A DNA stretch of 54,407 nt from Microcaldota archaeon (lineage in GTDB: Archaea > Micrarchaeota > Micrarchaeia > Micrarchaeales > Micrarchaeaceae). The stretch spans positions 1-54,407 of the forward strand of contig JACWAL010000008.1 of NCBI GenBank assembly GCA_014874295.1. Reading direction: 5' to 3'. Shown one piece after another: positions 1 through 54,407 of this stretch. The notes beneath the pieces were generated by a model. That model worked only from the letters and a program-made list of their open reading frames with translations, ran no database searches and was not told the origin of the DNA. How positions within the stretch are numbered: position 1 is the stretch's first letter; each line of letters starts with the position of its first letter. The position numbers and the translations under genes are program-made.

Positions 1-1501
1 AGTGTATATCGCACTTCTCGACGCGCTTTATGTCGTAAGTGTGCTCGTCCTGGAAGTGCATCATTCCGAGGAACAGGCTCTTCATCTGGAAGTTGCCCAT
101 GCTCTGAAAGTCGTGCTTCGTTATCACTGACAGCAGTAGCTTGCCGAAGTTGACGCTCTTCGGCTGGTTCTTCTTGTCTATGAACCTGCTGAATTGCAGC
201 AGCGTCTTGGCGGCTATCATCCTCTTCACGAGCTTGCTCTTGCCGTCCATCTCGTCTACGGCGTTCTGCATGTGGTCCATGAGTCCTTCCAGGTCGACGA
301 ACCTGGCTATCGGCACGACCTTGTTGTCCTTGTCCAGGAAGAGGTACGTACCCATTCCGCAGGCGAAGTGTATCGAGAGGTCGTACTTGTACTCCCCTGT
401 AAGCGCCTCGATGAACTTGTTTATGCCGCCTATGTAAGGCACGGACGCCCAGTCGTCCCTGCTTATCGCGCCGTTCGTCTGCTCCTCTATGAGCTTGATA
501 GCCCCCGGAATCGTTATCCTCTGCTTCTCCCTCTGGTTCGACGGCATGCGACCGACGAGCGAAACCGGCTGGAAGTTCACGGCTCTAACGACGTCGAGGT
601 TGTTGAGCGCGAAGTTTATCATGGCCCCGAGCTCGTGATCGTTTATCGTGCGTATGACGGTCGGCACGAGCACCACGCTGATGCCCGACTTCCTGCACGC
701 GTCAAGCGCGAGCGGAGCCTCCCAGTGGTTTTTCGGGTTCGCCCTGGCGCTGACCCCGTCGAAGCTCATGTAGAGTGTGCTGGTCCCAGCGTGCCTGAGC
801 TTGACCGCAAGCTCCGGGTGCAGGCCGAGGTTGATCCCTGTGGTGTTGAGCTGTATCTGGTCGAAGCCGTCCTTCTTTGCCATCTCCACTATCTCGACTA
901 TGTGTGGGTGCAGTGTCGGCTCCCCCCCAGTTATCTGCAGCGCATTGGCCGGTATCGGCTTCTGGTTCCTCAGGTTCTTGAACAGCTTATCGAGTTCCTC
1001 CATGCTCGGCTCGTAGATTGCCTCCCCCTCCTTGGCGTAGAAGAAGCAGTACCAGCAGCTGAGGTGGCACCTGTTCGTGACCACAACGTTCGCCAGCCCT
1101 GTGTGGGACTTGTGCCTCTCGCACATGGCGCAGTCGAACGGGCAATTCGCTCCTTTTGTTGGGGTTATGACGTTCGGGTTATCAAATCCCCTCCCGTAGT
1201 AATTGTAACGCCTCATCTTCATGTACATGTCGTAGTCCTCCCAGTACTTCTCGATCGCCCACTTGTGCTCTGGGCAGTACTTCCTTATCATTACGTAGTC
1301 GCCGTCCTTGTATATAGTGCCCTTCACAATCAGTTTGCACTCGGGGCAAACTGTCATGGTCTCCTCTATTATGGGCATCTTCTCTATTTCCTCCATGGTC
1401 CTGTGGTACACTGCCGTAACGTCCTCCTTGTGCACCATCTCCATGACCTGACCATTCGGCTCGAGCACGCTTTTAGTCCCAATAACGTCGTCCATATACA
1501 T
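1..1501 (-). CDS. Radical SAM protein of the tetraether lipid synthase (Tes/MJ0619-like) type, 3' end beyond window
   Basis: Minus-strand reading frame from ATG at 1501 stays open to the window edge: MYMDDVIGTKSV...CPECKLIVKGTIYKDGDYVMIRKYCPEHK...GANCPFDCAMCERHKSHTGLANVVVTNRCHLSCWYCFFYAKEGEAIYEPSMEELDKLF...ALQITGGEPTLHPHIVEI. CxxxCxxC rSAM motif plus N-terminal Cys motifs. Absent from the ORF track because it has no stop in the window. Confidence 0.8.
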   Translation of the reverse strand, partial: MYMDDVIGTKSVLEPNGQVMEMVHKEDVTAVYHRTMEEIEKMPIIEETMTVCPECKLIVKGTIYKDGDYVMIRKYCPEHKWAIEKYWEDYDMYMKMRRYNYYGRGFDNPNVITPTKGANCPFDCAMCERHKSHTGLANVVVTNRCHLSCWYCFFYAKEGEAIYEPSMEELDKLFKNLRNQKPIPANALQITGGEPTLHPHIVEIVEMAKKDGFDQIQLNTTGINLGLHPELAVKLRHAGTSTLYMSFDGVSARANPKNHWEAPLALDACRKSGISVVLVPTVIRTINDHELGAMINFALNNLDVVRAVNFQPVSLVGRMPSNQREKQRITIPGAIKLIEEQTNGAISRDDWASVPYIGGINKFIEALTGEYKYDLSIHFACGMGTYLFLDKDNKVVPIARFVDLEGLMDHMQNAVDEMDGKSKLVKRMIAAKTLLQFSRFIDKKNQPKSVNFGKLLLSVITKHDFQSMGNFQMKSLFLGMMHFQDEHTYDIKRVEKCDIH

Positions 1502-1590
1502 ACCTTTTAGCTCCTTACTGCCCCTTGAGCTACGCAAGAGTGCTGTTTGGAAGGTATTTAAATGGTTACGATGCAGGGTTTTACGCCCCT

Positions 1591-2448
1591 TCAGTTCCTG
1601 CGTGGGCCCCTCTTTGGGTTGTTTTGCCTCCCGAAGCGCTTCCTCGGCTGGAAGTGCTGCTGTTGCCACTGCGGCTTCGGCCTCGAAGGTGTTTCTGCTA
1701 TGCGTTTCAGGCTCTCTTGCAGGTCCTTCTTGAGTTGCTCCGCGATGAACCTCTTCGAAAAGAAATCGGCCTTGAGTGCTATCGAGAGCTTCGTGGCGTA
1801 GACTCTGGCTATCTTGCCCTTCTGCTCCTTCGGCGCAGCCGTGACATCGACCAGTTTGAAGAGCACTCCGTACTTCGGGGGCTTGCTCCCGTACTTTATG
1901 TGCTTGAAGAGTGCCTTCTCAGCCCCGAGAAGCTGTACCGTGCTCGCCGGCATCGTGGCCAGCCTTTCGAGCGAGCCCGCCCTGCTCAGCAGCTCAGAGG
2001 CTATTTTCTCATCGGTCAGATAGGTCGCGTTGGGCATCAGCCTGTTGGCCGCGACCTTCAGGTACTCCTCGAGCGATGTGATTACAGAATCAGCCTTCAT
2101 ACCATACTCCGCAAAGGACTTTAGCGCCGACGCCTCGTCGTCGTTCATCTTGCGCCCCATGCCAGTGCGCTCTGCGGAGCCTACATTCTCGGCGAGCTCC
2201 ATCGCCGCCTTCGCCAAGCCCGCACTGCCGGCCTTTGCGGATTCCGGCGCGTATATTCCGTACCATTCAGCGAGCCTTTCTGAGGCGAGGTTCCTGCTCT
2301 TGCTCAGCTCCAGCCAGGCGTTGACCGCCTGCATGAGCGCATACTCCTCGCTGGAATAAGCCTCTCTTATGCCCGACTTCGCCTTCTCTATAAGCTCCTT
2401 TCTCAGCTCCGAATTGTTATCGGCCACCGAATCCCCACTATTATTCAT
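1591..2448 (-). CDS. Hypothetical helical protein with basic, Q/R-rich C-terminus
   Basis: 285 aa ORF, MNNSGDSVADNNSELRKELIEKAKSG...RPKPQWQQQHFQPRKRFGRQNNPKRGPRRN. Confidence 0.6.
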   Translation of the reverse strand: MNNSGDSVADNNSELRKELIEKAKSGIREAYSSEEYALMQAVNAWLELSKSRNLASERLAEWYGIYAPESAKAGSAGLAKAAMELAENVGSAERTGMGRKMNDDEASALKSFAEYGMKADSVITSLEEYLKVAANRLMPNATYLTDEKIASELLSRAGSLERLATMPASTVQLLGAEKALFKHIKYGSKPPKYGVLFKLVDVTAAPKEQKGKIARVYATKLSIALKADFFSKRFIAEQLKKDLQESLKRIAETPSRPKPQWQQQHFQPRKRFGRQNNPKRGPRRN

Positions 2449-2478
2449 ATGGGTGGCAAACTATAAAAAGCGGAGCCA

Positions 2479-4071
2479 TCATGCCTGCACCGTGCCGAAG
2501 CTGACCGATGGCATGACACCACTAGGCGGATAAGCGCGTGCGCGGACCCATTGGACAGCGAGCGAGATGGTATCAGGACCATAAGCCAGCAAAGTCGGAT
2601 ACAGGGACGTGGAAGCCGTGAAGCCGACATTGTTAGAATACGGGCTCCCATAGTTGAAAGTGGCGTAGGACTGTGCATTGTCCGCCCACAGGCCGAACAA
2701 GGCATACGAGCCAGGGATCCCACCTGGCATGTCTACGTCTTGGGATGAACCGCTGTTCCAGTTGAAGAGGTCATAATACCCGTTTGAAGTGTCTATGCCT
2801 ATCTGGTACTGCGGGTTGGTCTGGCCTGCGCCCTCCCATGCCATCTGCACACTGCTGCTGAAGGTCGAGGCATACGCGTCAAATTCAAGCACATTTGTCT
2901 GCGGGTTCATTGCTGTGCCCCAGTATATGCCCCCGCTTCCAGAGCTTGACGATTGTATGACTATACCGTTGTTCTGGGTTATGCTGTAGCTGCCTATATA
3001 GTCCCAGCCCGCCCTAAGAGAGCTGCCTGCGAAATTATCATAAAAGTTGAATACGCTAGCCCCATTGTCGTACTGCGCATATGTGCTTGAGAGCTGTGGC
3101 GCCTCGCCCGCATACGTGCCGTCGTATTGTGTATTCGTCGATTGATAAAACCTCATGCTTATCGTGTTGCTGCCGTTCGGCACGCCGTTTGGAATTCTGA
3201 CCCAGAATATCGCATTAGAGGAGCCGTTCGTGCACCCAGACTCGCACCAGCTATAGAGCTCGGTGCTGCCCTGGTAAAACCTTACGTTACCAAGGCCGTT
3301 CTGTTCGTATGCGCTGTACGAAGAAGGATTGAACTTCACCATCTGCTGGAACGGCGCGGCCGATGCAGCCTGGTTATTTGTCAGCGTTAGCGTTGAGTAG
3401 TAATAAGCTATCGTGGTCGAAACCGTCGTGGATGTGGTCGTGGAGATAGTGGAGGTCGATGTTGTCGAGGTTGTGCTGGTGCTCTGACCAGTTGTCGCAG
3501 TGATTGGCACACCTCTGATGGAGATATCCCCAAGCTCCGCGATATACTGCACACTGCTGCCGAGAAACTCGTACCTTACGTACAGCCTGCCCTGCATTGG
3601 CGGAGCATACCCGACATATATGGTGACGTTCGTTATCTGTCCGCTTTCCAGCGCTCCCGGTATCGCATAGCTGGGATTTGTGCCCGAAAGCGAGGAGTTA
3701 TCCGGAACGAACACGGCTGTGGCGGAGTACCATGTTTTCCCAGTTTCCTGTCCCATCTCCACAATCAGGTTCCCATTGGAGTAGAGCGGCTGCTCGCAGT
3801 AATAGCCGGTCTCTGCCACGCATCTGGTCGGGATGAGCGTGTTGGAACTGAATATGCCGAGCGAGTACATGGCCCCGAGCACCACAGCTATGACGATTAT
3901 CGCCCAACCGTAGGTCATCAGGTACTCCATTGCGGTTTGCGCACCCGTTTGCGGCCCGCTCGCGAGACCATGACGAGTGGATCTAATACCTTGTACTATG
4001 GACTTCCAAAGAGCAGGGCGTCTGGGGTGCATAGAGACCATAGCGAATTCGACCCAAAAGAATTTATGCAT
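2479..4071 (-). CDS. Class III signal peptide (pilin-like) surface protein with DUF2341-like domain
   Basis: QTAMEYLMTYGWAIIVIAVVLGAMYSLGIF; CVAETGYYC...MGQETGKTWYSATAVFVP module; Ser/Thr linker; FNPSSYSAYEQNGLGNVRFYQGSTELYSWCESG...AIFWVRIPNGVPNGSNTISMRFY (DUF2341-like). Start may be internal. Confidence 0.75.
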   Translation of the reverse strand: MHKFFWVEFAMVSMHPRRPALWKSIVQGIRSTRHGLASGPQTGAQTAMEYLMTYGWAIIVIAVVLGAMYSLGIFSSNTLIPTRCVAETGYYCEQPLYSNGNLIVEMGQETGKTWYSATAVFVPDNSSLSGTNPSYAIPGALESGQITNVTIYVGYAPPMQGRLYVRYEFLGSSVQYIAELGDISIRGVPITATTGQSTSTTSTTSTSTISTTTSTTVSTTIAYYYSTLTLTNNQAASAAPFQQMVKFNPSSYSAYEQNGLGNVRFYQGSTELYSWCESGCTNGSSNAIFWVRIPNGVPNGSNTISMRFYQSTNTQYDGTYAGEAPQLSSTYAQYDNGASVFNFYDNFAGSSLRAGWDYIGSYSITQNNGIVIQSSSSGSGGIYWGTAMNPQTNVLEFDAYASTFSSSVQMAWEGAGQTNPQYQIGIDTSNGYYDLFNWNSGSSQDVDMPGGIPGSYALFGLWADNAQSYATFNYGSPYSNNVGFTASTSLYPTLLAYGPDTISLAVQWVRARAYPPSGVMPSVSFGTVQA

Positions 4072-4175
4072 TTAATATATTCAGATATACTGCATCGATG
4101 CCGCTCTGCCGTGCTGGTTCCCTAACGCACAATACGTTTTTATTTGTTGAAGTGGAAGTGGTATAGGTTTTTGCG

Positions 4176-5642
4176 ATGGACATAGAAGAGCTGCTAGGCT
4201 TTGCGAAGAGAGCCGGATTCTTCTGGCCTGCGGCCGAGATATATGGAGGCGCATCCGGACTGTTCGACTACGGGCACCTCGGTGCGACGCTGAAGAGGAA
4301 CTTCGAGAGCGCGTGGCTTAAGTACTTCGTCACATCGAACGGATATCATCTGATAGAGGGCTCGAATATGCTGCCCGAGAAGCCGCTTATAGCGTCCGGG
4401 CACGCATCGCGCTTCAACGACGTCGTTGTCGGATGCTCAAAGTGCAAGACCTATTACAGGGCAGACGTGCTGCTCAACGAACTCAACATAAAGGTGTCGG
4501 AGGGCGCGAAGCCTGAGGAACTCGAGAAGGCCATAAGGGACAATGACGTGAAGTGCCAGAAGTGCGGCGGCGCGCTAATGCAACCGAAGGACTTCAACCT
4601 AATGATTGACGTGGCGCTCGGTCCTGAGAACCACGAGAGAGGGTACCTTAGACCGGAGACTGCGCAGTCAGCCTACCTCAACTTCTTCCGCGAGTTCAAC
4701 CTGCTGCGCAAACGCCTGCCGATGGGTCTCGCAATCATAGGGAGGGCGTATAGAAACGAGATATCCCCGAGGCAGGGGCTGTATAGGATGAGAGAGCTGG
4801 CGCAGGCTGAACTGCAGATCTTCTTCGACCCGGAAAACTGGGAAATAAATGACAGTGGCAAATTGCTTGAGAGGCAGGTCAACATCGTGCCGTACAGTGA
4901 CCACGAGACGAGAAGAATAAGCGGAAACGAGATAGTGGAGCAACTCGGGATACCGAGGTTCTATGCTTATCATATGTGCATGATAAACAGGTTCTACGAG
5001 GAGATAATGCACATGCCTGCGGACAAGCTGCGCTTCCTTGAGCTCGGCGGGGACGAGAAGGCGTTCTACAACAAACTGCATTTCGATATACAGGCCGACA
5101 TAAGCAGCTGGGGTGGCTTCAAGGAGATCGGAGGGTTGCACTACAGGGGGGAGCATGATCTCTCATCACACACCAAGGGATCCGGTCAGGATATGTCTGT
5201 AGAGTCGAACGGCAAGAGGATAATGCCCAACGTACTGGAGCTCAGCTTCGGAGTGGACAGGAACATATGGATGCTCATAGACCTGATGTACGCAAAGGAC
5301 GGCGAGCGAGCTGTGCTGAAGGTTCCTTATTCTATCGCACCGTACAATCTTGCGGTGCTTCCACTACAGAAGGACGACAGAATCATCGAGTATGCGCTCT
5401 CGCTCGAAAGCGAGCTGCGCGGACCTTTCAAGGTCAGCTATGATGAGTCCGGTTCTATCGGAAGGAGGTACGCGAGGATGGACGAAGCTGGCACACCGTT
5501 GTGCATCACGGTCGACTTCGATACTGTGGACGAGAATTCCGATAGGTTCGGCACAGTCACGATCAGGGACCGCGACACCAAGGCGCAGAGGCGCGTCAAG
5601 CGCCCCGAGCTCGCGGACGCCGTGACTGGGGCGCTGGCGTAG
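4176..5642 (+). CDS. glyS: Glycyl-tRNA synthetase (archaeal/eukaryal type)
   Basis: MDIEELLGFAKRAGFFWPAAEIYGGASGLFDYGHLGATLKRN; class II aaRS motifs, YRNEISPRQGLYRMRELAQAELQIFFDP. Confidence 0.93.
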   Translation: MDIEELLGFAKRAGFFWPAAEIYGGASGLFDYGHLGATLKRNFESAWLKYFVTSNGYHLIEGSNMLPEKPLIASGHASRFNDVVVGCSKCKTYYRADVLLNELNIKVSEGAKPEELEKAIRDNDVKCQKCGGALMQPKDFNLMIDVALGPENHERGYLRPETAQSAYLNFFREFNLLRKRLPMGLAIIGRAYRNEISPRQGLYRMRELAQAELQIFFDPENWEINDSGKLLERQVNIVPYSDHETRRISGNEIVEQLGIPRFYAYHMCMINRFYEEIMHMPADKLRFLELGGDEKAFYNKLHFDIQADISSWGGFKEIGGLHYRGEHDLSSHTKGSGQDMSVESNGKRIMPNVLELSFGVDRNIWMLIDLMYAKDGERAVLKVPYSIAPYNLAVLPLQKDDRIIEYALSLESELRGPFKVSYDESGSIGRRYARMDEAGTPLCITVDFDTVDENSDRFGTVTIRDRDTKAQRRVKRPELADAVTGALA

Positions 5643-5647
5643 GTGCT

Positions 5648-6502
5648 GTGGTGCAACACGCGGACGTGCGCGTCGACACATTCAACCTCGCGCACACATT
5701 CGAGAGCGCCCAGCCAATCACTTTCTTCGGTGAATTCGACAGGCAGGGCAATTCAGTCGATTATGTATCATCTGGCATGCAAATCAGAGTCACGCAGAGA
5801 AGCAAGGGTCCTATCACGATTGAAGCTCCGGACGTCAAGCGTGCAATCGCGGACTTCCGCGCGCGGTTCCGGTTATCAGACGACATGCGCCACATATACA
5901 GGCAGATAAGCACAGACGCGTTCATGGGCGAGGCTGTCAGGAAGTACCGCGGCCTGAGGTTGACTGTCAACGACCCGTGGGAAACTACAGTAGTATTCAT
6001 ACTCTCGCAGTTCAATAACATAAAGCGCATACACCTCATAACGAACAGAATGGTTGCGAGCTTCGGCGAGGTCTCGGAGCACGGAGTCAAGGCCTTCCCG
6101 ACTCCTGACGCACTGTCGAGGGCCACGATAAGGGAGCTCAACGCGTGCGGGATGGGTTTCAGGAGCAAGTACTTGAAGGCCACCGCAAAGGCGTGTGTCG
6201 ACAGCCTCGATCTGAACAGGTACAGAAGGAGCAGTTACGCTTCCGTGAAGGAAATGCTAATGGAACTTCCCGGCATAGGAGACAAGGTTGCGGACTGCAT
6301 CGCGCTGATGGGCTACGGGAAGCTCGAGGCATTCCCAATAGACACGTGGGTGAAGAGAACGCTCGAGCGCCTCTACTTCAACGGGAAGGGCACAAGCATA
6401 AAAAGGCTGCATGAGTCAGTATCTGAGAAGTGGGGGGACATGCAGGGATACGCGCAGCTCTACCTATATCACCACGGGAGGATTGACGGATATGAAGCTT
6501 AA
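5648..6502 (+). CDS. HhH-GPD DNA glycosylase (OGG1/N-glycosylase-DNA lyase-like)
   Basis: FILSQFNNIKRIHLITNRMVASFGE...LMELPGIGDKVADCIALMGYGKLEAFPIDTWVKRTLERLYF: HhH, catalytic K and D pattern. Confidence 0.85.
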   Translation: MVQHADVRVDTFNLAHTFESAQPITFFGEFDRQGNSVDYVSSGMQIRVTQRSKGPITIEAPDVKRAIADFRARFRLSDDMRHIYRQISTDAFMGEAVRKYRGLRLTVNDPWETTVVFILSQFNNIKRIHLITNRMVASFGEVSEHGVKAFPTPDALSRATIRELNACGMGFRSKYLKATAKACVDSLDLNRYRRSSYASVKEMLMELPGIGDKVADCIALMGYGKLEAFPIDTWVKRTLERLYFNGKGTSIKRLHESVSEKWGDMQGYAQLYLYHHGRIDGYEA

Positions 6503-7076
6503 CGACGAGATAACCAGGATGGAGACGGAGCTCGAGAGGAAGCAAAAGAGGCTAGACGAGGTGAATGATCTCTCCAGGAGGCTCATACGAAACTGCGCAA
6601 GGTCGATAACTGCGCTGCATAACTCCGAGATGAAGGAGGCCGAGCAGCATCTAACGGAGGCGCGGGAGCTTGCCTCGAGGCTCGTCAAGGTCGACACCGA
6701 CTTCAAGTATATATCTGTGCAGGCCTACCAGGAACTCGCCGAGGCGGAGATATTTCGCGAGATAAAGGGCTCGGGGCGCATACCATCACCATCAGAGCTG
6801 AAGCTGCCGGAGGATGCGTACCTGCTCGGGCTCATGGACGTTGTCGGCGAGCTGAAACGGAGCATGCTGCTCTCGCTCATGCGCGGCGACGTGAAGACAG
6901 CCGGATCGTATTTCTCCTTCATGGGCGAGATCTACGACTCCACAAGGGGTCTCAGGTTCCCTGAATCCGTGCTGCCGATGTTCAGGAAGAAGCAGGACAC
7001 AGCGCGCATACAGCTCGAGAATGCCGGCAGCGACATGCTGAAGTTTTCCGAGAAGCGTATCCGCGGCAAGGGCTAG
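6492..7076 (+). CDS. Translin family protein
   Basis: Start ATG 6492 (MKLNDEITRMETELERKQ); LIRNCARSITALHNSEMKEAEQHLTEARELASRL...YQELAEAEIFREIKGSGRIPSPSELKLPEDAYLLGLMDVVGELKRSMLLSLMRGD. Confidence 0.8.
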   Translation: MKLNDEITRMETELERKQKRLDEVNDLSRRLIRNCARSITALHNSEMKEAEQHLTEARELASRLVKVDTDFKYISVQAYQELAEAEIFREIKGSGRIPSPSELKLPEDAYLLGLMDVVGELKRSMLLSLMRGDVKTAGSYFSFMGEIYDSTRGLRFPESVLPMFRKKQDTARIQLENAGSDMLKFSEKRIRGKG

Positions 7077-7144
7077 CAAGCAGTTAAATATCCTCGCTAC
7101 CTCATAATAGTTGTTAACGTTTCTCATTGTAAGAGGGGGTTTTC

Positions 7145-7408
7145 ATGGATGAAAAGAGAGCAAGCGAACTTATAGCGCAGATAACCAAGCAGATGGATTC
7201 CGTGACTTCCGACACCGCTGTCCCAAAGAATGTCCGTGCCGCCGTCACGGAGGCGAAGGAGAAGCTCAACGCGCCAGGCGATTACGTAGTAAGGATAGCC
7301 GGCGCGATCTATTCGATAGACAACGTCAGCAACGACATCAACCTTCCCCCTCAGGCCAGGACCACCATCTGGAGCATACTAAGCGCGCTTGAGTCCATCA
7401 AGGATTGA
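7145..7408 (+). CDS. UPF0147 family protein
   Basis: 87 aa MDEKRASELIAQITKQMDSVTSDTAVPKNVRAAVTEAKEKLN...DINLPPQARTTIWSILSALESIKD. Confidence 0.85.
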   Translation: MDEKRASELIAQITKQMDSVTSDTAVPKNVRAAVTEAKEKLNAPGDYVVRIAGAIYSIDNVSNDINLPPQARTTIWSILSALESIKD

Positions 7409-8922
7409 TCGATTGCATGGGGGATGCAAAGAAGGAGCTTGCAAGGCTCCTTTCTAATGCCAACATATTCCTCGCTGCGGATGTAGACGAGGAGTCAATG
7501 GGCCAGGTGGACCTCAACCTGCTCGTGTCGAAGCTCATCGATATGAAATCAGGCATCGAGGGCCTCAAGGTCGCGAACGCGAGCGATGTCGGAATCGCAG
7601 TCTCGGCGCTCTCGGAGGAGAGGCTTGCGAAGGCGCCGAAGCCTATAGAGACGGCAAAGATCGAGTCGTTTGTGCCGAAGGCATCGGATATAGAGGCCGA
7701 CTACAGGATAGAGGCCAGCGAAATAGGCAAGACCGAGGGCAACGTCAACGGGTTCGTCGATTACTTCCGCAACAGGCTCGAGCGGCTTCGAGACGTGCTC
7801 GAGGCGAGGACACACACGGCGGCGCCCAGCATAGAGGCGCTGAAGGACTACGCCAACGGCAGAGAAGTCGTGATCGTGGGCATGGTCAACTCGAAGATAA
7901 CGACGAAGAATGGCAACACGATGCTCGTCATCGAGGACCAGACAGGAGAGGCGAAGGTCATGTTCATGAAGTCGGATTCGAAGGAGGGCAACGCCCTCTT
8001 CGCCAGCGCCAACCGCATAGTCAACGATGAAGTTCTGGCCGTCAAGGGCAGGCTATCGGGGCCGTTCGTCATAGCGAAGGAAATATTGTGGCCCGATGTC
8101 CCAATACGCGAGAGGAAGCAAATAGAGGAAGATGTCGCGATCGCCTTCTTGTCTGACGTGCATGTTGGTAGCAAGTTCTTCATGGAGAAGAACTTCGTCA
8201 AGATGCTCGACTGGCTCAATGGCAACGTCGACTCGAAGTCGAAGATGCTAGCGGGCAAGGTCAAGTACCTGATTATAGGGGGCGACGTAGCTGACGGCAT
8301 AGGTATATACCCGGATCAGGAGGACAACCTCGCGATACTCGACATCTACCAGCAGTACAAGCTGCTCGCCAACCTGCTCGAGTCGATACCCGACTACATG
8401 CACGTCTTCATACTACCTGGCGACCATGACGCGGTGCAGATGGCCGAGCCGCAGCCCGCATTCCCGAAGGAGCTCATAGACATGAACAGGAGCAACATCC
8501 ACTTCGTCACTAACCCGTGCAGGCTCACCCTGCATGGAATATCCGTGCTTTCGTACCACGGCTACGGCATAGTGCCTATGATACACGCGATACCGGGCCT
8601 GAGCTTCTCGAGGCCGGAGGAGGTCATGATAGAGATGCTCAAGAGGAGGCACCTCTCCCCGATATATGGTGGTAGCGTTATAGTGCCGTCCCAAAAGGAC
8701 AACCTGGTAATAGATACGATGCCGGACATCTTCCACACAGGGCACATTCACAAGAACGGCATATCCGAGTACCATGGTGTGCAGGTCGTCAACAGTGGCA
8801 CATGGCAGGACCTTACCGAGTACCAGGTGAAAAGGGGCTTGCACCCATCGCCGTGCAACCTGCCTGTCTTCGAGGCCAAGAAGTACGCATTCACTACCGT
8901 GGACTTCACTAGTGTGGTATAG
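7405..8922 (+). CDS. DNA polymerase II (PolD) small subunit DP1
   Basis: OB-fold region then calcineurin-like phosphoesterase motifs AFLSDVHVGS, IGGDVADG, LPGDHDA, YHGYGI, HTGHIH. Confidence 0.92.
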   Translation: MIDCMGDAKKELARLLSNANIFLAADVDEESMGQVDLNLLVSKLIDMKSGIEGLKVANASDVGIAVSALSEERLAKAPKPIETAKIESFVPKASDIEADYRIEASEIGKTEGNVNGFVDYFRNRLERLRDVLEARTHTAAPSIEALKDYANGREVVIVGMVNSKITTKNGNTMLVIEDQTGEAKVMFMKSDSKEGNALFASANRIVNDEVLAVKGRLSGPFVIAKEILWPDVPIRERKQIEEDVAIAFLSDVHVGSKFFMEKNFVKMLDWLNGNVDSKSKMLAGKVKYLIIGGDVADGIGIYPDQEDNLAILDIYQQYKLLANLLESIPDYMHVFILPGDHDAVQMAEPQPAFPKELIDMNRSNIHFVTNPCRLTLHGISVLSYHGYGIVPMIHAIPGLSFSRPEEVMIEMLKRRHLSPIYGGSVIVPSQKDNLVIDTMPDIFHTGHIHKNGISEYHGVQVVNSGTWQDLTEYQVKRGLHPSPCNLPVFEAKKYAFTTVDFTSVV

Positions 8923-8995
8923 CCAGCGCTAATCCTTGTTAATTAAAATGCAGAAAAAGAAAAGGAGAAGAAAAAAGAGAAAAGGAAGCCAACGA

Positions 8996-9493
8996 TCAGG
9001 TCGACTTCAAGGTTATCGTAGCGACCTGGAGGCTGTAAGGCGTTGCGCTGCCGCTTAGCGTGTAGACTGCATATATCGATCCCTGCAGCGCCGAGCCGAT
9101 CGTGTTACCGGCCCAGCTGACCGGTATGCTGTTGATCGTCACTGCGGAAGTCTGCCCGCTGTTTATCGATCCGAGCACGGCGTTTGGCGTGAGCCCGCTG
9201 GAGAATGTCTGCCCATACGGGACGAATATCAGCGTCGTGCTGGCCCAGTTTGTCCCGGTAGCCTGCCCGAAGGTGAACGCCAGATTAGCACTATGATAGA
9301 CAGCATTCTGGCAGTAGAATCCAGATACCGCGATGCAGCCCTGTGGCGTCAGAGATGCGCTGTTGAACACTCCGAGCGAGTAAAGTGCGCCCAGAACCAC
9401 TGCTATGATCAGGATGGCCCAGCCGTAGGTCATCAGGTATTCCATAGCCGACTGTAGTCTCAAACCTGTCATTTTTTTCATGTCATCACACAC
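8996..9493 (-). CDS. Class III signal peptide pilin-like secreted protein
   Basis: RLQSAMEYLMTYGWAILIIAVVLGALYSLGVF + CIAVSGFYC...FTFGQATGTNWASTTLIFVP module. Confidence 0.8.
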   Translation of the reverse strand: MCDDMKKMTGLRLQSAMEYLMTYGWAILIIAVVLGALYSLGVFNSASLTPQGCIAVSGFYCQNAVYHSANLAFTFGQATGTNWASTTLIFVPYGQTFSSGLTPNAVLGSINSGQTSAVTINSIPVSWAGNTIGSALQGSIYAVYTLSGSATPYSLQVATITLKST

Positions 9494-9570
9494 TTCCGTT
9501 GCTTACAAATCAAAAGATAAATATTTAGACCTATAAGGCTGCCACTTTACTCTAATGTAGTTGTTTGCCG

Positions 9571-10146
9571 TCACAACGAAGACCATAGCTCCTCGAAGTG
9601 CTCCCTCAGCGCTTCAACCCGCTCCCTCGAGACCGCAATGTCAAGATGTTCCACGTTCCTGTGCATGCCGCTAAAAGTGAGATTGGCGCTGCCCGTTATC
9701 GCGACCCTGTCGCAGAGGTAAAGTTTTTCGTGCACGAACACTCTATTTGCAACCTTCACGCGTAGGTTCCCCTGCCTTCTCCTGGCGAACAGGGATGCTC
9801 CGAACGCGAGCAGCACGGTGACCGGCGCCAGGACCGCCAACGCGTAATAAAGGCCAAGCGCTCCGGCAAGCGCCGTCAGAAGTAGGAAGAAAAGCGCGCC
9901 CTTCAGCCATTTCTGGTATGCCCTGCTGTGGCCGAACTCCGAGAGCGCCGGCTCGTTCTGGTCCATTCCTGAGGTTACCACCCTGACTCTGTACCTGGAG
10001 GCGTGCTCCGATAGCATCCTCGCGTATCCGGCGCTTATGTATGGCGATACCACGTCGAGGTTGCCGGATTCCATTATCAGCGCGTCGACGAACCTGTGGC
10101 TGTCGCTGCCGCTGTACGAGGTGTCTTCGTATGGAAGACCGCGCAT
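9571..10146 (-). CDS. Phospholipase D-like protein with single HKD motif and internal hydrophobic hairpin
   Basis: FVHEKLYLCDRVAITGSANLTFSGMHRNVEHLDIAVS (HxK...N); FFLLLTALAGALGLYYALAVLAPVTVLLAFG. Confidence 0.75.
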   Translation of the reverse strand: MRGLPYEDTSYSGSDSHRFVDALIMESGNLDVVSPYISAGYARMLSEHASRYRVRVVTSGMDQNEPALSEFGHSRAYQKWLKGALFFLLLTALAGALGLYYALAVLAPVTVLLAFGASLFARRRQGNLRVKVANRVFVHEKLYLCDRVAITGSANLTFSGMHRNVEHLDIAVSRERVEALREHFEELWSSL

Positions 10147-10156
10147 GGTCGCACCA

Positions 10157-10837
10157 TCATCTCCTTAAGCGTTCCTTGACGATCGCAAGGAAGAGGTTCG
10201 CTCCATCGGCGAAGCCTATTTTCTTGCCCTCTCTCCATGTCCTGCCCTTGTACCTTATCGGGACGTTGCGTATTCTGTAGCCGTTCTTCGCGAGACTCGC
10301 GGCTATCTCTATCTCTATGGCGAACCCGTTTTCGTCCAATTCCCTGCCACTGAGCATCTCCTTCGTGAAAAGCTTGTAACAGACGTTGACGTCCCTAACG
10401 GACTGGCGGAAGAGCAGGTTGAAGAGCGACGTCGTCATATTGTTGACGAGCGCCCCGAGCCTGTAATTATAGTCATTTCCAAAGACTATCGTCCTGTAGC
10501 CAAAGACCGGCTGCCCGTTCCGCAGCTCCCTTACCAGCTTCGGGTAGTCTTCGGGGTAATATTCCTCGTCCGCGTCCTGTATTATTATGGCTCCGGACTT
10601 CACGTGCTCGAGCCCCAGCCTGATGTTGCTGCCCTTGCCGCGCAGCCTCTTCGACAGTAGCATCGCCCTTCCCTCTCCCTTAATTGCCCTCCTTATCTCG
10701 CGGAGTGTGTTGTCCGTGGACCTGGTGTCATATACTATTAATAGCCTGCCCACGTCCCTCTGTGCCAGCACCCTCCTTATTATCCTGTAAGCTGTCCTCT
10801 CCTCGTTGTATACTGGCATTATGACGCTTACAGTACC
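10157..10837 (-). CDS. Glycosyltransferase family 2 (dolichyl-phosphate sugar synthase-like)
   Basis: MPAGTVSVIMPVYNEERTAYRIIRRVL...IIIQDADEEYYPEDYPKL; start chosen at internal Met (approximate). Confidence 0.85.
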   Translation of the reverse strand, partial: GTVSVIMPVYNEERTAYRIIRRVLAQRDVGRLLIVYDTRSTDNTLREIRRAIKGEGRAMLLSKRLRGKGSNIRLGLEHVKSGAIIIQDADEEYYPEDYPKLVRELRNGQPVFGYRTIVFGNDYNYRLGALVNNMTTSLFNLLFRQSVRDVNVCYKLFTKEMLSGRELDENGFAIEIEIAASLAKNGYRIRNVPIRYKGRTWREGKKIGFADGANLFLAIVKERLRR

Positions 10838-10913
10838 GGCTGGCATCGCTACACACAATAATAATCTATCAGAACAAACTAAATACGTTGCACAACCCCG
10901 CGCGGTGCTTTGC

Positions 10914-11807
10914 ATGAATTACATAGTATCAGTGCTGCTCGCCGATGAGATAGCGCAGCATATAGGCAAGAAGGGATCGGAGAACGGCCTAGCGTACTAC
11001 AATGGCACGTACAAGGATAACAGGGTTGTCGCGCTTTCGCCCTCATCAATCGAGGAGAAGTTCTACGCGGTTCCAGAGTCAATGCTGCTGGCAGACGCTG
11101 TCGTGATCGGCACGTCCAGCATCGGCAAGCTCTTCGGCGAGCTGCTTGTCGCGGCATCGCTCGCGGGCAAGAAGGTGCTGCTCACGCATGACGGCGACGC
11201 CTCAGCCATGCTAAAGGGCGTCAACATGGACGTCGACTATTCTGACAAGTTCGAGATAATGGAAAAGGTTGCAGCGCTCGGCAAGGAAGGAGGTCAGGGG
11301 CCGTGTAGGGTTGATGTCGATAAGATCTTTCCCGTGACCGGGGTCGGCACGGTCGCGCTTGGGTTCGTGACGAAGGGCAAGGTCGCCGTGCACGACAAGC
11401 TCGTGTTGCCGTCCGGCGCTGAAGTCACGGTCAAATCAATACAGTCCAATGATGTGGACGTGGAATCTGCTGACATCGGGACAAGGGTGGGCCTCGCGCT
11501 GAAGGGTGTGAAGCCCGAGGGCATCAGGAAAGGCGACCTGCTCTGTGCAATGCGCGTGCCTCCGGCTTCAACGATAACCGCGCGCCTCGCCAAAACGGAC
11601 ATAGAGAGGGAAGAGTTGTCGGAAGGCAACGCCTACGGGTTCGTGGCTAACTTCTCGTACACCAATGCAACCGTCGTGTCTGCTGGAGAACCTGCGTCGC
11701 TGCGCATGGAGCGCCCGATACCCATGCAGGAAGGCGATGCGTTCATGCTGCTCAGGAAGAGAGAGCCGAGGGTCTTCGCGCGCGGCGTCGTGCAGTCAGC
11801 CAAATAG
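10914..11807 (+). CDS. EF-Tu/SelB-like paralog with degenerate GTPase domain
   Basis: MNYIVSVLLADEIAQHIGKKGSENGLAYYN...; domain 2 signature VDKIFPVTGVGTVALGFVTKGKVAVHDKLVLPSGAEVTVKSIQSNDVDVESADIGTRVGLALKGVKPEGIRKGDLL; no GxxxxGK[ST] P-loop. Confidence 0.75.
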   Translation: MNYIVSVLLADEIAQHIGKKGSENGLAYYNGTYKDNRVVALSPSSIEEKFYAVPESMLLADAVVIGTSSIGKLFGELLVAASLAGKKVLLTHDGDASAMLKGVNMDVDYSDKFEIMEKVAALGKEGGQGPCRVDVDKIFPVTGVGTVALGFVTKGKVAVHDKLVLPSGAEVTVKSIQSNDVDVESADIGTRVGLALKGVKPEGIRKGDLLCAMRVPPASTITARLAKTDIEREELSEGNAYGFVANFSYTNATVVSAGEPASLRMERPIPMQEGDAFMLLRKREPRVFARGVVQSAK

Positions 11808-11848
11808 ATACTTTTATAAGGCTTGATTCTGCTTATTAGAGTGGCGAG

Positions 11849-12382
11849 ATGGTGCTCATGTATTACGGGTCGCGCAAGAAGGTATACGCAGTCGCGGCAG
11901 CGGCCGTGATAATCGTGGTCGCAGTCATAGTGCTCGCGGTGGGATACTACGGTTCCCCTGGAACCACAACTACGATAGCGGAGACAGTCGGTTCAACGAC
12001 CGTGCCTGTCACGACGGTCAATGCGTCGGCGCAGCCGGCATGTATAGCGTCGACAGGTTTCATCTGCAACTACACGACGTTCAAGAACAACCAGCTCAAC
12101 GTCTACTTTGGGCAGAACACCGGGGAGAACTGGACAACAGCATCGCTGCAGTTCGTGCCCATAGGGAAGAATTATGACTACGGGTTCATGATAACCGTAT
12201 TCCCGGCAGGCTTCGCGAGCGGCACTAGCGAGTACATAGGGCTCGCGATACCTCAGGGCGTCGTCTACAACTCCAGTGTCAATGGCAAGCTCGAGGGCAT
12301 GCTGTATGCGAACTACACGACAGCGGGCAACTCGGCCCATGTGGTAAAGGTCGTTGCCGCCGTGCAGGTGGCACCTAGCTGA
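11849..12382 (+). CDS. Membrane-anchored extracellular protein with the same module as the pilin-like proteins
   Basis: N-terminal TM (VYAVAAAAVIIVVAVIVLAVGYY), T-rich linker, then CIASTGFICNYTTFKNNQLNVYFGQNTGENWTTASLQFVPIG. Confidence 0.7.
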   Translation: MVLMYYGSRKKVYAVAAAAVIIVVAVIVLAVGYYGSPGTTTTIAETVGSTTVPVTTVNASAQPACIASTGFICNYTTFKNNQLNVYFGQNTGENWTTASLQFVPIGKNYDYGFMITVFPAGFASGTSEYIGLAIPQGVVYNSSVNGKLEGMLYANYTTAGNSAHVVKVVAAVQVAPS

Positions 12383-12457
12383 CCTGCCTAGCCCTTCACT
12401 GTAGGGGCAAACAATTAAATCATTTGCCGGCACTAACTAGAATGCAGTTTGATTAGG

Positions 12458-13081
12458 ATGGAACAGCTTATCTTTCCTGGGGAGGCAATCTCTACCGAAG
12501 AGGAGTTCATGCCCACGGATGGCGCATTCTCGGAGGACGGGAGCGTCCGCGCCGCACTGGCCGGCACGATGCAGCGGAGCGACTCAAAGATCGGCATAAA
12601 CGGCATCAAGAATGTGAGGCAGTACAGGACCGGCATGGCGGTGCTAGGGCTAGCAACTGACGACCTGCGCAGCGTCATCTTCGTCAGGCTTGACACGCTG
12701 AAGAATGGGAGCACGTCGTTCGTCCCGCTCAAGGACGGGAAAGTCGTGAGTCCGAAGCCCGACACGAGGCGCACGCACGGCAGGGGTCGCGGCAGGGACG
12801 AAGCGCCGCAGCCAAAGCCCTCGAAGCCGATGCGCGTCGGCGATATCATAACCGCGCTGATAATAGCTGAGGACAGGGACACTTACACGCTGTCGATAAA
12901 CATGCCGGATTTCGGCGTCGTGTACTCCGAATGCAGGGAGTGCGGGCAGCCGATGGAATACGACCCGCAGACCAAGGTGCTTGCGTGCAAGGCGTGCGAG
13001 ATCCAGGAATTAAAGAAGGTCAGCACGCTGTACGGCAATGCTGACAGGATACAGGAGCTGCTCAAGAGGTACATCAAGTGA
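12458..13081 (+). CDS. csl4: Exosome RNA-binding subunit Csl4
   Basis: MEQLIFPGEAISTEEEFMPTDGAFSEDGSVRAALAG...S1-like centre; C-terminal zinc ribbon CRECGQPMEYDPQTKVLACKAC. Confidence 0.88.
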   Translation: MEQLIFPGEAISTEEEFMPTDGAFSEDGSVRAALAGTMQRSDSKIGINGIKNVRQYRTGMAVLGLATDDLRSVIFVRLDTLKNGSTSFVPLKDGKVVSPKPDTRRTHGRGRGRDEAPQPKPSKPMRVGDIITALIIAEDRDTYTLSINMPDFGVVYSECRECGQPMEYDPQTKVLACKACEIQELKKVSTLYGNADRIQELLKRYIK

Positions 13082-13091
13082 GTGTGATCAA

Positions 13092-13364
13092 ATGAAGGCC
13101 GAGCTTGTAAAGGACGAGAGCAAGGAGCTAATACTGGAGTTCGATGAGAACGACACGACGATACCGGAACTGCTGGCGGGCAGGCTCGCCAACGAGGACG
13201 GCGTCGAGTTCGCGGGGGTGGCGCAGGACCACCCGGAGGTCGGGAAGCCAAGGCTTGTCATCAAAACAGAGGGCAAGAGAGCGATCACCGTGCTCTCGAA
13301 GGCAATAGAAGAGATAGACGGAGAGCTCGACGATCTCAAATCCCAATTATCAAAGAAGAAGTAG
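13092..13364 (+). CDS. rpoL: DNA-directed RNA polymerase subunit L
   Basis: MKAELVKDESKELILEFDENDTTIPELLAGRLANEDGVEFAGVAQDHPEVGKPRLVIKTEG. Confidence 0.85.
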   Translation: MKAELVKDESKELILEFDENDTTIPELLAGRLANEDGVEFAGVAQDHPEVGKPRLVIKTEGKRAITVLSKAIEEIDGELDDLKSQLSKKK

Positions 13365-13369
13365 ATTGA

Positions 13370-13918
13370 TTGAAGGGCGGCATACGGATCGCTGCGATAA
13401 CGTCGGGTCCAGCCGCCAAGGGGGAAAGCTCTCTCGTAGTATGCGTCGTAATGCGCGACAATATCATCGAGGGTGTGCTCTCCACTTCCGTGAAGGCTGA
13501 CGGAACCGATTCTACACAAAAGATAACCGCTATGATAAAAAGGTCGAGGTTCTGCGACCAGGTAAAGCTCATAGCGCTCAACGGCATCGCCATCGCCGGG
13601 TTGAACGTCATTGACATAAGGCGCGTTACGGGGCCGCTAAATGCTGGTTTTGCAGTGCTGACGAGGCACAGGCCGAGGAGACAACTCTTAGTAAAGGCGC
13701 TAGAGAGGCTGTCAGAGCAGACCGGCGCCGATACGGAAGAGAGGGTAGGGATAATCGAAGAGATGGCAGGGCTGAAGTTCGTCAGGATTGGCGGATTCTT
13801 CATACAGAGCGACGCAGAGGTAACGGAAAATCTGGCGCGCCTCGCATTCGAGGCGCTGAGGATATCCCATCTGATAGCGAGGGGCGTGGCGACCGGCGAA
13901 TCGAAGGGAAGGATATAA
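13370..13918 (+). CDS. DUF99 family protein (endonuclease dU-like)
   Basis: KGGIRIAAITSGPAAKGESSLVVCVVMRDNIIEGVLSTSVKADGTDSTQKI...LNGIAIAGLNVIDIRRV. Confidence 0.75.
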   Translation: MKGGIRIAAITSGPAAKGESSLVVCVVMRDNIIEGVLSTSVKADGTDSTQKITAMIKRSRFCDQVKLIALNGIAIAGLNVIDIRRVTGPLNAGFAVLTRHRPRRQLLVKALERLSEQTGADTEERVGIIEEMAGLKFVRIGGFFIQSDAEVTENLARLAFEALRISHLIARGVATGESKGRI

Positions 13919-13923
13919 GCTGG

Positions 13924-14589
13924 TCATCCGAACCTGTGGCTCCTGAGCTCGCGCAGCGCATCCGAGGCGATCCATCTCGCGCTGCCGGATTCCATACGGC
14001 TTATCCGCTCCGCGGTCCTTATCGCAACCCTGTTAAGCGATGGATTCCTCTTCCCGATCTGCCTGAGCGCCCAGTTGACCGCCTTCTTCACGAAGTTCCT
14101 CTCATCACCGCTTCCATCGACTATCAATGGCATAAAATCTGAGAACCTTCGGCTAGGCGACAGCTTGTCATGCACCGCGAGGCATGCCATCATCACGTAC
14201 CCTGCCCGCTTGACATATTCCCTGTCGTCGCGGCTCCACTGCACTGCCTTGCCGTATGCGAACTGGGTCTTGTCGAACAGGTTCGAGCAGCACTGGTCGC
14301 ACAGGTCCCACGAATCGAAATCACCAGCCCACCTGTCCATCTGTGCGGCCGTGACTTTCTTAGGATCATCTACCATGCTCGCAAGTATGCGCGCCTCGTG
14401 TATCCCCGACGACCAAAGTGATATGGCTGTTTCATGGCTTTTCCCGATGCCCTTCGCAATCCCCCTTATGCCAGGTATGGACACCCCGAGCTTGTTTTTC
14501 GCTGCGCTGCCGAACCTGGACATGCCCTCCGCATTCCTACGGTTGCCGCGCTTCTTCAGTTCGATGATGGCCCTTTCAGCACTGTCCAT
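13924..14589 (-). CDS. DNA alkylation repair enzyme (AlkD-like HEAT repeat)
   Basis: GVSIPGIRGIAKGIGKSHETAISLWSSGIHEARILASMVDDPKKVTAAQMDRWAGDFDSWDLCDQCCSNLF. Confidence 0.85.
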   Translation of the reverse strand: MDSAERAIIELKKRGNRRNAEGMSRFGSAAKNKLGVSIPGIRGIAKGIGKSHETAISLWSSGIHEARILASMVDDPKKVTAAQMDRWAGDFDSWDLCDQCCSNLFDKTQFAYGKAVQWSRDDREYVKRAGYVMMACLAVHDKLSPSRRFSDFMPLIVDGSGDERNFVKKAVNWALRQIGKRNPSLNRVAIRTAERISRMESGSARWIASDALRELRSHRFG

Positions 14590-14678
14590 AACAGTGCTTC
14601 ACACAAAACCTATTAATTTGTATTATTGAAAGATAATACCTAATCCGTGCACTTCAAACCGCGGCATATCGTGGTATT

Positions 14679-17600
14679 ATGGTTAACCTCAATGAGCAAG
14701 AGGAGAAAATCCTAAAGTACTGGAAGGACAACAACATCAACGAAAAGGTGAGGGAGAAGAACAGGGAAGGCAAGAAGTTCTACTTCCTTGACGGCCCGCC
14801 GTTCGTGTCCGGCGACCTCCACCCTGGGCAGATGTGGGTCAAGTCAAACAAGGACATAATACTACGCTACAAGAGAATGCGTGGATTCAACGTCTACGAC
14901 AGATCGGGCTATGACGTGCATGGCCTCCCGATAGAGAACAAGGTCGAAGCGAAGCTGCAGATAACGTCGAAAAAGGACATCGAGAAGATAGGTCTCGAGG
15001 AATTTACGAAGCAGTGCAAGGAATTCGTCAGCTCCTATATGGGGCGCATGGACCGTGACTATGAGAGGTTCGGTATGTCGCTAGACTTCTCACACCCGTA
15101 CAACCCCGCCGACAACAGCTACATGGAGGGTGCCTGGGCGATGCTGAAGCGCATATACGACAAGGGCTACATCTACAGCGGAAAGAGGTCTCTGTTATAC
15201 TGCCCGCACTGCGAGACCGTCGTTGCACAGGGGAGCCTCGAAGTCGAGTACCAGGATGACACCGATACATCTGTATATGTGCTGTTCAAGATCGATTCAA
15301 AGGCGTCAAATCCGAAGGGCACAGAGGTTATCGACGGCGACACGTACCTGCTGGCATGGACGACCACACCATGGACCCTTCCGTCCAACATGGCTATAGC
15401 GGCTAACCCGAAGGTCCTTTACGTGAAGGCCAGGTTCGGCGACAAGAACGTCATACTCGCGAAGGACAGGTTCCAGGCGATCGTGGACGCGCTTGATCAG
15501 AGCGCTATCGTCGAGTCGGAGTTCTACGGCAACGAGCTCGAAGGCGTGCGCTACAGGAGTCCGCTCGAGGAGGAGATACCCATGCAGAGAGACTTCGCGA
15601 AGTTTCACAGGGTCATATTCTCAGAGGAAATAGTGTCGACTTCTGAAGGCACGGGTCTTGTGCACATAGCGCCGGGCCACGGTCTCGAGGACTACACGAT
15701 AGGGCTCGCGAACAAGATCCCCATCTTCTCGCCAGTGAGCATGCAGGCGCAGTACACCGGCGAGGCGGGATTGTTTGAAGGGCTGAAGGTTCCTGAGGAG
15801 GCGAATGCCAAGGTGCTCGATGCCCTCAAGAGCAAGGGTGCGGTCATGGCAACAGCGCCAATAACACACAGCTATCCGCACTGCTGGAGATGCCACAACA
15901 AGGTGATACAGCTCGCGACCGAACAGTGGTTCATAAACATACAGAAGGTCAAGAAGAAGCTGCTGTCGGAGAACGACAAGGTGTCATGGTACCCGAAGGA
16001 CGCGCGGAGATGGCAGGACGACGTGCTCTCAAACTCTCCTGATTGGTGCATCTCAAGACAGAGATACTGGGGTATACCCATACCGCTGTGGAAATGCGGT
16101 GTGTGTGGCAGCCTGGCGGCTATAGGCTCACTGGCAGAGCTGAAGGAGGTCGCTGTGGACAGGCATGCCGTAGAGGAACTGCACGACCTCCACAGGCCTT
16201 TCATAGACAGGGTGAAGACGAAGTGCCAGAAGTGCGGTGCGGAATCCGAACGCGTCAAGGACGTGCTCGACGTGTGGTTCGATTCCAGCGTCGCATTCCG
16301 CGTCAGCCTGACAGGCGATGAGTTCAAGAGATATTTCCCTGTCGATTACATAGCAGAGGCGGTGGAGCAGCTGCGCGGATGGTTCTCGTATATGCTGAAG
16401 ACGAGCGTGCTCGTGTACGGAAAGAAGCCGTTCAACAACGTATTCACACACAGGATGATGATGGACGCGAATGGGAGACCGATGCACAAGAGCCTCGGAA
16501 ACTTCATACCCCTTGGCGACATAATAAAGGCGTCGAGCGCCGACTCGTTTAGGCTGCACTGTCTTGCGCACATGCCCGAGCTCGACTTCCCGCTCAGCAT
16601 TGACAACGTCAGGGAGACAAGCAAGACGATAATACTAATGTACAACATATCCAACCTCCTAAGGGAGTACTCGCAGGCTGTGGAATACATGCCTGAGCAC
16701 ATCAAGCTCCCCAGCATGGTGGGCATGCAAATCGAGGACGCGTGGATAGTGTCGCGCATGAACACTGTGATGAAAGAGGTTACAAAGTGCCTCGACAACT
16801 ACGAGATGTACAATGCTGTGTCGATAATCAAGGACTTCATCACTATGGACTTCAGCAGATTCTACCTCAAGATAGCGAAGAAGAAGGTGCTCTTAAAGCG
16901 CAGGAGCGAGGCAAGGAAAACGATCGACGTCATAAACTACGTCTTGTCGAACATCACCCTGCTGCTCGCGCCGATGATACCCTTCACTGCCGAGGCTCTT
17001 TTCCTGGACCACTATAGGGCCGCTGGGGAGAGTGTGTTTCTACAGCAGTGGCCGAAGCCGAAGCACCGGCTCATTAACGATGCAATAGAAAGGGACATGG
17101 CTATAGCGCAGAATGCGATAACCGCGTTGCTGAGCAGCCGCGAGAAGAATGGGATCTCGCTCAGGTGGCCGGTCGCCTCCGCGACGCTGGAGGTCACCGA
17201 CGACTCCATGTATTCGTCATTGCAGAGGCTGTCCACCATAATAGAGGACTACGCCAACGCGAAGCATCTCGAATTGAAGAGGGTTGCAGGGGCCAAGAAA
17301 GAGGCAAGGCCCGTATTCGCAAAGATAGGCCCTGACTTCAAGGACAAGGCGAAGTATGTTGCCGAGGCAATAAAGAACGCGGACGCGGAAGCGATGACCG
17401 AGTCCGTAGCGAGAACCGGAAAGTATGCGCTCGACACCGAACGCGGGCCCGTGGAGATAACCCAGGACCACTTCATCACGATGGAGAGGGTCGAGGAGCA
17501 GGACGCAGTGCTGTTCAAATACGGGAAGGCCTACATAGACACAAACATAACGAGGGAGCTGAAGGTAGAGGCGCAGCTCAGGGAGTTCGAGCATGAGGTA

Positions 17601-17825
17601 CAGCTGATAAGGAAGGAGCTGAAGCTCAACAAGAAGGACAGGATAGAGCTTGGCTACGTTGCGGTCGGCGCGTTCTCCGAAGTCATAAAGGCGAACGCCA
17701 AGAAGGCGCAGAAGGACCTAAATGCAAGACTGTCGAATAGGCTCGAAGAAGGAGCGCTGCTGCGCGATCTCGATATCGGAGACGAGACCGTTAAGGTCTC
17801 GGTAAGGGCGCTGCCCCGCGGATGA
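14679..17825 (+). CDS. ileS: Isoleucyl-tRNA synthetase
   Basis: FLDGPPFVSGDLHPGQMWVKSNKDIILRYKRMRGFNVYDRSGYDVHGLPIENKVE; KSLGN motif. Confidence 0.95.
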   Translation: MVNLNEQEEKILKYWKDNNINEKVREKNREGKKFYFLDGPPFVSGDLHPGQMWVKSNKDIILRYKRMRGFNVYDRSGYDVHGLPIENKVEAKLQITSKKDIEKIGLEEFTKQCKEFVSSYMGRMDRDYERFGMSLDFSHPYNPADNSYMEGAWAMLKRIYDKGYIYSGKRSLLYCPHCETVVAQGSLEVEYQDDTDTSVYVLFKIDSKASNPKGTEVIDGDTYLLAWTTTPWTLPSNMAIAANPKVLYVKARFGDKNVILAKDRFQAIVDALDQSAIVESEFYGNELEGVRYRSPLEEEIPMQRDFAKFHRVIFSEEIVSTSEGTGLVHIAPGHGLEDYTIGLANKIPIFSPVSMQAQYTGEAGLFEGLKVPEEANAKVLDALKSKGAVMATAPITHSYPHCWRCHNKVIQLATEQWFINIQKVKKKLLSENDKVSWYPKDARRWQDDVLSNSPDWCISRQRYWGIPIPLWKCGVCGSLAAIGSLAELKEVAVDRHAVEELHDLHRPFIDRVKTKCQKCGAESERVKDVLDVWFDSSVAFRVSLTGDEFKRYFPVDYIAEAVEQLRGWFSYMLKTSVLVYGKKPFNNVFTHRMMMDANGRPMHKSLGNFIPLGDIIKASSADSFRLHCLAHMPELDFPLSIDNVRETSKTIILMYNISNLLREYSQAVEYMPEHIKLPSMVGMQIEDAWIVSRMNTVMKEVTKCLDNYEMYNAVSIIKDFITMDFSRFYLKIAKKKVLLKRRSEARKTIDVINYVLSNITLLLAPMIPFTAEALFLDHYRAAGESVFLQQWPKPKHRLINDAIERDMAIAQNAITALLSSREKNGISLRWPVASATLEVTDDSMYSSLQRLSTIIEDYANAKHLELKRVAGAKKEARPVFAKIGPDFKDKAKYVAEAIKNADAEAMTESVARTGKYALDTERGPVEITQDHFITMERVEEQDAVLFKYGKAYIDTNITRELKVEAQLREFEHEVQLIRKELKLNKKDRIELGYVAVGAFSEVIKANAKKAQKDLNARLSNRLEEGALLRDLDIGDETVKVSVRALPRG

Positions 17826-17986
17826 CGCTGCACCAGATATGCTTGTGGTGAATCAATTGGCAAACAAGATAAGGCGTTCACAGATATTTGTCGAGAAACT
17901 CTCTGCTCTTCTACAGGTCTATCACAATCAAGGCCTTCCCTTCCCTATCCAGTTTGCCGTCCATTCCATTCACCAAAAGTGAGAAA

Positions 17987-18058
17987 TGGACCCTGCGGGA
18001 TTCGCACCCGCGACCTCCCGCTTGCAAAGCGGGCGCTCCACTACTGAGCCAAGGGCCC
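17987..18058 (-). tRNA. tRNA-Ala (anticodon TGC)
   Basis: GGGCCCTTGGCTCAGTAGTGGAGCGCCCGCTTTGCAAGCGGGAGGTCGCGGGTGCGAATCCCGCAGGGTCCA folds as a cloverleaf; G3-U70 wobble, A73. Confidence 0.93.
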
Positions 18059-18080
18059 CTGAAGGTATGGAACAAAGCAG

Positions 18081-18869
18081 CTATTTATCACTTGCCGTTG
18101 TCGCTGTCTTCACGTAGAATTCGCCGGCCGGAAGCTGTTGCATTATGCCATCAAGGTCGTCGTACTCGAGAATCCGCGCTATCTTCTTCGCCGCGTCGGA
18201 CTTCTTGTCCTCGCCCTGCGATATGCTGACTGCCCTGCCGGCTGCGATGCCGTCAAGCGCAATTTCAGGTATCGTGTTGAGCACGCCGTCCTTCATGAAC
18301 ATCGCCAGGCCCAATGCCGTGCTCCTAAACCACTCTCTCTCCCCTGACATAAGGAAGCTGCCGGTGCCGAGCGATCCCTTTCCCGTGGACTTGCTAATCT
18401 GCTCCCTCCTGAGCGCATAGACGTCCACGCTGCGCAGCGATTCCTTCCATGCGCTGGAGTAGGAAGCGGCGAACTGCGCGACCTCGCGCTTCACCTTCCC
18501 GTCCGCATTTACGCCGTCCTTCAGGATCACCACTGACGCGCCGAATATATCGGCATGGAAAAAGAGGTCGTTATCCTCAAAATGCCGCGAGTTCATCAGC
18601 TCGTTCTGGTGGGCGTCCCTGCCTCCTATTACGAGCCTGCCATCGCTCGCCATGAACCAGTGGAACGACTCGTACCACTTCTTCTCCCTGACCTTCCTTG
18701 CCCTCTTCTCCTTGTCGTCGCTCTCCTCCCTCACTTTCTCGAGCTGCATCTCCAGGTCCTTGACCGCCTTCCCGGCGCCCTTCGCTTTGGCCTCTAGCTT
18801 CTTCGCCCTCTCATAGTAGTCCCTGGCGTTCTCCTGAGCACTCTTCGTGAAGTCTATTCTCACTTCCAT
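18081..18869 (-). CDS. NFACT-R domain protein, short RqcH/NEMF-like
   Basis: KSAQENARDYYERAKKLEAKAKGAGKAVKDLEMQLEKV (coiled coil) then KKWYESFHWFMASDGRLVIGGRDAHQNELMNSRHFEDNDLFFHADIFGASVVILKDG; only 262 aa, no NFACT-N. Confidence 0.85.
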   Translation of the reverse strand: MEVRIDFTKSAQENARDYYERAKKLEAKAKGAGKAVKDLEMQLEKVREESDDKEKRARKVREKKWYESFHWFMASDGRLVIGGRDAHQNELMNSRHFEDNDLFFHADIFGASVVILKDGVNADGKVKREVAQFAASYSSAWKESLRSVDVYALRREQISKSTGKGSLGTGSFLMSGEREWFRSTALGLAMFMKDGVLNTIPEIALDGIAAGRAVSISQGEDKKSDAAKKIARILEYDDLDGIMQQLPAGEFYVKTATTASDK

Positions 18870-18888
18870 CCCTTCACTCCTTCGCTCT

Positions 18889-19086
18889 TCAGACCGCGGC
18901 GAGAGGTATCGTGCCGGTGATGAGCAGCGATACTATTATGCCTATTATGAACCCCGCGGCGCCTATAATCAGTATGCTGATTATTATCATCTTGGCGCTC
19001 CTCTTGAACTCCTCATTAGTGGGCTTGTAGCTTATGTTGAGCACGTGTCTGGAGTTGTCGATGAATGCCTTTATTCTGCCTATCAT
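18889..19086 (-). CDS. secE: Protein translocase subunit SecE/Sec61 gamma
   Basis: 65 aa, MIGRIKAFIDNSRHVLNISYKPTNEEFKRSAKMIIISILIIGAAGFIIGIIVSLL. Confidence 0.85.
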   Translation of the reverse strand: MIGRIKAFIDNSRHVLNISYKPTNEEFKRSAKMIIISILIIGAAGFIIGIIVSLLITGTIPLAAV

Positions 19087-19156
19087 GCGAACCGTACCGC
19101 TGGAAGCAAGTCTATTAGTCTTTCACCAAGAAGGATATTAAGCCTTTGTGGTATCG

Positions 19157-20305
19157 ATGAAATACGACGCAATACAGATAAGGTTCGGCGAGCTGTGGCT
19201 GAAGGGCGAGAACAGGGACGCATTCATTTCGGCGCTCTACAGGAACGTCTCCAACGCCGTACGCGGCCTCGAATACGCGTCACTGTCCAAGCAGAGGGAT
19301 TCGTTCATGGTAGGGCTGGACGGCAAGTCCGACATTGAAGGGCTGGTGTCCGCGCTGTCATACGTTCCTGGAATATCGTGGTTTTCGCCGATTATGATTG
19401 CCAAGCCTGAGTTACGCGACATGATGAGGAAGGCGCAGTCGTTCGCAAGGGAAGCGAAGGGCAAGGTCAGAATAGAGGCGAAGCGCTCGTTCAAGGGCCA
19501 CAAGTTCAACTCCATGGAAATAGTCAGTGCCATGCTGAAGGCGTCGAAGACAAAGTCGTTCAAGCTCAACCTGGACAAAGATGCCGATGACACGCTCTAC
19601 ATAACGGTCGAGAAGGAGCGTGCGTTCCTGCACCTCAACAAGATAAATGGAGTTGGCGGCCTGCCCGTAGGTACGTCCGGCAAGTGCATCGTGCTGCTCT
19701 CCGGAGGCATAGACTCGCCCGTGGCGTCGTTTTACGCCATGAAGCGCGGGCTCCTGCCGATATACCTGCACTTCTACACGTTCCCGGACAGGGAGGCCGT
19801 GCTGAAGTCGAAAATCCCCAAGATGATAAAGGCGCTTGCCAAGTACTCGAACGGTGCGAAGGTATATTATGTGCCGGCATACCTGTTCCAGGCCGCCGCG
19901 ATGAAGATGGACACGCGATTCGAGCTCGTGGTCTTCAAGCGGTTCATGTACAACGTGGCCGCAAGGATAGCGGAGAAAGAGGCCGCGCTCTCCATCGTAA
20001 CAGGGGAAAGCATCGGCCAGGTCGCATCGCAGACCATAGAGAACATGTCCGCATCGCAGAAAGGCGTATCTCAGCTGATACTCAGGCCGCTGTCGGGCTT
20101 CGACAAGGACGAGATAATCAGGAAAGCCAGGCAGCTTGGCACCTATGGCATGTCCATCCAGGAATACAAGGACGTTTGTTCGATAAGGATAAAGAGGCCG
20201 GCCACCCGCGCTGCAGCGGAGCAGGTCGACAGGCTCTACGCGAGGTGCAAGCTCGATGCAGTCGAAGCGAAGTCGATTAGGGCTGCTCTGTCTGTTTCGT
20301 ACTAG
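19157..20305 (+). CDS. thiI: tRNA 4-thiouridine synthetase ThiI-like
   Basis: MKYDAIQIRFGELWLKGENRDAF; GKCIVLLSGGIDSPVASFYAMKRGLLPIYLHF PP-loop. Confidence 0.9.
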   Translation: MKYDAIQIRFGELWLKGENRDAFISALYRNVSNAVRGLEYASLSKQRDSFMVGLDGKSDIEGLVSALSYVPGISWFSPIMIAKPELRDMMRKAQSFAREAKGKVRIEAKRSFKGHKFNSMEIVSAMLKASKTKSFKLNLDKDADDTLYITVEKERAFLHLNKINGVGGLPVGTSGKCIVLLSGGIDSPVASFYAMKRGLLPIYLHFYTFPDREAVLKSKIPKMIKALAKYSNGAKVYYVPAYLFQAAAMKMDTRFELVVFKRFMYNVAARIAEKEAALSIVTGESIGQVASQTIENMSASQKGVSQLILRPLSGFDKDEIIRKARQLGTYGMSIQEYKDVCSIRIKRPATRAAAEQVDRLYARCKLDAVEAKSIRAALSVSY

Positions 20306-20377
20306 GGGCTGCAAAATCCACCAGTTACGTTCCTTTGCGGTCTGTCTGTATCGTCACTAGACGAAGACCCCGCGCAA

Positions 20378-20390
20378 CCTTATATATCTC
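20378..20390 (+). promoter_or_regulatory. TATA-like promoter upstream of the GHKL/HExxH gene
   Basis: ccttatatatctc about 25 nt before ATG at 20407. Confidence 0.45.
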
Positions 20391-20504
20391 GGACTTCGCA
20401 AATTCTATGGTGAGAATACGAGTTCAAAGCAGATAAGGGGGGAGACAGTCAACAGCACCTCTACCACAAACGGCGCGAGCATCAGGCGCGATGGGCTCTA
20501 CTAT

Positions 20505-21953
20505 ATGGGCATACTTGAAACTTACCGGGTAAAATGGAGCTTGGAGAAGACTGCCCGCGACATACTACAGAACTTCTTCGATCATGAAAGGACGCTGGAA
20601 AACGTGAATTTTGACCTGACCAAGGATGCCGGAAGATATCGCGTAAGAATATCCAACTCTGCCGAATATGATCATCGAATGCTTTTGCACATTGGGGCGA
20701 CGGACAAGACGTCAGGAATGTGCGCAGGTGGGTTCGGTGAAGGCGCAAAAATAGCCGCCTTGATTCTTCTGCGCGACTATGGGTTCGAAAGGGTAACATA
20801 TGCGTCCAGTGATTGGCAGGTAAGGTTCTCGCTATGCCCGCTGCCAGAGGATGACTACCCCAAGCCGGTGCGCGGCCTGTTTGCCGAGATAACAAACACG
20901 GGCAAGAAGATCAATGGCAATTATATCGAGCTTATCGCCTCATCCAAGGAAAATGCAGAGGCGATACTGGGGGCAAGGAACCTGTTCTACAGCCCAGACA
21001 ATCCAGACTTCAGCAATCCCGTCCTCGACGTGCCCGGCACGGGCAGGTTCAAGCTTCTCAGCACCGAGAAAGACCAGCGCAGCGGGAACCTATACATAGC
21101 GGGCCAACGGACCAATTACTATGAAGACAAGTGGCAGACTGTAGAGGACGTTAACCTCTGGGTCGCCAGGTCCGACCTGCTGCCGAAGGACAGGGATCGT
21201 GGCAAGATCTCGTTTTCCGAGATGGACTCTCTTATAGACCACCTCGTGCAGAACAGCCCCAACGACAAGCTTGAAGCGGCCCTCTTTGCAATGAAGCCTA
21301 TTTGGGACAAGCCAATGTACTCCACACAGGTGGGATACAAGATAATGGAAAAGACTGTGCACCGCATGGCGGAATCCGGGATGAAATATGCCTTCGAGAA
21401 CCAATATTTGGCGGATAATCTGCCATACAGCGCGATGCTAATCAAAGAGAATCTCAAGTCATCGGGATACAAGGTTGTGCCACCCTTCTTCAAACAGCTC
21501 GGGATGAAGGGCGCAATGGAGAAATACAAGGAGCTGCAGTCCCATTTCAGGATTGAGGCAAGCAGGCTGGAGGCCCGCCGCATAGGTCTCCTGCAGCAGG
21601 CTGCTGCACTCTTCGGAAAGGAGAACAAGGAGGTCTGGGTCTACGACGCGGAGAGCGAGAAGAACATAATCCATGGGCAATACAATAACGAGTTCATATG
21701 GCTCTCCAAGCAGACCCTAACATATGATTTCGGCAAGGCACTGGCAACTTACGTCCACGAGCTTGATCACAAGTACGGCACTGACCAGAGCGCAGAATTC
21801 AGCTCTGCACTCACGGGTAGCATGGCTACTATAATGACTGCAATGGGCGAGAAAAAGAAAGATTTTGCCTTGCTCAGAAGGGAATGGGCCCCAGAAGCCA
21901 AGAGCGAGAATCTGTTCGCCAGGTTGTTCGGCTCCATGCACGTAGACAGGTGA
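20505..21953 (+). CDS. GHKL-type ATPase fused to C-terminal HExxH (zincin-like) region
   Basis: N box LEKTARDILQNFFDHE; HIGATDKTSG; GGFGEGAKIAALILLRDYG; near C-terminus YVHELDHKYGTDQSAEFSSALTG. Coding frame appears to extend upstream of the listed ATG. Confidence 0.65.
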   Translation: MGILETYRVKWSLEKTARDILQNFFDHERTLENVNFDLTKDAGRYRVRISNSAEYDHRMLLHIGATDKTSGMCAGGFGEGAKIAALILLRDYGFERVTYASSDWQVRFSLCPLPEDDYPKPVRGLFAEITNTGKKINGNYIELIASSKENAEAILGARNLFYSPDNPDFSNPVLDVPGTGRFKLLSTEKDQRSGNLYIAGQRTNYYEDKWQTVEDVNLWVARSDLLPKDRDRGKISFSEMDSLIDHLVQNSPNDKLEAALFAMKPIWDKPMYSTQVGYKIMEKTVHRMAESGMKYAFENQYLADNLPYSAMLIKENLKSSGYKVVPPFFKQLGMKGAMEKYKELQSHFRIEASRLEARRIGLLQQAAALFGKENKEVWVYDAESEKNIIHGQYNNEFIWLSKQTLTYDFGKALATYVHELDHKYGTDQSAEFSSALTGSMATIMTAMGEKKKDFALLRREWAPEAKSENLFARLFGSMHVDR

Positions 21954-21959
21954 TCCCAA

Positions 21960-22745
21960 CTACTCCTCAAAGGGCTTGCCAGTAATCCTGGAGTATGTGT
22001 TGCGCTCTGACACCCCCAACCCATGCGCCTTGTTGAAATAGTTTACAATGTTCCATATGTCCCTCCTTAGGAAATCGTCGGCGCGTGGATGCCTTGTGAC
22101 CACGGCCTGCCCGAAATCTATGAAGTACGGCTTGTTTCCGCGCACGAGGACGTTGTACTCGCTGAGGTCGCCATGCACGAGACCATGCTGGTAAAGCGCC
22201 TTCGTGTACCTGATGATGAGCCGCAGCATCTCCTTGGCTTCCTTCGCGCCGAGCGACACATCCGCGAGCCTGGGGGCGGGTCCGCTCTCATCGCCTATGT
22301 ACTGCATCGCCAGTATGTTGCCGTTGAACATGTACGGTCTGGGAGAGGATATGCCCGCCTTCTCGGCTATCTCGAGGTTGCCAAACTCCTTCTTGCACCA
22401 GGTCTCTATTATCTCCTGCCTCGTCCTTCCTATCCTCTTGAAGCGAGGATCGCCTATTATGTAGTCATCCATGGAAAAGAAGCTCGAGTTCTCGACCCTG
22501 AACATCTTGACTATGATGTATGGTTCGCCCTTGACCATGTCAGAAGTGCCTGGGCTAGCTACATAGATATCTGATTCCTTACCCTTCGCGAACACGGAGC
22601 CCATGCCCCCAATTATGCCCTTGTTGTAGAACTTGCTCAGGTAAATGGCGGCCTTCCTGTTGAGCCCTCCCTCTATGCTCTCCCTTTCCTTCAGGAGAAC
22701 CTTCTCCTTGCTGGGCTCCTTCCTTCTGCCTAACCTCCTAGCCAT
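21960..22745 (-). CDS. rio1: RIO1-type serine/threonine protein kinase
   Basis: GKESDIYVASPG, EYNVLV with LVHGDLSEYN, YFIDFGQAV. Confidence 0.92.
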   Translation of the reverse strand: MARRLGRRKEPSKEKVLLKERESIEGGLNRKAAIYLSKFYNKGIIGGMGSVFAKGKESDIYVASPGTSDMVKGEPYIIVKMFRVENSSFFSMDDYIIGDPRFKRIGRTRQEIIETWCKKEFGNLEIAEKAGISSPRPYMFNGNILAMQYIGDESGPAPRLADVSLGAKEAKEMLRLIIRYTKALYQHGLVHGDLSEYNVLVRGNKPYFIDFGQAVVTRHPRADDFLRRDIWNIVNYFNKAHGLGVSERNTYSRITGKPFEE

Positions 22746-22813
22746 TGGTCCATCCTCTCGCGGTCATAGATATTAATTTAAAGGTTTGTTGTTTATTAAT
22801 ACTTGGTGAATCG

Positions 22814-23086
22814 ATGCCGAAAGAGAAACCAAGCGTTATAACGATAGACCCGAGTCTACAGTATGAACGCATGCTGCACTACAAGGAGAAGCACTCCGGA
22901 TGGATAATCTACAACTCAGTTTATTGGGGGATCTACCTTTTTGCGATAGGCATACTCCTGGTATCTGGCACTGTGACGAGCGTCGCAGGATTCTTTGGAT
23001 GGGCCCTGATGCTGCTCGCAATCTTCGTGATTGTACACGGATTCACGAGCTCGCTGCACCTGAAGCTCATGAAGCACCACGGCTGA
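22814..23086 (+). CDS. Small two-TM membrane protein
   Basis: MPKEKPSVITIDPSLQYERMLHYKEKHSGWIIYNSVYWGIYLFAIGILLVSGTVTSVAGFFGWALMLLAIFVIVHGF. Confidence 0.65.
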   Translation: MPKEKPSVITIDPSLQYERMLHYKEKHSGWIIYNSVYWGIYLFAIGILLVSGTVTSVAGFFGWALMLLAIFVIVHGFTSSLHLKLMKHHG

Positions 23087-23125
23087 AAGGCCGTGGCCCT
23101 TCCTCTTTTCCTTTTTCCATTTTTA
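23077..23125 (+). terminator. Hairpin plus T-rich tract
   Basis: CCACGGC-TGAAAG-GCCGTGG followed by cccttcctcttttcctttttccattttt. Confidence 0.55.
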
Positions 23126-23146
23126 TTTGTTGCTCTTACGTTTTGA

Positions 23147-24307
23147 TTGATGTCCATGCAGGTTCCAAATATATACGAAAGCAGGCACTACAAGCTCTAT
23201 GTCATCATACCAATAGCGATGCTCCTGATCAGCCTGTACTTCATACCGAAGATACAGCTCGATTCGTCGCTTAGAGGAGGAATAACGATAACGCTGCAGT
23301 CGAACAGCAGTATGGACCAGAGGCAGCTTGTCTCGCTGGTAGATTCCGCGATACCGGGTGCAGAGGCGACAGTGGCGCGCGCCCCTGGCGGGGTATCGGT
23401 AACTATAGCGAGCAATGCAAGCATATCCAACGCGGAGGCGTACTTGCTGGGCGCATATTCATACTACGGAAATTACACGCAGGCGAGGTACGTCGCTACG
23501 AGCCTGTCGTCGCTTCTGACCAGTCAGCCCAACAACGCGACCCTCCAGGCAGACCTCGCATCTGCCAATGCAAACGTGTCCACATACCTCTCCAGGCTGA
23601 ATTCCAGCATAAAGGGCGAGTTCTCAAGCCTGTCCGCGATGCTTCCGAACTCCACTTACAACACCACGAGTCCTGAAGCCATGCTCAACTCCGGCAAGTC
23701 GGCGCTCTCCCGCGTCAATTCCATGTACGAGGACAGGGTCATAAGCGCTCTGCACTCAATAGTCCCATTCACCACATATTCGTATCAGACCGTGACGGCC
23801 ACGCTCAGCAACTATTTCCTCGGCCAGGTATTTGACATAATAATCATGTCGTTCATAGTCGTGGGTATAATAGTGCTCTTCGTCTTCAGGAACTTCATAC
23901 CTTCGCTCACGGTCGTGTTCGGCGCGGCGAATGACCTGATAATAGCGCTCGGCGCGATGGGCTTCTTTGGCATACCGTTGGGAGTCGCTTCCATAGGGGG
24001 CCTGCTGATGCTCGTGGGCTACTCGATAGACACGGACATACTTTCTGCGATGAAGGTGCTGAAGAGACACGAGGGCACCCCAGAGGAGAGGGCATTCTCC
24101 ACCCTGAAGACCGGAATGACGATGACGACCACAGCACTAATAGTATTCTCAATACTGTTCATAGTCTCGTACGTGAGCTTCATACCGACGTACTTCGAGA
24201 TATCTGGAGTTGTGCTGGCAGGTCTCGTAGGGGATATACTGGCCACATGGTTTGGCAACGTGGTGCTGGTGCTGTGGTACAAGAAGAGAAAGGAACGCAC
24301 GAGGTGA
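23147..24307 (+). CDS. secF: Protein-export membrane protein SecF
   Basis: SRHYKLYVIIPIAMLLISLYFIPKIQLDSSLRGGITITLQ; C-terminal RND TM segment, FGAANDLIIALGAMGFFGIPLGVASIGGLLMLVGYSIDTDIL. Confidence 0.8.
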   Translation: MMSMQVPNIYESRHYKLYVIIPIAMLLISLYFIPKIQLDSSLRGGITITLQSNSSMDQRQLVSLVDSAIPGAEATVARAPGGVSVTIASNASISNAEAYLLGAYSYYGNYTQARYVATSLSSLLTSQPNNATLQADLASANANVSTYLSRLNSSIKGEFSSLSAMLPNSTYNTTSPEAMLNSGKSALSRVNSMYEDRVISALHSIVPFTTYSYQTVTATLSNYFLGQVFDIIIMSFIVVGIIVLFVFRNFIPSLTVVFGAANDLIIALGAMGFFGIPLGVASIGGLLMLVGYSIDTDILSAMKVLKRHEGTPEERAFSTLKTGMTMTTTALIVFSILFIVSYVSFIPTYFEISGVVLAGLVGDILATWFGNVVLVLWYKKRKERTR

Positions 24308-24311
24308 CCAC

Positions 24312-25886
24312 ATGTCCGCATTAGACTACCTGAAGGATTATAGGATTCTGGTGCTGCTGCTGATAGTGGTTGCGCTCGTCGCCCTTGACGTGACGTACGG
24401 CATACACTTCGGAATAGAGTTCAGTGGAGGCACGCAGATACCCCTCACGCTCGAGCACAGCGTCAACACCACAACGATGGCGACGCTGATCGCAGACCTG
24501 CAGCAGAGGGTCTCCACATTCGGCCTCAAGCAGGTAAGCGTTGAGGGCGTTGGCAGCTCCGTGATATACATCACCGTTCCTACGATTTCACCTACTGACA
24601 TCAACCAGACGATAAACGTCATCGAGAGCCAGGGCAGGTTCCTTGGCGTGGTTAATGGCAAGGAGGCGCTGAACGGTACCAACATACTGAAAGGCAGCGT
24701 CGGGTCGCTGCCGCCCCAGCAGCTCAACGGCACGGTCTCGTGGGCGGTGCAGTTCTACATAACGCAGTCCTCGACGGCCAAGTTCGCAAAGGCGGTCTTC
24801 GGCGAGGCGGACAAGCCCCTCTACATGTTCCTCGACAGGCCTGTAAATGCCGCCATGGTGGTCAACCAGTCGATACTGGCCAACAAGTCGCTCGGCCTGA
24901 CGGCGCAGCAGAGCCTCGCGGCGATGGAGAAGGCGCTGGCGCTCGGGAACCAGACAATACCTGTTATGACGTTCGCTTCAGGCAGCTCCAGCTCGTCCAG
25001 CGTGATAAGCTTCTTCAAGGCGCACCCCGAGTACAGGACCGCGCTCGCAAGTTACAACATAGACCCGGCAGTCGCGAACGCACTGGAACAGATGAATGTC
25101 ACGGTGAAGCTCGAAAGCGATGCCAACATGACACCGCAGTACTTCCAGGTGTCGATAAACAACACAGAGGTCAACAGCTGGCCGCTCGTCGGCCTACTCT
25201 CCTCGCCGATACTCAATGCCTCGATAACCAACGGCAGCGTCGGGGACAGCTACCAGATATCCGGGTTCACGCCGCCCAGCGTACCATCGCCGCAGCAGTA
25301 CTCATATGCGCAGAACCAGGAGAAGACGATAACCAGCATACTCAACGGCGGTGCGCTGCCCGTGTCGGTCATAGTCGGCAACCCGACCAGCATACCAGCG
25401 ACATTGGGCCAGGAGGCCCTCTACGTCAGCGGCGTCGCGCTGCTGCTTGCGGTCGTGGCGCTCACCATATTCATAACTGTGCGCTACAGGCGCCCATTCC
25501 TCGTACTGCCGATACTGCTCACCACCTTCCTTGAGGTGTTCATAATAATCTCGATACTGGGCACGGTCGGAACGATTGATCTCTCAGGTGTTGCTGGGAT
25601 AATAGCGGTCGTAGGAACCGGAGTCGATGCGCAGATCATCATCACTGACGAGATGCTGCTGAGGGGAACTGAGCACTCGACAGCTAAGGGTGTGCTGGGC
25701 TCCGCCTTTACGATAGTGTGGATAGATGCCCTGCTGCTCGTCGGCGCCATGCTGCCACTGTTCTTCTCAACGTCGCTCGTGACCGTCATCGGCTTCTCCG
25801 AAGCAACGATAATAGGCGCGCTGCTCGGGGTACTCGTCACAAGGCCGGCGTACGGCGCGCTGATAAGCAGGCACTTCTCGCATTGA
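24312..25886 (+). CDS. secD: Protein-export membrane protein SecD
   Basis: MSALDYLKDYRILVLLLIVVALVALDVTYGIHFGIEFSGGTQIPL; GVAGIIAVVGTGVDAQIIITDEML. Confidence 0.82.
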   Translation: MSALDYLKDYRILVLLLIVVALVALDVTYGIHFGIEFSGGTQIPLTLEHSVNTTTMATLIADLQQRVSTFGLKQVSVEGVGSSVIYITVPTISPTDINQTINVIESQGRFLGVVNGKEALNGTNILKGSVGSLPPQQLNGTVSWAVQFYITQSSTAKFAKAVFGEADKPLYMFLDRPVNAAMVVNQSILANKSLGLTAQQSLAAMEKALALGNQTIPVMTFASGSSSSSSVISFFKAHPEYRTALASYNIDPAVANALEQMNVTVKLESDANMTPQYFQVSINNTEVNSWPLVGLLSSPILNASITNGSVGDSYQISGFTPPSVPSPQQYSYAQNQEKTITSILNGGALPVSVIVGNPTSIPATLGQEALYVSGVALLLAVVALTIFITVRYRRPFLVLPILLTTFLEVFIIISILGTVGTIDLSGVAGIIAVVGTGVDAQIIITDEMLLRGTEHSTAKGVLGSAFTIVWIDALLLVGAMLPLFFSTSLVTVIGFSEATIIGALLGVLVTRPAYGALISRHFSH

Positions 25887-25930
25887 CGCGGAAATGAACC
25901 TCATCCATTTTTATTCCTTCCATACGTTAT

Positions 25931-26821
25931 GTGAACGATCTCATGCCAAGAAAGACTGCAACGACCATGCACAGAAGGTCGCAGTCCGCCATGGAATACC
26001 TAATGACATATGGCTGGGCAATCCTTATCATAGCAGTCGTACTTGGCGCCCTCTATTCCTTAGGTGTCTTCAACATGTCAGCATTTATGCCCAAGATCGG
26101 CCCAGGCGCCTGCCACGTCTTCCGGCCGAACGGCCCAGGCACTTCGTGGAACGTGGCGCTGACAGGCAGCTGTACCGGGTATCTCCCGCAGTACGTCACG
26201 CAGTTCAACGGCCAGAGCAGCACAATGACAACCAGCAGGAGCATAAGCTCAGGTTCAAATTTTACCCTTGTGGTTTGGTTTCTGTCTAAAAGGTCGCCAA
26301 CCAACCAGTGGCCCATCATATTTGGCTATTTCGACACGCACAGATATCCTGGAATCAGGATAGACAACTTCGGGCTGGGCAATGTATATTTAGAGTGGGG
26401 AAACAACCCACCGACATGCGATAGTAGCAGTTATATCTCGTTGGGCTCGGGAGCGGTCCCCGATAGGAGGTGGCATCAGGTTATATACACATACAATGGC
26501 GTGATGGTTTCGGCTTACTTTGACGGCGCAGGAACAGGGACAGTGAATACAAACATGTGTTTAGGAACATACACTTACACAATGAGTGTTGGTTTTAATG
26601 GCTCCATCGCCAACACCCAAATCTATAACGCCTCGCTGACAGGCGCCCAGGTGAAGTACCTCTACAACGAGGGCATCGGCGGCGCGCCCATCTACCTGCA
26701 GCACTTAGTTGGGTGGTGGCCCCTCAACGGCGACACCAATGACTATAGCGGCAACAACAACAACGGCGCGCCGACAGCCATTGCATACAACGGCTCATGG
26801 ACTTCCGGATACTTCCATTGA
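25931..26821 (+). CDS. Class III signal peptide protein with LamG/concanavalin A-like domain
   Basis: RRSQSAMEYLMTYGWAILIIAVVLGALYSLGVFN; GQSSTMTTSRSISSGSNFTLVVWFLSKR...ISLGSGAVPDRRWHQVIYTYNGVMVSAYFDGAGTG. Confidence 0.75.
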   Translation: MNDLMPRKTATTMHRRSQSAMEYLMTYGWAILIIAVVLGALYSLGVFNMSAFMPKIGPGACHVFRPNGPGTSWNVALTGSCTGYLPQYVTQFNGQSSTMTTSRSISSGSNFTLVVWFLSKRSPTNQWPIIFGYFDTHRYPGIRIDNFGLGNVYLEWGNNPPTCDSSSYISLGSGAVPDRRWHQVIYTYNGVMVSAYFDGAGTGTVNTNMCLGTYTYTMSVGFNGSIANTQIYNASLTGAQVKYLYNEGIGGAPIYLQHLVGWWPLNGDTNDYSGNNNNGAPTAIAYNGSWTSGYFH

Positions 26822-26866
26822 GCTGCCAGATAAGGCATATATCGCTTTGCGACAAATACTGCTCCT

Positions 26867-27508
26867 ATGGAAAGACATTGCCCCATGTGCGGGAAATCGA
26901 GCAACGACGTGCGGTTCATCGTAGACATCTGCGAGCCATGCACAATCAAGAAGATACAATCCACCCTGCCAGGTGTCGTGGCGATAAGAGTCTGCAAGTT
27001 CTGCGGCAGGATATGGAGTGCCGGCGACTTCGTGCCGGAGAGGAAGGACTCGCTCGCGGTCGCAATAAAGCAGGCACTCAGGCAGAAGGACTGCATGATC
27101 GACGTGCTAGAATCCGGTCAGGACCTCGTCAAGGCGCGCTTCACCTGCGAAACGCAGGGTAAGCACGTCACATTCATTACTGAGCTGAAGCTCAAGCGCA
27201 ACTACGAGATGTGCCCCCGTTGCTCCAGGATAAAGGCAGGGTACTATGAGGCAGTAGTTCAGTTTCGCGGCGAGATGGGTCACGTTGAGAGGATGGCCGC
27301 CGCTCTTCAGCGGTTCATGGAACGCCGCGACGCATTCATATCGAGGACTGAGACGCTGAAGACGGGCATAGACGTGTACGCAAGTAGTAAGAAACTCGCA
27401 TCGGAATTCATGCTCGCGTGGAAGCTCAAGCCGAAGCGCTCGTACACGCTCTACGGCATGAAGCACGGCAAGAAGCTCTACAGGAATATCTACTCTGTAG
27501 AGGTGTGA
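26867..27508 (+). CDS. NMD3-like zinc-binding protein
   Basis: MERHCPMCGKSS...DICEPCTIKKIQ...IRVCKFCGRIWSAGDFVP. Confidence 0.8.
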   Translation: MERHCPMCGKSSNDVRFIVDICEPCTIKKIQSTLPGVVAIRVCKFCGRIWSAGDFVPERKDSLAVAIKQALRQKDCMIDVLESGQDLVKARFTCETQGKHVTFITELKLKRNYEMCPRCSRIKAGYYEAVVQFRGEMGHVERMAAALQRFMERRDAFISRTETLKTGIDVYASSKKLASEFMLAWKLKPKRSYTLYGMKHGKKLYRNIYSVEV

Positions 27509-27514
27509 CACCTG

Positions 27515-28039
27515 TCACTTTGGCAGCACGGGCGCCATATAAACGCACGGTATGCTGGGCTGCGACGGGCAGCTAGCCTGCGCGCTCACGTTGACCAGGT
27601 AGGTGGAGGCGGACTCTATCGCGGACAGGTTGCCGCTCACGTTGACAAGCGAGTATGCTGTCACGTAGCTCATCCCGGCGCTGGTCTCTATGACAAACAC
27701 TATCTGCCTGCCCACGGTGTTATTCAGGTTGCCCACGTAGATGTTGTGCACGTTCTGCGGCACCTGGACGCTTGTGAACACCTGGGTAGGAGGTCCCTGT
27801 GCCGCCACCTGGGCGGCAACAGACGCGAGCTTGTCGGCCGTGCTCTGCGCCTGTCCGGTGTAAAGGGTGGCGCTCGACGAGGCCATCTGCACGAAAGCCA
27901 GCATCACTATCGGCAGCAGGATTATTATCCCGAAGGAGAGCATGATGAGCAGCTCGAGGCTGGACTGCAGCATTGGCCCCCTCGTCATCATCCCTGTGCT
28001 TGGGAGCTTCATACTACCATCACGTTGCGAACTTGACAA
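27515..28039 (-). CDS. Class III signal peptide pilin/flagellin-like protein
   Basis: MLQSSLELLIMLSFGIIILLPIVMLAFVQMASSSATLYTGQAQSTADKLASVAAQVAAQG. Confidence 0.75.
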   Translation of the reverse strand: MSSSQRDGSMKLPSTGMMTRGPMLQSSLELLIMLSFGIIILLPIVMLAFVQMASSSATLYTGQAQSTADKLASVAAQVAAQGPPTQVFTSVQVPQNVHNIYVGNLNNTVGRQIVFVIETSAGMSYVTAYSLVNVSGNLSAIESASTYLVNVSAQASCPSQPSIPCVYMAPVLPK

Positions 28040-28517
28040 ACGCGCAAGGCAACCCTACCCCATGCGTAGCGGGGCATACCTTGGTAGCGCTGACGTTCAG
28101 CAGGTAAGTGGCTGGCCCCTGTATTCCCGGCAGGTAGCCGCTTATGTTGATTGGAGTGTACGCCGCGATGTAGCTTGTGCCTGCGTTAGTGTTGACCACA
28201 AATATGACCTCATTGCCTATGCCATTGTAGCTCATGTTGCCAACATAAACGGCCTGCACATTCTGTGGCACATGTAACAGCACAGTCTGCCTGGCCGGAT
28301 AGCCTTGCGTCGCCACCTGAGTCGCCACGGATGCCAGCTTCTCAGCGGCAGTCGCCGCCTCGCTCGTGGACAGCGTCGAATCCGTGTTGGATATTTGTAC
28401 GAAAGCCAGCGTCACTATCGGCAGCAGTATCATGAGCCCGAATGAAAGCGTTATAATGAGTTCAAGACTCGACTGACCCATCGCAGATACGCTGCGTCTC
28501 ATTCGATGACCCTCCAC
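28020..28517 (-). CDS. Class III signal peptide pilin/flagellin-like protein, tandem paralog of preceding
   Basis: MGQSSLELIITLSFGLMILLPIVTLAFVQISNTDSTLSTSEAATAAEKLASVATQVATQG. Confidence 0.75.
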   Translation of the reverse strand: MEGHRMRRSVSAMGQSSLELIITLSFGLMILLPIVTLAFVQISNTDSTLSTSEAATAAEKLASVATQVATQGYPARQTVLLHVPQNVQAVYVGNMSYNGIGNEVIFVVNTNAGTSYIAAYTPINISGYLPGIQGPATYLLNVSATKVCPATHGVGLPCAFVKFAT

Positions 28518-29656
28518 CTGTCCTTAGCCTTTCTTGCCGCGATCGCCTTCTCCTTATCCTTGACGAGGTCGCGCTTCAGCAACGATATCGCCTCCCTGAA
28601 CGTCCTCTCCAGCAGGAAGTCCTCGATGTGTGCGGATATGATATTGCCGCTCCTGATAGCCGCGCGTGCGCTCACATCGTACCTGTTGCCCTTGATGCGC
28701 TTCACGTGCAGCGTCACGTAGTCTATCTTGAGCTCCTTGCCTTCCAGCTTCGAAACCAGCTCCCTGAGGCCGTTCCTTATGTCCTGCTCATATTCGATTG
28801 TGTCGTCGTCCAGCCCAGAAACGAATATCCTACTCTCCTCTATCCTCCTGCGTGCCACGGCTGCCTCGAATATATCGCTCATAGTCAGCATCCCGATGGG
28901 GGAATCACGTCCGTCAGTTATGATGAGCGACGAAATTTCGTTCTCTATCATGTTTCTCGCGGCGTAGGCCAGGTCCCTCTCGTGGTCGATGGTCCTCGGG
29001 TTTGTCTCTATTATACCGGATATCTCCGCGTCAGCTGACGAGTGCCTGCTCGACTTCATCTCTGGCAGTGCCTCATTCTCCACGGAAAAGTTCTTTATGA
29101 GCGTGAAGTACGTGAGAAGCCCGGTGAACTTGCCGTCGTGCAGCACCAACAGCCTGCTTATCCTATTGCTCTCCATGATAGCCTTGGCCTGCGACATCGC
29201 GACCCCGTCGTTCACTGCGACTATCGGCGAGCTCATTGCCTCGCTAACCTTTATGTCATCGAGCATCTTCAGGGAGAGCATAACTTTGAGGAGCGTGCTC
29301 CTGTCCAGCACCCCTATTATCGACCCCTTCTCCATGAACGGCAGCGCCTTTACCTTAGCCTTATAGAAGCTGAGTATCACCTCATCTATCTGCGTGCTTC
29401 TCTCAAGTCTTGGCGCTTTGCTGACATACTTCTCGACGGTCTGGCCCCTTTGGAACCTCAGCGGGCCCCTCGCCCTGTATATGCTCCTAGAATCCACGAC
29501 GCCGTAGTACTGTCCGTTCTTGTTCACTATCAATGCGGGATGCCTCTCCAACATGGGCAGGACCTTGGATATCTGCGCTTTTACATCGACCGTCTCAGTC
29601 CTTTCAATAAGCCCCTTTGGGACCCCCTCCTCTTCCTCGAATTTTATATCGTACAT
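28499..29656 (-). CDS. CBS-domain protein (tandem CBS repeats)
   Basis: HPALIVNKNGQYYGVVDSRS, MEKGSIIGVLDRSTLL, VSEAMSSPIVAVNDGVAMSQAKAIMESNRISRLLVLHDGKFTGLLTYFTL, SLIITDGRDSPIGMLTMSDIFEA. Confidence 0.88.
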   Translation of the reverse strand: MYDIKFEEEEGVPKGLIERTETVDVKAQISKVLPMLERHPALIVNKNGQYYGVVDSRSIYRARGPLRFQRGQTVEKYVSKAPRLERSTQIDEVILSFYKAKVKALPFMEKGSIIGVLDRSTLLKVMLSLKMLDDIKVSEAMSSPIVAVNDGVAMSQAKAIMESNRISRLLVLHDGKFTGLLTYFTLIKNFSVENEALPEMKSSRHSSADAEISGIIETNPRTIDHERDLAYAARNMIENEISSLIITDGRDSPIGMLTMSDIFEAAVARRRIEESRIFVSGLDDDTIEYEQDIRNGLRELVSKLEGKELKIDYVTLHVKRIKGNRYDVSARAAIRSGNIISAHIEDFLLERTFREAISLLKRDLVKDKEKAIAARKAKDRWRVIE

Positions 29657-29731
29657 GGAACTCCAACCTTACTGGTATAAATATAAAGGCAAAGTATAAA
29701 TAGCGTGTAACCAGTCGAGGGAACGGACTGC

Positions 29732-29802
29732 GCCAGGATGGCAGATCAGCTATGCGGCCGCCTGCAGAGCGGCAAAGGAGGGTGCGACTCCCTCTCCTGG
29801 CT
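29732..29802 (+). tRNA. tRNA-Cys (anticodon GCA)
   Basis: GCCAGGATGGCAGATCAGCTATGCGGCCGCCTGCAGAGCGGCAAAGGAGGGTGCGACTCCCTCTCCTGGCT; cloverleaf with U73. Confidence 0.92.
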
Positions 29803-30015
29803 TCGCACCCATAGCTCGCATCCGCTCGCTGGGCCTGGGCTTGCTCTGTTTGCCGTCGCTGGATAAGGCTTTTATAGCGCAGCCCCCTAATAGGCCTGAT
29901 AAGCGAGCCCCGAATGGGGCGACGCCGGGTTCGGGCGAATCCGAATAGCTGTATCTGTGGGTTCACTTCGCCCATCCCACTCCCTCCCGAGGCTTCGCAT
30001 CCCTCTCCTGGCTTC
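29789..30015 (+). repeat. Duplicated tRNA-Cys 3'-end sequence (direct repeat)
   Basis: tccctctcctggcttc at 29789-29804 and exactly at 30000-30015; imperfect third copy cactccctcccgaggcttcgca just before the second. Confidence 0.7.
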
Positions 30016-30073
30016 ATGGTCAGCAAGGCCTGCTGCTTATAAGTATTTGAAAGAACAGTGCATTATGGTGAAG

Positions 30074-30648
30074 CGATGCCTGCGATGGTTACTGACAGAC
30101 GCCTGATTGAGGTCGCGAATTCGCACCGCGAGCCAACAATCTCGCTTGCAAGAAAGTCCGACTGCTTGGAGGCGAACTATGGTGCGAGGATATTCAGGGG
30201 CGACGAGGTCCTCGGTGAGGGGAACAACCACGTGCCAGATGACATTAAAGGCACGTACCTGTGCAAAGACTGCCCGAGATACGAGGTAAATGGGTTGCGC
30301 GGGGGAGTCGGATCAGAACTGTGCGTGGCGATCCACGCAGAGCAGGCCGCGATATCACATATGCTTTATTTGCCGAACGAGCGCGGTAATGGCGCCTCCA
30401 TGCTGATAGAAAAGGTCAAGAACGGCGAGCTTGTGGTCAGGACAGAGATCCCCCGACCGAGGTGCGTCGAATGCGCCAAACAGATCTACAACATGACGCT
30501 GATAAAACAGGTGATATTCCCAATAAGGATCGAAGGAATTGACACGTTCGTCTCGTTCTCGCGCGACGAATTCCATCGCTTGTCAATACAGAACCTTACG
30601 GCGAATTGGGCAAAGACGTTCCCATCCTTGGGCATAAGACACAGATGA
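30074..30648 (+). CDS. Cytidine/deoxycytidylate deaminase-like protein
   Basis: LCVAIHAEQAAISHML (HAE) and IPRPRCVECAKQIYNM (CxxC) deaminase motifs. Confidence 0.75.
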
Positions 30649-30659
30649 GCGCCGCCATC

Positions 30660-31100
30660 TTACACATCGACTACCACTGTTGCCTTGATCTTAGGTCCTG
30701 CTTTTGCTACGCTCAGCCCGTATTTTGATACCCCCTTCACCTCTAGCTTGGAGATGTCCGGGCTTTCCGCCATTGCCGAGACCATGGTCTTCACGCTGAA
30801 TACGCCATCGCTCTTCCTTATTTGTGGCCTTGACAGATCGTAGCAGAAAAGCCCCCTTGCGCTCGATATCGAGAGGCAACGCTGCAGCATCTTCCACAGC
30901 AGGTCGTCATAGCTGTCCGCCTTGGCGCTGACGACGAATTTTACCGTCTTGCCACCCGACTTCTTCATTGCTCCCGTGTCTGCGATAGTCTCGAACATCG
31001 CGAGCGAGGCGTTCCTGAACGCCTCGCATACGTCCTTGCCCCTGGCTATGAACTTTACGTCGGCCGTGTGGGCCACGAACCTATATCCCTTCCTTGCCAT
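30660..31100 (-). CDS. Archease
   Basis: MARKGYRFVAHTADVKFIARGKDVCEAFRNASLAMFETIAD. Confidence 0.88.
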   Translation of the reverse strand: MARKGYRFVAHTADVKFIARGKDVCEAFRNASLAMFETIADTGAMKKSGGKTVKFVVSAKADSYDDLLWKMLQRCLSISSARGLFCYDLSRPQIRKSDGVFSVKTMVSAMAESPDISKLEVKGVSKYGLSVAKAGPKIKATVVVDV

Positions 31101-31206
31101 GCCAACAATAAACTTATAGCCTTGCGCATTAATAAATAAGCGTCCGATGAAGAAAAGAGTAACTACTGAGAAATGATGAAGCCCATTTCGGCCGAGGACT
31201 TTTCGC

Positions 31207-32730
31207 GTGCTTAACATGGATAGGAACAGAATAATAGGCATATCGGCCGTGATGGTTGCGCTGTTGCTGAATCTGCTCATCTCGATATCTATAACAGGGC
31301 TCGTGATTTCCGATACTGATCCCACGACATACATAGTAGTAGTAATGCTGATGCTGTTCGTATTCACTGCGTTCTACATGAAGGACAGGACGCTGGTGCC
31401 TCGCACAAGCGTGCGGAATGCGGCGTTTGGCATAGGTCTGTTCGCACTCTATGTAATTGCCCTGTCGTACTCACGGGTCTGGCTGTCGACGCTGTTCATG
31501 ACGTACAGGGTTGATGTGCTGCTCCTGCCTCTCTTCCTGCTTTCCGTAATTGTGGCCACCTTCGGCTTCGAAGGCGCAAGGAAGATGAAGCTGCTGATCA
31601 TATATTCGGTCTTCGCATCTCCATTGCTGCTGCTTCCGGTGCTGAACCTGAACCCCCAGTTCGCCCTATTCAATGCGAACATAGTTGCTGGAGTGTCGAA
31701 GGCGATTGGGCTTCCGCTCGTCCAGGATGGCATACTGCTAACCTCTCCATCGAACACCACCATCACCATAAGCTCGACGTGCGCCGACATCGGTGCCTTC
31801 GCGGCGCTGCTGATGTTCCTGGTGCCACTCACCTACCTCTATGATGGCAAGGCATGGAAGAAAGTGGTGTGGGTGATCGCGGGCATGCTGCTGCTTCTGG
31901 CCTTCAACCTAGCTAGGATGATGTCGATAGTGTTGATATGGCTGTACTATGGGATAACCAACGCCGTGTCCGTGTTCCACCTCTTCGCAGGCGAGGTCCT
32001 CTTCGTGATCGCCATAGTGGCGATGATGTTGCTCGCATCTAAGTTCGGGATGAGGATGCCACGCGCGCAATCCCGCACAGTACAAAGGAGACACAAGGCA
32101 AGGAGGGCTGTAAATTCATCCTACCTCCCATTGGTGATAGCGGCGGTCCTTGGGGCAATAAGCCTTGTGCTATCGCTTCCTTACTTGGGGGCGATTAATG
32201 CGCGCCCGGGCCAGTCCGCACCCGCATTGCCAAACTACGCGTTGCTGGACAGGTACGTAATCTCCACGCTCGAATATGCCCACATGAACGTGACCCAGAT
32301 AGGCAGCACTAACTCGAGCATGATATTCGTGCTCGGCAACCTGCTCAATGGCTCTAAGCAGATTTTCGCCATGGTGAACTACACGCAGGGCATGTATAGT
32401 CCAGGACGGTATGCGGCACCGAACATGTCGAGGTACGTGAGTGCGCTACTGCCAAGCGGCATAGCGATAAGGGGAGTTACCGTCGCGGCGGGTAGCAACA
32501 CATTCATTATAAACTACTTTACGATTCCATACAACTCCAGCGGTTACAATGCTGGACTGTCGTACCTATTCGTGCAGCAGGTCAATGCCACATATGACGA
32601 ATGCGCGGTTGTTAGCCCATCCCCGTCGCCAATAGATGCCTTCGATTCAGCAATCTATAACGCACTGCACTTCTCATACGGTGGGGCGATAACGTGTGAA
32701 GCTTACGCCGTGGCCAGTTCAATAACCTGA
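31207..32730 (+). CDS. Archaeosortase/exosortase family membrane protein
   Basis: Multi-TM; ITISSTCADIGAFAALLMFLVPL (Cys), LLLLAFNLARMMSIVLIW (Arg), VFHLFAGEVLFVI (His) triad pattern; C-terminal extracytoplasmic region. Confidence 0.8.
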   Translation: MLNMDRNRIIGISAVMVALLLNLLISISITGLVISDTDPTTYIVVVMLMLFVFTAFYMKDRTLVPRTSVRNAAFGIGLFALYVIALSYSRVWLSTLFMTYRVDVLLLPLFLLSVIVATFGFEGARKMKLLIIYSVFASPLLLLPVLNLNPQFALFNANIVAGVSKAIGLPLVQDGILLTSPSNTTITISSTCADIGAFAALLMFLVPLTYLYDGKAWKKVVWVIAGMLLLLAFNLARMMSIVLIWLYYGITNAVSVFHLFAGEVLFVIAIVAMMLLASKFGMRMPRAQSRTVQRRHKARRAVNSSYLPLVIAAVLGAISLVLSLPYLGAINARPGQSAPALPNYALLDRYVISTLEYAHMNVTQIGSTNSSMIFVLGNLLNGSKQIFAMVNYTQGMYSPGRYAAPNMSRYVSALLPSGIAIRGVTVAAGSNTFIINYFTIPYNSSGYNAGLSYLFVQQVNATYDECAVVSPSPSPIDAFDSAIYNALHFSYGGAITCEAYAVASSIT

Positions 32731-32745
32731 TTGAATGAGAGCTGC

Positions 32746-33810
32746 TTAGGCCAGGATGCTAATTACGTTGCCCAGTATTGTTTGGTAAGCCTCGCATGAG
32801 GTCCACTGGACGGGCTCGGTCCTGTTCCTTATCTGTTCCCTGACCTCCTTCGCGGCGGTGCCTTCCAGTATTGGCTGCAGGCTGTATTGCATCTCGCGTA
32901 TGTTGCCCAGCTTCCTGTCCCACATGATCGACGGATAGACGTTGCCGAAGCTGTCGAGGAAGATTGAGGCCTCGCCGCTCCTGCTGCTCATAGGCTGTAT
33001 GCCGGTCTCGGCGTATTTCACAAGGTTCTTGAGGAATGCATTCTCCACCATCTGGACTGGGTCAGCACTGAATGCCCTCTTTGAAAGCAGGAAGCGCACC
33101 TCCTCCGCGGCCTTCTTCCCGTCGGCCCTTATGTCGAGGTCCGTATTGCTGTAGTAGTTCCCAGATACTTGGCTGAGGTTGACGTGGAAATCGTTGTATG
33201 TTATCCCCTGCACCTCTTCCATAACGGACTCTATCGTGTTCTTCAGCTCCCCCTGGTTCATCTTGCTCATCGTGTAACCGAAGACGAAAGCCAGGTTGCC
33301 ATGCTCCTTTTCCATCTCCTGCAGCATCTTCGCCATAGCGATGACCTTGTCGTAGTTGCCCGGCACCCCCCTTATCCTGTCGTGGAGCTCATGATGGCCA
33401 TCAAGGCTGAGCGTTATGACAACCCTCGGGATGCCAAGATTGAGTATGGATTCCAGCTTCCTCCTCACAAGCGCAGGATTACACAATGAGTTTGTCGGCA
33501 TGGTGACTATGTAGAGACCCCTGCAACTATCGTTGAAAGCCCTGGCTATCTCATCAATATCGCCCCGCAGGAAGACCTCTCCCCCAGTCAGTTCGATCCA
33601 TCTGAAGCTCGTGTTCTTCGCGGCGAACTGTCGTATCTCATCAATGGAAAGCTCTCCCTTCGGCCTCATCTGCCATATGTTGCACGTGGTGCAGCGGCTT
33701 TGGCATAAGTACGTTATCGAGAAGTTCAGCTTGTATGGATTGCTGAGCTTGCCAAAATTAGATTTCAACGCCGTGGAGATTATCCCAAGCATCTTGCCGT
33801 TCATCCACAT
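32746..33810 (-). CDS. Radical SAM protein
   Basis: LNFSITYLCQSRCTTCNIWQMRPKGELSIDEIRQF...WIELTGGEVFLRGDIDEIARA. Confidence 0.85.
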   Translation of the reverse strand: MWMNGKMLGIISTALKSNFGKLSNPYKLNFSITYLCQSRCTTCNIWQMRPKGELSIDEIRQFAAKNTSFRWIELTGGEVFLRGDIDEIARAFNDSCRGLYIVTMPTNSLCNPALVRRKLESILNLGIPRVVITLSLDGHHELHDRIRGVPGNYDKVIAMAKMLQEMEKEHGNLAFVFGYTMSKMNQGELKNTIESVMEEVQGITYNDFHVNLSQVSGNYYSNTDLDIRADGKKAAEEVRFLLSKRAFSADPVQMVENAFLKNLVKYAETGIQPMSSRSGEASIFLDSFGNVYPSIMWDRKLGNIREMQYSLQPILEGTAAKEVREQIRNRTEPVQWTSCEAYQTILGNVISILA

Positions 33811-33852
33811 ACCTCCTGTATAGCGATATAAATTAGTGCGTCGCTCACATGT

Positions 33853-34385
33853 GACCTCCTCCCCTACCTGAAGGTAGGAGCTTCCCCCGCGATTGCGGGG
33901 TATGTTCTCGGCTCCTCGACAGCAGCCTCATTTTGAGGTCTTGCATTGTTTCCCCGAGCGTGACTTCCCGCCGGTCCGGCGGTAGCTCTGTTGAGTATAT
34001 TTACTGCGGCATTTATATCCCTATCTATGTGCAGGCCGCACGCGCTGCAGATATATGTCCGCTCTGACAGCGGCATATCCTGGATGTTGCCGCAGCCGCT
34101 GCAGAGTTTCGTCGTGTTCGTTGGGTCTACCTTTATGACTCTCAAACCAGCACTTCCAGCCTTGTATGAGAGCATCTGGATGAACCTCCCCATCGCGAGG
34201 ACGAGCCTCTCGTCTATCTCTGACTGCCTCTTCTCGTCAGGGTATATCCTGAACTTGTATGCCCTCAGCACAGCAGGACCTACTGTCTATCTGTGTTTAT
34301 CTGAGTATATTTATATATACTTTTGTATCATGTCGGTCTGGGCTTTTATCCCCCGCCTAAAGGTAGGGGTTTTAAGCCCTCCCTT
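33853..34385 (-). mobile_element. Decayed IS200/IS605-type element (palindromic ends, internally deleted tnpB)
   Basis: End hairpins CCTACCtgaaGGTAGG (33863-33878), CCCCGCgattGCGGGG (33885-33900) and ccccgcctaaaggtagggg (about 34351-34369) bracket the tnpB remnant. Confidence 0.7.
33864..34271 (-). pseudogene. TnpB remnant: N-terminus joined to C-terminal zinc-finger/RuvC-III part
   Basis: MLRAYKFRIYPDEKRQSEIDERLVLA directly followed by MGRFIQMLSYKAGSAGLRVIKVDPTNTTKLCSGCGNIQDMPLSERTYICSACGLHIDRDINAAVNIL. Confidence 0.8.
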
Positions 34386-34459
34386 TATATAAAACCTGAT
34401 GCGTGCATATGCTGTAGAAAAGTCTAAGCCCGTAGTCGCGGTGCTTTCTTAGTGAAACA

Positions 34460-35482
34460 ATGACGGACATACTAGACGCTTTGAAGGAGAAGATGAAGGG
34501 CCAGGGTTACCACTTCGTGGGCAAGCACTCGGCAGTCAAGATCTGCGAGTATACGGCTAATGGCCTGAGAGGAGGGACGCTCTGCTACAAGTATTCGTTT
34601 TATGGCATAAAAAGCTGGCAGTGCGTCCAGGCGACCCCCGCCATAGGCTGTAACCTCAGCTGCAGGTTCTGCTGGCGCATAATACCTGATGAGCTCGGGA
34701 TAAACTGGAACGAGCTGAACGCCGTCGACAAATGGGACGACCCGGAGGGCATAGTGGACGGTATGATAACCGAGCAGAGGAGGATAGTCAGCGGCTTCAA
34801 GGGCGCGGCAGACACGGACACCAAGATGAGGAGATGGCAGGAGGCGAACCAGCCGAGGCATGTCGCGCTCAGCCTGACCGGTGAGCCCACGTTCTACCCG
34901 AAGCTGGGCAAGCTTCTCGAGGCATTCCACACGAGGGGAATAAGCACCTTCCTCGTCAGCAACGGCACGCTGCCCGAGGCCATAGCCAGGCTTGATCCTC
35001 CACCCACACAGCTCTACATATCGCTGCAGGCCCCTGACGAAGAGACATACATGAAGACTACGCGGCCAAAGGTGCCTAACGCCTGGGAGAGGTTCAGGAA
35101 GTCCCTTTCCATGCTGAAGACGCTGGACACGAGGACCGTGCTGCGCATGACGCTCATAAAAGGCCTTAATATGCGGAATCCAGATGGATACGCGGAATTG
35201 ATAAAACTGGCGGGGGTGAACTACGTCGAGGTGAAGGGCTTCTCGTTCGTCGGCTCCTCAAGGGAGGAACAGAGGCATCTCTCGCTGGACAGCATGCCGA
35301 ACCATGACGAGATAAGGGAGTTTGCAAACGCCCTCGCCGAGAAAACTGGGTACATTGTCACAGCCGAGCACAGGGTCAGCAGGATAGTGCTGCTGAGCAG
35401 GGACCAGGCCTCGAAGGACGGCAGGATTATAGACTTCAGCAAGATAGACAAGCGGGAGACCGTTACCGTCGAATCCGCATAA
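34460..35482 (+). CDS. taw1: tRNA 4-demethylwyosine synthase (TYW1/Taw1), radical SAM
   Basis: AVKICEYTANGLRGGTLCYKYSFYGIKSWQCVQATPAIGCNLSCRFCWR. Confidence 0.92.
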   Translation: MTDILDALKEKMKGQGYHFVGKHSAVKICEYTANGLRGGTLCYKYSFYGIKSWQCVQATPAIGCNLSCRFCWRIIPDELGINWNELNAVDKWDDPEGIVDGMITEQRRIVSGFKGAADTDTKMRRWQEANQPRHVALSLTGEPTFYPKLGKLLEAFHTRGISTFLVSNGTLPEAIARLDPPPTQLYISLQAPDEETYMKTTRPKVPNAWERFRKSLSMLKTLDTRTVLRMTLIKGLNMRNPDGYAELIKLAGVNYVEVKGFSFVGSSREEQRHLSLDSMPNHDEIREFANALAEKTGYIVTAEHRVSRIVLLSRDQASKDGRIIDFSKIDKRETVTVESA

Positions 35483-35513
35483 CATTATATATTTTGGATG
35501 CTGCTATTAACGC

Positions 35514-36065
35514 ATGGAAACCGATATGCCTGGTATCGACATGGGAATAAACCAGAAGGACGTTGCGCTCGTCAAGGATATGCTTCTTCCGGGTGAAACC
35601 GTGGGCGTCACTGTCCGGCAGAGGAAGTACGCTCCCGGGGGCTCCCTCATAACACCGACAAGCTTGATAGCGACGAGCAACCGCATCATAATAATCAACA
35701 GGGAGAGCCTCGGTATAAGGAAGGACTTCGAGGTCATCGCCTACGACAAAATAACCAGCGTCAGGCTGGAGCATGGCGTCATATCCTCCACAGTATTCGT
35801 CAGGATAGAGGGCTACGACACCGACAGGGGACTGCTCGCCGGCACGGGCAAGCAGGAGGGTGAAATCTCAGGCCTGAAGAACAAGGACGCAAGGGAGTTG
35901 CTGGACTACCTGAACGCGAGGATATCCGAGGCGGGCGCAGCGGGATCCGCGGCGCGCCAGGTATCTGGAGGCGCCTCCGGCAATTACGTCTTCTGCAGCA
36001 AGTGCGGTGCGAAACTCGACGCGTCTGCCAAGTTCTGCAGCAAGTGCGGAGCGAAGATTTCGTAA
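35514..36065 (+). CDS. Bacterial PH-like domain protein with C-terminal tandem zinc ribbon
   Basis: TPTSLIATSNRIIIINRESLGIRKDFEVIAYDKITSVRLEHG; FCSKCGAKLDASAKFCSKCGAKIS. Confidence 0.75.
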   Translation: METDMPGIDMGINQKDVALVKDMLLPGETVGVTVRQRKYAPGGSLITPTSLIATSNRIIIINRESLGIRKDFEVIAYDKITSVRLEHGVISSTVFVRIEGYDTDRGLLAGTGKQEGEISGLKNKDARELLDYLNARISEAGAAGSAARQVSGGASGNYVFCSKCGAKLDASAKFCSKCGAKIS

Positions 36066-36080
36066 TATTGTGGTGAAGTG

Positions 36081-36448
36081 ATGGACGTAACTAAAAAGCA
36101 ATTGAATTGGGCCTGATAGATTATCCAAAAGTTGCTACCACGGCGTTCATAACCAAAGAAACAGTAGTAGGTGGCGGAAAGCAGGCAGAGGAGGTCGTAG
36201 AACACAACGGTAGCAGATTTGCCACGTCTATGGAAGCTATTGCCTCAAACCTCCATGGCTGGCTTTATGTGGGCTCCGATGGTGCACCAAAAGAGGGGTG
36301 GTATCTCGTTACCAGGGAAAAGGACGCTGAAAACGACAATGTCACCATAAGACTAAAACCGATAACTTATAATGAAGCAAGGAACTTACTCGCCTCGAAG
36401 GACACCAGCAATTATATTATATCACGCGCTCGCAATTACTACGACTAA
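36081..36448 (+). CDS. Hypothetical protein, apparent -1 frame offset near start
   Basis: ATG 36081 (MDVTKKQLNWA*) with tggtgaagtg upstream; -1 frame at AAAAAG joins to KKAIELGLIDYPKVATTAFITKETVVGGGKQ...ending 36448. Confidence 0.5.
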
Positions 36449-36752
36449 GGAGTCAACGGAGACTGTGGACTCCGAAGCACGCCTACATTCCCAGAGGGGA
36501 ATGTGGTCTCTTGTAATGTCAGTTTCCGGTGCCGCAACGGCAGTGTCAGCCTTCTTCACAGGTATTGCTGTGTATGCTGACATATCCGTAGCAGCATCAG
36601 TCGGCAGCATCGCAGTCACAGCAACCCTTGCAGGCACTGCCATTTACGCGCTGTATCGGGAAATCAAGGCAAGCAGAGAGATAATGCGCAAGCATGCTTC
36701 AAATTCCACCAAGCAATAACATCTCGTGTGGCAGAGCAACCGGGTGACGGCA

Positions 36753-37382
36753 TCAGTGTCTTCTTATCCTCTTTCCGGCGAACCTGTATATCACATAGAG
36801 GACGATGGCGAGCGCGCCCGCAGCCGCCATGGCGATAGCTGCATTGCTTGCATTGAGCGCATAGTAGCCGAACGCCATCAGCACCCCGTTCCAGATCGCC
36901 GTCCCTGCTACCGAGTATGCAAAGAACTTCTTCTGATCCATCTTCGCAAAGCCTGCAGGGAAGCTTATGACCGTTCTGACCACGGGCAGCAGTCTGGTCA
37001 GGAAGACGGCAGGTGGGCCGTTACGTTCGAACCACGCTGAGAAGTCGTCGAGCCAGTGCTCCTTTATGTGCATCTTCTTCAGGTATTTGTACACCACGTC
37101 CTTCTCTATGAAGTACGCGATGTAATAATCCACGGCCATGCCCACAGTCGCGCCCGCCAAGGCCGCAATGAACGCCCACTCGAATGACATGCTGCCCTTC
37201 GCGGCCAGCAGGCCTGCAAGCGGCATGACGACTTCGCTCGGCACCGGCAGCGACGAGCTTTCCATGGCCATCAGTACGGCTATCGACCAGTATCCGTAGC
37301 TCGATATGAAGTTCGTTATCGCCTGCGTTGATCCGAGTATGATGCTGCTCAGTGACGGCAGCGACAGCAACACGTACAGCAA
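36753..37382 (-). CDS. DedA family membrane protein
   Basis: MAMESSSLPVPSEVVMPLAGLLA...TRLLPVVRTVISFPAGFAKMDQKKFFAYSVAGTAIWN. Confidence 0.85.
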   Translation of the reverse strand: MLYVLLSLPSLSSIILGSTQAITNFISSYGYWSIAVLMAMESSSLPVPSEVVMPLAGLLAAKGSMSFEWAFIAALAGATVGMAVDYYIAYFIEKDVVYKYLKKMHIKEHWLDDFSAWFERNGPPAVFLTRLLPVVRTVISFPAGFAKMDQKKFFAYSVAGTAIWNGVLMAFGYYALNASNAAIAMAAAGALAIVLYVIYRFAGKRIRRH

Positions 37383-37430
37383 AGTACCACTTTATTTATG
37401 TTTGTCCCAATACATTTAAGGACGTTTGCC

Positions 37431-38459
37431 ATGAGGATAGTAAAGTTCCATGAAGACGAGGGAACCCTGTTCCTGAAGCTTGAGACGCTTGAGGACCTCT
37501 GGAGCGCGGCGAGGATCGTCTTCAGCGGCGATTACGTCAGGTCGCGCACGCTTAGGAAGTTCAAGGCGAGCGAGAGCGACAAGGGCGAGATGAAGGAGGT
37601 GATGATAACCGTGCAGGTCGAGAAGATCGAGCTCGACAAGAACGCGCAGCGCCTTAGGTTCACTGGTAAGATAACAGAGGGCAGGCCGCTGGAATACGTG
37701 GTGCTAGGAAGTTACCACACGATAAACGCCGCGCTGGGTGACATGATCGAGATTAGAAAGGAGAGATGGCCGTCGTATATGATGAAGGTGGTCAAGGAGG
37801 CCGTGCGGGAGTCAAAAAGGGCCAGGCTCGGCATAATGGCGATTGACGATGAGAAGGCGCAGCCTGTGCTCCTGCTCGGCTACGGCATAGACTTCAAGAG
37901 CGAGCTTTACAGCCATCTGAGCAAGCGCATGTCGCAGAAGGAGTTCCAGGAGCAGCAGGCCAAGTACTTCGAGGCGATACTGAGGTCGATGGAGCTGATG
38001 GACGTCTCCACCGTAATAATAGCAGGCCCGGGCTTCACGAAGGACGAGCTGAAGAGATACCTCGACGACTCCGGCAAGGCGAAGAAGCTGGGAAAGAGGC
38101 TACTCTATATGCAGGTCAGCAACGCGGAGCGCAGTGGCGTCTACGAGCTAATACGCAGCGACGCCGTCGAGGAGCTGCTGAAGAACGAGCACATAAGGGA
38201 GGAGTTCGTGCTGATGGAGAGGTTCCTGAACGGGCTGTCTTCGAAGGCCTCCAGATACGGCATAGACAACGTCAGCGGTGCGGTAGGCGACTACGAGGCC
38301 ACTGTTGTCATAGTCAATGACAGCGCATTGCCTGACATGGCAGTGCAAAAGCTGCTCTCGAAGGCGGAATCGAGGGGCGTAAAAGTCGAGATATTCAACT
38401 CACAAGATGAGGTTGGGCAGCAGCTGCATTCCTTCAAGGACGTGGCATGCATCGCATAG
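37431..38459 (+). CDS. pelA: Pelota/Dom34 mRNA surveillance protein
   Basis: MRIVKFHEDEGTLFLKLETLEDLWSAARIVFSGDYVRSRTLRKFKASESDKGEMKEVMITVQVEKIEL. Confidence 0.92.
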   Translation: MRIVKFHEDEGTLFLKLETLEDLWSAARIVFSGDYVRSRTLRKFKASESDKGEMKEVMITVQVEKIELDKNAQRLRFTGKITEGRPLEYVVLGSYHTINAALGDMIEIRKERWPSYMMKVVKEAVRESKRARLGIMAIDDEKAQPVLLLGYGIDFKSELYSHLSKRMSQKEFQEQQAKYFEAILRSMELMDVSTVIIAGPGFTKDELKRYLDDSGKAKKLGKRLLYMQVSNAERSGVYELIRSDAVEELLKNEHIREEFVLMERFLNGLSSKASRYGIDNVSGAVGDYEATVVIVNDSALPDMAVQKLLSKAESRGVKVEIFNSQDEVGQQLHSFKDVACIA

Positions 38460-38538
38460 CCTTTGCAGGACTCCAACCTTTTTATATTTGCCGCCTTAAT
38501 ATTATACCGTACTTTTACTCACAAGTTCAAGTGTTCTC

Positions 38539-38949
38539 ATGAAGGCTGCGAACGGAAAACTCATAGCCATAGTAAGGATTAGGGGCAAGGTCAACCTCAA
38601 CTACAACATAGAGGAGACGATGCAGAGGCTGAACCTGAAGGCCGTGAACAACTGCTCCCTCGTGAAGCTTACGGACTCGTACAAGGGCATGATAAACAAG
38701 TGCCAGAACCACGTGGCATATGGCGAGATAGACGAGCCCACGCTCGCGAAGCTGCTCGCCAGGCACGTGCCCGGCGCTAACGCGAAGGAGGTCATTGGGG
38801 GCAAGCTCGACTCCGTAAAGGAGAGCATGCCGCTCAGGCTTCACCCTCCGAGGAGGGGCTATAGGGCGATAAAGCAGAGCTTCAACCAGGGAGGGCAAGC
38901 GGGCTATATGGGCAGCGACATAAACAAGCTAATAGGAAGGATGATCTGA
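38539..38949 (+). CDS. rpl30: Ribosomal protein L30 (uL30)
   Basis: KLIAIVRIRGKVNLNYNIEETMQRLNLKAVNNCSLVKLTDSYKGMINKCQNHVAYGEID. Confidence 0.88.
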   Translation: MKAANGKLIAIVRIRGKVNLNYNIEETMQRLNLKAVNNCSLVKLTDSYKGMINKCQNHVAYGEIDEPTLAKLLARHVPGANAKEVIGGKLDSVKESMPLRLHPPRRGYRAIKQSFNQGGQAGYMGSDINKLIGRMI

Positions 38950-39365
38950 TGGTCGTAAGGATTGAAAAGCGCAAGAGGAAGTACCTCGGCACCAGGAGAT
39001 GGGGCAAGGGCAACATCAAGAACGCCAGGGGCAAGGGAGACAGAGGAGGCGTCGGAAATGCGGGTGCGCGCAAGCACAATTTCACCTGGATGACCGCAAA
39101 GGCCCCGTGGCTGCTCAGCAGGAAGGGCTTCACGAAGTGGAACCCAGCCATGCTCGAAGAGACCAACCTGCGCGAGCTCGGCTCCATGAAGGAGGGGAGC
39201 GACGGCTACATAACGCTAAAGGGCCGCAAGGTTCTGAGCAACGGCTCGCTATCGAGGCCGGTGAAGGTCAAAGCTTCTGGCTTCTCCAAGAAGGCAGTGG
39301 AGAAAATAAAAGCGGCTGGTGGCGAGACCGTGGTGCTTGGCGCCGGGAGCCCAGATGATGCTTAA
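38949..39365 (+). CDS. rpl15: Ribosomal protein L15 (uL15)
   Basis: KRKRKYLGTRRWGKGNIKNARGKGDRGGVGNAGARKHNFTWMTAKAPWLLSRKGF. Confidence 0.9.
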   Translation: MVVRIEKRKRKYLGTRRWGKGNIKNARGKGDRGGVGNAGARKHNFTWMTAKAPWLLSRKGFTKWNPAMLEETNLRELGSMKEGSDGYITLKGRKVLSNGSLSRPVKVKASGFSKKAVEKIKAAGGETVVLGAGSPDDA

Positions 39366-40523
39366 ATGCCTCTGAATATCGCGTTCTACACTGATTCATA
39401 CCTTCCGGCCGTCGACGGCGTCGTCACTTCGATAAATAACTTCGCGTCCGAGCTGGAGCGCAGAGGCCACAAGGTCTACATCTTCACCGCTGGGAAGAAG
39501 GATGGCAACGAGAGCGCGTACAATGTCTTCTTCTCGAAAGGCGTGAGGTTCAAGAAGTATCCGCAGTACACCTTCGCCGTGTTTCCTTACCTTTCTGCGA
39601 GCAGAGCGCGCAAGCTGAAGATAGATTTGGTGCATGCGCACACCCCATTCTCGATGGGTATATCAGGGCTCATGGCTTCGAAGGTCAACCGCGTCCCCAT
39701 AGTTGGGTCATTCCACACGCTGTTCACTGACAAGTCCGTAATAAAAGAGTACGTCAGCAGCAACGGTTTCCTAGAAAGCATGGCGAGCAGGTACTCCTGG
39801 AGCTACGCGCGCTTCTTCTACAACAAGTGCGACCTCGTGACCGCGCCAAGCAGGGCGATAGAGGAGCTGCTCCACAGGCACAGAATAATGGACACCAGAG
39901 TCATAGAGAATGGCGTCGACACGAAGCTGTTCAACCCGCGCGTGAACGGCAAGGCGATAAGGAAGATGCTCATCGGGGACAGCAGGAAGAAGGTCGTCAT
40001 GTACGTCGGGAGAGTGAGCATAGAGAAGAAGCTCGACGTCATGATAAACGCGGCCAGGCTGCTCAGAAAGAGTGACCTGGTCTTCGTTATAATAGGAGGT
40101 GGACCTTCACTCGAGCACTACAAGTCCATGGTGAGGCGCCACGGCCTGGAGGGCATGTTCAGGTTCCTCGGCTTCGTCGAGAACGCGAAGCTGCCGGAAT
40201 ATTACGCGGCAAGCGATGTCTTCTGCATACCATCAACGTTCGAGACACAGGGTATAGTTTCGATAGAGGCGATGGCGTGCGGCAAGCCTGTCGTAGGTGC
40301 GGACTACCTTGCGCTGAAGGAGTTGATAAGGAACGGGTACAACGGCGAGAAGTTCGAGCCGAACGATGCGCAGGGCTGCGCCTCGAAGATAGAAAAGGTT
40401 ATAAATGATGTCGACAGATATAAGGGAATGGCGGCAACCGCCGAGAGGTTCTCCATTGAGAGTACCACCGACAGGCTGCTCAAGGTCTATAACGAAATAA
40501 CGGAGCAGAAATCCGCCCATTGA
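39366..40523 (+). CDS. Glycosyltransferase group 1 (GT4-like)
   Basis: MPLNIAFYTDSYLPAVDGVVTSINNFASELERRGHKVYIFT...PSTFETQGIVSIEAMACGKPVVGAD. Confidence 0.9.
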   Translation: MPLNIAFYTDSYLPAVDGVVTSINNFASELERRGHKVYIFTAGKKDGNESAYNVFFSKGVRFKKYPQYTFAVFPYLSASRARKLKIDLVHAHTPFSMGISGLMASKVNRVPIVGSFHTLFTDKSVIKEYVSSNGFLESMASRYSWSYARFFYNKCDLVTAPSRAIEELLHRHRIMDTRVIENGVDTKLFNPRVNGKAIRKMLIGDSRKKVVMYVGRVSIEKKLDVMINAARLLRKSDLVFVIIGGGPSLEHYKSMVRRHGLEGMFRFLGFVENAKLPEYYAASDVFCIPSTFETQGIVSIEAMACGKPVVGADYLALKELIRNGYNGEKFEPNDAQGCASKIEKVINDVDRYKGMAATAERFSIESTTDRLLKVYNEITEQKSAH

Positions 40524-40576
40524 CTATTTAACATTGAGTCTACACAAAGTTACAACAACAGATAACAGGCGATTTA

Positions 40577-41290
40577 CTGGCAAATGAGAGCGGGCCGGAA
40601 AAGGATACAAAGCAGGAAGCCCCTGTTTCTTCTGAGGCCCAGGAAAGCACTAAAAGGCCGAGTCTAACCTCCCAGAAGGAGGAGAAAAGGCCGTCGATAC
40701 TCGACCTTATAAACGAATCCAGCCACCCGGAGGCGATCAAGATAAAGGCCGACATCGAGGAGGTCAGGAAGAAGAGAAGGGCGCTCATCGACCAGATAAA
40801 GGCGTTCAAGCGCAGACTGAGCTACAAGATGGCCGAGTCGGAGACGATAGAGAAGTTCCTAAGCATGAACCCGCAGACGGATTACGAGGAGAAGATGAAG
40901 AAAGTCAGGATGCTCAAGAGGCAGAAGGAGAGGCTCGAGTTCAGGATATCCACGGAGGCCTCTTCCCTTTCGGACGAGAAGGCGCTGATAAGGAAGATAA
41001 GGGAGATCAGCACCGAGATAGACGAGTATATGAAGACTGTGCGCTTGGTAAGGAAGCGCGACTTCGTCAAGAAAGACATAGAGGAATTCACCGCCAAGGT
41101 GAACGAGCTGAACAACGGCATAGCAGAGCTGGACAAGCAGCTCGACATCCTCTATGACTCGCTCAGGAAACTGCTCAAGGTGGGGAGGTCCTCTGCGGAG
41201 CACAGGAAGAGGCCAGAGAGAAAGCAGCAACCACAGCCGATGCCAGAGGTCAATCTCGAGGATATCGCCATAATAAAGAAGAGGAAGTGA
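40577..41290 (+). CDS. Coiled-coil protein, non-canonical (CTG?) start
   Basis: Frame is open from about 40538: ANESGPEKDTKQEAPVSSEAQESTKRPSLTSQKEEKRPSILDLINESSHPEAIKIKADIEEVRKKRRALIDQIKAFKRRLSYKMAESETIEK...; ORF track starts only at internal Met 40829. Confidence 0.55.
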   Translation: MANESGPEKDTKQEAPVSSEAQESTKRPSLTSQKEEKRPSILDLINESSHPEAIKIKADIEEVRKKRRALIDQIKAFKRRLSYKMAESETIEKFLSMNPQTDYEEKMKKVRMLKRQKERLEFRISTEASSLSDEKALIRKIREISTEIDEYMKTVRLVRKRDFVKKDIEEFTAKVNELNNGIAELDKQLDILYDSLRKLLKVGRSSAEHRKRPERKQQPQPMPEVNLEDIAIIKKRK

Positions 41291-41431
41291 GAGATCAGGG
41301 CCGCAAGGCCGCGATTGGGAAGGGACAGAAGGGTAGGAGGAGGTATACGCAAAAGCGGAGAAACCGTAAAAAGGTATCAATCCCCACACAGATTCGAAAG
41401 AAAACAAAGTGAATACACAGAAGTGAATGGA

Positions 41432-42742
41432 ATGGAAATCTCATTTTTTGGAGCAGCCGGAGAGGTAGGAAGGAGCTGCATAATGATAAGCACGAATAAG
41501 ACGAGGGTGTTGCTCGACGCCGGGGTGAAGTTTGGAAAGCACGAGGAATACCCACAGGTAGAAGACAACGTTGCGAAGAAGGTCGATGGGATAGTGCTGA
41601 GCCACGCCCACCTGGACCACAGTGGGTACTTGCCACACATATACTCCACAGGCTATGGCGGCGATGTCTACGCCACGAAGCCCACACTCGAGCTGACGAC
41701 GGTGCTGATAAGCGATTACATGCACTTGTCTGCGCCTCAGAACGTGACTAAGAACGGGCTGAAGTCGTTCATGGCGCACTACAAGGCCAAGGAATACCAG
41801 AGCGAGTTCAGCATAGGGGACATGCGCTTCAGGCTCATACCCGCGGGGCACATCCTCGGCAGTGCGATGGTGCACATCACCGACGGGAGGACCAGCCTGC
41901 TCTACACGGGTGATACGAACGTCGCCAAGACCAAGCTCTTCGACGGGGCGGACCTCAAGAACATAAACGCTGACACGCTGATAACAGAGAGCACGTACGG
42001 CCTAGCGACGGACGTCTTCCAGAAGGAGAAGGACGCCGCAAAGCTGATGATAGCGAGCATAAAGGACACGCTTAGGCAGGGCGGCAAGGTCGTAGTGCCG
42101 AGCTTCGCGGTTGGCAGGGCGCAGGAGGTGCTGCTCCTTTTCGACGACTACCTGAACTCCGGCATACTGCCGAAGGTGCCGATCTACATAGACGGCATGA
42201 TAAACAAGGCGATGAGGATACACAGGCACAACGTCATATATTGCCGTAAGGAGCTGCAGAGTAAGATACTGATGAGCGACTACGATCCATTCAAGAACAA
42301 GAACTTCATAGCGGTGGAGAGCAAGGCACAGCGCGCCAAGATAACTAACAGCGATGAGGCCAGCATAATAGTCACGACTAGCGGTATGCTGAGCGGAGGC
42401 CCGGTGTTCTACTACCTGCCTAGGCTGGCCGGCAATCCCGTGAACAAGATGATAATGGTCGGGTACCAGGCTGAGGGCACACTTGGTAGGGATATACAGG
42501 AGGGCGCGAGGAAGATCGAGATAGATCACAGGCCCGTGGAGCTGAAGATGAAAGTCGAGACTTACCACCTGTCGGCGCACGCCGACCGTCCGGGTCTTGA
42601 AAGCATAATCAGCAAAGTCAACGGCCTGGAGAACGTATTCATAGTGCACGGTGAGAAGAGCAAGTCCGAGTCGCTCAAGGAGTACGCGGCAAAACGGTTC
42701 AACGCGAACGTGCCCGCAATAAAGAGCGCGTACACAGTCTGA
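41432..42742 (+). CDS. Beta-CASP metallo-beta-lactamase fold ribonuclease (CPSF-like)
   Basis: MEISFFGAAGEVGRSCIMI...VLSHAHLDHSGYLPHI; HILGSAMVHI; TESTYG; HLSAHADRPGLE; no N-terminal KH region. Confidence 0.88.
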   Translation: MEISFFGAAGEVGRSCIMISTNKTRVLLDAGVKFGKHEEYPQVEDNVAKKVDGIVLSHAHLDHSGYLPHIYSTGYGGDVYATKPTLELTTVLISDYMHLSAPQNVTKNGLKSFMAHYKAKEYQSEFSIGDMRFRLIPAGHILGSAMVHITDGRTSLLYTGDTNVAKTKLFDGADLKNINADTLITESTYGLATDVFQKEKDAAKLMIASIKDTLRQGGKVVVPSFAVGRAQEVLLLFDDYLNSGILPKVPIYIDGMINKAMRIHRHNVIYCRKELQSKILMSDYDPFKNKNFIAVESKAQRAKITNSDEASIIVTTSGMLSGGPVFYYLPRLAGNPVNKMIMVGYQAEGTLGRDIQEGARKIEIDHRPVELKMKVETYHLSAHADRPGLESIISKVNGLENVFIVHGEKSKSESLKEYAAKRFNANVPAIKSAYTV

Positions 42743-42764
42743 TCTTCGACTTTTGGGTGATGCA

Positions 42765-43328
42765 ATGAAAATGGCAGAGGTACAGAAGAGGCTTTCTGAA
42801 GGCAATTCGAAATTCGCGGAGTCGAACACGGACTACAAGTCACTGGTTCCAAGCCAGCACCCCAATGTGGCAGTAATTGCGTGCTCCGATTCAAGGGTCG
42901 ATCCGATCATAACCATGAGCGCAAGGCTCGGAGAGATATTCGTCCCAGGCAGGCCGATAGGAGAGGCCATCGACGACACTACGGTCGCTGGAGTCGAATA
43001 CTTCGTCGCGCACCTCGGAGGGGAGAGCGTGATAGTGGCTGGTCACACGGGATGCGGCGCGCTCACCGCGGCGCTTAACCTGCTCAACGGCAAGCCCCCG
43101 GAGGAGGCGGCCCTGTTCAGGGTGGTGAAGGGCCTTTCATTGAACATCTCCCCGAAGGACGACCTGGAGACTGCGGCATGGACCAATGCCAGGGCGCAGG
43201 CGAAGGAGCTGCTCCGCAGGAGCGAATGCGTATCAGGTGCTGTCAGGCAAGGCAGACTGGACCTCGGAGTCATGGTCTACAATCTGTCGACGGGAAGGAT
43301 ATCCGACATAGAGCTCATAAAGCCGTGA
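42765..43328 (+). CDS. Beta-class carbonic anhydrase
   Basis: VAVIACSDSRVDPIITMSARLGEIFVPGRPIG...VIVAGHTGCGALTAAL (C-DxR and HxxC). Confidence 0.82.
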   Translation: MKMAEVQKRLSEGNSKFAESNTDYKSLVPSQHPNVAVIACSDSRVDPIITMSARLGEIFVPGRPIGEAIDDTTVAGVEYFVAHLGGESVIVAGHTGCGALTAALNLLNGKPPEEAALFRVVKGLSLNISPKDDLETAAWTNARAQAKELLRRSECVSGAVRQGRLDLGVMVYNLSTGRISDIELIKP

Positions 43329-43418
43329 CCACGCGTTGGCGCGTACCCGTACGCAACAGTTAAGAATCTATGCTAAGCAATCTATCCGATACTTAATGGG
43401 CGGTAGGCAGGAGATTCC

Positions 43419-43823
43419 ATGAAGCCGGAGAAGAAGAAAAAGATAGAGAGGGAGCTGGAGCAGATAAAGCGTATGCAATCGATAAGCGACATAATAGACA
43501 GGAGCAGCTCCGAGAACACCCTCCTTTACACGTCCTCGAGGGAGAACGAGTCCCTCGGCGACAATGCCATAGACAAGATGCTCAACAAGATGGCGAGCAG
43601 GGAGAATGAGCACGAGATACGCGTAGTCGAGGATCTGTCGAAGGGTCCGGCGCGCTCAGAGCCGCACCGCACCGCTCGTACGGCATCCAGGCCGAAGCAG
43701 CGCCACCACGCCGTAGCCAAACGCCACCGCGCCGGTGCTTCGCACAAGCACAGCACCCATTTGGTGCATCGCGCCAAGGCGAAGGCGCACGTACGCGCCT
43801 CCAGCGCAAAGAAGAGAAGGTGA
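43419..43823 (+). CDS. Hypothetical protein, charged N-terminus and His/Arg/Ala-rich basic tail
   Basis: MKPEKKKKIERELEQIKRMQSISDIIDRSSSENTLLY...RPKQRHHAVAKRHRAGASHKHSTHLVHRAKAKAHV. Confidence 0.6.
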   Translation: MKPEKKKKIERELEQIKRMQSISDIIDRSSSENTLLYTSSRENESLGDNAIDKMLNKMASRENEHEIRVVEDLSKGPARSEPHRTARTASRPKQRHHAVAKRHRAGASHKHSTHLVHRAKAKAHVRASSAKKRR

Positions 43824-43827
43824 ACTC

Positions 43828-44820
43828 GTGAAGCTCGCCGAGCTGGCGAACGGCACGGAGTCGATATTCTGCATGACGCACGCGGATTTCGACGGTATAT
43901 CGAGCGCCGCTCTGCTCATGCGCTATATGCGCATGGGGCCGGACCACGTGGTCTTCGGCTACCCGCAGGTCCAAGACCTGAAACCTGCAATGGAAAGCCT
44001 GCTCTCAATGCATCCAAAAAATTCGCTTGTCATATTCACCGATGTCTCTGTAAACGACGATGCGGTGCAATATATAATATCATCACTCGCTTCGCTGAGG
44101 CGTTCAGGGAACAGGATAGCGTGGATAGATCACCATCCGTGGAGCGAGAAGGCAGTGTCCGCCATGAAGAGGGCATGCGACCTGCTCGTTTGTGGGGAGG
44201 GGAACACGTGCGCCGCCGAACGCGTCATAGAAGAGTTGGGCACAGATGATGACTATGCAATGAAGGTGAAAGCCCTGGCGCACATAACTGATTTCAACCT
44301 CACGCCGCCAAAAGGGCAGGAAGATTTGATACTCGACATGGTGCGTGCCATAACGCTCTTCAAGGGCAGGGAAGGTAAGGATGCGCCCCTCAGGAAGATC
44401 GCCGAATTGGTCTCACGGGACGATATGCGCAACGGGTTCATAGTCGACGCCGCGAGGGAATACGTCAAGGCATCGGAGCTCGAGATATCCAAGCTCAGGC
44501 ACGATTGCGCTTCTTACGAGGTCAACGGTTATAAGATAGGGATAGGCTACGCTCGTGACATACAGAGCACGCAGGCCTGCGCCATCATAGAGGAGCAGCT
44601 CAATACTGAAATAGAGGTGTTCATAAACCTGAACGGATATATACTCAATATGCGCAGCCGCAAGGGGATAGACTGCTCCGCCCTCGCGAGTACCCTCGGG
44701 GGAGGCGGGCACCCGCAGGCCGCAGCCGCAAAGCTCGGAATCAAGAGCGACTCTGAGGTAGGCGAAGGCATATCCAGGATACTGAAGGCTGCCGAGGCGG
44801 TCTTACCAAGGCGCGCCTGA
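43828..44820 (+). CDS. DHH family phosphoesterase (RecJ-like/nanoRNase-like)
   Basis: GTG start; FCMTHADFDGISSAALLMRYM; WIDHHPW; LGGGGHPQAAAAKLG (DHHA1). Confidence 0.85.
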   Translation: MKLAELANGTESIFCMTHADFDGISSAALLMRYMRMGPDHVVFGYPQVQDLKPAMESLLSMHPKNSLVIFTDVSVNDDAVQYIISSLASLRRSGNRIAWIDHHPWSEKAVSAMKRACDLLVCGEGNTCAAERVIEELGTDDDYAMKVKALAHITDFNLTPPKGQEDLILDMVRAITLFKGREGKDAPLRKIAELVSRDDMRNGFIVDAAREYVKASELEISKLRHDCASYEVNGYKIGIGYARDIQSTQACAIIEEQLNTEIEVFINLNGYILNMRSRKGIDCSALASTLGGGGHPQAAAAKLGIKSDSEVGEGISRILKAAEAVLPRRA

Positions 44821-44865
44821 CCCCAACATAGCTTTTAATCTTGACTGCGAATGCGCTCTGATTGG

Positions 44866-45192
44866 ATGGCAACGCTCGATGATTTCTCGAAGATAGACCT
44901 GCGCGTGGCTAAAATAGTGGGCGCGGAGGACCTGCCGACCCGCAAGCCGATGTACAGGCTGGACCTCGACCTCGGCGAACTTGGTAAGCGTAGCATAGTC
45001 GCCGCGATAAAGCCCTATTACGCGAAGGAAGAGTTGCTCGGCAGGAGCATAATCGTGATAGCGAACCTCGATCCAAAGAAGATCGGCGACTTCGTATCGG
45101 AGGGCATGCTGCTCGCCGCAGAGGACAGCGCCGGCAACGTGGTGCTGCTTGGATTGGAAAGGCCTCTGCCGCCGGGATCGAGGATACACTAA
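44866..45192 (+). CDS. tRNA-binding domain protein (MetRS beta/EMAP-like)
   Basis: MATLDDFSKIDLRVAKIVGAEDLPTRKPMYRLDLDLGELGKRSIVAAIKPYY. Confidence 0.85.
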   Translation: MATLDDFSKIDLRVAKIVGAEDLPTRKPMYRLDLDLGELGKRSIVAAIKPYYAKEELLGRSIIVIANLDPKKIGDFVSEGMLLAAEDSAGNVVLLGLERPLPPGSRIH

Positions 45193-45271
45193 GCTGCAGC
45201 GCTTGTAATCCTTTACCCCAATAAAGTGGAAACTTTTAAAGCCGGGAACTTCCATTCACAAAGGTGGTAAA

Positions 45272-45880
45272 ATGTTCGAATTGCCTGAACTGCCGTACGC
45301 GTACGACGCACTTGAGCCATTCATAAGCAAGCAGATACAGGAGTTGCACCACGACAGGCACCACAAGGCGTACACTGACAACCTGAACAAGGCCCTGTCG
45401 AAGTACTCAGAGTGGGAGAGCAAGAGCATAGAGGAGATAATAAAGGGCCACGCCAAGGCGCCCGAGGATGTCAGGACAGCGCTCAGGAACCATGGAGGAG
45501 GCTTCTACAACCACTCGTTGTTCTGGAAGATGATGTCGCCCAAGAAGGAGCAGAGGCCCGAAGGTAGCCTGATGGACGCTATAAACGCCCAGTTCGGTAG
45601 CTACGATTCTTTTGTGAGCTCATTTAGTGATGCCGCGGGCAAGCTGTTCGGTTCGGGATGGGAGTGGCTGGTGTTCGACGACGGCAAGTTGGCGCTGGTG
45701 GGCACTGCGAACCAAGATTCGCCGCTAACGCAGGGCAAGGTGCCTCTCCTCGGTCTCGACGTCTGGGAGCACGCTTATTACCCACAGTACTACAACAAGC
45801 GCCCCGACTACATAAGCGCGTGGTGGCATGTCGTCAACTGGGAGGACGTGCAGGAGAGGTTCGACGAAGCAAGGAAGTGA
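45272..45880 (+). CDS. sod: Fe/Mn superoxide dismutase
   Basis: FELPELPYAYDALEPFISKQIQELHHDRHHKAYTDNLNKAL...DVWEHAYYPQYYNKRPDYI. Confidence 0.93.
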   Translation: MFELPELPYAYDALEPFISKQIQELHHDRHHKAYTDNLNKALSKYSEWESKSIEEIIKGHAKAPEDVRTALRNHGGGFYNHSLFWKMMSPKKEQRPEGSLMDAINAQFGSYDSFVSSFSDAAGKLFGSGWEWLVFDDGKLALVGTANQDSPLTQGKVPLLGLDVWEHAYYPQYYNKRPDYISAWWHVVNWEDVQERFDEARK

Positions 45881-45947
45881 TTCTATGGTAACCAGCGCAG
45901 TTGCCACCGTAATTATAAACCTTACCGCATAATCATCTGCTGATAGC

Positions 45948-46292
45948 ATGATGCCGAATATCGATCCCAGGATGCTCAAGAACATGATGGCGAAGATGGG
46001 AATAAAGTCCACAGAGATAGACGCCGTCAGCGTCGTCATCCACTGCGCCGACAGGGATATAGTAGTCGATGGTCCGCAAGTCACGCAGATAGAGATGAAC
46101 GGCTCGGTTAGCTTCCAAGTCGCGGGCAACGCAACCGAGAGAGCCAAGCAGCCCGACCAACCTATCGAGATAAGCGACGAGGATGTCAAGCTGGTTGTGG
46201 AGAAGACGGGCGCGAGTGAGGAGGCCGCCAGGAAGGCAATAGGCGACGCGAAGGGCGACATCGCGGCCGCGATAATGGATCTTACCGGTTAG
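45948..46292 (+). CDS. nac: Nascent polypeptide-associated complex protein (NAC-UBA)
   Basis: MMPNIDPRMLKNMMAKMGIKSTEIDAVSVVIHCADRDIVVDGPQVTQIEMNGSVSFQVAG; UBA-like tail. Confidence 0.9.
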   Translation: MMPNIDPRMLKNMMAKMGIKSTEIDAVSVVIHCADRDIVVDGPQVTQIEMNGSVSFQVAGNATERAKQPDQPIEISDEDVKLVVEKTGASEEAARKAIGDAKGDIAAAIMDLTG

Positions 46293-46597
46293 TCATCTAT
46301 CCTGTACGCATGGGCGTACCTTACGCCGGAAGCGACCTTCACGTTCTCCCTCTTTATTATCGAGTGCTTTATTGCCACGCTTACTGCCTCATCTCCTATT
46401 ATATTGGCTGAGTGCAGCTTATCTGGAATCAGAGCCTGCACTTCCTTGGCGCTGATTAAGGACCCTTTGTAGAACTCAGAGTAGTCGCGTATGTTGATGT
46501 ACACATCACCATCCTCTATGACCCTCCCTATCAGCTCTTCGTCGCACATCGCAAGGAGGATGCCGTTCTCGCTGTCGTGCAGCTTGACGTATATCAT
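46289..46597 (-). CDS. DUF424 family protein
   Basis: MIYVKLHDSENGILLAMCDEELIGRVIEDGDVYINIRDYSEFYKG. Confidence 0.8.
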   Translation of the reverse strand: MIYVKLHDSENGILLAMCDEELIGRVIEDGDVYINIRDYSEFYKGSLISAKEVQALIPDKLHSANIIGDEAVSVAIKHSIIKRENVKVASGVRYAHAYRIDD

Positions 46598-48145
46598 CTA
46601 ACCATACCTATAGAAGAAAACAGTGGCAAGCATGTAGAGCGCTGCGTACCAGAGAAGCCACACGCTGCCTATGAAGTTGTTCTCGAGCAGCGCGACCGCG
46701 CAGAGCACGATCAGCGTGACGGACAGTGCCACCTCTATCTTGGTGTTCGCTATCGCGAAGAGCAGGTTGCCCCTCTTCGCGCTCCTTTGGCGCTTCCATA
46801 CTGTCTTGGGATCGGTGTGCATCAGCGCCGCGAGCGCTGCCTTTGTCCTTACTATGACAAGCGCGAAGTTCAGCAGCAGTATCATTATGCCCTTCTTGAC
46901 CGATTTGAAGTATATCTTGGTGAGCACGACAGGCACTATCAGCGACAGCACGAAGGCCATGCTGCCGAGAACCTCTAGGTCTACCCCTATATAAGTCCCC
47001 TGCAGGAACTGTTGCAGCGTCAGCGTCGTGAACGGGACCGTGGAGAACACTATGAGCACGGAGACGAGGGTGAACAGCAGCAGCACAACAGAGATATAAT
47101 TGAGTCCGAAGCCGTGCGTGACGTAGTCGACGTTCGACAATGGGGACAGATTCTTCGGCTTCCTGTACTCATAGTAATACTGCAGGAACTGCGTGTCTCC
47201 ATAATTGTAGCGCCACTGCTGCCTGACCAGCTGCGTGAACGACGTGAGCGGTTTTCCTACCGCATAGACCTTCGGTATGTACAGATTCCTATACCCCTTC
47301 ATGCGGGATTCGAAGCTGAAGAACGTGTCCTCTATTATGTACTCCGGCAGCCCCCCAAGTTCATCGAGCACCTTCCTGCTTATTATGCCGCACGAGCCCG
47401 CGAATATGGCGGTGTTGTTGAGTGCCCGCGCCTGCTGTATGAATTTGAAGAAGAAGGCGTCGAACAGCGATACTGAGTCGGAGAACAGGCTCTTGCCCTG
47501 CCTGTAGCTCTTCTCTGTCTGTATGTATGCCAGGTTCGGGTCAGAGAAGTAAGGCACTAGGTCCGTCAGGAAATTCGTGTTTGTAACGTATTCGTCGTAG
47601 TCGAAGATCGCTATGTAATCCTCGTTTGAATGCCTCAATACGTTGTTTATGTTGCCCGCCTTGAAGCCCCTCCTACCCTCACGCGTAACGTGCTTTATGC
47701 CATGCGCCTTGCAGAACCTGGATAGCTCAGTGAGTGTCGCCTTGTCGGTAGAGTCATCTCCCAGGTAGTACCTCACCTTGCCGCGGTCGTACTTCAGCTC
47801 CTTCAACCTGAGCAGGTTCCTCTCGACCACCTTGACATCCTCGTTGTATACCGGCATGATCACCGCGACGGTTGGCATTACCTTCATCGGCTTCAGCTGG
47901 TTCTGTATCCTCTTGATGTATGCCTCGTAGAAGTACGATCTGTAGTACGAAATCGCCGTGAATATATTGAACAGCCCCGACACTACCGCCAGGGATGTGA
48001 AGGCTATCGCAAGCGCGTACATGTACAGGCTGTTGGCTATATAAATAAGGTAAAACGAGAACAGGATTCCTGCTATCGCCATTACTATGAATGTGGCGCT
48101 GGTCACGATCCTTGCGCTGAGCACCCTGTCGTTATACTGCTTCAT
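46598..48145 (-). CDS. Membrane glycosyltransferase family 2 (cellulose/hyaluronan synthase-like)
   Basis: VAVIMPVYNEDVKVVERNLLRL, YYLGDDSTDKATL, IAIFDYDEYV, QQWRYNYGDTQF; multiple TM. Confidence 0.88.
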   Translation of the reverse strand: MKQYNDRVLSARIVTSATFIVMAIAGILFSFYLIYIANSLYMYALAIAFTSLAVVSGLFNIFTAISYYRSYFYEAYIKRIQNQLKPMKVMPTVAVIMPVYNEDVKVVERNLLRLKELKYDRGKVRYYLGDDSTDKATLTELSRFCKAHGIKHVTREGRRGFKAGNINNVLRHSNEDYIAIFDYDEYVTNTNFLTDLVPYFSDPNLAYIQTEKSYRQGKSLFSDSVSLFDAFFFKFIQQARALNNTAIFAGSCGIISRKVLDELGGLPEYIIEDTFFSFESRMKGYRNLYIPKVYAVGKPLTSFTQLVRQQWRYNYGDTQFLQYYYEYRKPKNLSPLSNVDYVTHGFGLNYISVVLLLFTLVSVLIVFSTVPFTTLTLQQFLQGTYIGVDLEVLGSMAFVLSLIVPVVLTKIYFKSVKKGIMILLLNFALVIVRTKAALAALMHTDPKTVWKRQRSAKRGNLLFAIANTKIEVALSVTLIVLCAVALLENNFIGSVWLLWYAALYMLATVFFYRYG

Positions 48146-48259
48146 CTGTTACCACTCACGAATGCCATGCCTGATAAAGTGCAGGTAAGTCTCATAGAAA
48201 GTATATAAATGTAAACGTCTATATCATGAATGCACGCCCGTTTACGGCGTGCGGATCAT

Positions 48260-48381
48260 GCCAGGGTGGCAGAATCTGGTAACGCGCTGGTCTCGAGTTG
48301 CTGTAACTCAAGAGCTGATTAGTGATGCAGAAGAAAACCAGTGCCCTTCGGGGCTTTAGGGTTCGAATCCCTACCCTGGCG
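48260..48381 (+). tRNA. tRNA-Ser (anticodon CGA) with about 38-nt intron (about 48298-48335)
   Basis: GCCAGGG...CCCTGGC acceptor, G73, type II variable arm (TGCCCTTCGGGGCTT), TTCGAAT T-loop; anticodon stem CTGGT/ACCAG interrupted by an insertion after CTCGAG. Confidence 0.8.
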
Positions 48382-48383
48382 CT

Positions 48384-48410
48384 CATGCTTGCGCGGCTCC
48401 GCGCCGCATG
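48384..48410 (+). terminator. GC-rich hairpin downstream of tRNA-Ser
   Basis: CATGC-tt-GCGCGG...CCGCGC-GCATG. Confidence 0.4.
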
Positions 48411-48432
48411 CTAGTTAGAAAGGGGCTGATGA

Positions 48433-49695
48433 TCAGCTGACGGTGCCGCCCGCGACAAATTCATCCAGCAGCGCAGTGGCGTACGAGCCCGCCGGAAGCG
48501 AGAACCTCAACTCGATACCGCCTTCCGCCGCGCGATGCTCTAATCCCACGTACGGCGCGACCAGCACTCTCTGGCTTCCTTTGCAGTTCAGTTCCGGCAT
48601 GCGCCTCACCTTGAAATCTTCCGGCTCCAAGCCGAGTTCCTCCATTATGCGGCTCTCATACCCGTTCATGTTGGCAATCTCGTAGCCCACGACGCTGCCA
48701 ACTAGGAATTTGTCCGTCATGTCGGTTGATTGCGAGAACCTCTCCGCAGTGGAGAGATCCGGGAATCCGTGGTTGTCAGCGCCGCATACCACATCCCCCT
48801 CCTCTGGGGCGACGCTTCCATCGCGCATCCTAGCCGCGAGCTCCGCGTTGAAGATGTGCGATTCCACGGCATGCACCAGCATGAGCGCTATCTGCCTGGG
48901 CAGCCTCCGCATAGCGTTCGCGAAATCAGTCGGATACTTCGCTAGATAATCCAGCATGCGCAGCTCGTACTTCAGGTAACCTGGGAAGTATGACAGCGCC
49001 GCCTTAAAGTCGAGCTCTTCCTTCAGTCTCCGCCTTGCGGCCCTCGCATCCTCGTTGGTCTCGCCGTTGGTGTCAGTGAGGAACATCATCGCGGCCGTCT
49101 CGAAGTCACCCTTCAGTATCGATACGCCTATACTGGCGTTGTTGCCCCTCACCCCGAACCTCTGCGGCCCGAAGTAGTTGGGGAAGAGCCCGTGCAGCTC
49201 TCCATCGATGCTCTTTACCTTATCTGTAGCTTCCTGGTCCGACGTAGCAACCCTTATCGTGAACCTGTTTCCGAGGAGGTCGCCCAAGCTTATGCCAGAG
49301 TCGCTGCTCCATGCTCCGTTTATGGACACGTCCTTGACGTGCACGTCTAGTAGGCGCACAGGATCCGCGCCGTACAGGCTGCACAGCTGGGTAGTTACCG
49401 CCCTCCTGTCCTTCGTGCCGGCAAAGCCAACGGATTTTATCCCCCTTCCGGCCCTCCTCGCGACCTCCTTGCACACCTGCGCGGTATTCCAATTGGTCTT
49501 TTCCAAGACGAATATGCAGAACTTCCCGGCCTCGCCTTCCATGCCTATGTCAGCTGCGGTGTATTTCCTGCCCCTCTCTATTGTGGTGCCGGCCTTTGCT
49601 ATCTCCTCGACAATGAAGTCCTCTGCTCTTTCCTTTATGCTGCCCACGATTGCCTCATACTTTGAAAGCCTTGGATTGTCCATCCAATACACCAT
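48433..49695 (-). CDS. truD: tRNA pseudouridine synthase D (TruD/Pus7 family)
   Basis: EDFIVEEI...KSVGFAGTKDRRAVTTQLCSLYG...GNRFTIRV...YFGPQRFG. Confidence 0.92.
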   Translation of the reverse strand: MVYWMDNPRLSKYEAIVGSIKERAEDFIVEEIAKAGTTIERGRKYTAADIGMEGEAGKFCIFVLEKTNWNTAQVCKEVARRAGRGIKSVGFAGTKDRRAVTTQLCSLYGADPVRLLDVHVKDVSINGAWSSDSGISLGDLLGNRFTIRVATSDQEATDKVKSIDGELHGLFPNYFGPQRFGVRGNNASIGVSILKGDFETAAMMFLTDTNGETNEDARAARRRLKEELDFKAALSYFPGYLKYELRMLDYLAKYPTDFANAMRRLPRQIALMLVHAVESHIFNAELAARMRDGSVAPEEGDVVCGADNHGFPDLSTAERFSQSTDMTDKFLVGSVVGYEIANMNGYESRIMEELGLEPEDFKVRRMPELNCKGSQRVLVAPYVGLEHRAAEGGIELRFSLPAGSYATALLDEFVAGGTVS

Positions 49696-49740
49696 TTATT
49701 GCCGTACTTGATGGAAACCTGCACCAAATAGAAGCTATGG

Positions 49741-49795
49741 GGTGTTGAAAATCTATAAAACCCATAGTTCCGAGGGTGTTGAAAATTTAATGCCT
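49741..49795. repeat. Two direct copies of ggtgttgaaaat (34-bp spacing) with TATA-like sequences
   Basis: ggtgttgaaaatctataaaa (49741) and ggtgttgaaaatttaa (49775); related gatgttgaaaatttaaata at 54272. Confidence 0.65.
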
Positions 49796-49959
49796 CCATA
49801 GGCCTGTGAAATCCCTTGCATCCATGCATGAGGATGAAACAGGCCGCCGCTCTTCTATTCCCCTCTGTTGATACACCATCAATGCGGCCGTTAGGCCGCA
49901 AAGACGTGATAGGATGGATAGTCTGACATGTTTATAGCCAACCGCTAAAGTAATCAGAC

Positions 49960-50436
49960 CTAAAAACTCAATAATGCTTCTATCGGAACGAGTGAACACG
50001 CCCGTTTGACCGTTGTAGGTTCCAGCTTACGTACGAACCAACTCAACTTCATCGCGAGTTGCCTGGCGTTGTCGAACTGATGGTTGTTCAGGAACTTCCT
50101 CCTATCAGTACCCCCTACGAGTTCTTGCGGGTTCAATGCCGGTGAGTACGGCGGCATCCACCGGATTTTCACATTTGGGTGTTCTGCCAGCCACTGCCTT
50201 ACCAGTTTTGACTTATGGACAGGTCCGTTATCTAGGTAAATCCATACCCCGTCCTTATCGCAGTAGGTGTCATGGATCCTATCAAGGAATCTTATCATCG
50301 CAGGGGACTTCGCTATTTTCGTGTGCAACTGTATGCGCCTGCCATCGATAGGATTCGCCGCCTTTATCGAATCTGCCATAGGTGGTGAAGGATACTTTAG
50401 CGCACCCACCACCACATTTGACAGGACATGTATCAC
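49960..50436 (-). pseudogene. IS630-like DDE transposase, C-terminal fragment
   Basis: GVWIYLDNGPVHKSKLVRQWLAEHPNVKIRWMPPYSPALNPQELVGGTDRRKFLNNHQF; N-terminal part not in frame. Confidence 0.75.
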
Positions 50437-50577
50437 ATACAGCCAGTTTCATAGCTACCCTATATTTCTTCATCTTGATGCGTTTGTTCTTATTCATGTT
50501 GATTTTGTATCCTTCCTTGTTGTGTTGAATGAATCCTAATCCTTGACGACGTAAGCTATTTATTGGTACCCGTCATT

Positions 50578-51538
50578 CAGTCATTATCAGGTGACCAAAT
50601 GGCAAGGCGACCAAAGTCTTTTGGGAAGAGAACCTATAAAGACAATAGGGATTGGAGCAAGTACAACGAAGAACTGGTAGTTCGGTGGACTTTCTTTCTA
50701 GATTTCAGCTTCGTTGAGAACTGGGACAAAGAGCTGGAGAGGATGAACGAAGGAAAGAGAGGTGGGCAGTATCTATTCCCTGACTCGTTTATGCGTTGGT
50801 TAGCGATATGGCACCAACTTGTCAACTACAGGGGCCTGGAAGGGATTGCGAGGAAGCTGTCGGAATTGCGGCCGATTCCGTACTATGGAGACTTCTCTAT
50901 TGCATGGCACAGAATACACGGTTTCGTTCCAGAAATCAAACTGCCCGAGTTCAAGGAACTGAACGTTTCTGGTGACGGGACCGGGATGAGGGCAGGCAAT
51001 AGCGGCAGGTACCTGGAGATGAAGTACGGCAAGAAAGGCCGCAGCAAGTATGTTGTGGTAGTCATAACTGTGGAATCGAAGGGGAAGAAGCTCCTCGGGA
51101 TAGACGCGCACGTAGAAGGAAGGGGCCAACCATTAGAACCAGAGACAGCCGTAAAACAGGGCGGGAAACTTATCAAAAACGGCTACAAGATCAATAAGTT
51201 CAACGGAGACGGCGCGTACGACGCCAACGGAACGTTCGAGTACTGGGGCAGCAACGGGACATAACCCGCGATACCCATAAGGGAAGGCGCGAAGATACAC
51301 CTGACGAAAAGCAAATATCGTAGACAGGAAATACGCAAGTGGCGGAAATGGGGATATAGAAAATGGCGCAGGAGGCGGAGGTACGGCGACAGGTTATCCG
51401 TGGAGGGAGAGAATCCGTGCGTGAAAAGGACATCCGGAAAAGATCTGGCCGGCAGGCTGGAAACTTCGTTATGCGCAGAGGCGGTTCAGAAGTTCGTGTT
51501 CTACGATTTCCTGAAAGACTATGGTAGAAGCAGAGTCT
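50578..51538 (+). pseudogene. IS5-like DDE transposase interrupted by in-frame TAA at 51262
   Basis: LDFSFVENWDKELERMN...NVSGDGTGMRAGNSGRYLEMKYG...FNGDGAYDANGTFEYWGSNGT*PAIPIREGAKIHLTKSKYRRQEIRKWRKWGYRKW...; same frame continues to TGA about 51536. Confidence 0.7.
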
Positions 51539-52039
51539 GATACGCAGTTTTGGCGAAACTGCGATATTCGAAGAGCTTCATATAGATTAGCGCTATTCGT
51601 TCAACAGAGCAACAAAACATTCAAACCGATATTGAGAAAGACAAAGAATATAATTGATGTAGAAAATGCAACTGCTGACAAAGGATACGACTCGGAAGAG
51701 AATCATCGATTTGCGCACAAGGAGATAGGCGCAAATTCAGTCATACCTTTACGATACGAGGTTCCATTGAATAGAACAACAGGATTCTATAGAAGAAAAC
51801 CGAAGCGCAGTTTTCCATACGATATTTATCACCAAAGAAGTAAGGTTGAAACCGTAAACTCAGTACAGAAAAGAAAATTTGGTGATGAACTGAATAGCAG
51901 GCTCTTGAAGATGCAAAGACGAGAGATGAAAGTAACTGACGTTGTCTATAATATCCACCGATACATCAATCACTTTGTATCGGTTTGCCTAGGATTTCTA
52001 CAGAGCCAACACTTTAAGAATCTCACCGTTACCGTCTGA
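51521..52039 (+). pseudogene. Second, distinct (AT-richer) IS5-like transposase C-terminal fragment
   Basis: NATADKGYDSEENHRFAHKEIGANSVIPLRYEVPLNRTTGFYRRKPKRSFPYDIYHQRSKVETVNSVQKRKFGDELNSR; N-terminal portion lacking. Confidence 0.7.
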
Positions 52040-52063
52040 ATGGTAAACTTCCTGTAATGAGAG

Positions 52064-52080
52064 AAGGGGCTCCGCCCCTT
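52064..52080. terminator. Perfect 7-bp hairpin between convergent genes
   Basis: AAGGGGC-TCC-GCCCCTT. Confidence 0.5.
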
Positions 52081-52768
52081 ATGAACCCTCTGCACGAACG
52101 GCTCCCTCCGCCGACAAGTCAGCGGTGTCTAGAGCCGTTCGCATCGGTTGAATACACTTCCTGTTTCCCTTTTTTGCTTCAAGTAGCAACCTAATCATCC
52201 TCTCTTGGCCGTTGTAAGTAAGACTATCCTTTATTGTCTTGGATGCATCGTCGCTGTTGTAGGTGTATAAAAGCAATACCATCTCGTTTCCTTTGATTAG
52301 TTTACCAGACGGGGCATCGTAGCCGTCCTGTGCCAGAAACCTCCTTATATTATTTGGAGTATGCTTTAATGAGATATTCACATAGGCAGCTGCGAAGAAC
52401 ATAGAAGCAGCTTCAACCAGATTGTTAACAATTTCATTCATCTCTCCCATAGTGAGCTTATATGCCATCAGTTTCTTGAAGAAAATGTTTGGATCCCAAT
52501 CAGCCATAATCGTGTGTTGTGCATGGTGGAAATAACCGTGGGCCAGAAGGGCTGGATAGGTTAGATTGGCCTTGTGCTTGGAGTTATACTCCTCTATATA
52601 CTCTGGATTTAAAGTGATGACACCATTCCTGCTCTCTTCCACATCCTTGAGTTTGGAACTCAGCTTGATTTTCACAGGTGGAAGCTGTCTCCCGCTCATG
52701 CGATAGAAGAAAGTGTTGATGGATAAAAGCTCCTTTTCTAGTTCTTTCCTGATTATCACGTTCAACAT
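52079..52768 (-). CDS. Zincin-like (HEYFHH-type) protein with degenerate active site, partner of radical SAM
   Basis: ITLNPEYIEEYNSKHKANLTYPALLAHGYFHHAQHTIM...NNLVEAASMFFAAAYVN: HxxxHH helix with Glu replaced by Gly. Confidence 0.6.
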   Translation of the reverse strand: MLNVIIRKELEKELLSINTFFYRMSGRQLPPVKIKLSSKLKDVEESRNGVITLNPEYIEEYNSKHKANLTYPALLAHGYFHHAQHTIMADWDPNIFFKKLMAYKLTMGEMNEIVNNLVEAASMFFAAAYVNISLKHTPNNIRRFLAQDGYDAPSGKLIKGNEMVLLLYTYNSDDASKTIKDSLTYNGQERMIRLLLEAKKGNRKCIQPMRTALDTADLSAEGAVRAEGS

Positions 52769-53808
52769 CCCTTTATCCTATTATTCATGGCAGAGAGCCT
52801 CTCTACAGCTTCCCTCCGCAGCATGCTGAGATTCCTCTTGTTTGGGGTCTCGGTAATATTATAAGGTTCAGTCCTGCCAAGGGCTAGGACGCAAGGTAGC
52901 ACATCCATGGCTTTCACCTCCCTTAGGGCTATCCCATCCCACACCTCCTTTAATGTTTGCTTGGTCAAATCACCTATTATCACGTTCAAAGAGAGGTCGC
53001 AGGTAGCGACTAGCATATCTGATCTTATTATGAGCTGCTTGTACCCAGCTGCGCATGGCATAGAGGCGCTCTCATCCGCGTCTGGAAAGTCATCCTTGTC
53101 AGAGAGCAACGTAATCTCGAGAGTATTATCCGCCTTCATCAACTTGTCGAAGTATTCTCTTGTCTTTTTGAGCGCCAAGAAGTCGTCCTTAGTCAGCGCG
53201 AGCTCCTCATAGTTCTTGAGCGACTTCCATGTCGGCATAGCCTTAATGAAGTGATAGCTCCTCACGCCCGGCCAAATGGCTTGACGATTTATAGGTGCAT
53301 AGTAAGTGTTCACTATATCCTCTAGTTCTACCACGTTCTTATGGGTGACCACCGTGCCTAGCGATACAGGTACGCCGCGCTCCAACAGTTTGTTTATGTT
53401 ATCCATGACGAGCTTGCCTTTACCTCTTGTACTGTCATTGACCATCGGATCTGTGGAATCGAGCGAAATCTGTATCCCTGTCCATTTCTCAAACCTAGTG
53501 GCAAGGTCCTGCATTCTCTTGATTTTCTCGTCGTCTATCTGCGTCCCATTGCTTAGTAAGTCAACCTCCAGACCTTGGCTGAGTGCATAATCAAGGATTA
53601 TGAAAAGCCCCTTATGTATGAGGGGCTCACCCCCTTCTATGGCAATCTTGAATACACCCATCTCTGCGGCATCCTGTACGATTGTAAGTGCATTCTCAGT
53701 CATCATACTGATTAGGGTAAATGGCTGGGCATAACAGTATTTGCAGTCGAGATCACAGATGCTGTTGATGGCTAGCCCTATAGACAGCGGGGCCCTGAGT
53801 AGTTCCAT
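52762..53808 (-). CDS. Radical SAM protein with SPASM-like C-terminal Cys region
   Basis: LAINSICDLDCKYCYAQPF (CxxxCxxC); IAIEGGEPLIHKGLF; PCAAGYKQLIIRSDMLVATCDLS...VLPC. Confidence 0.85.
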   Translation of the reverse strand: MELLRAPLSIGLAINSICDLDCKYCYAQPFTLISMMTENALTIVQDAAEMGVFKIAIEGGEPLIHKGLFIILDYALSQGLEVDLLSNGTQIDDEKIKRMQDLATRFEKWTGIQISLDSTDPMVNDSTRGKGKLVMDNINKLLERGVPVSLGTVVTHKNVVELEDIVNTYYAPINRQAIWPGVRSYHFIKAMPTWKSLKNYEELALTKDDFLALKKTREYFDKLMKADNTLEITLLSDKDDFPDADESASMPCAAGYKQLIIRSDMLVATCDLSLNVIIGDLTKQTLKEVWDGIALREVKAMDVLPCVLALGRTEPYNITETPNKRNLSMLRREAVERLSAMNNRIKGC

Positions 53809-53824
53809 GCGGTTGCCCCTTCAT

Positions 53825-54235
53825 TCATGCAGATTCTAGTTTTGCTTCCTTGAAGGCAGCGACCAGTTCTTCTTTCTCGTAGCGGAGCAGAGGACCTACT
53901 TTTTCGAGTAAATCCTTTGCTCTCTGGTTCACTTTGAAGACTCCACCACTACCTCGGTCGTAGGCTAAGCCCCCAAAATCCTCGTCGCGTAGCATCATCA
54001 TTCGTCTGCGTCCCTCGATATTATCTAGCCCTGGCACCGTAACTGCCATCCTTGAGGTTTTTCTACTCCAACCCTTACCAGACCACCCCCCATTATCCCA
54101 GCTATTTAGGCGACTCAAACCACTAACTGCAACTACATTTTTAGCTGAAGTCGCGGGGAACTCCTCATCTATATACTTCACGAAGAGATTGACTTTTGCC
54201 CTCTCTTCCGTAGATTTTTGTTTTCCTGTATCCAT
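53825..54235 (-). CDS. PqqD/MftB-like small protein, putative peptide chaperone/precursor fusion
   Basis: MMMLRDEDFGGLAYDRGSGGVFKVNQRAKDLLEKVGPLLRYEKEELVAAFKEA resembles PqqD/MftB RRE fold pattern; N-terminal SWDNGGWSGKGWSRK segment. Confidence 0.5.
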   Translation of the reverse strand: MDTGKQKSTEERAKVNLFVKYIDEEFPATSAKNVVAVSGLSRLNSWDNGGWSGKGWSRKTSRMAVTVPGLDNIEGRRRMMMLRDEDFGGLAYDRGSGGVFKVNQRAKDLLEKVGPLLRYEKEELVAAFKEAKLESA

Positions 54236-54271
54236 GCATTCACCTTCTCAATATTGTTAAGAATAATAGAG

Positions 54272-54292
54272 GATGTTGAAAATTTAAATAGC
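54272..54292 (-). promoter_or_regulatory. Candidate promoter of the PqqD-like/rSAM/zincin-like operon
   Basis: Minus strand GGCTATTTAAATTTTCAACATC about 45 nt upstream of ATG 54235. Confidence 0.5.
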
Positions 54293-54407
54293 CAACACTT
54301 CCGCTAATACGAAAAGTTTTTGTTCTTTTCCTGTGACTTGGAATCGGCGGCAGGAACTGTGCGACCAGTTTTGCGATAGGTACCTACAACTGCAGCGGAG
54401 CTGCCGC

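Follow-up and report, generated by a model that had tools for sequence, protein, structure and literature searches.

In the parts of PMC7470986 and PMC12710340 that treat RRE fusions, RREs occur either as proteins of their own or as fusions to enzymes, and an RRE fused to its own substrate is not mentioned. RiPP clusters of the radical SAM (rSAM) type have been reported in archaea, including DPANN (PMC12144867), and the known triceptide enzymes join Trp to the residue at i+2, through the C-beta of an Asn, Asp or Arg (PMC11002830). No description of a precursor that carries its own RRE, or of RiPPs from Micrarchaeota, was found in the open-access literature.

A two-gene cassette of a Micrarchaeota genome, with a third gene adjoining it, was compared with the described systems. 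The window, that is, the whole stretch of 54,407 nucleotides analysed, is an entire contig (C3) of an 824-kb genome, and the source organism is a tiny, symbiont-type archaeon. The cassette resembles the triceptide systems of the 3-CyFE rSAM enzymes XncB, OscB and MscB (PMC11002830) in having, although in the window copy only in part, aromatic-x-[N/D/R] motifs beside an rSAM enzyme. With mycofactocin (MftA/MftB/MftC) it shares the placement of an MftB-like RRE just ahead of an MftC-like rSAM enzyme (79.3 bits), and with PQQ (PqqA/D/E) a PqqE-like rSAM enzyme and, in its bacterial relative L065, a PqqD-like domain. In NCBIfam, the rSAM and RRE-like domains had GeoRSP and SynChlorMet (ScmD/ScmE) families among their top matches. 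Cluster L175 of another Micrarchaeota genome (G071) also contains rSAM/SPASM enzymes, and its RREs were matched by the small-protein family profile.

Gene layout and flanking DNA

The sequence-only reading had described three tightly packed minus-strand ORFs, and this layout was confirmed (Table 1): the proteins have 136, 348 and 229 aa, genes 1 and 2 lie 16 bp apart, and gene 3 shares 7 bp with gene 2. Homologues were clear for genes 2 and 3, and gene 1 was matched by a bacterial homologue; thus, the ORFs are beyond chance. The TATA-like box claimed upstream is also present, as predicted from sequence, approximately 50 nt 5' of the gene 1 ATG. The 141-bp repeat is also the end of contig C10 (100%), with a further copy on C17 (86%); read on the minus strand and translated by eye, it gives the final part of a different ORF (..GTYRKTGRTVPAADSKSQEKNKNFSY and a stop) and then the promoter-like box. 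The 107-bp repeat provides the final approximately 27 residues and the stop codon of gene 3. Repeats at both cassette ends probably explain the assembly break at 54407. The IS debris reported next to the genes was recovered as matches to three transposase families.

Table 1. Coordinates of the cassette features and of related loci (positions in the window unless a locus or contig is named)
Feature	Position	Strand	Basis or remark
Gene 1, precursor-RRE fusion protein, 136 aa	53825..54235	-	proposed reading
Leader motif VNLFVKYIDEEFPA, residues 15-28	54152..54193	-	predicted beta strand 15-19 and short helix
Proposed core NSWDNGGWSGKGWSRKT, residues 44-60	54056..54106	-	family-level Trp-motif statistic
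RRE (PqqD/MftB-like) domain, residues 78-136	53828..54004	-	three strands and two helices predicted
Gene 2, radical SAM / twitch-SPASM-like peptide maturase, 348 aa	52762..53808	-	
Gene 3, HxxxH...E protein, 229 aa	52079..52768	-	Micrarchaeota family, role unproven
Archaeal TATA-like box TATTTAAA (predicted)	about 54283..54290	-	sequence reading
GAAGGTG, ribosome-binding-like motif upstream of gene 1	54241-54247	-	sequence reading
141-bp repeat at contig end	54267..54407	.	contains the TATA-like box
107-bp repeat	52056..52162	.	common to ends of contigs C36 and C1
IS transposase remnants adjoining the cassette	49960..52039	.	DDE_3, DDE_Tnp_1_5, DDE_Tnp_1
Native cassette, same genome	L040 5666-7950 = contig C1 14665-16949		small protein, rSAM, HExxH protein, one strand
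74-aa WDNHWNYQWSGR protein and divergent rSAM gene	L128 988-2239; L127 2452-3700		enterobacterial plasmids

Gene 2 matched the Pfam families Radical_SAM (2.4e-19) and SPASM (3.5e-5), and no named maturase family reached its cut-off among the best 25 NCBIfam matches. The motif CDLDCKYC, noticed earlier, is present, with CxxxCxxC at 53734-53757, and the C-terminal cysteines claimed with it are C252, C270 and C306, which are invariant in relatives. The gene 1 and gene 3 proteins had no Pfam match at E≤1.

Pairing of the small protein with the radical SAM enzyme

A profile of the rSAM family found 11 genes in 8 of 301 Micrarchaeota genomes, ten of them at 1.5e-136 or better and the window copy at 5.6e-116, with nothing else past 1e-30; a single rSAM sequence used as query on the genome contigs gave no match, while the family alignment succeeded. 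Directly upstream of every copy (11/11), on the same strand and at a gap of 2–20 bp, lies a small-protein gene. When 178 genomes were searched with a profile of the C-terminal domain of the small protein, the same 11 places were returned, all at 3.8e-16 or better, including G257, which had been left out of the profile. They were the sole strong matches, the next reaching only 7.6e-4. Judged from these sequence comparisons, genes 1 and 2 are a real, conserved cassette.

The closest relative of the window rSAM enzyme (31% identity) is encoded in L065, from an uncultured alphaproteobacterium, where the small-protein gene overlaps the rSAM gene by 4 bp and its product has the layout VELYMYSLNQEFPA, Trp-rich stretch, PqqD-like domain. 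The small proteins of the window and L065 matched in BLASTP at 8e-7 (a single comparison). The same gene pair, with a gap of 12 bp, is carried by a Polaromonas plasmid. Five Klebsiella plasmids of 4,773 bp and one E. marmotae plasmid encode the 74-aa protein listed in Table 1, divergently from the rSAM gene, and the pair is annotated merely as hypothetical protein and radical SAM protein. Within Alphaproteobacteria, the genome of L065 itself was the only one matched (1/240; 1/180). No further plasmid record was obtained when the small protein of L065 or of Polaromonas served as query, and nothing was returned by the phage search or by scans of IMG/VR with the rSAM and gene 3 families.

Most other rSAM-related loci outside Micrarchaeota and L065 were set aside as generic-looking matches, and L072, L073, L075 and L098 are without a fused small protein. 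Of these, L075 (1602-3410, Acidobacteriaceae) has a CGSASDCAGGGGR repeat protein directly 5' of the rSAM gene, which is likely a Cys-rich RiPP precursor. Candidatus Fermentimicrarchaeum (L098, 488-9860) has a tandem rSAM gene array, upstream of which a repeat protein rich in His-Xaa-Ser (SHSSHSSHASHTSHASHTSH) is encoded.

The gene 1 protein is ordered as a leader motif, a Trp-rich segment and a C-terminal RRE-like domain. The sequence-only reading had it end in MLRDEDFGGLAYDRGSGG...; this stretch is present, but at about residues 80–110 of 136. The small proteins of the Micrarchaeota cassettes have approximately 136–162 aa, the G092 copy being shorter and without a clear start codon. The window leader VNLFVKYIDEEFPA has matching motifs in L065 (VELYMYSLNQEFPA) and in the Micrarchaeota small proteins (LIPYARSASQEY type).

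An RRE (PqqD-like) domain was recognised at the level of the family, the window protein alone giving a weak match to MftB (0.055). The C-terminal domain of the L065 protein matched PqqD at 2.1e-5 and, less strongly, ScmD, lasso PqqD and MftB. The small-protein family profile scored 25.4 over 62 columns against archaeal MftB2, and this score was reached by none of 300 shuffled MftB2 sequences (maximum, 18.4). Across 178 genomes, the best out-of-family matches of the RRE-domain profile lay in L175. One is a stand-alone protein containing IRKEDFGACVLDKTGIYVVNKNGLRLLEEI; the other, containing REYFGGIVFD, forms the N-terminus of an rSAM enzyme. L175 (G071:C11:98500-107141) is a RiPP-like cluster with a 48-aa possible precursor (..RIYFDDTWIKAFGRGYSGPCSWCV), three rSAM genes and a discrete RRE, together with an arginase-family protein (PF00491, 4.3e-45) and a GNAT-like protein.

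The window small protein and nine relatives were modelled with AlphaFold (mean pLDDT 54.7). The model has a leader strand at residues 15–19 (block pLDDT 74), residues 27–77 below 50, and, in the C-terminal part, strands at 80–85, 88–93 and 98–102 followed by helices at 104–111 and 118–130 (beta-beta-beta-alpha-alpha). PMC12710340 gives the expected RRE order as three strands, then helices. The predicted order in this low-confidence model would fit an RRE, with the leader as a further strand. Foldseek with the model returned no significant match, the highest-probability matches being CteB and SuiB, and a PDB profile search with the RRE domain gave no match. CteB and SuiB are rSAM enzymes with RREs. 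The RRE fold expected by the sequence-only reading is favoured by the family profile and the predicted strand/helix order, weakly by the window protein alone and not significantly by Foldseek. Its wider proposal, that an rSAM enzyme works with a recognition domain of the PqqD/MftB type, is supported by the family-level RRE matches and the conserved gene pairing; as in RRE-dependent RiPP systems, the putative modifying enzyme stands beside the RRE in 11 of 11 Micrarchaeota cases and in the bacteria.

Candidate core, cross-links and precursor

In eight non-redundant Micrarchaeota proteins, 30 of the 35 core Trp residues have N, D or Q at +2, compared with a mean of 12.4 in shuffles, of which 0/20,000 reached 30 (P≤5e-5, a value that overstates independence as the sequences are related, and from a test picked after the motif had been noticed). 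The core of the native-type L037, for example, contains WDN three times and WDD once. At +1, +3 and +4 no significant excess was found in the same proteins. The W-x-[N/D/Q] pattern corresponds to the signature of triceptides (three-residue cyclophanes), and its repeats suggest ring-locked peptides. The triceptide core motif, aromatic-x-[N/D/R/S], is clear in the native clade and partly so in the window (WDN, and WSR if Arg counts). For the native clade, we put the chances of cyclophane chemistry as evenly balanced, and our confidence is lower for the window copy. The window core contains WDN, WSG and WSR, with N/D/Q at +2 in one of three (two of three if Arg counts); by the i+2 rule at most two rings are expected because Gly, in WSG, has no C-beta. 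The pattern is also departed from elsewhere: one of the four core Trp residues follows it in L065 and none in Polaromonas, and G204b has no Trp at all.

In the explanation that we prefer, genes 1 and 2 would form a minimal RiPP cassette with precursor and RRE on one polypeptide. The N-terminal leader strand would dock on its own RRE and loop out the core, and the RRE would recruit the rSAM enzyme to it. The enzyme would then make C–C bonds from Trp to the beta-carbon two residues on, yielding three-residue cyclophanes; for the window, the candidate cross-links are W46–N48, the most likely, and possibly W56–R58. A peptidase would subsequently release the product. The adjacent HExxH protein is a candidate for this step in several Micrarchaeota cassettes; for the window, gene 3 or a different protease of the cell may serve, or there may be no such peptidase.

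None of the cassettes showed a separate precursor gene; therefore, the precursor is most likely the Trp-rich segment of the small protein itself. The sequence-only reading had offered the Trp/Gly-rich N-terminal half as one of two possible substrates, and the Trp-x-[NDQ] bias of the family supports this alternative. We consider it likely that gene 1 is a fused precursor modified by the adjacent rSAM enzyme. It would be improbable, by comparison, for gene 1 to be a mere discrete chaperone of the MftB/PqqD type with an odd N-terminal extension, the real precursor being a separate short peptide elsewhere, as in the annotated PQQ and mycofactocin loci with their separate pqqA and mftA genes. The domain does resemble MftB/PqqD, and the contig stops 172 bp upstream of gene 1. 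However, these 172 bp include a promoter-like box and the closing part of a different ORF that is itself repeated, and no plausible precursor ORF of 20–80 aa was found within 300 bp upstream in 12 cassettes examined. Nor would a chaperone be expected to show so strong a Trp-x-[NDQ] bias in its extension, and the leader motif and core are conserved between the G204 paralogues while the linkers drift.

A fused precursor would also be compatible with a different bond, and such a reading overlaps the preferred explanation in all but the bond made: a Trp–Arg/Lys cross-link, a Trp–Trp ether, beta-hydroxylation or epimerisation, with a product that is not a triceptide. The window core has WSGK and WSRK, the NCBIfam resemblances of the rSAM enzyme include the WgkB maturase and sactipeptide enzymes, and both the window and L065 depart from W-x-[NDQ]. 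Because the native clade shows a strong preference that is specific to the +2 position, we regard a different bond as somewhat unlikely.

Gene 3, origin of the cassette and known systems

The HxxxHH motif reported in gene 3 was found as HGYFHH. In the six members of its family, H77, H81 and E119 are invariant, and the glutamate of HExxH, by which a zincin peptidase would be recognised, is missing in all six (HGYFH, HAFFH, HGFFH). The relatives of gene 3 in five other genomes have no adjoining rSAM gene. The single-sequence fold prediction (pLDDT 37) was unusable, and a PDB profile search with gene 3 gave no match. Thus, the unusual peptidase partner of the sequence-only reading is not supported, the family lacking the glutamate and adjacent rSAM genes and its fold not being established; of the three-gene co-occurrence, the part concerning genes 1 and 2 stood and that concerning gene 3 did not.

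An HExxH protein follows the rSAM gene in the genome's own contig C1, in G257 and in G050, and is convergent with it in G092. Profile alignment placed HGYFHH of gene 3 on HELLHA with a score of 21.65, barely above the shuffle maximum of 21.19 (0/200 as high), which is suggestive of a distant link between the two families. As an addition to the preferred explanation, gene 3 could be the dedicated leader peptidase of the cassette and the three genes one evolved unit. Its 7-bp overlap with the rSAM gene and this alignment point that way, as do the HExxH proteins adjoining rSAM genes in at least four other cassettes; with the catalytic glutamate absent family-wide and no rSAM gene beside the relatives elsewhere, we find this role doubtful. 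The HExxH family (A8) was also tried as a marker of the system and rejected as unreliable, being present in 25 of 301 Micrarchaeota genomes, mostly without an adjacent rSAM gene. A TraB/PrgY-like protein, recognised by eye and with no meaningful Pfam match, was observed beside rSAM cassettes in L035 (2889-3821) and L036 (2391-3314) and is a possible alternative processing enzyme.

In a maximum-likelihood tree of rSAM enzymes, the window copy groups with L065 and Polaromonas (85/79; branches are long and details unsure), apart from nine other Micrarchaeota rows (100/100). A 96/89 branch separates all 14 rSAM enzymes that have fused-precursor partners from MftC, PqqE and other enzymes. The affinity of the window enzyme appears, with moderate support, to be bacterial rather than native to Micrarchaeota; therefore, horizontal acquisition, as proposed earlier, is probable, and repeats and IS remnants flank the cassette. 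At 0.47–0.48, the G+C content of genes 1 and 2 is below that of the contig (0.54) and of the neighbouring TruD gene (0.575). Gene 3 belongs to a Micrarchaeota family, which argues against contig contamination. The same surroundings could suggest a decaying, nonfunctional remnant eroded by IS elements and repeats: repeats lie at both ends, one of them supplying the C-terminus of gene 3, IS fragments adjoin, and contig C1 carries another cassette, a native one. With all three frames open, the rSAM cysteines and leader motif intact and promoter- and ribosome-binding-like elements present, we consider decay very improbable.

In a broader reading, to which we give about even odds, each substrate molecule would carry its own recognition domain, a single chain comprising the leader, a core with several cyclophanes and the RRE to which that leader binds. 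This logic would be common to DPANN archaea and bacteria and would have moved between domains of life, and no maturation system of this kind would have been described before for Micrarchaeota. A precursor-RRE fusion would account for such cassettes being missed by standard searches for short precursor genes, and it would offer a simple self-presenting substrate for engineering. The cassette also points to cross-linked peptides from ultra-small, host-dependent archaea, whose chemical interactions are barely known.

Compared with the described systems, the cassette differs in several respects. Unlike the triceptide systems, it is archaeal, its precursor would be fused to the RRE, it has only three conserved C-terminal cysteines, and gene 2 was assigned to no known 3-CyFE family among its best 25 NCBIfam matches. 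Gene 2 is under the 265-bit cut-off of MftC, and neither a separate MftA nor adjoining MftD-F were seen. PqqA is likewise absent, and the PqqE score was 60.4 bits against a cut-off of 381. For GeoRSP and for ScmE of SynChlorMet, gene 2 scored 92.4 and 75 bits, respectively, against cut-offs of 400, and the second rSAM or SPASM partner of those systems is absent. L175 differs in its separate 48-aa putative precursor, its RREs fused to or beside rSAM enzymes and its arginase-family protein. The cassette extends the known rSAM/RRE RiPP systems, what would be new being a single protein that is both precursor and RRE; in the native clade, the chemistry is probably that of cyclophane formation.
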